A stretch of 38,330 nt of DNA, taken from positions 1 through 38,330 of the IMG/VR virus record IMGVR_UViG_3300037071_003297; one strand, given 5' to 3'. The position numbers and the translations under genes are program-made. The notes beneath the pieces were generated by a model. The model was not told the origin of the DNA, ran no database searches, and saw only the letters and a list, made by a program, of their open reading frames with translations. Shown piece after piece: positions 1 through 38,330 of the stretch (positions within the stretch are counted from its first letter, which is position 1; the number at the start of each line of letters is the position of its first letter). This DNA comes from a virus.

Positions 1-2
1 GA

Positions 3-392
3 GAGGCACCAGGTAAAACAGTTGGTATGTCAGGTGAGGACCTTGCCAGAGGTATCTCCGAGAACGATGAGGCAATGAAGACACTCGGGTCGCATTCACC
101 AGGTATGCTAGAGTTGGCGAAGGCATCACGTGGTGTCACATCAATTCCAAACAAGTACAAATTGACTGACCACTATGTTGGTGCCGGTAGCGAGGCAGCA
201 GGTTTGCTTACTACGGGCGGGGTAGGTAATGCTGCTGCAGCCCTTTACGGTAAGTTATCGGCTAATCCACGCTTTCTACGTGCAGTGATGAATGATCCTG
301 CGCTGCAGGCAAAGTACTTAAAGTATCTTCGTGGCAGTGGTTCAGCAGCAGCTACAGGTGGCAGTGCGCTAGTTAATTCAGGAGATAGATAA
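3..392 (+). CDS. C-terminal end of ejection-type virion protein (continued from 37003)
   Basis: The frame is already open at the window edge and runs to TAA at 390-392. Through the terminal overlap it is the continuation of the gene starting at 37003, giving a joined protein of about 530 residues. Only about 40 residues are shared by both contig ends; the remaining roughly 90 C-terminal residues are seen only here. They are rich in Ala, Gly and Ser and include a helical stretch (AGLLTTGGVGNAAAALYGKL), as is common in podovirus internal proteins. The ATG at 27 is internal. The stop shares one base with the next start (TAATG at 390-394), so the tail fibre gene is translationally coupled. Confidence 0.85.
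   Translation, partial: EAPGKTVGMSGEDLARGISENDEAMKTLGSHSPGMLELAKASRGVTSIPNKYKLTDHYVGAGSEAAGLLTTGGVGNAAAALYGKLSANPRFLRAVMNDPALQAKYLKYLRGSGSAAATGGSALVNSGDR
4..124. repeat. Left copy of terminal overlap
   Basis: These 121 bases are identical to 38207-38327. The few bases outside the repeat at each contig end (1-3 and 38328-38330) do not match. The offset is 38,203 bp, and the same reading frame crosses both copies. The sequence therefore closes into a circle, or has short direct terminal repeats. A fixed-length overlap of this size is also typical of assembly k-mer overlap on a circular or circularly permuted molecule, so it does not prove physical terminal repeats. Confidence 0.95.
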
Positions 393-2776
393 TGCCACGT
401 AATGGCTCTGGTGTTTACACACTACCTGCAGGCAACCCTGTTGTCCCTGACACGCTCATTGAGGCTGAATGGGCGAACCCGACAATGGCAGATATTGGTA
501 ACGAGCTTACTCAAAGCCTGCCCCGCAATGGCTCTGCGCCCATGACCGGTCCATTGACATTGGCTAGTAATGCTGTGCAACCGTTAGAGGCTGTGCCTAA
601 ACAGCAGATGGATGCTCTGCTCGGCGGTAGTAATAGCTTCATGCCTGCTGGTGCGATTCAATATTTCGCCACAGCTGCGATCCCTACCGGTTGGTTGGTG
701 GCTGATGGATCGGAGAAGTCTCGCACGACGTACAGCGACCTCTTCGGTGTCCTCGGCACATTGTACGGCGCAGGCAATGGTGTCACTACCTTCAACCTGC
801 CCGATTTGCGCGGTACGTTCCTACGTTCGCTGGACAGTGGTCGAGGCATTGACCCAGGTCGTCCATTGGGTACCATGCAGGGTGGTGCAAACCAGTACCA
901 CACACATGAGTTAGTCGACCCCGGTCACGCGCATGACATCTTCGATCCGGGCCACGGGCACCAGCTTGTTGATCCCGGTCACCAGCACAACACAGTTGGG
1001 TATTGGACAAACCAGCCCGGGAATCAGGTAGGCACTGGGAGTGTTGTCGCCAACAGCGCGTTATCAACCAACACACAACCAGCTCTAACCGGCCTTACTA
1101 TTACTGGAAGCAACAGTAATGTTCTGGTCAACCCGATAGGCACCGGGATTTACGCGCTTAGCGAGGGTATTGAGTCACGCCCTGTGAACGTGGCGATGGT
1201 GGCTTGCATTCGAGCTTACGGCGCGATCATGACTGGCCAGCTCGGGTCGATGGCATTCCAAGATGCTAACGCCGTGAACATCACCGGGGGTTCGGGTGTC
1301 TTCACCGTGCTGAAAAGCAACAAGGTGCCGACTGACCCAACAGATGTCGTCCGCCTTCATGAGCTTGGTGGGCTGGGTGCTATCACAGGCATTCTCAGTG
1401 GTGATCCACAGGCACTGTTCATAGACAACACGACGCCGAACATCCCGATCATTCGACCTGTTACCAATCAACCGAATGGGTTGTTGAAGCTCAATGCCGC
1501 AGGCATCGTTCCACCAAACCTTATCAACCCGAGTGGGTTCAACTACGAGGGTACATGGGATGCTTCTCCCGGTACGCTCCCACCAGCAGTCGGGGTGCAG
1601 GACGGTAGCTTCTATGACATTGTTGTGGCAGGCACGCTCACGGTTTACATGCCTACCGGTGCGCCACAGACGATCCTCGTAGCAATAGGGTCACGCCTTG
1701 TCTGGTTGGCTACGAGTGCCAGTCTGCCCGTTAATCACTGGTACTACGAACCGCCTCCCGCCCTCTCCGGTGCAACAGCCAGTCAGGTCACCAATGTGCC
1801 AGCTGGTGGCATCTTCGCCGCGAATGTGCAGGCTGCGCTGAATGAACTCGATACCGAAAAACTGCCAACTACAGCTGTTACTAGCTACAGAAACAAGATC
1901 ATCAATGGTGCTTTCGACGTTTGGCAGCGTGGCACCAACTTCCCCAATGTTGCGGCGCTCACTTACACAGCGGACAGGTGGGCTGTGTTCTCCGACGGTA
2001 CGGGTAATCTAAGCGTCCAGCAGACAGCGGTAAGTGCAGCCGATCAGCCTGTTCTTAATACGGACTATGTTGCCGCCATCACTAAGGGCGGAGTGCCAAC
2101 GAGTGCACAAAATATATTCCAACGCGTGGAGGGCCTGCGGAATTTCGTAGGCAAAACCTTCGCACTATCTCTTCGTGCGTATGGAACAGGCACATTGAAC
2201 GTAAGGTTCTTGTATTCCGTCAATGGTAGTGCGGGACCGTTCACCACAATCAGCACAGTTGGCGTTCCAATAACTGCCGACTGGACAGTTCTGCGTACTG
2301 CTCAAGTGGCAGTTCCAATCGTTGATTGCACACCAAATAGCATTTTTCAAGTAGGGTTTGATTTCCAATCAACTACTACTGGCACTACATTCTTGGCTAA
2401 TGTGCAACTTGAAGAGAGTGTCATTGCCACGCCGTTTGAGCGTCGTCCGCGAGGGATGGAGTTGGCGCTATGCCAACGGTATTACGAGCAGAGTCTGGCA
2501 TTGACCGGCACTGCTGGGGCCAGAGGCCTTATTGCGTTTGCGTCGACAGCAACGCAGGGGTTTTACTTCATTGTTCCGAAGCGGGTAACCCCGACACTGA
2601 CTGCATACAGTCGAAATGGAACGGTGGGGGTCATGTCAAGCGCCAGTAACGGGCTTGATACTGCGGCGGCCAGCGCGTCAGGTTTGTCGCCGCAGGGCAT
2701 ACATCTAATGAATACTTCGGGGCTTACCCCCGGATTACTGTATGAGATGAACTACGCAGCCAACGCGGAGTTGTGA
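392..2776 (+). CDS. Tail fibre / receptor-binding protein with tail-collar domain
   Basis: This 794-residue protein has the mosaic build of a tail fibre. The N-terminus (about 1-60) has the form of a fibre attachment segment and repeats PRNGS twice (residues 2 and 44). Residues about 80-150 match a phage tail-collar domain (AGAIQYFATAAIPTGWL, then NLPDLRGTFLRSLDSGRG). Residues about 170-197 carry four histidine-x-histidine units, three of them in DPGHxH repeats, a layout known to bind metal in long tail fibre tips. The part after about residue 500 begins KIINGAFDVWQRG, a start often seen in C-terminal carbohydrate-binding modules of fibres. The start follows AGGAG at 380-384. It lies at the end of the late block, after the ejection proteins, which is the usual place for host-range genes. 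Confidence 0.88.
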   Translation: MPRNGSGVYTLPAGNPVVPDTLIEAEWANPTMADIGNELTQSLPRNGSAPMTGPLTLASNAVQPLEAVPKQQMDALLGGSNSFMPAGAIQYFATAAIPTGWLVADGSEKSRTTYSDLFGVLGTLYGAGNGVTTFNLPDLRGTFLRSLDSGRGIDPGRPLGTMQGGANQYHTHELVDPGHAHDIFDPGHGHQLVDPGHQHNTVGYWTNQPGNQVGTGSVVANSALSTNTQPALTGLTITGSNSNVLVNPIGTGIYALSEGIESRPVNVAMVACIRAYGAIMTGQLGSMAFQDANAVNITGGSGVFTVLKSNKVPTDPTDVVRLHELGGLGAITGILSGDPQALFIDNTTPNIPIIRPVTNQPNGLLKLNAAGIVPPNLINPSGFNYEGTWDASPGTLPPAVGVQDGSFYDIVVAGTLTVYMPTGAPQTILVAIGSRLVWLATSASLPVNHWYYEPPPALSGATASQVTNVPAGGIFAANVQAALNELDTEKLPTTAVTSYRNKIINGAFDVWQRGTNFPNVAALTYTADRWAVFSDGTGNLSVQQTAVSAADQPVLNTDYVAAITKGGVPTSAQNIFQRVEGLRNFVGKTFALSLRAYGTGTLNVRFLYSVNGSAGPFTTISTVGVPITADWTVLRTAQVAVPIVDCTPNSIFQVGFDFQSTTTGTTFLANVQLEESVIATPFERRPRGMELALCQRYYEQSLALTGTAGARGLIAFASTATQGFYFIVPKRVTPTLTAYSRNGTVGVMSSASNGLDTAAASASGLSPQGIHLMNTSGLTPGLLYEMNYAANAEL

Positions 2777-2779
2777 GCC

Positions 2780-3151
2780 ATGGACGAAGCCATTCTCAAG
2801 CAGGTGAAGGGTGAAGCTGCTGTCAAGGCACTACGTGCGCCACCGACTCATGATGAGATGCTAATGCGTAGAGCGCGCGCCACTTCAGAGGAGCAGACTG
2901 CCCTCGCCCCGCAGGAGCATCAGGCGTATGCCCGTGAGTTCATGGAGAAGCACCCCATAGTGGGAGGGCCGTTCTTCACAGCTGCCATTCCAGGGTATCA
3001 GATAGCGAAGGCTCTCAGGTTGATGCCTACTGATGCGCACTCTACCCCTCCGTCACTAGAACAAGCAGCAGGGGGGTATAGGGGAATGGTTGAGGGGTAC
3101 AACAATGTACTTGACAAACTACGTCGGCGCATGTTGCCTGGAGTCGAGTAG
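2780..3151 (+). CDS. Small protein after tail fibre, probably virion or lysis-region
   Basis: This 123-residue protein has a charged helical N-terminal half and a hydrophobic middle (HPIVGGPFFTAAIPGYQIAK), then a helical basic end. I recall similar small proteins downstream of fibres in other podoviruses, but I know no function. It starts three bases after the fibre stop, with GGAG about nine bases upstream, so it belongs to the late transcript. Its last 33 bases overlap the 3' end of the convergent membrane-protein gene. It could be a minor virion protein or a fibre-associated factor. No enzymatic motif is visible. Confidence 0.7.
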   Translation: MDEAILKQVKGEAAVKALRAPPTHDEMLMRRARATSEEQTALAPQEHQAYAREFMEKHPIVGGPFFTAAIPGYQIAKALRLMPTDAHSTPPSLEQAAGGYRGMVEGYNNVLDKLRRRMLPGVE

Positions 3152-3505
3152 AGCTGGAGTTACACTCCATATGCCCCAGCATAGCATGAATATGGCCCAG
3201 CTGGCTGGATAGTTTGCTGATACCAACTCCAGTGCCACGGGGTTCTTCCAACCCCAGTAGAAGACATAGGTATCATTTACTACAAAGTTACCTATCAGGA
3301 ATGCTACAATCCATCCTGATGGACCACGCATTAGGCGGTTGTGGAACCATGGCATCACTGCATATGCACTTAGCCCCATGATGTAGCTTATATTGACGTC
3401 CCAGTCCATTGCCCCCTCTACTTCAGAGCCGTACAGCAAAGTTGACATACCAATAAAGAGGGTGAAGAGCCTCCACGGATGAATGTACCAACTGATTATA
3501 GGCAT
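3119..3505 (-). CDS. Polytopic membrane protein, candidate holin-region protein
   Basis: This 128-residue protein has about four hydrophobic segments (roughly residues 12-28, 38-58, 66-85 and 98-115), so it should sit in the inner membrane. The pattern DWDVNISYIMGLSAY followed by a VNDTYVFYW segment resembles a membrane protein family I remember next to lysis genes in phages of Betaproteobacteria. That link is from memory, and holin function is inference. I chose ATG at 3505, preceded by GGGG, rather than the in-frame TTG at 3517. The start lies inside the preceding 26-codon gene, so coupling is likely. It is the last gene of the leftward block and converges with the late block. Confidence 0.75.
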   Translation of the reverse strand: MPIISWYIHPWRLFTLFIGMSTLLYGSEVEGAMDWDVNISYIMGLSAYAVMPWFHNRLMRGPSGWIVAFLIGNFVVNDTYVFYWGWKNPVALELVSANYPASWAIFMLCWGIWSVTPALLDSRQHAPT

Positions 3506-3576
3506 AGTAATCCCCAAGCTGTGATGCTAGTTATACAGATAGTCCAGATCGCTGCACAGATTATGGTCTTAGTCAT
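3496..3576 (-). CDS. 26-residue single-pass membrane peptide
   Basis: A very short frame reads MTKTIICAAIWTICITSITA and then WGLLCL. It is nearly all hydrophobic after a Lys at position 3, so it is probably one transmembrane helix. AGGAG lies nine bases before the ATG. The ATG overlaps the stop of the upstream gene (ATGA, 3573-3576), and its own stop overlaps the start of the next membrane protein by ten bases. This tight packing and the good ribosome site argue that it is real. Its position beside a candidate holin suggests a lysis accessory such as an antiholin or holin partner, which is inference. Confidence 0.65.
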   Translation of the reverse strand: MTKTIICAAIWTICITSITAWGLLCL

Positions 3577-3767
3577 GATTCTACGCTCCTATGCTTGAAA
3601 TCAACAGCTTCGACTATGCCACCCATATGCAAGTCAACTGTGATCTTGACTTTACCGTAGCTGACGATTTGGACTGTGTCTGGTTGTGCCTTACCTTGTG
3701 CAAAACAATATTCATTAAGTGCTGACTGCAGTTCGGCCAATGTTATTTTAACTACACCGAGTTCCAT
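3573..3767 (-). CDS. Small hypothetical protein (64 aa)
   Basis: This 64-residue protein begins with a short amphipathic helix region (KITLAELQSALNEYC) and continues with alternating beta-type segments (QIVSYGKVKITVDLHM). I do not recognise the family. AGGAG lies eight bases before the ATG at 3767, and only one base separates it from the dCMP deaminase stop. It ends in an ATGA overlap with the small membrane peptide. It is co-transcribed with the nucleotide-metabolism genes. No catalytic motif or membrane segment is visible. Confidence 0.7.
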   Translation of the reverse strand: MELGVVKITLAELQSALNEYCFAQGKAQPDTVQIVSYGKVKITVDLHMGGIVEAVDFKHRSVES

Positions 3768-3768
3768 G

Positions 3769-4212
3769 TTATTCTCCTAAGTCTACATCCATTTGAATCA
3801 GTTCACGCCCAGCGTCTTCCCACATTGCCCTAACATGCTTGTTTTGGTCATGTGCCTGGCTGTAGACAATGCGCGAGCAGCTGGTATTGAGCAGTGTCTT
3901 CATACAGTTGTTACACGGGAGCGTAGTGCAATATGCTGTATAGATATTTTCAACGCTCCGACATTGGAGAAGTGCATTGACCTCAGCGTGTACTGCCGCA
4001 CACGTATCGGTCCCCGGTAATAAATTTGCGCCAACACACGGTTGCTCAGTGCAGTGGCTTGTTCCTCTAGGCGTACCATTATATCCCGTTCCGATGATCT
4101 GGCCATCATAGTTAGTTAGAACACAACCCACCGCGCGTTTGCGGCAGGTTGCACGAGTGGACAGCATATGCGCAATGGCTAGCATGACCATATCGATTGA
4201 GGGCCGACTCAT
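3769..4212 (-). CDS. Deoxycytidylate (dCMP) deaminase
   Basis: The enzyme converts dCMP to dUMP, feeding dTMP synthesis. The 147-residue length fits the family. The zinc and proton-shuttle motif HAE is at residues 75-77 and the second zinc motif PCNNC at 99-103. The substrate-loop motif GYNGTPRG at 43-50 is typical of dCMP deaminases rather than cytidine deaminases. A Cys/His-rich insert (SHCTEQPC) resembles the second zinc site of T4-type enzymes. The start at 4212 overlaps the stop of the MazG-like gene (4209). It works in one operon with the thymidylate-synthase-fold enzyme and the NTP pyrophosphohydrolase, together setting the cytosine and thymine nucleotide pools. Confidence 0.93.
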   Translation of the reverse strand: MSRPSIDMVMLAIAHMLSTRATCRKRAVGCVLTNYDGQIIGTGYNGTPRGTSHCTEQPCVGANLLPGTDTCAAVHAEVNALLQCRSVENIYTAYCTTLPCNNCMKTLLNTSCSRIVYSQAHDQNKHVRAMWEDAGRELIQMDVDLGE

Positions 4213-4595
4213 TTGCCGGAGAGTATCTTCAGTATCTGCCCCTCAGGCGCTACCCATCCAATAGGCTTCATTGCATCGTAGGTCTGCCCACGCTTAGTCA
4301 TACCGCGCACCTTCTTCATGTTCGCTTTTTGGACGACGTCCCAAATATCATCGAACGGAATACCTTGCTGATACGCAATACCAAGCGCAACGTAGACGAT
4401 ATCAGCTAGCGCATCAGAGAAGGCTACGATGTCGCCCTCATGCACAGCCTGCGACAGCTCCTGTACTTCCTCAAGTAGGAAGTCGACTTGCTGTGTCCCG
4501 ATTAGTGGATCAGGCAGCATAGGCTTCTTAGAACCAGGATGGCCAAGGATTTTCTGCTGGAAGTTAATCACATCCATGAAGTTAGTAGAGTTCAT
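4209..4595 (-). CDS. MazG-like all-alpha nucleotide pyrophosphohydrolase
   Basis: This 128-residue helical protein carries the metal-binding EEVQE motif at about residues 42-46 and a second acidic motif DALAD at 61-65. That arrangement is characteristic of the all-alpha NTP pyrophosphatase superfamily (MazG, dUTPase and dCTPase types). It would hydrolyse a (d)NTP to the monophosphate plus pyrophosphate in the cytoplasm. I chose the ATG at 4595, which overlaps the end of the upstream gene; the longer frame runs back inside that gene. The ribosome site is weak, so translation is probably coupled. In T4 the corresponding superfamily member, gp56, removes dCTP to favour modified cytosine. The neighbouring gene makes the same role plausible here, but the substrate cannot be read from sequence. 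Confidence 0.85.
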   Translation of the reverse strand: MNSTNFMDVINFQQKILGHPGSKKPMLPDPLIGTQQVDFLLEEVQELSQAVHEGDIVAFSDALADIVYVALGIAYQQGIPFDDIWDVVQKANMKKVRGMTKRGQTYDAMKPIGWVAPEGQILKILSGK

Positions 4596-5388
4596 ATTTG
4601 ATCGCATCCATAGGTGAGTAGTTGGAAATCTCGATGGAGTCGGCCTTGAAGTTATCAATGGTTGTACCCCGCATAACCGCATACCGCGGATACGTGTCCA
4701 GTGGTTCGCGCTTCAATTGCTTCTGCAGGTCATAAACATGGCCGGTATAGATATGTGCATCGCCGAAGTGGAAGTGCAACCGTCCAGCGCGAAGTCCGGT
4801 TTGCGCCGTGGCCACTACCAGTAGCGCTCCGTAAAGTGCAAGGTCACTAGGTAGGCCAAGAGCGAGGTCAACGGAGCGCATATACACAACACAATCAAGA
4901 ATATTATTATGGACATAGAACTGAAACAAAATGTGGCAAGGAGGGAGGCAGCCCTTATCGAGCTCTAGTGGGTCCCATGCTGTTACAATATGACGTCGCC
5001 CGTCAAGGTCCTTGGCGAGGTTGAGTAGGACTTCACGGAGTTGATCCTGCGTACCGCGCCAATCACGCCATAAAGATCCGTATATACGTCCCACGGTTTC
5101 CCCGTCACCAGCTTTCCATGCTTCAGCATTATGTCGCCAGTATTTACAACCCTGCGACTCAAACTCTGCCACTGTAGTGGCTTTCTGGAGAAACGCTGCA
5201 AGTTCACCGAGGACTCCTTTGTAGTAGATACGACGAGTAGTAAGAAGTGGGAAGGCCTCGTACAAAGGCGCAGTAGACAGCGACTGCCCCGGCAACGAGA
5301 TGGTGTCACCCACACGACTGGTCTTGTGGTAGCCGAAGGTCAACACTTTGGTACAAAGTTTCTTGTACCTCTCGTCGAGCAAACTCAT
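4582..5388 (-). CDS. Thymidylate-synthase-fold enzyme, probable dCMP hydroxymethylase
   Basis: This 268-residue protein is a clear ThyA-family member. It has YGSLWRDW (103-110), the catalytic Cys151 in LPPCHILFQF, the RSVD motif at 171-174, and DAHIY with His212 and Tyr214. True thymidylate synthases read LGLPFN at the next motif, where Asn selects dUMP. Here it reads LGLPSD, with Asp182 in place of Asn, 31 residues after the catalytic Cys. The interval is the same in E. coli ThyA (146 to 177) and T4 gp42 (148 to 179, Asp). Asp at this site is the known signature of dCMP hydroxymethylase. The ATG at 5388 has GGGAG upstream and an ATGA overlap with the preceding stop, which favours it over 5403. 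Fold is certain; substrate change is strong inference. Confidence 0.85.
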   Translation of the reverse strand: MSLLDERYKKLCTKVLTFGYHKTSRVGDTISLPGQSLSTAPLYEAFPLLTTRRIYYKGVLGELAAFLQKATTVAEFESQGCKYWRHNAEAWKAGDGETVGRIYGSLWRDWRGTQDQLREVLLNLAKDLDGRRHIVTAWDPLELDKGCLPPCHILFQFYVHNNILDCVVYMRSVDLALGLPSDLALYGALLVVATAQTGLRAGRLHFHFGDAHIYTGHVYDLQKQLKREPLDTYPRYAVMRGTTIDNFKADSIEISNYSPMDAIKYELY

Positions 5389-5717
5389 TTCACCAACTCC
5401 CATAGTCCCTCCCCATTACAGATAGTCTTGACTTGGACGACGTCACGGGCACCTACTATGCTATCGAGCTCGTCAATAGCAAGTTGTGTGTAACCTATGA
5501 TATCACGATAGTTGTCTTTGAAGTTTGCATCACCAACACAGATGCGCGCAATCTTGGCTAGAACAACCTCAATTGCTTCATGTTGAACGGGTGACATACT
5601 CGACCAGTTCGGCGTGTTCTTGACAACTGCCTTGAGTTGTTGTGATACCAGTGCATTGATCCTGAAATCTCCATGTGTATGAAGCCTTTCCTGTAATGTT
5701 TTGTCTATGTCGTTCAT
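5385..5717 (-). CDS. DUF6378-like phage protein
   Basis: This 110-residue all-helical protein matches from memory the DUF6378 pattern: ERLHTHGDF near the N-terminus, a PNW motif, HEAIEVVLAKIARICVGD, then DNYRDIIGYTQLA. The function of this common phage family is unknown to me. The conserved His, Asp and Glu positions resemble other small all-alpha nucleotide-binding proteins. I chose the ATG at 5717. The longer frame starts with TTG at 5741, inside the T-run of a terminator. The ribosome site is weak. The stop overlaps the start of the thymidylate-synthase-fold gene by four bases, which ties it to nucleotide metabolism. Confidence 0.8.
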   Translation of the reverse strand: MNDIDKTLQERLHTHGDFRINALVSQQLKAVVKNTPNWSSMSPVQHEAIEVVLAKIARICVGDANFKDNYRDIIGYTQLAIDELDSIVGARDVVQVKTICNGEGLWELVK

Positions 5718-5739
5718 ACTAGATACCAAATAAAGTGTC

Positions 5740-5765
5740 AAAAAATGGCCACGCTAGGGTGGCCA
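5740..5765 (-). terminator. Rho-independent terminator, leftward
   Basis: On the minus strand a perfect 7-bp stem (TGGCCAC with GTGGCCA, 5746-5752 and 5759-5765) encloses a 6-base loop and is followed by six T residues. It lies just after the gene ending at 5785 and before the DUF6378-like gene, so it limits transcription from the strong upstream unit into the nucleotide operon. Confidence 0.85.
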
Positions 5766-5784
5766 CCTCTTTATTCTTACTGCA

Positions 5785-6246
5785 TCATGCAACGTTGATT
5801 GCAGGTTCAGCTGCCGGCACATCTGCATCAATACCTGCAGCTTCATCGATCGCCGTATCAACAGCAGCTTCGACTGCCGCGTCAACAGCTTCATTGGAAG
5901 CAGCTGCTTCAGCTTCTGCGCCCACAACAGTTCGGCTGGAAACGAGCTTGCCTTCTTTGACCAACTTGGTGCGGTAGTATGAGATGCAACCCAGCGTGGT
6001 CATTGCGGAAGGGAACTTAGCAAGGACCAGAGCGAGGGTCTCTTTGGTTGTGCTACCTGCAAGAAGTTGCTCCTTCGCAAAGGCACCGACACCTTGTTTC
6101 GGACCGCGTGGGATAGGCGTAACGACAGTGGCTTCGACGACGCCAGCTTCTGCTGCAGCATCACCAACTGTGACTTCACCGTCTGCGCTGATAATCTCTT
6201 CATTGGTTCCACCTTCGACTTGTTCGACTGGTTGCTTCTTAGCCAT
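5785..6246 (-). CDS. Small helical protein with Ala-rich tail, paralogue of 22156-22470
   Basis: This 153-residue protein has a core at about 51-107 (from GVGAFAKEQLLAG through KFPSAMTTLGCISYYRTKLV) that is clearly homologous to residues 32-92 of the gene at 22156-22470. The core looks like a compact helical domain of the winged-helix type, seen from memory in many phages without a known role. The N-terminus is acidic. The C-terminus is a low-complexity Ala/Glu/Asp stretch, probably disordered. AAGGAG stands eight bases before the ATG. It forms a near-monocistronic unit with its own promoter-like element (6304-6309) and terminator, which suggests strong or separately timed expression. DNA binding is a guess. 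Confidence 0.78.
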   Translation of the reverse strand: MAKKQPVEQVEGGTNEEIISADGEVTVGDAAAEAGVVEATVVTPIPRGPKQGVGAFAKEQLLAGSTTKETLALVLAKFPSAMTTLGCISYYRTKLVKEGKLVSSRTVVGAEAEAAASNEAVDAAVEAAVDTAIDEAAGIDADVPAAEPAINVA

Positions 6247-6303
6247 TTGAATACTCCTTATTGGGTTGTAGTCTCGTGGAACATCCTGTTCACACGATGA
6301 TTC

Positions 6304-6309
6304 ATTATA
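6304..6309 (-). promoter_or_regulatory. Promoter-like element A (TATAAT), leftward
   Basis: The minus strand reads GTGTTATAATGAATCATC, a perfect -10 hexamer with an extended TG one base upstream. No -35 hexamer lies 16-18 bases upstream. It is 58 bases before the ATG at 6246. It shares the core TTATAATGAWTC with elements B and C. Confidence 0.65.
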
Positions 6310-6321
6310 ACACGAATGGTA

Positions 6322-7725
6322 CTAAAAGGGGACGTCCGCATCAAAATTTTTCAATGCAGAATGCAACGCTGTGAAAAGTTCTGCTTGCGTAACGTCCTTA
6401 CCTGCTAGTTGTTTGCGAACACGATGCTCAATAGTACCTTGTGCTAGGATATGGTAAACCCGCACGACCTGCGTCTGCCCCTGTCGGTACACCCGTGCTA
6501 TGAGCTGGATGTACTCCTCGAGGTTGTAAGTGGGAGAGAACCAGACCATACAACTACCGCCGAACTGCAGATTAAGTCCAGCAGCTGCGGCAGTTGGCTG
6601 CAGACATAGTACTTCTGTCTCACCATTGTTCCAAGCAGTTATCACATCATTGACTTCTTTGGCTGTCATACCTCCTTTAATAGCTTTAGCATCTGGATGC
6701 CGATGTAAGATACGCGTTAACTCATGTGTGAAGTTATAGGCAACGAGCAATGGTTCACCTGCCAGCTCTTCGATAAGATCATCCAGTGCGTCCAGCTTAG
6801 CATCGTGTAGATGCATAACTACACCGTCAACCGAGTACACTGCCCCTCCAGCAACCTGACGTAGCTTGCCTGTGAGGACAGCAGCATTCACAGCTGTGAT
6901 CGGCTGGTCGTCGATGTGGACAATTGCGTCGTCAGCGAACTGCTTGTAAAGGTCCATTGCAGATTTCGGCATTGTGACTGGCAAGTCGACATGCACGATA
7001 TCCGGTAGCTTCAGTACCTCTTCAGGCTTCAAGTAATGCGCTACAGTGGCGATACGCTCGTAGAGTATAGGTTTCAAGCTCGCGATAGGCCTCCAAACGT
7101 AGATATTACGCGGGTCCTGGACAAAGTACATCTGCCTAAAGTGGGTGATGTACTTGCCGAGTGATCTGCCCCTATCGAGTATCATCATCTGCCCAAACAA
7201 GTCCATCAAGCCATTCGCAGCTGGTGTCCCTGTTAAGCCAATGCGGTATGGGAAAGAGGGCAGCATCGGCTTCAATGCCTTGTACCTTAGACTTGACACA
7301 TGCTTAAGCTTCGTCAGCTCGTCGCAGGCTAGGACTTGGAATTGATCCTGGTCTACTCCGAGCTGCTTCATGGCCCACACCACACCATCGTAGTTAAGTA
7401 CAACTATCTGGAACTTCTTGTTACGCAGGACCTCTTCTTTACCAGGACCATGTGCTAGACCAATGCGGAGTCCTGCAAACTGTCGCCACTTCTTAGGCTC
7501 GGTCATCCAGGTTGTCTGTGCGACACGAAGAGGGGCGAGGACCAGCATACGGTAGTCGTATCCAAGTTCTAACAACCGTAAGAACGCAGCGAGTGTCGTT
7601 GGTGTCTTACCAAGCCCCGGGGCCCAAAACAGTCCTGCCCCGTTAGGGTGTGTTATGATCCAGTCTACACCTGTCTCTTGATAATCATGTGGCTTCCATA
7701 TTGGCAGACCAAGACTTGTGTTCAT
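6322..7725 (-). CDS. SNF2-family superfamily 2 helicase/translocase
   Basis: This 467-residue protein has the two-RecA-domain plan of a compact SNF2-like ATPase. Motif I is GLGKT at 37-41, motif II is DELT at 135-138 (in place of DEAH), and motif III is LTGTP at 164-168. Motif V is GLNLQF and motif VI is the QLIARVYRQGQ box near the C-terminus. It would move along or remodel DNA using ATP during replication or recombination. AAGGAG lies seven bases before the ATG. The start overlaps the VRR-NUC gene by 41 bases, and phages often pair these two. No accessory domain is fused to it. Confidence 0.93.
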   Translation of the reverse strand: MNTSLGLPIWKPHDYQETGVDWIITHPNGAGLFWAPGLGKTPTTLAAFLRLLELGYDYRMLVLAPLRVAQTTWMTEPKKWRQFAGLRIGLAHGPGKEEVLRNKKFQIVVLNYDGVVWAMKQLGVDQDQFQVLACDELTKLKHVSSLRYKALKPMLPSFPYRIGLTGTPAANGLMDLFGQMMILDRGRSLGKYITHFRQMYFVQDPRNIYVWRPIASLKPILYERIATVAHYLKPEEVLKLPDIVHVDLPVTMPKSAMDLYKQFADDAIVHIDDQPITAVNAAVLTGKLRQVAGGAVYSVDGVVMHLHDAKLDALDDLIEELAGEPLLVAYNFTHELTRILHRHPDAKAIKGGMTAKEVNDVITAWNNGETEVLCLQPTAAAAGLNLQFGGSCMVWFSPTYNLEEYIQLIARVYRQGQTQVVRVYHILAQGTIEHRVRKQLAGKDVTQAELFTALHSALKNFDADVPF

Positions 7726-7987
7726 CTAGTAGCTCCTTGAAGTCTGCCACGTTATCAATGACCATACTACGATGCCCTAGCTTCTTGAGCTCGTGCAGAA
7801 TGTAGTCCTGGAAAGGGCTGACGATACCACCATCGTCCCGCTTGAACTCAATCCAGGCAGTCCATCCACCAGGCATTAGCAGCACACGGTCAGGCCACCC
7901 ACGTTGCTTCTGGACTTTAAGAAGGATGCCGCCTACCTTCTTAGCTTCAATGCGACAGCGGTTTTCAATGCTTGATTCTGATGCCAT
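7685..7987 (-). CDS. VRR-NUC domain nuclease
   Basis: This 100-residue protein is a stand-alone VRR-NUC domain of the PD-(D/E)XK superfamily. The catalytic core is visible as WPDRVLL (Asp33) followed by AWIEFKR (Glu47, Lys49). The flanking GGILLKVQ segment and the SPFQ at about 57-60 fit the family. In FAN1-like enzymes this domain cuts branched or flapped DNA, so a role in replication or recombination intermediates is likely. GGAG is seven bases before the ATG. It lies between DNA polymerase and the SNF2 helicase, with which it overlaps. Confidence 0.9.
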   Translation of the reverse strand: MASESSIENRCRIEAKKVGGILLKVQKQRGWPDRVLLMPGGWTAWIEFKRDDGGIVSPFQDYILHELKKLGHRSMVIDNVADFKELLDEHKSWSANMEAT

Positions 7988-8002
7988 TATAGTTCTCCGC
8001 GG

Positions 8003-8242
8003 TTAACCTTCACGTACTTTAGTGCCGTGCATGATGAATCCATCGACTGCTTGATCCCATGCTTGATCTATCTCTTGTTGTCCTAACTTGCGAAGAGATA
8101 CCCATTGCCCGTCAGGGTGCTTGGTGAATAGCCATCCGTACCATTTACTGCCAGTACGAAGATCGGCGGCGCAGCTTGGATTTACTTGAAGTAGTGTCAT
8201 GCCATTTGGTAGTATATTACGGTGGTTAACTTCGCCTTCCAT
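8003..8242 (-). CDS. Small hypothetical protein (79 aa)
   Basis: This 79-residue protein has several aromatic and charged residues (GSKWYGWLFTKHPDGQWVSL) and a helical C-terminal half. I do not recognise the family. Its ATG shares one base with the DNA polymerase stop (TAATG), and the same 12-base leader GGAGAACTATAA stands before this start, where it is the end of the polymerase gene. An almost identical leader precedes the VRR-NUC start, so a short duplication made this gene junction. It is co-translated with the polymerase. No catalytic motif is visible. Confidence 0.7.
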   Translation of the reverse strand: MEGEVNHRNILPNGMTLLQVNPSCAADLRTGSKWYGWLFTKHPDGQWVSLRKLGQQEIDQAWDQAVDGFIMHGTKVREG

Positions 8243-10032
8243 TATAGTTCTCCATAACTGTGGCCGCGTGTCTCGTCACAGACAACCTCATACTCGAGTT
8301 TATCGGCGAAGGCGCCACGCATAGCCTTTTGAAGGGCTGCTGAGGCTTCGTCTGCCCCATCCTCAGGTGCTTCAATGATTAGCTGGTCATGGACCGTGAG
8401 TAGAAGTTCACCTGGAGAATCATCTTTTGCGAAGTCAAGCATTGCCTGCTTAGTCTGGTCTGCAGCACTGCCCTGGATGAGGTAGTTTGTGAGTTTATAT
8501 TCAAACGTCCATAGGCGATCGCCAATAGTTTTCGGTGGTTCGCAATAGTAGAGCCGGCCGCCAATGGTACGGATAGGCATGTTACGATCAGCCCGTCCTC
8601 TAAGCCCGTTTTGTAGCGCTTTAATCTCTGGTAGGGCTTCCATGTAGGCGTATTTAATTCGTTTTGCTTCGGGTTCGGAGATAGCGAGACTCTTAGCAAT
8701 TTTCGCAATACCGGCGCCATACAAGATAGCAAAGCCGAGAGTCTTGGCTTCTTTTCGCGTAAGGCCTGCAAGTTGGGCCGCAATCTGGTGTAAGTCCGCA
8801 TAATGATCCTCGTGAAGGGCAGAGAGCAGCTTTCCACCTGTGAAGTGGGCTAAGAGGCGGAGTTCTTGCGAGGAGTAGTCCGCGCTGATAAGAATGTTTC
8901 CCGGTCTTGCAATGATATAGTCGCGACAATTTGGTAAAGGAATGTCAAGTCTATACCCAATTTTGCCGAGCTGTCCAAGTAACTTCTCAAAGTCAGAGGG
9001 CATGTTTTGCATATTAGGTGTTGACGAAAACCGCCCAGTCCGTGCTCCAACCGCATCATAGTTTCGTACCTGGTTCCATCGTGGATAAAGTAGACCGCCT
9101 GTCTTCAGACCTGCCTCGTACCATGGCTGTAGAAAGGTCCGCAGACACGTTGCAAGGGCAGCGCGTACCAGTAGGTTCCCGAGCAAATCGGGCTCGGTCA
9201 CGGTCTCGATTAGGCTATCCTTACTGACCGATTCTGCCCCTTTAGCTGTCAGTAGCAGGCCTGTTGTAGCACCCGACACCTTTAAAGCAGTTATTAGCTC
9301 GTCCGAGTCTGGATCGATCGGGCCGAGTCGCTTCTGTATCTTGAGTGTCAAGTCAGCCAGCATAGCCTGGTACTTCGGTAAATCTGCTGCCAACCGTGGC
9401 ATATCCAGGAACACACCGCGTTGTTCCATACCAACGATGTGCGGCATGAGCGCCATTTCGCGGCGATATGCTTCGTGTTGTCCTAAGTCGAAGGACTCTT
9501 GATACTTACGATACAAGCCAAGAGTACGTGTGGTATCACCAATGGCATACGGTGACACTAATGGGGCAGGCGCCTCTGCGATATGCGCACCCCACTTCTT
9601 GTCGTTGGACTTGACCTTGCCGTTACTGATGAGCCATTGTCGCACGTCTTCCTGCTCGACTGGTGGCATGCCCAGGTGTACCGCCGAGAGTGGCTTGAGG
9701 GCCAGCTCCCCGTGTGGGTTATCAATGAAGGCCTGGACCATCGTGCATTCTACTTGGTCCCATGGTAGCTCAACTCCAAGTTTTTCTGCAGCAACCTGGC
9801 GATCGAAGATAGCGTTATGCATGACAAATTTACTTGTCTTGTCACGCGCCAAGGTACGGAGATATTCCGCCGCTCCAGCCTCAGTTCCATTATTCCCTCC
9901 AGGATGACCGAAGCTCGTATATGTACCCTCGTCATCATCTTCCTTTACTGCCAGTCCAACTGGCTCTGGTGGGTAGTCCGGCCGTTCACCAATCGCGTGT
10001 GTTTCAAAGTCAACCACAACTAATTCAGTCAT
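8242..10032 (-). CDS. Family A DNA polymerase with 3'-5' exonuclease
   Basis: This 596-residue replicative polymerase is shorter than T7 gp5 (about 700). Exo motif I is DFETHA near residue 8, exo II is NAIFD, and exo III is YAIGD, so proofreading should be active. The palm region shows TGRFSSTPNMQNMPS, motif A DYSSQELR and motif B KTLGFAILYGAG. Motif C reads TVHDQLI, keeping the metal-binding Asp but with Gln where Glu is usual. GAGG lies eight bases before the ATG. It leads an operon with the 79-residue protein, the VRR-NUC nuclease and the SNF2 helicase. It should copy the genome together with the primase-helicase at 17858. Confidence 0.96.
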   Translation of the reverse strand: MTELVVVDFETHAIGERPDYPPEPVGLAVKEDDDEGTYTSFGHPGGNNGTEAGAAEYLRTLARDKTSKFVMHNAIFDRQVAAEKLGVELPWDQVECTMVQAFIDNPHGELALKPLSAVHLGMPPVEQEDVRQWLISNGKVKSNDKKWGAHIAEAPAPLVSPYAIGDTTRTLGLYRKYQESFDLGQHEAYRREMALMPHIVGMEQRGVFLDMPRLAADLPKYQAMLADLTLKIQKRLGPIDPDSDELITALKVSGATTGLLLTAKGAESVSKDSLIETVTEPDLLGNLLVRAALATCLRTFLQPWYEAGLKTGGLLYPRWNQVRNYDAVGARTGRFSSTPNMQNMPSDFEKLLGQLGKIGYRLDIPLPNCRDYIIARPGNILISADYSSQELRLLAHFTGGKLLSALHEDHYADLHQIAAQLAGLTRKEAKTLGFAILYGAGIAKIAKSLAISEPEAKRIKYAYMEALPEIKALQNGLRGRADRNMPIRTIGGRLYYCEPPKTIGDRLWTFEYKLTNYLIQGSAADQTKQAMLDFAKDDSPGELLLTVHDQLIIEAPEDGADEASAALQKAMRGAFADKLEYEVVCDETRGHSYGEL

Positions 10033-10056
10033 TGCTATGTCCTCGTATTTAGAAGC

Positions 10057-10080
10057 AAAAAAGACCCTCCGAAGAGGGCC
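10057..10080 (-). terminator. Rho-independent terminator, leftward
   Basis: On the minus strand CCCTC-TTCG-GAGGG forms a very stable UUCG tetraloop hairpin, followed by a T-run (complement of AAAAAA at 10057-10062). It ends the unit of the Cys-rich protein at 10100 just before the polymerase gene. The polymerase operon therefore depends on read-through or an unseen promoter. Confidence 0.88.
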
Positions 10081-10099
10081 ACAAGGTCACAACAGCAAA

Positions 10100-10840
10100 T
10101 CAATACTTGGTGCTCTCAGGCGCAGCCGGTGTCATCACAGGGTACGGTGTCAGCAGAAGGTCCTCAGACAGTGCCATTTTCTCGAGCAGTGCATCATAGT
10201 CAGGGTTGTCGTTGACTTCAAGAGTGGTGACACTGACCTTGAAGAAGGTCCGGGAATCTACCTTATTGTCCATGCGGCAGCGGTATTGCCCAAGCATCTT
10301 CCCCGCCATGCCTGCACGTGTTACAAGATCGAGGACGGTCTGACGGCTTGTAATCGGGAAACCTGCGAGATAGATCGGTGCACTACGTACGTCGTTGGAA
10401 TACGGGACCAGAGCAACTCGAAGAGCTTCTCGACATGCTTTGCCTCGACCCTCATTCCCGCTCCTCCACTGATTGTTTGGGCAACTTGCGCAATCCGTAT
10501 GTGCAGGGGCCGATGCATCAGCATGTGGTTTCTCCATATCGTAGCTATAACATGCAGGGATGTTGGTGTTGTTCGGGTCGAACTTCTTGGCGTAGAACGT
10601 ACGCTCTGGCTGCGCGGCGATGATCTGCACTTCGCAGCTTGCGTTGGGCACTGTCATTTCGCCGATGATAATGTTACCGCCTTTGAAGGAGACACGCTGA
10701 GGCGCAGTACTGCCCTTCGTAGCGTTCTCAGTCTGTGCTGCGATGGCAGCCTTAACACGTTCTGCTTGCGACACAATGGCTGTCGATGGGGCAGCCTTTT
10801 CTTCTTGTTTCGCTACCTGTGCTTCTGCTTCTTTTGCCAT
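10100..10840 (-). CDS. Cys-rich candidate single-stranded DNA-binding protein
   Basis: This 246-residue protein has an Ala/Glu/Lys-rich N-terminal extension, a beta-rich middle, and a Cys/His cluster (ACYSYDMEKPH, then HTDCASCPNNQW and GKACREALRVALVP) likely to hold one zinc ion. The same arrangement is familiar from a common phage family often placed with replication genes. I judge an ssDNA-binding role the best guess, not proven. I chose the ATG at 10840 with AAGGA seven bases upstream; the longer frame to 10900 runs through the promoter region. It forms its own unit between promoter element B and a strong terminator, consistent with a protein needed in large amounts. Confidence 0.75.
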   Translation of the reverse strand: MAKEAEAQVAKQEEKAAPSTAIVSQAERVKAAIAAQTENATKGSTAPQRVSFKGGNIIIGEMTVPNASCEVQIIAAQPERTFYAKKFDPNNTNIPACYSYDMEKPHADASAPAHTDCASCPNNQWRSGNEGRGKACREALRVALVPYSNDVRSAPIYLAGFPITSRQTVLDLVTRAGMAGKMLGQYRCRMDNKVDSRTFFKVSVTTLEVNDNPDYDALLEKMALSEDLLLTPYPVMTPAAPESTKY

Positions 10841-10888
10841 GATCTTTTCCTTGGGTTTGAGCCCTCGCACTGTACGAGGACATGAATC

Positions 10889-10894
10889 ATTATA
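10889..10894 (-). promoter_or_regulatory. Promoter-like element B (TATAAT), leftward
   Basis: The minus strand reads GTGTTATAATGATTCATG, with an extended -10 (TG one base upstream). Two TTGACA hexamers lie upstream, but the nearest is 21 bases away, too far for a standard sigma-70 promoter. An inverted repeat ACACAC/GTGTGT sits between them and could be an operator. It is 49 bases before the ATG at 10840. Confidence 0.68.
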
Positions 10895-10927
10895 ACACAC
10901 TTGTGGCTAGATGTGTGTCAACCTTTG

Positions 10928-11245
10928 TCAATTTTCTTCGCCGGGCTCCTTGTACGTAATAGCTAGGAGGGATTGAAGCTTCTCATTCAGGTGCTGCATC
11001 TCTTGATAATGCTCAGCCTCTTTGTTTCTAATTTGCTCGCGAAGTACAGCTGCTGCTGAATTGCGCATTTCTTCCTCTGACTGAAAGCTATCAATTACGA
11101 CAATGGCTTCGCCCACTTTTGTCCACATACTGGACATATCGGCGCTACAAATATGCAAGTCATCGAGCGTAATTGTGCCATCAAGCACGCGTCGAAGGGC
11201 TGAATCATTTGTAGCCCAGACTGCTATTTTTCCTTCGAGTTTCAT
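10928..11245 (-). CDS. Small protein with C-terminal coiled coil
   Basis: This 105-residue protein has an N-terminal mixed region (KLEGKIAVWATNDSALRRVL) and a C-terminal half rich in Glu, Gln and Lys that should form a coiled coil (REQIRNKEAEHYQEMQHLNE). I do not recognise it. Its ATG shares one base with the stop of the 81-residue gene (TAATG), with GAGG eight bases upstream. It is the last gene of the unit that starts at 12430. No enzyme motif is present. Confidence 0.7.
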   Translation of the reverse strand: MKLEGKIAVWATNDSALRRVLDGTITLDDLHICSADMSSMWTKVGEAIVVIDSFQSEEEMRNSAAAVLREQIRNKEAEHYQEMQHLNEKLQSLLAITYKEPGEEN

Positions 11246-11490
11246 TATGCTATCCTCATGTCGTTGTAATCCACAATGATCTGCCCTTTGAGCGTCATCT
11301 TGACAGTACCAAACTGCAGACCAGTTAGTACGTGGTAAATCTCACCAACCTGGCCGACTTTGCCTTCCAGGATCATGAGCTGTACGGCCCTTTTAGCCGC
11401 GGTATCGAGGGACTTGTAGTGACGCGTTCTGCGGATAGGCTGCCGCCTACTATTGAAGAAGGCGACGTGGATATGCCGTTCGCTTGTCAT
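11245..11490 (-). CDS. Small hypothetical protein (81 aa)
   Basis: This 81-residue protein has a basic N-terminal third (FFNSRRQPIRRTRHYKSLD), a helix with AAKRAVQLMI, and a beta-rich end (TVKMTLKGQIIVDYND). The basic region could bind nucleic acid, but I know no family. Its ATG overlaps the stop of the 36-residue membrane peptide by four bases (ATGA), so the two are coupled. The next gene follows with a TAATG overlap. Confidence 0.7.
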   Translation of the reverse strand: MTSERHIHVAFFNSRRQPIRRTRHYKSLDTAAKRAVQLMILEGKVGQVGEIYHVLTGLQFGTVKMTLKGQIIVDYNDMRIA

Positions 11491-11597
11491 CTCAGCACCT
11501 GTAGTGTCTTACCATTAAGCTGGCAGAAATAAAACCCACCGATAAAGAACCCGGTACCTATTATCATACCGAGAAAGAAACATGTTAGCTCAAGCAT
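11487..11597 (-). CDS. 36-residue single-pass membrane peptide
   Basis: This short frame begins MLELTCFFLGMIIGTGFFIG and ends GFYFCQLNGKTLQVLR. It has one strong transmembrane helix with Gly spacing and a short basic tail, so it is probably inserted in the inner membrane with the tail in the cytoplasm. GAGGAG lies seven bases before the ATG. The start overlaps the end of the nuclease gene by eight bases, and the stop overlaps the next start by four. Function is unknown. A membrane anchor for the replication complex or a host-directed toxin are possibilities only. Confidence 0.7.
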   Translation of the reverse strand: MLELTCFFLGMIIGTGFFIGGFYFCQLNGKTLQVLR

Positions 11598-12222
11598 TCC
11601 TGTGCTCCTCTAATATCTGTTCGATGACTGCCTCGACATAGACCTGTGCAGCCTTACATTTGACGATCATGTCCTTCTCGAGGGCAGCGTCACGCGGATA
11701 CAACAGCGTCGTCACCCGCAGATGGGGTGGGATGTGGTCTACTTTGTGAATTGCTGGATTCTCATACTTAATGAGTTCGTCAGGTGTAGATACCATGCAA
11801 TATGACAGTTGAAATTCAGACTTGTCATATAAGTACATGTAGGCGCGTCCTTGCCACTCGTAGAGAGTTTCTTCGGCATCTGCCCTTGTTGCGGGGAAGG
11901 TGCTAAGGCTCCAGGCGGTCTTGATATCGATAACACGGTCCCGTGTAAGGATGTCAGCTTCTCCATTAAGGATATCATTTGTACGGCGCTCTGCATTCTT
12001 GAAGTACTCCGTTCCGCCTACTTGGTTAAGAAGGTTAATACTTGCGCCCTCGCATTGTATACCCTTTTGCATGTACTTGACATCTATCTCCGTAACGTAT
12101 CCGTAGACGATCTCTTTGGCTAGACTCGTCAGGTAGGTCTTCGCCCCTACTGAGAGTACTTCGTTCGCCGCTTTCGGCTTCGTCATTATCTTGCCCAAGC
12201 AAGATGGATGGATCAGAACCAT
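11590..12222 (-). CDS. PD-(D/E)XK exonuclease (phage type)
   Basis: This 210-residue protein resembles phage PD-(D/E)XK nucleases. Residues about 25-62 (VGAKTYLTSLAKEIVYG, YMQKGIQCEG) form the N-terminal helices with Glu59. The catalytic strand pair is GEAD (Asp90) and VIDIKTAW (Asp99, Lys101). It would degrade or process DNA ends during replication, recombination or host-DNA breakdown. I chose the ATG at 12222 because GGAGG lies five bases upstream; the frame is open to 12273. Its first 188 bases overlap the 3' part of the zinc-ribbon frame. The family match begins near residue 22, so this frame is the conserved one in the overlap. Confidence 0.85.
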   Translation of the reverse strand: MVLIHPSCLGKIMTKPKAANEVLSVGAKTYLTSLAKEIVYGYVTEIDVKYMQKGIQCEGASINLLNQVGGTEYFKNAERRTNDILNGEADILTRDRVIDIKTAWSLSTFPATRADAEETLYEWQGRAYMYLYDKSEFQLSYCMVSTPDELIKYENPAIHKVDHIPPHLRVTTLLYPRDAALEKDMIVKCKAAQVYVEAVIEQILEEHRNA

Positions 12223-12430
12223 ATGTACCTCCATAGTGTTTAACAACATAAGCAGTCCAAAACGCAACCTCAAGGGGCAGGGGCTTCTTTTTGAGCCGTG
12301 AAGCTAGCTCTAGGTCATTGCGGCACATCTTGCAGGTTGACCTTCTACCACCTGCAGCAGAAGGATCACCCTGAAATGCAGTTAAATCCTTCTCCTCACC
12401 ACAATGCTTGCAACGTTTTTGTCCAAACAT
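12035..12430 (-). CDS. Zinc-ribbon protein overlapping the nuclease gene
   Basis: This 131-residue frame begins with a clear zinc ribbon: CKHC (Cys7, Cys10) followed 22 residues later by CKMC (Cys33, Cys36). A basic helix follows (ASRLKKKPLP). Such ribbons occur in HNH-type and DNA-recognition proteins, but no HNH catalytic motif is seen. GGAGG lies five bases before the ATG at 12430; the in-frame GTG at 12433 is less likely. The last 60 or so residues overlap the nuclease gene in another frame and are charged and low in order, so only the first 70 are convincing. It is the first gene of the leftward block, behind promoter element C. Confidence 0.7.
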   Translation of the reverse strand: MFGQKRCKHCGEEKDLTAFQGDPSAAGGRRSTCKMCRNDLELASRLKKKPLPLEVAFWTAYVVKHYGGTYGSDPSILLGQDNDEAESGERSTLSRGEDLPDESSQRDRLRIRYGDRCQVHAKGYTMRGRKY

Positions 12431-12477
12431 CACTTCCTCCCTATCTCGAACAACGCACTAAACATGTTCGTAGAATC

Positions 12478-12483
12478 ATTATA
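12478..12483 (-). promoter_or_regulatory. Promoter-like element C (TATAAT), leftward
   Basis: The minus strand reads GTATTATAATGATTCTAC, a perfect -10 hexamer and the same downstream TGATTC as element B. No -35 hexamer lies at standard distance. It is 48 bases before the ATG at 12430 and should start the first leftward transcript from the divergent control region. Confidence 0.65.
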
Positions 12484-12564
12484 ATACTTTTGGAGACTTT
12501 GGTTATCACTTGGGCAACGTCATTTTTCGTGAATTGTCGAAAATTGTTGCGTCAAGTTATCCAA

Positions 12565-12594
12565 TTGAATCCAATTTTATCTATGTGATATAAT
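12565..12594 (+). promoter_or_regulatory. Sigma-70-like promoter, rightward
   Basis: TTGAAT at 12565-12570 and TATAAT at 12589-12594 are spaced by 18 bases, with an extended -10 TG at 12586-12587. It is a strong candidate host-polymerase promoter for the rightward early block. It would give a leader of about 200 bases containing the GTCAT repeats. Confidence 0.65.
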
Positions 12595-12635
12595 TAAAGA
12601 ATGAAAAACAGGTTACATCAGTGTCCCACGCGTAT

Positions 12636-12696
12636 GTCATATACCCACGTCATATGTGTGCGTCATTTTTATATTCACTGTTTATTCTGATGTCAT
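12636..12696. repeat. GTCAT repeats with 13-base spacing
   Basis: GTCAT occurs at 12636, 12649 and 12662 with exact 13-base spacing, again at 12692, and once further left at 12519. The flanks vary (TATGTCATATACC, CACGTCATATGTG, TGCGTCATTTTTA). The array sits between the two rightward promoters in the divergent spacer, so it may bind a regulator or a replication initiator. Confidence 0.5.
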
Positions 12697-12745
12697 TGTC
12701 GTGAAGTTCACGATTAATATGGCATCGTTTAGGTAACAAGTGCTG

Positions 12746-12778
12746 TATAATATACAATGACGCAAAGTCTTTTTGCGT
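12746..12778 (+). promoter_or_regulatory. Promoter -10 with 5' stem-loop leader, rightward
   Basis: TATAAT at 12746-12751 is followed by a perfect 7-bp hairpin (ACGCAAA and TTTGCGT, 12760-12766 and 12772-12778, loop GTCTT). This would be the very 5' end of the transcript. No good -35 is visible. The ATG at 12809 is 58 bases after the start of the hexamer. A 5' stem-loop could protect the early mRNA; a short terminator-like role is less likely because no T-run follows. Confidence 0.5.
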
Positions 12779-12808
12779 TTGAAATCAACTACTTACAGGA
12801 GTCCAATC

Positions 12809-13111
12809 ATGAAACTGTATGCACGCCAAGGCGATCTGGTCATTCACAACTACGTGGACGACAATAAGACTCTCACCCCTACCAATCATGTGTCGTGTGC
12901 GGGTGATTCTTCTGGCCATACGCATACCATCAGTGGTAAGTTGGCAGTTTTCCGCGATGGTCTCAACACCCGCATCAATGTTTTGGAGGACACGCATCTC
13001 ATCCACAACAAGGCAGGTGGCCATAAGTCCATCCCTCTACCGGCTGGGCAGTACCTCATTACGCCTAAGCGTGAGCGGGGCGATGCAACTGACCGTACGG
13101 TTACTGATTAA
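12809..13111 (+). CDS. Small QGD-type beta protein
   Basis: This 100-residue protein has the pattern ARQGDLVIHN near the start, SCAGDSSGHTHTISG in the middle and HKSIPLPAGQYLITPKRE near the end. I recognise this layout (a QGD start, a GHxH centre and a P-L-P-x-G-x-Y end) from a widespread uncharacterised bacterial and phage family, often encoded next to DUF6745 proteins. It should be a compact beta fold; the His residues could bind metal. I chose the ATG at 12809 with AGGAG seven bases upstream over the longer frame to 12773. It is the first gene of the rightward early block. Confidence 0.8.
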   Translation: MKLYARQGDLVIHNYVDDNKTLTPTNHVSCAGDSSGHTHTISGKLAVFRDGLNTRINVLEDTHLIHNKAGGHKSIPLPAGQYLITPKRERGDATDRTVTD

Positions 13112-13137
13112 TCTAGCACAACACAAGGAGAATCAAA

Positions 13138-13398
13138 ATGAACGGTGCACAACGCAGAGTAGTTAACACGATTATCGACGGACTTGGCCAAATTAACGTG
13201 CAGATGAGTGGTTATGCTGACCAGCTACAATATGTTATTGACGAGCTGCAAGAAAAGTATGACGACATGAGTGAAAAGGCTCAAGAAGGTGATAAGGGTG
13301 AGGAGCTTCTTATGACCATCGAGACACTTGAGAGCGTTCATGGTGACCTGGAAAACGGCCAAGTCGACAGCGCCTGCTACACTCTTCAAAACATCTAA
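13138..13398 (+). CDS. Small acidic coiled-coil protein
   Basis: This 86-residue, acidic, all-helical protein has heptad-like hydrophobics and the pattern QYVIDELQEKYDDMSEKAQE then GDKGEELLMTIETLESV. This matches from memory a common small phage and plasmid family with a helical hairpin and a turn containing GDKG or SEKG. AAGGAG lies seven bases before the ATG. It stands between the QGD-type gene and the DUF6745-like gene and is probably co-translated. Function is unknown; a dimer or adaptor is likely from the coiled coil. Confidence 0.8.
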   Translation: MNGAQRRVVNTIIDGLGQINVQMSGYADQLQYVIDELQEKYDDMSEKAQEGDKGEELLMTIETLESVHGDLENGQVDSACYTLQNI

Positions 13399-13409
13399 GG
13401 ATAACGACA

Positions 13410-14306
13410 ATGACAACCACTTTGAACGAGCTCAGCCCTGAGCAACTGCAGCTGTGCGACAACATCGCCGCTGAATTCATCTCGTATAACGAGTCACCGC
13501 TACCCATCAACATGGAGCACATCGAGCGTTGGCTGACCTTGTGCTACGGCTATATGCAACAGCCGATGGTCAAGGACATCCGTATCGTGGGTAGCGTGAA
13601 GGCAGCGCTGGCCCTTGCAACCGAGTTGACAGGTGTCGAGCAACGTAACTGCGACAATGTAGGGGCGAGTGACTCTGCATGGGTCGCCTTCTACACGGCG
13701 TGGCACAAGCTTGGTGTTCTGACTGACGAAGAAAGCAAGGATGTCCTGGCACTTAAGGACTTCATCTCATGCGCTTGGGACCACATCCTACTCGATGAGG
13801 CTGCGATCGTGATTCAACGACCTACCTTCAAGACCAACGAGCAACGTGCTTTGCACTGTAATGATGGTCCAGCAGTGACATGGCCTGACGGTGATACACA
13901 ATACTGGCTCAATGGTACGTACGTGTCCGAGCGTATTGTCATGCAGCCACAGTCTTTCACACGTCAAGAGTACCTCGACATCACCAACACCGAGATTCGT
14001 CGTGCGTATTGCCAGCATGTTGGCTACAAATTTGTCTTCGAACTGCTCGACGCAGAGGAAATTGATACATGGGTGGACGAAAAGACAGCACTCGTCTACA
14101 AGCTCTTCGCCTGCAAGTACGATCCGACGATCAAAATCCTGCAGCAGCTCTCGCCCCCTCTCGCGGATGGAAGCCAACCGGTTTATCTTGAGCCTGTCCA
14201 CGAGGACCTTCACACAGCCCAGGCTGCCCGTAAGTGGCAGGCAACGGAGTGGTCACCGGAAGACTGCGAAGACAATCCTGAGCTTGAGTACCAGTACGAG
14301 GCTTAA
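13410..14306 (+). CDS. DUF6745-like protein
   Basis: This 298-residue protein carries the hallmark of DUF6745 as I recall it: RALHCNDGPAVTWPDG, then YWLNGTYVSERI, then ITNTEIRRAYCQHVG and a later DGSQPVYLEP segment. In that family the first segment normally reads LHxEDGPAxxWPDG. The N-terminal 130 residues are helical and lack a family signature that I know. AAGGA lies eight bases before the ATG. The pairing with the QGD-type protein repeats a bacterial gene neighbourhood. No catalytic residues can be assigned. It could be a host-takeover or counter-defence factor, but this is only inferred from its early position. Confidence 0.75.
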   Translation: MTTTLNELSPEQLQLCDNIAAEFISYNESPLPINMEHIERWLTLCYGYMQQPMVKDIRIVGSVKAALALATELTGVEQRNCDNVGASDSAWVAFYTAWHKLGVLTDEESKDVLALKDFISCAWDHILLDEAAIVIQRPTFKTNEQRALHCNDGPAVTWPDGDTQYWLNGTYVSERIVMQPQSFTRQEYLDITNTEIRRAYCQHVGYKFVFELLDAEEIDTWVDEKTALVYKLFACKYDPTIKILQQLSPPLADGSQPVYLEPVHEDLHTAQAARKWQATEWSPEDCEDNPELEYQYEA

Positions 14307-14316
14307 TTGTGTGGGC

Positions 14317-14338
14317 AAGGGCTGCGCACGTGGCCCTT
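14317..14338 (+). other. Intergenic hairpin
   Basis: AAGGGC and GCCCTT form a perfect 6-bp stem around a 10-base loop just after the DUF6745-like gene. No T-run follows, so it is more likely a processing or mRNA-protecting hairpin than a terminator. Confidence 0.45.
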
Positions 14339-14358
14339 ATTGGCCCTCGGAGGGGCAG

Positions 14359-14571
14359 ATGCAGCGGATAAACTACCGTAATAGCGACGTCATGATCGAA
14401 GTCACCAAGCAAGTTAGGAATGCAATGTATATGCCAATGCAGTCACGAACGCACTTATTTGCGCGTCTTGGCGCTACAGTGCATATTATGGACGAGATTG
14501 GTAATGTTTTAGCAAATACAATGAGGCACAAATATGTTGCGCTTGGCGAAAACAATTGGCTCAATGCATAG
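14359..14571 (+). CDS. Small hypothetical protein (70 aa)
   Basis: This 70-residue protein starts at an ATG with GGAGG five bases upstream. It is rich in Met and has a beta-rich middle (HLFARLGATVHIMDEIGNVL), but I know no family. The longer open frame to 13891 runs backward inside the DUF6745-like gene and is not used. It lies between a hairpin and a stretch without clear genes. Confidence 0.6.
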   Translation: MQRINYRNSDVMIEVTKQVRNAMYMPMQSRTHLFARLGATVHIMDEIGNVLANTMRHKYVALGENNWLNA

Positions 14572-14877
14572 CCTAGTTACCCAACGAGTAACACATTTTG
14601 TAGGTATCTGGTCGGTTTACAACCACCAGCGGCGGGAAGGTGTTACTAACAAAGTCTGGGACCGCGTTTGGGACAGGACCTGTGCCCACAAATGGGAGAT
14701 CGATAGTGACAAGACTCGACAAGATTAGTGTCTCAGGTACTGCGTACCATGCTGCGCCTAAGGATACCGACGCTAAGCTTAGGCTATGTGCATATGATTC
14801 GATTTGGAATAGCTTAAGTATGCGGGAAAATACAGTAGCGATAATGCTCAATGTAGTCAGAATTCAGGAGGCGAGCA
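14572..14877 (+). other. 306-base stretch without a convincing gene
   Basis: Three competing frames cross this stretch and none has a good start. A plus frame from ATG 14565 (54 aa) has no ribosome site. A plus frame from GTG 14640 (85 aa) has only a site that is too close. A minus frame 14573-14851 begins with TTG and lies against the local direction of transcription. The repeated word TGGGAC is visible at about 14658 and 14670. It may be a degraded gene or an inserted remnant. Confidence 0.4.
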
Positions 14878-14973
14878 ATGCCACAATGGTTTATTGAAGT
14901 CATGATTCTTGGTGGTGTGTTCATCACTATCGCCGTTATCTGTCATTTTGCAGACAAAGGAGGGTGGAAATGA
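14878..14973 (+). CDS. 31-residue single-pass membrane peptide
   Basis: The frame begins MPQWFIEVMILGGVFITIAV and ends ICHFADKGGWK. It has one transmembrane helix and a short polar tail. AGGAGG lies six bases before the ATG. The stop overlaps the next ATG (ATGA, 14970-14973), so the downstream gene is coupled to it. The strong ribosome site and coupling make it likely real. Function is unknown. Confidence 0.7.
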   Translation: MPQWFIEVMILGGVFITIAVICHFADKGGWK

Positions 14974-15287
14974 CCAATGAAGAGGCAGCCGAGATTATCT
15001 CTGAGATAGTGCCGTCAACACCCATTCACCGACACACAATGGAAGCCCTCCGCATGGCCGAGGCCGCGCTGCGGGCGCAAGGGGAGCCGGTGGCCGGACG
15101 TCGGCTCTACTCACCATACGGACGCTGGCACCACGGTAACGGGGTCCTCTGTGCCGGCACTTTACGAATTGCACGCGAGGATTTCGACACCAATCCGGCC
15201 GACAAGGTGAAAAAGGATATTTTTGACTGGACGTGCGCCACGCTCAATACGACCCCGCACCCCCAAGGAGAAGAGCATGGAGGCTAA
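14970..15287 (+). CDS. Small accessory protein (105 aa)
   Basis: This 105-residue protein has a helical N-terminus (EEAAEIISEIV, then MEALRMAEAALRAQGEPVAG) of a type common in accessory genes of proteobacterial phages, followed by a Trp/His/Gly-rich segment. GGAGG lies upstream of the ATG at 14970, which overlaps the preceding stop. Its end overlaps the next start by 11 bases. Base composition is higher in G+C than the neighbours to the left, so this small-gene run may have been acquired as a block. No function can be assigned. Confidence 0.65.
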   Translation: MTNEEAAEIISEIVPSTPIHRHTMEALRMAEAALRAQGEPVAGRRLYSPYGRWHHGNGVLCAGTLRIAREDFDTNPADKVKKDIFDWTCATLNTTPHPQGEEHGG

Positions 15288-15918
15288 ATACGAGCACAAA
15301 CAGTTTGAAGCGTGGTGGCTTGAGCATCAACGATCCGAACTGAATACAGCTTACGACGACGCCATGGACGGATGGTTTGCCCGCGCCCAACTCCCCGCGA
15401 GCCCGCCATCGGTCTCGGTCGATGAGGTGCCGATTACCTTGATGACCGCATTGAATTTCTTCAACAACGGTGAGCGGCTTGAGCTATGGAAACAGTTTAA
15501 TTGCTCCGATTCCATGCTTGCAAACATCACGCGAGCCGTGTTGCTCAAACAGCGAGCCGAGGCCAGCAAAGCGCAGCCTGTTGCGCACGCTGCTGAGTCC
15601 ATAGAGTTGGCAAGGGCCGCCTACCATGGCGGCGCACCGGCAGTGTCACTCGTTGCTCAATTGCTTGGGCACGCGCCTTGTGAATTCTGCGGCTATCACC
15701 ACGCGCATTGTCGTTGCAAAGCGCAGCCTAGAACACTCCGCGACATCGGGCGGCTCCAAGAAGAGCAGATGGCAGCACTGGTGCCGGTAGCAGAGAAAAC
15801 ATGCTTCTGCCAGAAGTCAGATGCGTGGCGCTGTGCTGTTGATCGCGGAATGAGCACGCTGGCTTGCCATTGCGAATGCCACAAGCGTGGCCGCATTGCC
15901 GGAAAGGAGCAGCCATGA
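15277..15918 (+). CDS. Accessory protein with Cys/His-rich C-terminus
   Basis: This 213-residue protein begins with an aromatic, charged stretch (FEAWWLEHQRSELNTAYDDA) that I recall from modular phage accessory proteins. The C-terminal 75 residues hold two Cys/His clusters (CEFCGYHHAHCRC, and later CFCQKSDAWRC with CHCECHK) that probably bind zinc. AAGGAG lies six bases before the ATG at 15277. The stop overlaps the next start by four bases. It may be a nucleic-acid or protein-binding factor; nothing enzymatic is visible. Confidence 0.65.
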   Translation: MEAKYEHKQFEAWWLEHQRSELNTAYDDAMDGWFARAQLPASPPSVSVDEVPITLMTALNFFNNGERLELWKQFNCSDSMLANITRAVLLKQRAEASKAQPVAHAAESIELARAAYHGGAPAVSLVAQLLGHAPCEFCGYHHAHCRCKAQPRTLRDIGRLQEEQMAALVPVAEKTCFCQKSDAWRCAVDRGMSTLACHCECHKRGRIAGKEQP

Positions 15919-16151
15919 GCCTACGTGAGAAGATCATTACCTGCATTCGGATATGGCAAGGTGAGATGTATAGCGAACGGGATGCATTTGATCTAGCAGA
16001 TGCCATCCTAGTGTCAATTGCTAGTGAGCAACAACAGCCTTGTGGCAACTGTGGAAAGCCATGTCTAGAGCGTTACTGTGACATTTGCCATGCTGCTCGT
16101 ATGAAAGCCTTAGATGAACTAGCTGCTGAATCTCAGCGGCTTGGATTGTAG
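15915..16151 (+). CDS. Small zinc-ribbon accessory protein (78 aa)
   Basis: The N-terminal half (MSLREKIITCIRIW, then DLADAILVSI) is a helical module that also begins the next gene in related form (MTLREKVVKVL, then VADAIIREV). The C-terminal half has a zinc ribbon, CGNCGKPC followed by CDICHA. AAGGAG lies upstream and the ATG overlaps the preceding stop. The pair looks like two accessory proteins built on a shared N-terminal module with different tails. Confidence 0.65.
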   Translation: MSLREKIITCIRIWQGEMYSERDAFDLADAILVSIASEQQQPCGNCGKPCLERYCDICHAARMKALDELAAESQRLGL

Positions 16152-16159
16152 GTATAGCT

Positions 16160-16459
16160 ATGACGTTACGAGAAAAGGTAGTCAAGGTACTACAGCAAGG
16201 GCATTTTACAGATGGCTCAGTAGCAGATGCCATTATCCGTGAGGTGTTCAGCGAGCAGGCTAGCCTGCAAGCACGGCTGGAGGCTGCGGAGAAGGATGCG
16301 GCGCGGTATCGGTGGCTGCGTGACAAATCGACAGGAGCGCCAGCGATTTGGGAGCTTGTTTCCGATGAGCACAACCCGCCGTACTGGACGTTGAAGTGCG
16401 AGGAAGAGCTTGACGCAGCTACCGACGCAGCACTCGCCAAGAAAGAGAGCAAGACATGA
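16160..16459 (+). CDS. Accessory protein with KDAARYRWLRD motif
   Basis: This 99-residue protein has the shared N-terminal module (MTLREKVVKVL), a coiled-coil region (LQARLEAAEKDAARYRWLRD) and a C-terminal helix ELDAATDAAL. The RYRWLRD and LDAAxDAA motifs are typical of a very common phage accessory family without known role. The start lies eight bases after the preceding stop, with a weak ribosome site. The stop overlaps the next start by four bases (ATGA). Confidence 0.72.
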   Translation: MTLREKVVKVLQQGHFTDGSVADAIIREVFSEQASLQARLEAAEKDAARYRWLRDKSTGAPAIWELVSDEHNPPYWTLKCEEELDAATDAALAKKESKT

Positions 16460-16818
16460 CTGATCAGGAACGACAGGAACTCGGTGCGCGTGTAGCGAAG
16501 GCGCTGGGTTGGAAGGGTGTGTATGACCCCGACAGCAACACATTCGTTGGACTTTACGACACCGAGCAAGCGTATCGTGGAAGACCCGACGAACCCGGAG
16601 AGTGCTTCAAGCTTTGTGCTGAGTTCAATGTGTGGCCGTACGCTGCTGGAGACGATGACTTGTTCGTGGTGTACCGAAACGGGATCGAACACTACAACTC
16701 AGGGCGTGACGACATCCTCGCAGCCGTACAAGCCGAAGAAGATACGCCTACTGGCAGACTCAACGCCGCAATCGAAGCGGTGCTACTTGCAGTGCTGACA
16801 ATCAAGGAGCAATCATGA
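16456..16818 (+). CDS. Small accessory protein (120 aa)
   Basis: This 120-residue protein has an N-terminal helix (QELGARVAKALGWKGVYDPD) and an acidic, aromatic middle. The start resembles a module seen in phage accessory proteins (a helix followed by LGW). It overlaps both neighbours by four bases (ATGA), so the whole run is translated as a coupled chain. No function is assigned. Confidence 0.62.
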   Translation: MTDQERQELGARVAKALGWKGVYDPDSNTFVGLYDTEQAYRGRPDEPGECFKLCAEFNVWPYAAGDDDLFVVYRNGIEHYNSGRDDILAAVQAEEDTPTGRLNAAIEAVLLAVLTIKEQS

Positions 16819-17468
16819 GTTCATTCATCGACGCGGTGGAGCAGCGAATTCGTGAGACAAGGCTGTACCACAATGAGATTTCTTTTGATGAGGTTCGCCA
16901 AGCCCTGACCGAAATTCTGGCTGCGGCTGGGCCGGTTGAGGCCATCCTACTCAGCAATACAGCGGAGCACACTCACGAGGACTACGGAGACGGCTACTTT
17001 GCCACGCTAGATTGCGTCGTGCAGCTATTCACCGCACCTCCCGCCGTCGAACGAGACGCGAGGATTGCGGAGCTGGAGCGCACCGTCGAGCGTCAGCAAA
17101 CTGCACTGGAGCTACACCGCGATCAAAACAACCGTGACGGGTTGCGCATTCTCGGGCTGAGTGCCAAGACGTTTGCACGCTTCAGCAGTGAAGAGTGCTG
17201 GATATATCAAGGCGAAGGCGACGAGCTTGAAAGCCTTGTATGCCCCGTAGTGATTGCTCCGCGTGTTCTGCACGAACTCCGCACCCAGCTCGCCGCCGCA
17301 CAGGCAGCGCTGGCGGACTGCTCGGCCAGCCACGGGCGAGTGTGGGCGAACATGACGGCCATCGTCAAAACGATAAACGACGGCGCGCTGACAATCGAGA
17401 AACTACAAGCCCGACTCGACGACGCAGCCATCGCCACCGACCAGAGCGCTGTGGGGAGTGTGAAATGA
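16815..17468 (+). CDS. Accessory coiled-coil protein (217 aa)
   Basis: This 217-residue protein has a short N-terminal helix region, a central coiled coil (ARIAELERTVERQQTALELH) and a second one near the C-terminus (LRTQLAAAQAALADCSASHG). It is a mosaic of modules seen in phage accessory genes. AAGGAG stands before the ATG, which overlaps the preceding stop by four bases. The stop overlaps the next ATG. No catalytic motif is visible. Confidence 0.65.
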   Translation: MSSFIDAVEQRIRETRLYHNEISFDEVRQALTEILAAAGPVEAILLSNTAEHTHEDYGDGYFATLDCVVQLFTAPPAVERDARIAELERTVERQQTALELHRDQNNRDGLRILGLSAKTFARFSSEECWIYQGEGDELESLVCPVVIAPRVLHELRTQLAAAQAALADCSASHGRVWANMTAIVKTINDGALTIEKLQARLDDAAIATDQSAVGSVK

Positions 17469-17641
17469 AAGTACTTAATGCTATGTACGACCAAATGTTC
17501 GAGATTGTATGGCACGCCATCGCAGACCCAATAGATCAGTTAGCTATCGAATATGATGTAGCTATTAGTATGACTATTTCTGAAGCTGCAAATGGGCAGG
17601 TCTACACTAATGTCTGGAATATCAACAATGCAGCGGCTTAA
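17465..17641 (+). CDS. Small hypothetical protein (58 aa)
   Basis: This 58-residue acidic protein starts at an ATG that overlaps the preceding stop (ATGA) with GGGAG about eight bases upstream. It has a helical N-terminus (YDQMFEIVWHAIADPIDQLA) and a beta-type end. I know no family. The longer open frame back to 17240 is the shadow of the preceding gene. Confidence 0.6.
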   Translation: MKVLNAMYDQMFEIVWHAIADPIDQLAIEYDVAISMTISEAANGQVYTNVWNINNAAA

Positions 17642-17846
17642 ACGAAGTAAATCACCCAGCCCCTGGCTTAGTGTGCGGGACAAGCTTGTCCTCAATAACG
17701 CTGTACTTGTCACTAGTGCATTGGACTTACACGGTAATTACAACCTCTACAGCATCCTGCGTGAGCGCATGAATCAACAAATAGAAGGGGTCGATGCACC
17801 CTATTGGTACGTCACCCGTGGTCCATCACCCAGCTTTTTAGAGTAG
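17628..17846 (+). CDS. Small hypothetical protein (72 aa)
   Basis: This basic protein of 72 residues (start at 17628; an alternative ATG at 17610 gives 78) begins MQRLKRSKSPSPWLSV and ends in an aromatic stretch (DAPYWYVTRGPSPSF). It overlaps the end of the preceding gene and lies just before the primase-helicase. Ribosome sites are weak at both candidate starts. I do not recognise it. Confidence 0.5.
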   Translation: MQRLKRSKSPSPWLSVRDKLVLNNAVLVTSALDLHGNYNLYSILRERMNQQIEGVDAPYWYVTRGPSPSFLE

Positions 17847-17857
17847 CGAGGCATAAC

Positions 17858-20140
17858 ATGGAAGTTATTGTTGACAACACGGCGACTGCTGCGTCTGAGC
17901 AGTTCATGGTCGACGACCTGGCCCGGAGTGGGTTGACGCCTGAGGACTGGCCCATACTCCCAGTTGCTAAGCCGCGTGATTTCGAAGGCTTCCCCAACTA
18001 CGACCTTATTCTCAGTCCCACGTACGTCATTAACCGCCGTGACAGTCAACGTGACAAGTACCATGCCCCTGTTGGTATGATGCCACCTGTCATTGCGTGG
18101 GGTGACTTCGGCAGCAGCAAAATCTCTGCGACCGTAGAAGGGGCGAAGAAGGCGCGTGCTTTCCATCTCGCCACTGGCATTCCTACGCTCGTACTCCAAG
18201 GTTGCTGGGGGTTCGTCGAACCTGGTACTGGCACAACCGAGAACGGCATCTGCGACGGTGGCATCCAACTCCACAGTGACATATTATGTCAGATCCAACC
18301 TGACAGTGTGCATCTTGTCCTTATGGACGGTGACTGGCGCGACAACTACAATGTCCGCTCAGCCCTTGGCAACTACCGTGCACTCCTCGAGGAGCATGCG
18401 CTTAAGCCACTTTGTCTTGATCTCAAGAGCGATGTCAATGGACATCGCTTAGGGGCAGACGATTGGTTACTCCGTACTTATGGTACTATTCGTGCTGCAT
18501 GGCCTGACATCGAGGCAGTGCGCCGTGCTATCCTCAAGATCAAGCAAATCGAAGCTGTCGAGATACCAGCATCGCGATCTTTCGTCGCGTCTTCTACTAA
18601 CCGCTACACCATCGAAAACGCTGCCCTCACCGATGCGGGCGACGCTAATCTTCTTTTAAGGAACATAGGCTATGACAATATCAGATATCTCGTCGATCAA
18701 GGCGTCTTCGCACGATGGGTCGACGGTTGGTGGCAGCGTCTTGAGGGCACGCCGCTTGACCTCATCTCGGGTGAAGTGGCGCGAGCTCATGCTGTTCGAG
18801 CGGCCGCTATTCTCAGTGCTTTGCCAAAGGACAAGTCAGACGATACGGCAACACAAAAGGCTCAGCGCACTATGGCAGCTGCAATATCAGCTCGTGAGCA
18901 TCACCTCGGTGGGGCAGGCGCCCGGAAGGCCGTCCTCGAATGTCTGATGAACAAGGCCGAAATACGCTGCGACTCCAACGACTTCGACATGGATCCTTAC
19001 TTGCTTGGGGTGCTTGATGGTGTCGTTGACCTGCGCACTGGCCAGTTACGTCCTGCCATGCAGGCAGACAAGCTTCTTCGCCGTTGTCCCATCCACTACC
19101 GCTATCCATTAACCTCAACCAAAGAAGGGCAGACACATGACTTCCAACAATTCATCGCCGAAATCTGCGGTGCAGGCCGAGACAAAGATGGTAAGGTTAT
19201 ACCAGACCGCGCCGCTGTCGACTATCTACAACGCCGATTCGGCCTTATGCTCCTCGGTAAGAACGAGAACCAGGTCTTCACAGTACTCCCGGGCAAGGGC
19301 GCAAATGGAAAGTCGGTTCTTTTCGACCTTATCGCCTCTGCGCTTGGTTCTACTAGTAACGGCGGCTATTTTAACCGTTCCAGTATAGCATCTATTCTTT
19401 CGAGTTTCCGCCCTACTGATGCCAACGCAGCAACACCATACTTGATGACCTTCAAAGGGGCGAGGATCACGGCCTTGTCCGAAGCCAACGAGCAGTCCAT
19501 GTTCGACCCCTCAGCTGTGAAGATCTTGACAGGGGAGACTGAGGTCGCGGGTCGTGCCAACTACGGCTCTGCGACAGTTATCCGCATCACGACCAATATG
19601 TGCTTGATGACCAACGTCATCCCCAAGATCAGCCATCATGACCAAGCTTTGTTATCACGTCTTGACATCATACCCTTCGAAGTAAGATGGCGTCGGCAAA
19701 ACGACGATGACCCTGAAGTCAGAGATTTCCCCGCTGCCGACACATGGTGGGCCGGTGAGGCGTCGCAGGACAAGACCATACTCCGCGATCTTTTGCATTG
19801 GCTTGTTGAGGGCTGCGTGCTTGAGCTAACACAACCATTAGTAGGCAAGCCTGATCGCTTCAATTTGGCAAAAGCATCGTACGTCAAAGACAACGACCCC
19901 TTCGAACTATGGCTCAACGAGACTGGGTGGACCTTCGAAGAAGGGGCAGGACCTACTTTGTCAGGTGATTTGTATGACTCTTACAAAGTCTTCACTGAGC
20001 AAAGCGGTGGCAAGCCTGTCTCACGCGTAAGCTTTGGTAAGAGGTTCTTTGGCCAGTACGACCAGAAAATCAAGTCCATCATTCTTAGCGGTGGTAGGAA
20101 CGCCATCATAGGCATCAAGCGTGTAAAGGAGAAATACTAA
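17858..20140 (+). CDS. Primase-helicase: toprim-like DUF3854 plus SF3 (D5-type) helicase
   Basis: This 760-residue protein has a toprim-like N-terminal domain of the DUF3854 type (IPTLVLQGCWGF, then HLVLMDGDWRDN near residue 160). A D5_N-type linker follows, then an SF3 helicase domain from about residue 450. The Walker A is GKGANGKS near 480-487 and the Walker B region is ARITALSEANE. A later segment with ITTNM and SRLDIIPFEV is typical of D5-like ATPases. It should prime and unwind DNA for the family A polymerase. GAGG is six bases before the ATG at 17858; the frame is open to 17804. It is the last large gene of the rightward early block, beside the repeat-rich spacer that may hold an origin. 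Confidence 0.92.
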   Translation: MEVIVDNTATAASEQFMVDDLARSGLTPEDWPILPVAKPRDFEGFPNYDLILSPTYVINRRDSQRDKYHAPVGMMPPVIAWGDFGSSKISATVEGAKKARAFHLATGIPTLVLQGCWGFVEPGTGTTENGICDGGIQLHSDILCQIQPDSVHLVLMDGDWRDNYNVRSALGNYRALLEEHALKPLCLDLKSDVNGHRLGADDWLLRTYGTIRAAWPDIEAVRRAILKIKQIEAVEIPASRSFVASSTNRYTIENAALTDAGDANLLLRNIGYDNIRYLVDQGVFARWVDGWWQRLEGTPLDLISGEVARAHAVRAAAILSALPKDKSDDTATQKAQRTMAAAISAREHHLGGAGARKAVLECLMNKAEIRCDSNDFDMDPYLLGVLDGVVDLRTGQLRPAMQADKLLRRCPIHYRYPLTSTKEGQTHDFQQFIAEICGAGRDKDGKVIPDRAAVDYLQRRFGLMLLGKNENQVFTVLPGKGANGKSVLFDLIASALGSTSNGGYFNRSSIASILSSFRPTDANAATPYLMTFKGARITALSEANEQSMFDPSAVKILTGETEVAGRANYGSATVIRITTNMCLMTNVIPKISHHDQALLSRLDIIPFEVRWRRQNDDDPEVRDFPAADTWWAGEASQDKTILRDLLHWLVEGCVLELTQPLVGKPDRFNLAKASYVKDNDPFELWLNETGWTFEEGAGPTLSGDLYDSYKVFTEQSGGKPVSRVSFGKRFFGQYDQKIKSIILSGGRNAIIGIKRVKEKY

Positions 20141-20141
20141 C

Positions 20142-20372
20142 ATGGACCAAAAGTGGGCAGATCAGTTCAAAGCATGGCAAGACATTGCACATATTACTAA
20201 GAACAGGCGCTTAGTAGGCAATGTACATCGTGATTACGTTAAATGGGCCAGACACAATATACTTGGGCCTATGTCAAACGAAGACTTTGATACATTGCTA
20301 AAGGCTAATTACGAAGTCCAAGTTTCAGGATATTGGCCCAATTTAGACTGGCATGTACGACTTAAGAAGTAG
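20142..20372 (+). CDS. Small hypothetical protein (76 aa)
   Basis: This 76-residue basic, Trp-rich protein (WADQFKAWQDIAH, then DYVKWARHNILG) starts two bases after the primase-helicase stop, with AAGGAG about ten bases upstream. It is helical with charged surfaces and may bind DNA or the helicase, but I know no family. Confidence 0.65.
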   Translation: MDQKWADQFKAWQDIAHITKNRRLVGNVHRDYVKWARHNILGPMSNEDFDTLLKANYEVQVSGYWPNLDWHVRLKK

Positions 20373-20624
20373 CGTGTGCGTTGTGTGCGTGTTTTCGGAC
20401 ATTATTCGAAAAAGATGATGACGAATGAATATTATGACGACTGCATAAATACTTTCGGTATTTCGCGCATACATGCATGCCAGATTAGAGTTCTATTATG
20501 GACGATGAATTTAATACTTTGGTCGATGAATTTGTACGAATTCGATGTATTTAGTACTTTTTACTATGCTTTTTGTTCTGTCAGATAGAGCGTGTACATC
20601 TGTGTGTTTGAAAAGTCGTTTTCG

Positions 20625-20669
20625 GAACATTTTATATATGAACATTTTAAAAATGAGCCTTTTGAAATA
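20625..20669. repeat. Three 15-base tandem repeats (iteron-like)
   Basis: GAACATTTTA begins at 20625 and 20640, and a diverged copy GAGCCTTTTG at 20655, with exact 15-base spacing. The repeats lie in the AT-rich spacer directly after a small palindrome. Confidence 0.6.
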
Positions 20670-20712
20670 CATATACGTTAAGAACTTACGTACACACACA
20701 CTCTAACCTAAA

Positions 20713-20738
20713 ACCGATGGGCGAATCGGTCCCTTTTA
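20713..20738 (+). terminator. Rho-independent terminator, rightward
   Basis: ACCGAT and ATCGGT (20713-20718 and 20725-20730) form a perfect 6-bp stem around GGGCGA, followed by CCCTTTT. It should end the rightward early transcript before the gene at 20765. Confidence 0.7.
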
Positions 20739-20764
20739 GCGCCTTTTATCAAGGAAAATGAATC

Positions 20765-21118
20765 ATGATCTGGACAATGGAAGACTTTTTAGCCGGTAAA
20801 TGTAAGGCAAAAGACATAGGCAACGAGCAAAATACTGGTACTATAGTATCTTCGAAGGACCTGGTCAATGAATATCTGGCAGTTTATGCTGCTATTGGCG
20901 GCCGAAGTGCTATGGAAAGGGTCGCAAAAGACAACCCACAGAGGTTTTATTCGGAGCTTTTGAAGCTTTTGATCGCCATGGAGGCGCCAAAAGCGACCAT
21001 GGCTGTGCAAGTAAACGTAGAGCGTGCTATGTTGGGCGATGTACGAGGTATGAAGTCCGAAGACATACGTGCGTTGTTGTTGTCGCGGAGGCCTCCGGAC
21101 GACGTCGTTGACGTATGA
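20765..21118 (+). CDS. Candidate terminase small subunit-like protein
   Basis: This 117-residue protein carries NEYLAVYAAIGGRSAMERVA followed by KDNPQRFYSELLKLL. I recall this IGG plus ENPxxFY pattern from a common small phage protein often found near terminase genes. The C-terminal third is basic and helical (MKSEDIRALLLSRR). A role as small terminase or DNA-packaging helper is possible and fits the position upstream of the large terminase, but no HTH is clear. AAGGA lies nine bases before the ATG. It stands alone between a terminator and a strong inverted repeat. Confidence 0.62.
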   Translation: MIWTMEDFLAGKCKAKDIGNEQNTGTIVSSKDLVNEYLAVYAAIGGRSAMERVAKDNPQRFYSELLKLLIAMEAPKATMAVQVNVERAMLGDVRGMKSEDIRALLLSRRPPDDVVDV

Positions 21119-21142
21119 AACGTATACGGCCGTTTTGTACAA

Positions 21143-21232
21143 TCGATTTTCAGCACTTAAAGTAACCAGGACAACATCATCGTGGTCTATTATATACTTA
21201 GTACCTAGTTGATTTTAAGTGCTGAAAGTCGA
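21143..21232. repeat. 19-bp inverted repeat with 52-base spacer
   Basis: The left arm 21143-21161 (TCGATTTTCAGCACTTAAA) and the right arm 21214-21232 are reverse complements with a single mismatch. The spacer holds TATATACTTAGTACCTAG, a word related to sequences just before the large terminase. The arms could form a long cruciform or RNA stem, or be two binding sites. No gene lies inside. Confidence 0.8.
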
Positions 21233-21254
21233 ACGTTTTGCAGTTTGTGGCGCA

Positions 21255-21299
21255 TATTATACTGAAATCATAGTATAATAACTACTGCACATTTGTGCA
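21255..21299 (+). promoter_or_regulatory. Promoter -10 inside a 9-bp inverted repeat, with 5' hairpin
   Basis: TATTATACT (21255-21263) and AGTATAATA (21272-21280) form a perfect inverted repeat, and its right arm contains TATAAT at 21274-21279. This looks like an operator overlapping a -10. Right after it, TGCAC-ATTT-GTGCA (21286-21299) would form a hairpin at the 5' end of the transcript for the gene at 21318. No standard -35 is visible. Confidence 0.5.
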
Positions 21300-21317
21300 T
21301 TTATTGGAGTTACTAGC

Positions 21318-21614
21318 ATGACAAATGGGATTCATCAAACTACATTGGCCGACTGCGACCTGTCACTTCTCCCACCCATGAAGGTTACACCGGAGGTATT
21401 CTTCGCCCGTATTCCGCTCAAGTACCAGGTTAAGGTATTCAGAGCATTGACCATTGCAGGCGGTAAAGCCAATGCAATACATGCAAAATGCCTTGAATGT
21501 AGTAACTACCAACGCAGCGAAATTACGCGTTGTAGTGTGAATACTTGTGCTTTGTGGCTGCATAGACCATACCAAAACGCCGAAATAGAACCTGAGCAGG
21601 AACAATTTACGTAA
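21318..21614 (+). CDS. Zinc-finger-like phage protein
   Basis: This 98-residue protein has the pattern GKANAIHAKCLECSNYQRSE followed by ITRCSVNTCALWLHRPYQ. The CxxC and CxxxxC pairs and the ending LxxxRPY are typical of a common phage family of small zinc-binding proteins, often near terminase genes; the function is unknown to me. GGAG lies eight bases before the ATG. It is a single-gene unit with its own promoter-like site and a terminator at 21683. Confidence 0.8.
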   Translation: MTNGIHQTTLADCDLSLLPPMKVTPEVFFARIPLKYQVKVFRALTIAGGKANAIHAKCLECSNYQRSEITRCSVNTCALWLHRPYQNAEIEPEQEQFT

Positions 21615-21682
21615 ATGTTCGTGATGATCCGGCCACCGACTTTCGTTCGGTGCACCGTGGTCGTCACTAATTTGTTCGGGGT

Positions 21683-21704
21683 GGGCCAATTTGTCGGCCC
21701 TTTT
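21683..21704 (+). terminator. Rho-independent terminator, rightward
   Basis: GGGCC and GGCCC (21683-21687 and 21696-21700) enclose an 8-base loop and are followed by TTTT. It lies about 70 bases after the zinc-finger-like gene. A second hairpin (CACCGA with TCGGTG, near 21642) precedes it. Confidence 0.65.
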
Positions 21705-21974
21705 CTACCATTTTAGCAGCGGGCCATCGATTTCGGAAAAAAGCGGAAAAAAGTTGCGTGGCACATGGGGCGCGGGTGAAGGACCACCAACAATGTGACC
21801 ATAAGTCACTCTACGTATGGCATAGTAAGACGAAGGACCAGTGGTTCAAAAGGTTCACATACCGCGCTAACGGTCACCTGAATCATCGTCCCTCTTAACC
21901 TGCTAACATCTCGTGGACCAATCGCTAAGATCAACCTTAAGACCGTAGCCATCAGGACGAAGAAGGGGTGAAGG
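21705..21974. other. 270-base stretch without a gene
   Basis: I see no supported gene. The stretch contains a 10-base tandem repeat GGAAAAAAGC (21735 and 21745) and the word GAAGGACCA at two places (near 21777 and 21833). It separates a rightward terminator from a leftward one, so it may be transcriptionally silent. Confidence 0.4.
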
Positions 21975-21993
21975 AAAAAGGCCCGAAGGCCTT
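21975..21993 (-). terminator. Rho-independent terminator, leftward
   Basis: On the minus strand AAGGCC-TTCG-GGCCTT forms a UUCG-type hairpin (21978-21983 and 21988-21993) that runs into TTTTT. The stop codon of the 55-residue membrane protein lies at its start, so it ends this two-gene leftward unit. Confidence 0.82.
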
Positions 21994-22159
21994 AGTCTTT
22001 ATGATGTTCCTTTGACCATTTGATTATGTCCTGTATGCACTCGTCATTCGTCATGAAAAACGAGCGCCATTTACCGATACACGATATTACTACAGCTCCT
22101 ACCAGCACACCGAAGCATGCCGCTACGAACTGTAGTAATCCATAAAGTGCGTGTATCAC
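21992..22159 (-). CDS. 55-residue membrane protein with GTG start
   Basis: The frame starts with GTG at 22159, which overlaps the stop of the upstream gene in GTGA. It begins with a hydrophobic segment (YGLLQFVAACFGVLVGAVVI) long enough for one transmembrane helix. A charged cytoplasmic-type tail follows (KWRSFF, then DECIQDIIKWSKEHHKD). There is no clear ribosome site of its own, so coupled translation is needed. The stop abuts a terminator, which supports it as the last gene of the unit. Function is unknown. Confidence 0.65.
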   Translation of the reverse strand: MIHALYGLLQFVAACFGVLVGAVVISCIGKWRSFFMTNDECIQDIIKWSKEHHKD

Positions 22160-22470
22160 AGCACGAAATCTTCATCCTTCACTTCAATCTTAAGCACAGT
22201 CCGTGAAGCATTCGCCGCAATCAGTCCCTTCTTAACTAAGTCATTGCGATACCACGCAATGCAAGCCGCAGTTGTCTTTGCCTCTGGAAACAACTTAAGC
22301 ACACGTTCAAGCACCTGTTTGTTAGTAGCCGTTGTGTTACCGATAATCAGTTTGCGTGCGACTGCACCAATGCCCATTGCACTCTCAGTAACCACCTGTT
22401 CAACAACCACGTCAGAGGTAGCGGCAGCGGCGACTTGTTCTGACAACGAGAAATCACGATTCTTAGACAT
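22156..22470 (-). CDS. Small helical protein, paralogue of 5785-6246
   Basis: This 104-residue protein has the same core as the gene at 5785 (here GIGAVARKLIIGNTTATNKQ, then LFPEAKTTAACIAWYRNDLV at about 60-80). It lacks the long Ala-rich tail and ends in an acidic stretch. The domain looks helical and of winged-helix type. GGAG lies eight bases before the ATG. It leads a two-gene leftward unit with its own promoter-like element and a terminator, the same set-up as its paralogue, inside an otherwise rightward region. A regulatory or DNA-binding role is likely but unproven. Confidence 0.8.
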   Translation of the reverse strand: MSKNRDFSLSEQVAAAATSDVVVEQVVTESAMGIGAVARKLIIGNTTATNKQVLERVLKLFPEAKTTAACIAWYRNDLVKKGLIAANASRTVLKIEVKDEDFVL

Positions 22471-22523
22471 TTGTATTACTCCAGTTGTTTCCGAACCAGC
22501 GTTATTGCTGATCCAGTGAAAAC

Positions 22524-22529
22524 ATTATC
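22524..22529 (-). promoter_or_regulatory. Promoter-like element D (GATAAT), leftward
   Basis: The minus strand reads GTGTGAGATAATGTTTTC. It is a diverged member of the element seen before 6246, 10840 and 12430, at a similar distance (54 bases) from the ATG at 22470. No -35 is visible. Confidence 0.5.
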
Positions 22530-23224
22530 TCACACCTAAAAGATAAATACCATAGCTATACCAACTATTTTTGATATATACACACTCTGTTGCAATCATA
22601 AAAATTTTGACGCTCGCGTTGCTCGCAATACAGGGTGCTACGCACCTATACAAGACCATGAAACCTGGGTGGATCGGTGCTAACGCACCACAGGACCTCA
22701 GTTAGGGTAGAACGTAAAGCATGACAACGACATAAGACCGACGTCATACGACTACGACCTGGTAGTATGACCTACGGTTATAATGGTATGCATGTATGTT
22801 ATACATGATAGTGTATACATGGTGGTATGTACTATGGACATGGTACTATAGGTGGGTGGCATGCGCGTGGTATGGTATACTGCGGACATGTGCTATACAT
22901 ATGGACATAGTACTTTGTTCTATTTGGATAATCATTGTAATATGTACAAGCTCATCGACCTACGCTCACTGCTGTTCTCACGGCCAAAATCGAGTGGTCC
23001 AGATTCACGCCCCACCCCCCGGGCCAGGGAAGTAGAGGGGAGAAGCGGGGCGGAGAGACGTACACAGATCCACTAAATTTTCAAGTTATACCTAGTACTA
23101 TGACCAATGTCCATAGTCTAACAACCTATGTGCTTAGTACTAGGGTCTCGCGCACGTGTATATTTCACGAAATACGGTCTATAATACATAAGCCGATTTG
23201 CCTGTCTGCCCTCCTACGCCAATA
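22530..23224. other. Long noncoding region before large terminase, candidate packaging site
   Basis: About 700 bases have no supported gene. Two similar hairpins GGTGC-TAC-GCACC (22634-22646) and GGTGC-TAAC-GCACC (22676-22689) are followed by a stretch dense in GTATAC, GTACTAT and GGACAT words. TATGGACAT occurs at 22833 and 22900 and inverted at 23107. A G-quadruplex motif lies at 23021-23050. CCTAGTACT (23089) and AGTACTAGG (23136) are inverted copies about 40 bases apart. TATAAT at 23180-23185 may start the late transcript. Position and repeats fit a pac or cos region, which is inference. Confidence 0.5.
23021..23050 (+). other. G-quadruplex motif
   Basis: Four G-runs (GGG, GGG, GGGG, GGGG) separated by loops of 3, 7 and 6 bases satisfy the usual G-quadruplex rule. 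It is preceded by a C-run that could instead pair with the G-runs as a hairpin. It is 175 bases before the large terminase start. Confidence 0.6.
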
Positions 23225-24715
23225 ATGAGCCTCTCAAGCCTCGAAGAAGAACTTTTGCAGGAGCTGTCCCGCCGAGAGGCTGCGACAGGGTCCTTGGCAG
23301 GCTTTTCTGAGCACGTATTGGGCCAAGTGCCTGCCCTTCATCACCGATATATCTGTCAGGCGATCGACGAGCTCTTGAACGACGAGTATGACGAGCTCAT
23401 CATCCTCGCCCCGCCTGGGTCTGCGAAGAGCTCCTACACCTCAATCGCTCTCCCCGCCTACTTTATGGGGAAGAACCCGACCAAAATGGTCTTGACGGCC
23501 AGCTACTCCACAGAGTTGGCGGAGAAGTGGGGCAGAAGGGTGCGCAACACAGTGGACAGCAGTGACTTCGAGTTGCTGTTTAACTTGAGGTTGTCGCAGG
23601 ACAGCACGTCGGCTGGTCGTTGGGCGAACTCGGCTGGTGGGGAGCTCTACGCGGCCGGTGTAGGCTCAGGCATTCTTGGGTTCAGAGCCGACTTGGCCAT
23701 CATCGATGACCCAGTCAGTGGCTTCGAGGAGGCGCAGAGTCAGACGCGCCTGGCTAAGATGCATGACTGGTACGAGACTGACTTTACGACGCGACTTAAG
23801 CCAGGTGCTAAGACCGTCCTCATATGTCAGAGGCTGGCCCGCAATGACATGGCGGGGTACCTTATAGATCGGAACATCCTCGCCCCTACTAAGCGCCAGC
23901 GCGTCATAAAGTTGCAGATGGAGGCAGGCGAGGGTGACGTGCTAGGACGTGCGCCAGGAGAACGGCTATGGCCGGAGTGGTTCACAGAGTCCATGGTCAT
24001 CGACGCCAAGCGAGACGACTACAAGTGGCGCACCCTCTATCAGCAGGAGCCGCCTGCGGACGATGGAGCATGGGTGGGCAGTGCTGACATTCAGTTCCGC
24101 CCCTCCCCGGCTAGGACACCAGACCAGATAGTGTACGGCATGACCGACTTGGCGCTGTCGGTCAACACAGGTGACTACACAGTCCACTTCGCCGTCGCCG
24201 TGGACCAAGTAGGTGACTGGGACATAGTGGACGCACGGCGGAAGAGGGTCGACGTCAACGAGTCGGCGACGGACATTGTGGACATGTGTGAGACGTGGCA
24301 CCCGACAGAGTGGTTGATAGATGACGACAACGCGAGCAAGACGTTCGGCCCTCTAGTGGCCACGGCCGCGAGAGAAAGAGGGGTCGTCGTGCCATGGCGC
24401 GTCATGAGGATGCGTGGACAGAACAAAGAGACTAAGGCGGCCCCTCTGCGAGGCATGTACAAGCGTAGGAAGGTGTGGATGCCGGCGGACGCGCCATGGG
24501 CGAAGTGGTTGACGCAGGAGCTGCTGACGTTCCCGAACGCCATAGGCATGGGCGTCGACGACGGCATCGACAGTCTGGGTCTTATGGGTCGTCGCCTTCT
24601 GGCGATAGCAAGGCCGGTCGGGAACGTCGTCCCTCTAAGGCGCCCGACGATGCAAGAGATGACACTGGAAGACCTGTGGGCAGACAGGACAGCCGCCACA
24701 AGTAAGAGACTATAA
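23225..24715 (+). CDS. Terminase large subunit
   Basis: This 496-residue packaging motor has an ATPase domain with Walker A APPGSAKSS near residue 75 and Walker B LAIIDDPV near 160. A C-terminal RNase H-like nuclease domain follows, with acidic residues in YGMTDLAL near 305 and WLIDDDNASK near 370. It cuts and pumps DNA into the prohead through the portal. I chose the ATG at 23225; the frame is open to a TTG at 23198. No Shine-Dalgarno site is obvious before either, which is unusual for this genome. It is the first gene of the late block, 11 bases before the portal gene. Confidence 0.95.
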   Translation: MSLSSLEEELLQELSRREAATGSLAGFSEHVLGQVPALHHRYICQAIDELLNDEYDELIILAPPGSAKSSYTSIALPAYFMGKNPTKMVLTASYSTELAEKWGRRVRNTVDSSDFELLFNLRLSQDSTSAGRWANSAGGELYAAGVGSGILGFRADLAIIDDPVSGFEEAQSQTRLAKMHDWYETDFTTRLKPGAKTVLICQRLARNDMAGYLIDRNILAPTKRQRVIKLQMEAGEGDVLGRAPGERLWPEWFTESMVIDAKRDDYKWRTLYQQEPPADDGAWVGSADIQFRPSPARTPDQIVYGMTDLALSVNTGDYTVHFAVAVDQVGDWDIVDARRKRVDVNESATDIVDMCETWHPTEWLIDDDNASKTFGPLVATAARERGVVVPWRVMRMRGQNKETKAAPLRGMYKRRKVWMPADAPWAKWLTQELLTFPNAIGMGVDDGIDSLGLMGRRLLAIARPVGNVVPLRRPTMQEMTLEDLWADRTAATSKRL

Positions 24716-24726
24716 GAGGAGTAGGT

Positions 24727-26868
24727 ATGGCACAGGATACACCAGGGCGGTTGGAGTCTATCATCAAGACAGAAGAGACGCCCGAGCTCGACTATGGACG
24801 CTGGCGTGATGAGATCATCATGGCAGAGAAGGAGCTGGAGGACTTCCGTCGACGTGGGCGCGAGACATCACGCCGCTACACTGACGAGCGCGACGCCGGT
24901 GAGACAGGTATGCGCAAGTTTAACATCTTCGCCACTAATGTGTCCATATTGGAGTCGGTGCTGTACGCGAAGCTGCCGAAGGTATCGGTCTCGAGGCGGT
25001 TCGAGCAGCCTGACGACGACCCGGCCCGCGTGGCCAGTGCTATCATGCAGAACGCAGTGACACAGGGCTTCGATGACGAGGATAATAACCTCGATCAGGT
25101 CTTGCGCTATGCCGTGCAGGATAGACTGGTGCCTGGACTCGGTACAGCGTGGTTGCGTCTGGAGACAGAGACAGAGACGGCTACCATGGAGGAGATGGAG
25201 GGAGACCCTCTACTGGTCGATGACGAGCCCGTCACCTACGACAAGATATCCTACCAAGAGGTCATCACAGAGCATGTGAATTGGGAGGACTTTGTCTACA
25301 GTCCTTGCCGCATTTGGGAAGAGCGTCGTTGGGTGGGTCGTCGTGTCTACATGGACCGCGATTCTCTGGTGTTGCGCTTCGGTGATGACCCAGGCAAGAA
25401 GATACCACTCGACTTTAGCACGAAGGGGCAGACTAACGTAGGGACCAGCAATGACCCTAAGAACGACATTCTTAAGAAGGCGACGATATACGAGATATGG
25501 GACCGGCAGACGAAGCGGGTCCTGTGGCTGAGCAAGCAATGGCCTAGTATACTGGACACTCAAGAGGATCCGCTGCAGCTCAAGGAGTTCGAGCCTTGTC
25601 CTAAGCCGCTGTTCGCGTTGATGACGACCAGCAACTGCGTCCCCGTCAACGACTTCATAATGTGCCAGGACCAGTACAACGAGCTGGACACGGTCAATAA
25701 CCGCATTAGCCTGTTGGTTGAGGCGTGCAAGGTCGTTGGCGTCTATGACAGCTCGGCGACAGGCGTCAAGCGCATGCTCGAGAACGGGTCTGAGAACACG
25801 CTCATACCAGTCGACAGTTGGGCGATGTTCGCGGAGAAGGGTGGTATCAAGGGCGCTGTCGACTGGCTGCCCTTAGACGTCATTATTGTCGCCCTCGAGA
25901 AGCTGCAGAACGCTCGTGAGGCTATCAAGGCGCAGATATACGAGCTGACAGGCATCTCGGACATTGTGCGAGGTGCCACGAAGGCATCGGAGACCCTGGG
26001 CGCACAGTCATTGAAGGCACAATACGCCAACGTACGCATCCAGAAGCTGCAGGATGAGGTGGCCCGCTTTGCGCAAGAGATACTGCAGATCAAGGCTCAG
26101 ATTCTTGCCAAACATGTCTCGGCCGATCAGCTTCTCCGTATGGCGAACATGCAGTTTTCTCCTGACATGCAGCAGCCTGAGCTTATCCAGGCGGCTATGC
26201 AGCTCATCAAGGGCGACGATGAGGAGTTCTGCTGGCGGGTCAAAGTAGAAGCTGACAGCATGGGCATGGTGGACGCCGAGGCGCTCAAGAAAGACCGCGT
26301 CGAGTTTACCAATGCTGTGGCGACGTTCCTCCAGTCTGCGGCCACGACTCTTAAGGCTATGCCTGACACTGCACCGATCCTGTTCGAGACCCTTAAGTAT
26401 GCGGTAAGTGGGTTCCGTGGCGCTAAGGACCTGGAAGGTGTCATCGACAGGAATCTCACCACGATCATGCAGAAGATCCAGAATCCTCCGCCCCCTCCAC
26501 CGGACCCAGCGGTTGAGAAGGCTAAGGCAGAGATGGCGCAGTCGCAGCAAGAGTTCCAGCAAACTATGCAGATCAAGCAGGGTGAGTTCCAGCAGAAGCA
26601 GCAAGAGTTTGCAATGAAGCAAGAAGCTGAACAGCAGAAGTTAGCATTGGAACGCGAGAAGTTCCAGCAAGAGATGCAGATGGAATGGGCCAAGTTCCAT
26701 CAAGAGCTTCAGGCTATGCAAGAGAAGGCGGCGATGGAGTTGCAGTTGCTGCGTGAGAAGACCCTTGAAGAACTGTCGATCCTGCAGCAGAAGACAGACG
26801 CGCAGGTTGAGCAGATAGAGGTTGTTGGTGCTGCGAAAGCCGCGGCTGCCCCATCAAAAGGAGAATGA
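24727..26868 (+). CDS. Portal protein with long C-terminal coiled coil
   Basis: This 713-residue protein follows the terminase, as portal genes do. The core shows FNIFATNVSILESVLYAKLP, a HVNWEDFVYSP motif and QYNELDTVNNRISLLVEACK, familiar from podovirus portals. After a run of prolines near residue 590 (PPPPPPDP), about 110 residues are almost pure Gln/Glu/Lys heptads. These should form a long helical barrel like that of P22 gp1. It forms the ring through which DNA enters and leaves. AGAGGAG stands before the ATG. Confidence 0.93.
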   Translation: MAQDTPGRLESIIKTEETPELDYGRWRDEIIMAEKELEDFRRRGRETSRRYTDERDAGETGMRKFNIFATNVSILESVLYAKLPKVSVSRRFEQPDDDPARVASAIMQNAVTQGFDDEDNNLDQVLRYAVQDRLVPGLGTAWLRLETETETATMEEMEGDPLLVDDEPVTYDKISYQEVITEHVNWEDFVYSPCRIWEERRWVGRRVYMDRDSLVLRFGDDPGKKIPLDFSTKGQTNVGTSNDPKNDILKKATIYEIWDRQTKRVLWLSKQWPSILDTQEDPLQLKEFEPCPKPLFALMTTSNCVPVNDFIMCQDQYNELDTVNNRISLLVEACKVVGVYDSSATGVKRMLENGSENTLIPVDSWAMFAEKGGIKGAVDWLPLDVIIVALEKLQNAREAIKAQIYELTGISDIVRGATKASETLGAQSLKAQYANVRIQKLQDEVARFAQEILQIKAQILAKHVSADQLLRMANMQFSPDMQQPELIQAAMQLIKGDDEEFCWRVKVEADSMGMVDAEALKKDRVEFTNAVATFLQSAATTLKAMPDTAPILFETLKYAVSGFRGAKDLEGVIDRNLTTIMQKIQNPPPPPPDPAVEKAKAEMAQSQQEFQQTMQIKQGEFQQKQQEFAMKQEAEQQKLALEREKFQQEMQMEWAKFHQELQAMQEKAAMELQLLREKTLEELSILQQKTDAQVEQIEVVGAAKAAAAPSKGE

Positions 26869-26869
26869 C

Positions 26870-27091
26870 ATGAAACGCTATGTTGGAACCAAGTACCTAG
26901 CAGCAAAGCCGATGACTCGTGGTGAGTACAATGTCTATCGTGGTTGGGATATTCCTGAGAATGAGGACCCTGACGAGGATGGCTACCTTGTTGAGTATGA
27001 GGAGGGTGGTAAGTCCAACCATCCAGACCATAAAGGCTATATCAGCTGGAGTCCTGCTGGCGTCTTTGAGCGGACGTACAAGGAGGTGTAG
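26870..27091 (+). CDS. Gp49-like small phage protein
   Basis: This 73-residue protein matches from memory a common family that reads MKRYVGTKYLAAKPMTRGEY, then YLVEYEEGG and DHKGYISWSP. It is found in many phages and its role is not known to me. It starts two bases after the portal stop with AGGAG upstream. The longer open frame to 26822 lies inside the portal gene. Its position between portal and scaffold suggests a head-assembly role, but the same family occurs elsewhere in other phages. Confidence 0.85.
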   Translation: MKRYVGTKYLAAKPMTRGEYNVYRGWDIPENEDPDEDGYLVEYEEGGKSNHPDHKGYISWSPAGVFERTYKEV

Positions 27092-27092
27092 T

Positions 27093-27401
27093 ATGCCACG
27101 TACCAGTTATGTCCAAATAAACGGAGTCCTGTATGACAAGAGTTTACCACTACCCGACGGGGTGGAACAGACGAGCGGCGGAAATAAGTCGGCGACTTTT
27201 CTCCCTGACCTCCCCGATTTTAAATCACCAATTGATGGCTCGATTGTTCGGGGACGTGCTGGATTACGAGAGCACTGCCAGAAGCATGACGTCATTCCAA
27301 CGGCCGACTTGGCTGGCCTCCCTCCAAAACGAGCTGTAGAAGAGTACAAGCCAGACCGTGCTGCAATACGCCAAGAGTTGGCGCGTCAAATCTATAAATA
27401 A
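27093..27401 (+). CDS. Small head-region protein (102 aa)
   Basis: This 102-residue basic protein has a central motif LPDFKSPIDGSIVRGRAGLR followed by EHCQKHDV. This SPxDG...SRAGLREH-type signature recurs from memory in podovirus head modules without assigned function. AGGAGG gives a very strong ribosome site before the ATG at 27093. The longer open frame to 26919 runs inside the preceding gene. It may help head assembly. Confidence 0.72.
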   Translation: MPRTSYVQINGVLYDKSLPLPDGVEQTSGGNKSATFLPDLPDFKSPIDGSIVRGRAGLREHCQKHDVIPTADLAGLPPKRAVEEYKPDRAAIRQELARQIYK

Positions 27402-27413
27402 GGAGAATATACC

Positions 27414-28493
27414 ATGGCTGAAGACCTACGCGCTGCCCTCGAGAGCGCCATTGAAGGGGAATCTAATGAAACGCCTACAGATAGTACTACCACCGATACG
27501 CCCAGTCCCGATGCGGGCGATGGGGTCGCAGATGATTCTAGTGAGCCTAATGACGAACACCCGGCAGGAAGTGAACCAGCAGAGGAGGCTACTCAGCCAG
27601 ATAACAAGACCAGCATCGAGCAGGTAACAAAAGCCAAGGTCGAAGAGCATCAAGATGATCCTCTTGCTAAGGCACCACAGTCATGGAAGGGTGGTGCGAA
27701 AGCTCTTTGGAAAGATCTGCCCCTTCCTGTCCGCTTGGAGGTAGACCGCCGTGAACGAGATACGAACAGGGTGTTACAAGAGAGCAGCCTCAACAATCGC
27801 AAAGTTGCAGAGATTACGCAGGTGCTGGCGCCCCACACCGACTTTATCCGCCAGAATTACGGTGGTAACCCAATGGTGGCCATTCAGAACCTGTTCCAGG
27901 CTGAACAGGCGCTGACGCGCGCAGCACCACAGGATCGCGCCAAGTTCGTAGCTGATATGATAACGACGTATGGCGTCGACATCAGCATGCTCGACGAGAT
28001 TCTATCAGGGCAGACACAACAACCAAGTAGACAACAGAACAGTAATATCGAGCAGCTACTCGACCAACGCCTCCGCCCCATTATGACGTTTGTGGAACGT
28101 CAGGAGCAAGCAGCGCGGCAGCAGGCAGAACGCGCCGAGCAAGAAATGAATACCACGATTGACTCAATGCTGGCGGATGACGAGACTTACCCGCACTTCG
28201 AGACAGTGCGTAGTGACATGGCATTGATTATTGAAGACGGTGCGCGAAAAGGTGTGTACATTGATCTTCCAGCGGCCTATAATAAAGCCGTACGCATGAA
28301 TGATTTGGCACCTACTACAGGTGGTGCTACTGATGCCGCACTACGTGCGCACCAAGAAGCTCAAAAGGCTAAAGGTGCAAGCAAGAGCGTCAGTGGCGCA
28401 CCTGGTGGTATTAATGGCGCGAGTCGCGTCAATCCAAATGATCTGCGTGGAACCATCGATGCTCTGATGAGCGGAGGAGGCGGCAGGCTATGA
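27414..28493 (+). CDS. Scaffolding protein
   Basis: This 359-residue acidic protein has a disordered N-terminal 80 residues rich in Thr, Asp, Glu and Pro, a motif APQSWKGGAKALWKDLPLPV, a long helical middle (QEQAARQQAERAEQEMNTTI) and a Gly/Ser-rich linker before a short C-terminal helix (NDLRGTIDALM). This build, and the position just before the capsid gene, are typical of podovirus scaffolds that guide prohead assembly and then leave. The stop overlaps the next ATG by four bases. Confidence 0.88.
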   Translation: MAEDLRAALESAIEGESNETPTDSTTTDTPSPDAGDGVADDSSEPNDEHPAGSEPAEEATQPDNKTSIEQVTKAKVEEHQDDPLAKAPQSWKGGAKALWKDLPLPVRLEVDRRERDTNRVLQESSLNNRKVAEITQVLAPHTDFIRQNYGGNPMVAIQNLFQAEQALTRAAPQDRAKFVADMITTYGVDISMLDEILSGQTQQPSRQQNSNIEQLLDQRLRPIMTFVERQEQAARQQAERAEQEMNTTIDSMLADDETYPHFETVRSDMALIIEDGARKGVYIDLPAAYNKAVRMNDLAPTTGGATDAALRAHQEAQKAKGASKSVSGAPGGINGASRVNPNDLRGTIDALMSGGGGRL

Positions 28494-28675
28494 AAAACAT
28501 AGACATGATGCTGCGCGTCATCCTCGGTCCAGGGATACGGTTGTGGGACGATCGTCCAGTCCCGCTACCTTTTCGAATTCCGCCTCCTGTAGTGTTTGGC
28601 ACCTTGTCTGCGGTGCCGGATGGAGCTCCTGAGCCCACCGTCAGTGAACCAGACAACACATTGCCTACAATCTAA
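28490..28675 (+). CDS. Small Pro-rich protein (61 aa)
   Basis: This 61-residue protein starts at ATGA overlapping the scaffold stop. It has a hydrophobic start (MMLRVILGPGIRLWDD) and a Pro-rich, probably unfolded remainder (PVPLPFRIPPPVVFG). GGAGG is upstream. I know no family. It could be a minor head protein or decoration. Confidence 0.55.
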   Translation: MKNIDMMLRVILGPGIRLWDDRPVPLPFRIPPPVVFGTLSAVPDGAPEPTVSEPDNTLPTI

Positions 28676-28688
28676 TTAGGAGGCCATC

Positions 28689-29669
28689 ATGGCATTCGCA
28701 AATCCAAACATCAGTGATATCATTGCCACGACGATTCAGAATCGTTCTGGTGTGATCGCTGATAACGTGACCAAGAACAACGCGCTTCTGTCCTATCTGA
28801 AGCGCCGTGGCAACCAGAAGACCTTCTCTGGTGGCAATACCATCATGCAAGAACTGTCGTTCGCAGAGAACGGCAATGCATCATGGTACAGTGGCTACGA
28901 GACTCTGCCGGTTGCTGCGCAGGACGTCATCAGCTCTGCTGAGTACCAGATCAAGCAGTGCGCTGTCCCTGTGACGATCAGTGGTCTGGAGCAACTCCAG
29001 AACGCAGGCAAAGAGCAGATCATTGACCTACTGGAAAGCCGCATCTCTGTGGCTGAATCCACCATGGCAAACCTTATCGCTGCCGGCATCTACAGCACTG
29101 GTACGGGCTTCGGTGGTAAGGAAATCACTGGTCTGGCAGCTCAAGTGGCAACTGATCCAACGACGGGTGTTGTCGGCGGTATCGACCGTGCTACGTGGAC
29201 CTTCTGGCGCAATAAAGTGTTTGATGCTACCACTAACGGTGGTGCAGCGACGACGCCTGCCAATATCCAGTTGTACTTCAACACGCTGTGGGCTCAGTTG
29301 GTTCGCGGCCAAGATCGTCCTGACCTGATTGTCGTGGACAATGCCTATTGGGGCATGTACATGGCCAGTCTGCAAGCCATTCAGCGCTTCACTTCAAGCA
29401 CTGACGCGACCCTCGGCTTCGTCTCCATCAAGTACATGGATGCAGATGTGGTGCTGGACGGTGGCATCGGCGGCTTTATGGCCACGAAGGAAGCCTACTT
29501 CCTCAACACGAAGTACATCCACTACCGTCCGCACAGCGCCCGTAACATGGTGCCTCTGTCGCCTAAGTCTCGCTATAGCGTCAACCAAGACGCTGAAGTG
29601 CAGATCTTGGCATGGGCCGGTAACTTGACCATGTCTGGCGCGCAATTCAATGGGAAGCTGGTAGAATAG
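28689..29669 (+). CDS. Major capsid protein
   Basis: This 326-residue protein has the size, composition and position of a podovirus major capsid protein, presumably HK97 fold. The N-terminus AFANPNISDIIATTIQNRSG and the segment KRRGNQKTFSGGNTIMQELS (N-arm and E-loop region) are typical. YMDADVVLDGG and HSARNMVPLSPK are found in the C-terminal domain of related shells. GGAGG lies before the ATG. It follows the scaffold gene, as expected. No protease was recognised, so maturation probably occurs without cleavage. Confidence 0.92.
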   Translation: MAFANPNISDIIATTIQNRSGVIADNVTKNNALLSYLKRRGNQKTFSGGNTIMQELSFAENGNASWYSGYETLPVAAQDVISSAEYQIKQCAVPVTISGLEQLQNAGKEQIIDLLESRISVAESTMANLIAAGIYSTGTGFGGKEITGLAAQVATDPTTGVVGGIDRATWTFWRNKVFDATTNGGAATTPANIQLYFNTLWAQLVRGQDRPDLIVVDNAYWGMYMASLQAIQRFTSSTDATLGFVSIKYMDADVVLDGGIGGFMATKEAYFLNTKYIHYRPHSARNMVPLSPKSRYSVNQDAEVQILAWAGNLTMSGAQFNGKLVE

Positions 29670-29693
29670 CCAGATTGGTCGGGTAATGAGCAC

Positions 29694-29759
29694 GGCGCAC
29701 CTCTTAGGCTACGGCTAATAGGACTAGTCCATACGGCTTATCGACTACTGAGGTGCGCC
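29694..29759 (+). other. Structured intergenic RNA: 10-bp stem closing about 46 bases
   Basis: GGCGCACCTC (29694-29703) and GAGGTGCGCC (29750-29759) are perfectly complementary. The interior contains the palindrome GGACTAGTCC and two related words (ACGGCTAAT and ACGGCTTAT), so it may form a multibranched fold. No T-run follows, so it is not a simple terminator. It sits between the capsid gene and the next gene and could be a processing or mRNA-stabilising element. Confidence 0.7.
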
Positions 29760-29781
29760 TCCCCACTTTGAGGAGGTAATC

Positions 29782-30123
29782 ATGGCTGGACTTGCAGGAG
29801 CACTAATCGGCATTGCGGGGGTACAACCATCAATTGCACCGGCTAAGTCGGTTGCAGATGGTACTACATCTGCTCGAGGCTGCACAACTAACTTCATTGG
29901 CTATGGCTCCGGGCTTACTAGCGCCGAACCTTTGCCGCAGGATTTTGTTGCTGCAGATGATACCGTCACGCGTAGCACCACTGCCCCTACACCGGGCATC
30001 CCTACGTACACGGCGATCGCCGGTAATACCACGCACCAGACTCTGTCCTGGGCTATTGTGTTGGAGGACCCGGAGGTTGAAGCTGTAGTTGAAGACGACG
30101 AAGAAGAAGTAGTCGAGGAATGA
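29782..30123 (+). CDS. Small virion protein, candidate decoration or head fibre
   Basis: This 113-residue protein has a hydrophobic Ala/Gly-rich start (MAGLAGALIGIAGVQP), a Ser/Thr-rich middle and a strongly acidic tail (DPEVEAVVEDDEEEVVEE). Its place right after the capsid gene and its strong GGAGG site suggest a structural role. The stop overlaps the next start by four bases. I do not recognise a family. Confidence 0.6.
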   Translation: MAGLAGALIGIAGVQPSIAPAKSVADGTTSARGCTTNFIGYGSGLTSAEPLPQDFVAADDTVTRSTTAPTPGIPTYTAIAGNTTHQTLSWAIVLEDPEVEAVVEDDEEEVVEE

Positions 30124-30518
30124 TCGCTGGACGCGTTGATGCATTGGGACGGCTGTACACTACGTCAGCCCTTCCCTCTGCAACCTCATCAGCTCAGGGT
30201 GGCATCATGCGTGATGCGCTCGGGGCAGTCCACGTCCTTCCCATTGCAGCACCAGCCAGATTTAATGGCGGCTTCGGCACGTCTAATCTCGGGCAGCTGT
30301 GTTATGCGCCTGGTGCTGCCATTCATGCATGGAATGGTGGTCTGCCCTTCGCTGCAGATGGTAGGCTTATCACAGTAGCTATGAATGCAGTACCAGCAGG
30401 TACTGAGCCGTATGTAGGTGGTATCCGCGTCAGTGAATTGTTTGGGGTATTTCTGACAGACGCAGTGCCATCCACTACAGATGGTTGGTCCACAGGATTC
30501 GACTTGGGCTTCGGATAA
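30120..30518 (+). CDS. Small virion-region protein (132 aa)
   Basis: This 132-residue Gly/Ala-rich protein looks beta-structured (GGFGTSNLGQLCYAPGAAI, then GGLPFAADGRLITVAMNAVP). It starts in ATGA overlap with the preceding gene and ends in TAATG overlap with the next. Such proteins after the capsid gene are often head decoration or head fibre parts, which is inference only. Confidence 0.6.
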   Translation: MIAGRVDALGRLYTTSALPSATSSAQGGIMRDALGAVHVLPIAAPARFNGGFGTSNLGQLCYAPGAAIHAWNGGLPFAADGRLITVAMNAVPAGTEPYVGGIRVSELFGVFLTDAVPSTTDGWSTGFDLGFG

Positions 30519-31075
30519 TGGCACGCAAATCGATCGTTGAGCTGATTGCCGAGGCCAATGCGAACTTTCCAGACAACACCACAGGACTTATTACTCCTGC
30601 GAAGCTCCGTACTTTCGTAGTAGACTTCCTCAATGCGGTCTCCCCTGCTTATGGGTATCTGCAGTTAGTCGGCCCTGCTTCGCAGACATTCAATCTCGCC
30701 TCGTCACTCATGGTGTTCACCACAGCGACGGACAGCGACCCATCACAGACCACTTCAGCAGTACCAGCTAGCACAGTGACACGTGCTGAGGTTGGTGTAG
30801 CTACTATTGTGTTCACGACCAATGTGGCATGTGCAACCAATCGGTTTATCAAATTTACCTTATTCAAGAATGGTGTAGCAACGCCATGGAGCGTGACAGC
30901 CACAGGTGGTGGTGCAGCGAACCCTGTAGCTGTATCTATGTCTGCTGTGGACCCAGCGCCCGCCCCTGGAGCAGTCTATAGCATTCATGCTGTAGCAGAG
31001 ATTAATGGCGTGGCTTGTACGCTGACCAACGGCTTCTTTGTTGTACAGCTAGAAGCAGTTAGAACGTTTGCATGA
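30518..31075 (+). CDS. Virion-region beta protein (185 aa)
   Basis: This 185-residue protein begins with a helical segment (KSIVELIAEANANFPDNTTG) and continues with long beta-type strands rich in Thr, Val and Ala (TRAEVGVATIVFTTNVACAT). The N-terminal part resembles attachment segments of fibre-like proteins, so a head fibre or spike is plausible. The ATG shares a base with the preceding stop. The stop overlaps the lipoprotein start. Confidence 0.6.
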   Translation: MARKSIVELIAEANANFPDNTTGLITPAKLRTFVVDFLNAVSPAYGYLQLVGPASQTFNLASSLMVFTTATDSDPSQTTSAVPASTVTRAEVGVATIVFTTNVACATNRFIKFTLFKNGVATPWSVTATGGGAANPVAVSMSAVDPAPAPGAVYSIHAVAEINGVACTLTNGFFVVQLEAVRTFA

Positions 31076-31197
31076 AATACCTGCTCATCCTGGTACTATT
31101 GTCAGGGTGCGCAATAGATACAACTATTAAGATCAAGTGCACCGGAGAGTGTAATGTTACGATCACAAGGCATGGTACAGTTTATACAGAGCAGTAA
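31072..31197 (+). CDS. 41-residue lipoprotein
   Basis: The frame begins MKYLLILVLLSGCAIDTT. The lipobox LSGC at residues 10-13 predicts cleavage before Cys13, lipid attachment and sorting to a membrane; Asp16 is not at the +2 position, so an outer-membrane location is possible. The mature part (about 29 residues) has a further Cys pair (KCTGEC) and a beta-type end. The ATG overlaps the preceding stop by four bases (ATGA). It could be an outer-membrane spanin-like protein or a superinfection-exclusion lipoprotein, but its location in the head-tail module is not a usual lysis site. Confidence 0.72.
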   Translation: MKYLLILVLLSGCAIDTTIKIKCTGECNVTITRHGTVYTEQ

Positions 31198-31249
31198 TGG
31201 GTAGGGTATGCCCAGATTTCCGAACATTCCCAATAAAAGGAGAATTGAA

Positions 31250-31873
31250 ATGGCTGATGCTCTACGGGCATATGATGAAGATGCGGTGATGGAAGACAGC
31301 GCCCGCTTTGCAGGTGATAAGCGCTTGATGGTGCACTTTTACAAGCGCCCAGTGCACAATCAATTCAAGTCGAACGAAGAGGGTCGGCCAATTTATGACG
31401 AGAAAGTCTATGTCCGCATCATTGTGCCAGGCGACAAGCACAATATTGTCGATACACCGGCTACTCGTGAGCATACGCAGGTTCGTTTTGCCGAACAGTA
31501 CGCCAAGTTCATGCGTAATGAGGAGCAAGTTGTCAGCGGCACACCCCTGAAGATCTGGCCACCGCTGTCTATTACGCAAGTGGCAGAGCTCAATGCGCTC
31601 AATATTACTACTGTCGAACAACTAGCCACGCTGCCTGACAACTTGGCCCAGCAGTTCATGGGTTTTAATGGTCTGCGCGTGAAGGCACAATTGTTCCTTG
31701 ATGCAGCGAAAGATGGTGCTGCATCGAGTAAATTGATTGCCGAATTGGCTGAACGTGATACCAAGATCAATGTCATGGAAGCCAATATGGCAGCTCTGAC
31801 AGAGCAATTGAACAAGTTGACGGCAGCACAGGCAGCAAAGCCTGCAGCAGTTGACAAGGCAGCAACGAAGTAA
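31250..31873 (+). CDS. Structural-region protein (207 aa)
   Basis: This 207-residue protein has an N-terminal domain with MVHFYKRPVHNQFKSN and VYVRIIVPGDKHNIVDTP. A helix-hairpin-like segment follows (SITQVAELNALNITTVEQLA), then a C-terminal coiled coil (INVMEANMAALTEQLNKL) and an Ala/Lys tail. I recall relatives between capsid and tail genes of podoviruses, with unknown function. I chose the ATG at 31250, which has AAGGAG upstream, over the frame start at 31208. Confidence 0.75.
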   Translation: MADALRAYDEDAVMEDSARFAGDKRLMVHFYKRPVHNQFKSNEEGRPIYDEKVYVRIIVPGDKHNIVDTPATREHTQVRFAEQYAKFMRNEEQVVSGTPLKIWPPLSITQVAELNALNITTVEQLATLPDNLAQQFMGFNGLRVKAQLFLDAAKDGAASSKLIAELAERDTKINVMEANMAALTEQLNKLTAAQAAKPAAVDKAATK

Positions 31874-31882
31874 GGAGTAATC

Positions 31883-32605
31883 ATGCAAGGTACTGCCCTC
31901 GAGATTACAAAGCAAGCAGCTGCAGAGTTGGGGTTGCTTCAGCCTTCAACACTTGTTGCGAATCCTGTTGAGGAGTCACAGCAGCTATTTGCTTTGCTTA
32001 ATTCCGTTGGCAATACCTTGGTGATGTATTATGATTGGCAATGGCTAATTAAGACGCAGTCTATCACCAGTGTGGCCAATCAAGGCGCGTATCCTCCGCC
32101 TGCTGATTATGCCCGAATGTTGAACCAAACGTTATGGGACAAGAGCGGTCGCCGCCCTGCAGCCGGCCCTCTTTCGCCACAAAGTTGGCAAAGACTCCTC
32201 AATGCGGTGACGATGACTGGGCCATTTGTCCAGTATCGTATTGCAGCTGGTAAAGTTGAGTTCCTTCCAGTGCCAACTGATGCAGGTCAGGAACTGAATT
32301 ACCAGTATATTAGCGATGGCTGGGTACAGTCGTACCTTGATCCTGATATGCGAACAAACATGGTAAAACAGGATAACGACATTATCCTATTCGACTTTTG
32401 GCTCTGCGTCAAAATGTTGAAAATGAAGCTATGGCAGTCCAAAGGTTTGGATACTACTGCATTGGCCAGTGAATTTGCTGCAGCACTGGATTCACTGACA
32501 GGGCAGGACGTCGGTGCACCAGTGCTAAGCGTGGCGCCACGTCCATATGTACCGTACATTGACCGCTACAATGTACCAGACGGTAACTGGGTTGTTGGGT
32601 CATGA
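31883..32605 (+). CDS. Head-tail adaptor / tail tubular protein A-like
   Basis: This 240-residue protein has an N-terminal helical region (EITKQAAAELGLLQP, then NSVGNTLVMYYDWQWL) and a motif VEFLPVPTDAGQELNYQYIS. I associate this with the head-to-tail adaptor family of short-tailed phages (P22 gp4 and T7 gp11 type). It would bind under the portal and begin the tail tube. AAGGAG stands before the ATG, and the stop overlaps the next gene by four bases. Confidence 0.82.
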   Translation: MQGTALEITKQAAAELGLLQPSTLVANPVEESQQLFALLNSVGNTLVMYYDWQWLIKTQSITSVANQGAYPPPADYARMLNQTLWDKSGRRPAAGPLSPQSWQRLLNAVTMTGPFVQYRIAAGKVEFLPVPTDAGQELNYQYISDGWVQSYLDPDMRTNMVKQDNDIILFDFWLCVKMLKMKLWQSKGLDTTALASEFAAALDSLTGQDVGAPVLSVAPRPYVPYIDRYNVPDGNWVVGS

Positions 32606-34188
32606 GTCTCGCTGCCCCTGCTACCCTACAAGTCTCAGGTTCAACCTCTATCACAGCACCTGTGGGTGGTTTGAATGCACTCAGCCCCATTCCAGCGATG
32701 GCTGAGACTGATGCTATTGTTATCCGTAACTTCTTTCCGGAAGCTTTCGGTGTTAGGGTTCGTAAGGGTACGCATCAGCAAGCAATCGGGTTAGATGGTA
32801 ATGTTGATAGTATCCTTTATTACGTTCCGCAAACAGGTAGCGTGCGTATCTTTGCTGTGGACCAGTCGCAGATTATGGACGTTACTGTCCCTGGTGACTA
32901 CAGCGGGGGTGTGGCTCTTTGTGCCAGTACCTATCCTTGGTGGTTGCATGTCAACTTCGCCAACGCCGCCGGGACGCACATGCTGGCCCTCAATGGGGTC
33001 GATGAGCCTGTTTTAGTTTCGCCTGATGGTCTACATCGCTTGATTATCGGTGATGGTACGGTACCATACACTATTGCTGGTGTCAATCCACAAGATCTTG
33101 TTGCACCATGTGTAGCGCATCGTCGCATTTGGGCAGTGCAAAAAGAGTCTACAAAAGCTTGGTATTTGCCGCCAGAGGCTATCTACGGTGTTGCTAAATT
33201 CTTTGACTTCGGCGCCAACTTTGCACGTGGTGGATTCCTCCAAGCCCTTGTTGTCTACTCCCAAGATAGCGGACTTGGACCCGATGACTACCTTGCTGCC
33301 ATCAGTAGTAATGGTGAAGTATCCATGTACGCTGGAATTGATCCCGAGGACCCAGACACGTGGCGACAGATTGGCGTCTATTACATCGGCCCTACTTTCA
33401 CTCGTCGCTGTCACACTCAGTATGCTGGTGATGTTGCTGTCCTGACACAGTATGGCTTAGTGCCTATTAGCTCTGTTGCTAAGCCTACCAATGTCAGTGT
33501 GCTTGACAATGCACTATCACGTAAGATACAGTCTCTGCTAAGCTTGGTAATGGCCGAGGGGTCGTACCGTGCTGGGTGGTCGATACAAATGTTTGCTGAT
33601 GCAAACATGCTATTGATTAATGTACCCGGTATTAATGCTGCATCGACAATCCAATTAGTACTGAATACTGTAACAATGGCATGGACTATGTTCATCGACA
33701 TGCCTGCTAATTGCTGGTCAGTTGTCCTTGGCACACTCCTATACGGTGGTGATGGCGTTGTCATGCGTGCTTGGGAAGGTGCGCAGGATAATGTTGACCT
33801 CAATAATGAGAATGGGGTGGCGATTAGGGCTGATTGTCAACAAGCATTCAGTTATTTTGGTACACCGGGGCAGAACAAGCATTACAAAATGCTTCGGCCC
33901 ACTTTCATTCAGAGTGGCAAATTTGTGTATCGTGCTGGCGCCAATATGGCGTTTGACTTCACAACAATCCCACCACCTGCAGCGTTAGGCCTAGCTTCGT
34001 ACGGCATCTGGAATGTTGACTTGTGGAATCAGGCATATTGGTCTGGTGGTGCGCAGTCAGGTAAGCAATGGGTATTTATTCGTGGTATCTCGTATGCTGC
34101 GAGTGTGCGCATTGCACTTGAGGCATCGACAGAGCTTATTTGGGCTGCCACTGACTGGGTGTACGAGAAGGGTGGGATTGCAGGATGA
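32602..34188 (+). CDS. Tail nozzle / tail tubular protein B-like
   Basis: This 528-residue beta-rich protein begins with APVGGLNALSPIPAMAETDA and IRNFFPEAFGVRVRKGT. That is the signature of nozzle proteins that extend the short tail (P22 gp10 and T7 gp12 type), with repeated propeller-like strands after it. It forms the distal tail tube through which DNA leaves. It overlaps the adaptor gene at the start and the cupin-like gene at the end, by four bases each. Confidence 0.87.
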   Translation: MSLAAPATLQVSGSTSITAPVGGLNALSPIPAMAETDAIVIRNFFPEAFGVRVRKGTHQQAIGLDGNVDSILYYVPQTGSVRIFAVDQSQIMDVTVPGDYSGGVALCASTYPWWLHVNFANAAGTHMLALNGVDEPVLVSPDGLHRLIIGDGTVPYTIAGVNPQDLVAPCVAHRRIWAVQKESTKAWYLPPEAIYGVAKFFDFGANFARGGFLQALVVYSQDSGLGPDDYLAAISSNGEVSMYAGIDPEDPDTWRQIGVYYIGPTFTRRCHTQYAGDVAVLTQYGLVPISSVAKPTNVSVLDNALSRKIQSLLSLVMAEGSYRAGWSIQMFADANMLLINVPGINAASTIQLVLNTVTMAWTMFIDMPANCWSVVLGTLLYGGDGVVMRAWEGAQDNVDLNNENGVAIRADCQQAFSYFGTPGQNKHYKMLRPTFIQSGKFVYRAGANMAFDFTTIPPPAALGLASYGIWNVDLWNQAYWSGGAQSGKQWVFIRGISYAASVRIALEASTELIWAATDWVYEKGGIAG

Positions 34189-34679
34189 GCGATATGGCCC
34201 TGTTCGCTGGTATGGTACCCGAACTCACGTCGCCATTGGCTAGTCGTGAAGGTATTTTGTACATGGAAGAAGTGCTCACCGGTGTTACAGAGCCAGGCGA
34301 GAACACCGACCTCTTCCCTTTACAGCATCGTTTTGCTGATGGTGTCTATGCACGTGAGATTTTCCTACCAAAAGGTAGTGTGGTTATCGGCAAGATTCAC
34401 AAGTTCGGCCATCTGAACCTCATTACATGTGGGCATGTTTCTGTTTTAACTGAGTTTGGGGTCGATGAGTTCACTGCCCCATATACCTTCGTTAGCAAGC
34501 CAGGAACAAAACGTGTTGTCTATGCGCATGAAGATACTGTATGGACGACGTTCCACGGTACACAGCATACAGACGTAGATGCAGTCGAAGCAGATATTAT
34601 CTGCAAGACTTTTGCTGATTACGACAGCTACAAACTAGAAGTCGAGCGTAAAACGCAGATTGAAGGAGGCGGCATATGA
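34185..34679 (+). CDS. Cupin-like virion-region protein
   Basis: This 164-residue protein has FADGVYAREIFLPKGSVVIG, then KIHKFGHLNLITCGHVSV and SKPGTKRVVYAHEDTVWTT. This gives a single beta barrel of cupin type, with His residues that could hold metal. I recall the same family between tail and ejection genes in other podoviruses; the role is unknown, though a virion part is likely. It overlaps both neighbours by four bases (ATGA), so it is translated in the tail-gene chain. Confidence 0.82.
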   Translation: MSDMALFAGMVPELTSPLASREGILYMEEVLTGVTEPGENTDLFPLQHRFADGVYAREIFLPKGSVVIGKIHKFGHLNLITCGHVSVLTEFGVDEFTAPYTFVSKPGTKRVVYAHEDTVWTTFHGTQHTDVDAVEADIICKTFADYDSYKLEVERKTQIEGGGI

Positions 34680-35614
34680 GTTGGGTTGCGGTAGGTGTGG
34701 CAGGTGCCTCCTTGGTCGGCGGTGTTGTCCAGGGCCAGAACGCCAAGAAGGGGCAGAAGAAGGCAGAAGAGGCGCAAGCTGCTGCTGCTGCGCAGTCGCG
34801 TTCTAATGCTTTATCTGATGCAAATACACAGTATAATACAAATTGGGATAGTCAACGTCAAGCTCAAGGCATCAATCAAGCCGCGTATGACAAGCAGCTG
34901 CAGGCCAATCGCGCCAATCAATCAAGTGACTTCGGGTCTACTGCTTGGGCGCAGGACCCAACGACTGGTGCTTGGACGCAGACCAACAATGTCGATGCAG
35001 GTGCGAAGCCGGCACTCGACAAACTTCGTGGTAACTATAGTAGCCAGCTTGATGCGATGGAGTCAGGCTTCAATGTCAACAATGACGTCATGCAAGCTAT
35101 GCGTGCGCAGTCTGCCCCACAAATGGAGCAGCAACGTAACAAGGAGAATGCGCGTCTTGCGGCCATGGGTCTTGCAACGGGTAGTGGTTCAGCTTGGGGT
35201 ACTGCACAGGATGCTCTGAATCGTAGCGATAATGACATGGAGCAGAAGAATATCCTTGGCGGCTTCAATGCATGGAACCAGGCACAAGCTAATAACCGTG
35301 CTAACCTTGGTGCATCGTCGGCCCTTGAAGGCTCGTTCCAGAACAATGCACAGCAACCGAGCTACAATGCAGCGAACGCTGCCACAGTCAATGCACCGAC
35401 TTGGAATATGGGTGGTGTCGATAATGGCGCAAGTGCATTCCAGAACCAAATGGACTACACCAATGCACAGAATGCAAATACAGGTAATGTTGTCCAGGGT
35501 CTTGGTACTGCTGCGAGTATTTACGGGATGGGGCAGAAGAAAACTGGTACGGCGAACGACCCGAATGCGGGTGTTGTTCAGGGCACTACTCCAGACGCAT
35601 CACTGTGGGCCTAA
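34676..35614 (+). CDS. Ejection-type internal virion protein 1
   Basis: This 312-residue protein has an N-terminal hydrophobic helix (VAVGVAGASLVGGVVQG) followed by an Ala/Gln/Lys stretch (KKAEEAQAAAAAQSRSN). The rest is rich in Asn, Gln, Ala and Gly with few charged clusters. This is typical of DNA-ejection proteins packed in the head that leave with the genome and reach the cell envelope. GGAGG lies before the ATG. Confidence 0.78.
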   Translation: MSWVAVGVAGASLVGGVVQGQNAKKGQKKAEEAQAAAAAQSRSNALSDANTQYNTNWDSQRQAQGINQAAYDKQLQANRANQSSDFGSTAWAQDPTTGAWTQTNNVDAGAKPALDKLRGNYSSQLDAMESGFNVNNDVMQAMRAQSAPQMEQQRNKENARLAAMGLATGSGSAWGTAQDALNRSDNDMEQKNILGGFNAWNQAQANNRANLGASSALEGSFQNNAQQPSYNAANAATVNAPTWNMGGVDNGASAFQNQMDYTNAQNANTGNVVQGLGTAASIYGMGQKKTGTANDPNAGVVQGTTPDASLWA

Positions 35615-35617
35615 ATC

Positions 35618-37003
35618 ATGGACTACGAACTAGAACAGCAGCTACTCGAGCAGCAGCTTAAGAAGGCTGCGGTGCTACGTGCTGGTGCTAACCGTAAGAG
35701 CGGTGGCATGGTGGGGAACCGCTATGTCGTAGACTACGGCGGTATCGCTAGCAATGTAGGCGAGAAGTATCTTGCGAACCGTGATGAGCAGGCAGCCACT
35801 GAAGGCATGCGTAGCCTTGGTACACAGCAAGATGCCGAAGCAAATGCATTAGTCCAGCAGCTGAACACACCCGGTACGAAGCAAGACATGGTACCCGGAC
35901 AGAATCCGGCAGACCTCGCCCCTCCTATGCTTCGTCGGCCTGTGAGCCAGCAAGAGCCTGTGCCTGATGTGCTAGGGCAAGTACCAATGAATCCGCTTGA
36001 AGAAAACCAGCGGAAGATGGGCGTTGCCACACAGCTGTATGGTTTGCCGAAGTCACGTGGCCTAGCTACGATGTACTTGAACCAAGGTGTCGCCTTCCCT
36101 GAGACTTGGGCAAAGGCACGTGCTGCTGCAGAAGAGAAGGCTGATGCTGCTAAGCTTGCTGCTGAGGAGAAGTTCGCAGCCTCACGTCAGACTGCAGCAG
36201 ATAGGGCTGCTTTGCAGGCGGAACGCCTTCAAGCTCAAAAGGATTTGCAATTGATGCTTGCAGGTATGCGCGCAGATACTGCTGCTGCCAATCGCGAAGC
36301 TAGAGCTGCTGCAAAGGGTGGTAGCGGTGATAGCCCGGGTAAGCTGCAGTTTAAAGGCGAAACACCTGATGGTCTACCCGTCAGCTTCTCCCCCACAACT
36401 GGCCGGTATTTTATACCGGACGAGAATGGGCAGTCTGTGCCGTATGATCCCAAGACGCATGGCATGTTTACAGGTAAGGCAGCTGCAGATAAAGATACTG
36501 CGGCTACGCTTAAAGCTAAGTCTGCAGCAGAGCAACTTGATATTCTAGTGAATGACTTGGACAAAAACCCAAAAGCATTTGGTACAGAAGCAGCAATAGT
36601 AAGCGCGTTACCAAACGCACTCTCGTCACGCCTGCAGTCTGAGATACTCACACCAGATGAGCGTAGTGTGCGTATCCGTACTTTGCAGAATGCTGCAGAG
36701 TACACGCATAGCTTGTATGGTGCTGCGCAGTCTAAGCAAGAGCTTGAACGTGGCCAGCAGTTCCTTGTCAGTAAGGACGATGACGACAAGACTGTACTTG
36801 CCAAGTTGCGTGCTGCGCATGCCTTTGCAGTCGAAAAGGGGCTGACAACTGTGCGCGGTAATGCCGACAGACCTGCTGATAATGGGCAGAATCGGTCGGG
36901 TAAACTGTCTGCCCCTGTACTGAGCCCCGATAATCCGTATAAGGATGATCCGGCTAAGGCTTTACGGTTTGAAGAATACCTCAAAAAGAATGGTGGTAAA
37001 TAA
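35618..37003 (+). CDS. Ejection-type internal virion protein 2
   Basis: This 461-residue protein is mostly helical. It has an N-terminal coiled coil (LEQQLLEQQLKKAAVLRAGA), a central Ala/Lys/Glu coiled region (KARAAAEEKADAAKLAAEEK) and a C-terminal helical domain. I find no enzymatic motif. Position and composition match internal or ejection proteins of podoviruses. The stop shares one base with the next ATG (TAATG at 37001). Confidence 0.75.
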   Translation: MDYELEQQLLEQQLKKAAVLRAGANRKSGGMVGNRYVVDYGGIASNVGEKYLANRDEQAATEGMRSLGTQQDAEANALVQQLNTPGTKQDMVPGQNPADLAPPMLRRPVSQQEPVPDVLGQVPMNPLEENQRKMGVATQLYGLPKSRGLATMYLNQGVAFPETWAKARAAAEEKADAAKLAAEEKFAASRQTAADRAALQAERLQAQKDLQLMLAGMRADTAAANREARAAAKGGSGDSPGKLQFKGETPDGLPVSFSPTTGRYFIPDENGQSVPYDPKTHGMFTGKAAADKDTAATLKAKSAAEQLDILVNDLDKNPKAFGTEAAIVSALPNALSSRLQSEILTPDERSVRIRTLQNAAEYTHSLYGAAQSKQELERGQQFLVSKDDDDKTVLAKLRAAHAFAVEKGLTTVRGNADRPADNGQNRSGKLSAPVLSPDNPYKDDPAKALRFEEYLKKNGGK

Positions 37004-38330
37004 TGACACCAGAAGAGGAAGAATTCGAGTTCACTGCGGCAGCACTCAAGCGTAAGCAAGAACGTGAAGCTGTGCAGGCAGATCCGTCGCTACAGACTGC
37101 TGTCCTACCCCCTGCTGATAAGCCGAGTACTCTTAGTCAAGACATCTTGGCAGGTACTAAGGACTTCGTGGGTGGCGCAGCAGGACAGACGCTCAACATG
37201 GCGCAGTCGATGGCCCGCAACCGTCCCTCGGCTGTAGGGCAACGTCTACTCAGCAAGACTCTCGGTCGTCCGCAAGAACCTGACCTAACATCTTTGCGTA
37301 CAGCTTTACCGCAGTCAATGGCGGGTCGTGTCGGTGCAGCTGCTCCGCAACTAGCTTTGGGTCTGGCAGCACCAATGAACCTTGCGCCACAAGTTGTGAC
37401 AAACGCAGGTCTTGGTATGTTGGATGCTGAACCAGGCAATGAACTGGTCAGCGGTGGTGTTAGCGGTCTTCTCGGCGGCGCTGGCTCACTTGGTGCTCGT
37501 GCTGTTGCTCGTGTGCGTGGTGGTCTGGTGATCCCAGCATCTGACTTTCCTGATATGGCGAAGCAAGGCATCCGCCCCACTCTCGGTATGGCTGCTGCCC
37601 GTGGCGGGGAGAAGGGTACGGCTAGTGGTGATGCTATTCGTGCGCTGGAGAAAGGCATTCAAGAGCTACCTGTCTCAGGTATGCCCTTGCGTAACAATAT
37701 CACACGTGCTGGCGAGGATGTGACAACTGCAGCAGCTAGGCTTGGTAATATACCGGGACAACCGCTGCCGGAGTTCTTGAACCGCCAAGATCTTATCAAC
37801 AAGCTTCGCGAACGCGGTAACACAGCCCTTAGTGCTTCTGATGCCGTAACGGTTATTCCAATGGATGCTGCTAAGCGCACAGAGGCTGCCAAGTTCACTG
37901 AGGAAGTAGCCAATAAATACCAACTTGATGCTGGTGAGAAGCAGGAACTCGCGGGCTTTGTAGCACGTGGCTTGATCGGTCATGTACCAAAGGGCATGTC
38001 TGCTGATTTAACTGGTGCAGCTGCGAAAAGCACGTCGACGGACCTGCGGTCGAACCTTCCGCATAATCTGCGCCGTGAGCGTGTCCAGCGTGCAGCTAAT
38101 GATATTGCAGGCATGATCGACAATTGGGTGGACGAGGCAAGCGTTGCCGTAGGAAAAGGGCAGAAGCCACTACGCACTGCCCTTGCTGATGTGCATGTCA
38201 TGCAGAAGGCACCAGGTAAAACAGTTGGTATGTCAGGTGAGGACCTTGCCAGAGGTATCTCCGAGAACGATGAGGCAATGAAGACACTCGGGTCGCATTC
38301 ACCAGGTATGCTAGAGTTGGCGAAGGCCCT
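37003..38330 (+). CDS. Ejection-type internal virion protein 3 (continues at window start)
   Basis: The frame starts at 37003 and is still open at the window end. Through the terminal overlap it continues to 392 at the left end, giving about 530 residues in all. The N-terminus is acidic and charged (EEEEFEFTAAALKRKQERE). A long Gly/Ala-rich stretch follows (GGAAGQTLNMAQSMA, then LGLAAPMNLAPQVVTNAG), and later parts are helical and mixed. No lysozyme or transglycosylase motif was seen. It is the third and largest protein of the ejection set and is followed directly by the tail fibre. Confidence 0.8.
   Translation, partial: MTPEEEEFEFTAAALKRKQEREAVQADPSLQTAVLPPADKPSTLSQDILAGTKDFVGGAAGQTLNMAQSMARNRPSAVGQRLLSKTLGRPQEPDLTSLRTALPQSMAGRVGAAAPQLALGLAAPMNLAPQVVTNAGLGMLDAEPGNELVSGGVSGLLGGAGSLGARAVARVRGGLVIPASDFPDMAKQGIRPTLGMAAARGGEKGTASGDAIRALEKGIQELPVSGMPLRNNITRAGEDVTTAAARLGNIPGQPLPEFLNRQDLINKLRERGNTALSASDAVTVIPMDAAKRTEAAKFTEEVANKYQLDAGEKQELAGFVARGLIGHVPKGMSADLTGAAAKSTSTDLRSNLPHNLRRERVQRAANDIAGMIDNWVDEASVAVGKGQKPLRTALADVHVMQKAPGKTVGMSGEDLARGISENDEAMKTLGSHSPGMLELAKA
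38207..38327. repeat. Right copy of terminal overlap
   Basis: Identical to 4-124 over 121 bases. The last three bases of the window (38328-38330) and the three just before the repeat do not match the left copy. It lies inside the ejection-type protein gene. Confidence 0.95.

Follow-up and report, generated by a model that had tools for sequence, protein, structure and literature searches.

Putative diverged phage copy of a conserved two-gene QGD-DUF6745 module

The closest described counterparts of the locus reported here are a gene pair of Microcystis phage Ma-LMM01 and the bacterial neighbourhood of the STM4011-STM4015 genes. In Ma-LMM01, the pair gp175/gp174 lies between the genes for DNA polymerase and uracil-DNA glycosylase, adjoining the latter. 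In a published time course of this phage, the early genes are gp054-gp063, and gp178 and gp173, which flank the pair, are reported among the middle genes (PMC5780444). The STM4011-STM4015 cluster (two radical-SAM proteins, a hydrolase, STM4014, and the leucine-rich-repeat [LRR] protein STM4015) is uncharacterised; in the literature searched, one paper names any of its genes and none mentions DUF6745. Here, we report that a QGD-family gene and a DUF6745 gene constitute a real, conserved, and previously undescribed two-gene module, and that genes 1 and 3 of the present locus are, judged by their sequences, a very diverged phage copy of it.

The locus spans positions 12809-14306 of a virus record of 38.3 kb, the whole of which (38,330 nucleotides; the window) was analysed. 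The leftward block of the record carries DNA polymerase, helicase, and exonuclease genes; the rightward block carries primase, terminase, portal, and amidase genes, with the primase and TerL downstream of the locus. Three open reading frames, co-directional on the + strand and separated by gaps of 26 and 11 bp, open the rightward block, as a preliminary description had proposed, the divergent leftward gene starting at 12433, 375 bp upstream. Each gene follows a Shine-Dalgarno-like sequence on the same strand, read directly: AGGAG (12797-12801) for gene 1 (P0001; 12809-13111, 100 amino acids [aa], ATG start), AAGGAG (13125-13130) for gene 2 (P0002; 13138-13398, 86 aa), and AAGGA (13397-13401) for gene 3 (P0003; 13410-14306, 298 aa). 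The motifs described earlier were found in all three, namely RQGD and GHTHT in gene 1, GDKG in gene 2, and the GPA-type LHCNDGPAVTWPDG in gene 3 (residues 148-161; 13851-13892, + strand, by direct reading and alignment). The divergent intergenic region (12434-12808) contains a promoter-like TTGAAT-18-TATAAT (12565-12594), a type of site whose count does not exceed that in shuffled sequence; the sequence therefore does not show when the genes are expressed. Neither an RNA family nor a tRNA was detected in the whole window, nor were direct repeats within the three-gene locus.

Gene 1 was assigned to the QGD family, an unnamed family without a model in Pfam or NCBIfam, neither of which gave a match for P0001. 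A QGD profile from which the window had been left out matched P0001 at 34.6 bits (E value, 5.7e-10; columns 3-104 of 104) and matched none of 200 shuffles, the reversed P0001, or any other open reading frame of the window. The family alignment (74 sequences) has ten invariant columns (G8, D9, G32, G36, H37, H39, H66, H72, G80, and D100), all of which are present in P0001 as G-D, GHxH, H...H, and the C-terminal D; the Glu at position 68, nearly invariant in the family, is absent, and the histidine loop is longer than in relatives. The conservation of four histidines (37, 39, 66, and 72) makes a metal site likely. AlphaFold2 predicted an all-beta protein (mean pLDDT, 80.6). Fold searches of the P0001 and P0003 models against the PDB yielded no significant neighbour for either (best Z, 4.3 and 4.2); cupin chains occurred among the weak P0001 rows at Z 2.2-2.7 only, mixed with unrelated folds, and are a hint at most.

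P0003 matched PF20530 (DUF6745) at 40.8 bits (gathering cut-off, 27; E value, 1.9e-10) over residues 85-277 and profile positions 11-192 of 206, which bears out the proposal that the 298-residue protein belongs to DUF6745. Residues N193, E195, R197, R198, G205, Y259, V263, and P265 fall in columns at least 90% conserved, the C-terminal N.E.RR......G and Y..RV.P-type positions of the family. The AlphaFold2 model (mean pLDDT, 82.4) has helices to about residue 119, then a beta-rich middle region that includes the GPA motif, and last an alpha/beta C-terminal part. Over its last 122 codons, P0003 differs from a partial sister contig (L002) by 22 synonymous and 8 non-synonymous codon changes, with 27 of 38 differences at third positions, a pattern indicating a constrained coding gene under purifying selection. 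DUF6745 is uncommon (4/149, 3/299, 18/194, and 6/246 genomes in four phyla, the centre genome included in each); in one actinobacterial family it occurs in 76 of 151 genomes. The N-terminal part varies, with LRRs in many bacteria and a helical region plus arrays in most phages. Two virus contigs taken up as family leads proved false: L004 had a tail-fibre GHTHT match, and L003 (62 kb) encodes, at 7280-9494 just upstream of an ATPase-like gene, small proteins of HRxDGPA-type repeats that resemble the GPA motif of DUF6745.

Searches of cultured phages with P0003 and P0001 (tblastn) gave no matches. The family was opened by a tblastn match of P0003 on one Deinococcus plasmid, where the DUF6745 gene is preceded by a 98-aa protein of P0001-like layout (RxGD...GHxH...H..EH..LPxGxY...D). 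This protein led to relatives on plasmids of Deinococcus, Methylobacterium, Streptomyces, Nonomuraea, and Skermanella and in Microcystis phages, and a DUF6745-type protein adjoins QGD in every plasmid or phage record inspected (13 of 13 QGD genes in named records, two window-derived loci counted). Collection scans were run with alignment subsets A3 and A4, and the best 80 of 521 (genomes) and best 80 of 241 (viruses) confirmed relatives were inspected. The genome loci held 81 QGD genes, 80 adjoining DUF6745 and 1 at a contig end; the virus loci also held 81, 53 adjoining DUF6745 and 28 at contig ends. Wherever the flank sufficed, QGD was thus beside DUF6745 (80/80 in genomes, 53/53 in virus contigs) among the best 80 loci per scan, beyond which a distant unpaired QGD could be missed.

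Starting from DUF6745, QGD was alongside in 59 of 74 loci overall and, in the least biased sample (34 loci, after removal of QGD-selected loci and the densely sampled actinobacterial family), alongside in 19 and absent in 15, with flanks of about 1.5 kb in both cases. Lone DUF6745 copies are mainly from cyanobacteria with several DUF6745 genes. Since DUF6745 stands alone in 15/34 loci and QGD in none of those inspected that had enough flank, QGD appears to need DUF6745 more than the reverse. By locus titles, the pair spans many bacterial phyla, and many loci are tight operons whose genes overlap or lie a few bases apart; the window pair is on one strand with an 86-aa gene between, and most other loci have no intervening gene. 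The earlier statement that the first and third families lie side by side in bacterial genomes was correct and extends to other phages, and neither doubt raised with it, a missing DUF6745 match or a pairing not conserved elsewhere, was borne out. Kept side by side in this way, the two genes are probably a working unit.

The middle gene stands apart. P0002 matched phrog_4068 (E value, 2e-10) over nearly its whole length, and P0002-like proteins of this helical phage family occur in 14 cultured phages; six neighbourhoods fetched from these phages contained no QGD or DUF6745, and phmmer with P0002 across viral QGD-DUF6745 loci gave no matches. The proposed functional trio is therefore rejected in favour of a pair, gene 2 belonging to a separate small family found without the other two in those six neighbourhoods, and gene 2 is probably an unrelated passenger. 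Microcystis phage contigs (L103-L108) carry a different small helical open reading frame between QGD and DUF6745, and the slot seems tolerant of insertions.

The bacterial pair often adjoins STM4011-STM4015 genes, and this neighbourhood recurs in several phyla (L023, L025, L053, L065, L070, L083, L086, and others); in cyanobacteria and Hymenobacter, the pair adjoins a vWA protein. Neighbours of the phage pair include integrase, primase, helicase, exonuclease, annealing/recombination, and terminase genes. The flanks covered of three DNA-polymerase relatives (L183-L185) contained neither family. A tree built from 80 joined QGD and DUF6745 domains showed phages and bacteria clustered but intermixed, with actinobacterial copies inside a mostly phage group. 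The window pair formed a very long branch (4.1 changes per column; highest identity, 29%), and with bootstrap values not settled its position is not informative. The preliminary description had the unit captured by the phage; recent capture from a bacterium finds no support, given this branch and the nesting of actinobacterial pairs among phage pairs.

Tandem arrays were found in 38 of 52 complete phage DUF6745 proteins and in 0 of 79 bacterial ones; the window gene has none. Their units are three or four residues long; in each unit one or two codons vary and the others are nearly invariant, as in RDQVWAQV, RAATYAAT, and DARDALAAR (virus contigs L114-L182, e.g., L147, L156, L114, and L120). 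Two contig pairs, L119/L120 and L142/L143, have flanks identical for at least 2 kb on each side and differ almost only by in-frame array changes (171 and 36 nucleotides, respectively), the second pair also by one residue within the array; these differences suggest either fast expansion and contraction of arrays or assembly collapse of repeats. The 28 virus contigs that end just past QGD break off, so far as their translated ends show, inside an array or where one begins (e.g., L112, L113, L121, L139, and L162), and many phage genomes are probably broken at such arrays during metagenome assembly. Outside DUF6745, QV-type tetrapeptide arrays occur in other virus contigs as short stand-alone open reading frames (L266, L276, L281, L295, L311, L319, and L333), with no QGD or DUF6745 in the stretches covered. 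PADLOC and tape-measure matches in L133 lie in or around its repeat array, are probably composition artefacts, and were set aside. The arrays lie outside the main finding and may be the more novel lead.

What the pair does was weighed among several readings. Early host takeover or counter-defence, as first proposed, would have it neutralise a host factor just after entry; its place among the first genes of the divergent block, its patchy spread in bacteria and phages, and the variable arrays of phage copies, which would suit an arms race, are in keeping with this. However, gp175/gp174 fall outside the early genes of Ma-LMM01 (gp054-gp063; PMC5780444), which by analogy argues against an early role in the window phage; other phages have the pair near replication, recombination, integrase, and packaging (terminase) genes; the sequence gives no evidence of timing; and PADLOC (library to 2023) gave no match for P0001-P0003, other QGD, or non-array DUF6745 proteins. 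We consider this reading unlikely, and give the same credence to a DNA-metabolism accessory that helps to replicate or repair phage DNA or to switch to packaging. The latter draws on the Ma-LMM01 pair, near DNA polymerase and adjoining uracil-DNA glycosylase, both reported as middle genes (PMC5780444), and on primase, helicase, exonuclease, annealing-protein, and terminase genes nearby elsewhere, but bacterial copies recur in the company of STM4011-STM4015 or vWA genes, not of replication genes, and no nucleic-acid-binding family was matched. Distinctly more doubtful is a toxin-antitoxin or poison-antidote pair in which QGD would be the active partner, held in check by DUF6745. Tight operons with overlaps or few-base gaps in many loci, carriage on plasmids and phages, and a QGD never seen alone beside a DUF6745 that can be (in the loci inspected) would fit it; yet no known toxin fold or family was matched, a large DUF6745 with LRR or array domains would be an unusual antitoxin, and the recurrent STM4011-STM4015 neighbourhood of bacterial copies is not typical of such systems.

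We tentatively favour, at somewhat less than even confidence, a reading in which genes 1 and 3 make up a diverged phage-borne QGD-DUF6745 module whose products form a complex acting as a non-essential, replication-phase accessory. Beyond the observed family memberships, pairing, and invariant histidines, we infer that the two products join in one complex. QGD would be a small beta-barrel in which the four histidines hold a metal, and in DUF6745 the conserved C-terminal domain would follow an N-terminal part that can be exchanged: many bacteria have LRRs there, most phages a helical domain together with a variable array, and this part probably selects a partner molecule. QGD would depend on DUF6745, which can occur alone; gene 2 would be a co-transcribed passenger; and the phage pair may act during the replication phase, with a protein or nucleoprotein of host or phage as its target. 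The module reading draws on pairing at every QGD locus with room for it, on the ten invariant columns with their four histidines, on the absence of QGD without DUF6745 among the loci inspected, and on the N-terminal exchange; the replication-phase role draws on replication, recombination, and terminase neighbours and on the primase and TerL downstream in the window. Counted against it are the lack of a significant fold match, the missing Glu 68 and longer histidine loop of P0001, and bacterial neighbours (STM4011-STM4015 and vWA) that do not point to phage replication. In a further reading, which we hold to be very unlikely, the pair is a recognition module in which the DUF6745 N-terminal part is a swappable reader, made of LRRs in bacteria and, in most phages, of a tri-/tetrapeptide array with one or two variable residues per unit; the phage array would lengthen, shorten, and re-sort by recombination, by which phages would retune the specificity of a metal-bearing QGD partner, the window copy being array-free.

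Because the pairing is strict in many bacterial phyla and in unrelated phages, and ten residues of the smaller partner do not vary, the pair offers a strong lead to a new biochemical unit, to which the variable phage arrays add a possible fast-evolving recognition part. Complex formation and the metal site are the most testable predictions of the module reading, and phage pairs as compact as that of the window (about 100 aa for QGD and 300 aa for DUF6745) are handy for biochemistry.

Compared with known families and systems, P0003 shares 17-25% identity with the relatives aligned and differs from PF20530 in a longer acidic C-terminal tail and in having neither LRR nor array. Gene 2 agrees with phrog_4068 by its P0002 match, but that small phage family is not tied to QGD or DUF6745. 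The bacterial pair beside STM4011-STM4015 (Deinococcus, Methylobacterium, Streptomyces, and Planctomycetota) has the same families in the same order as the window; its DUF6745 carries an LRR or actinobacterial N-terminal part, unlike that of the window, and no phage pair was seen with its radical-SAM, STM4014, or hydrolase neighbours. Ma-LMM01 gp175/gp174 (phrog_27831/phrog_31813) resembles the window pair in being phage-borne, with QGD followed by a DUF6745-type gene in the same order, and differs in having no gene between the two and in its place between DNA polymerase and uracil-DNA glycosylase.
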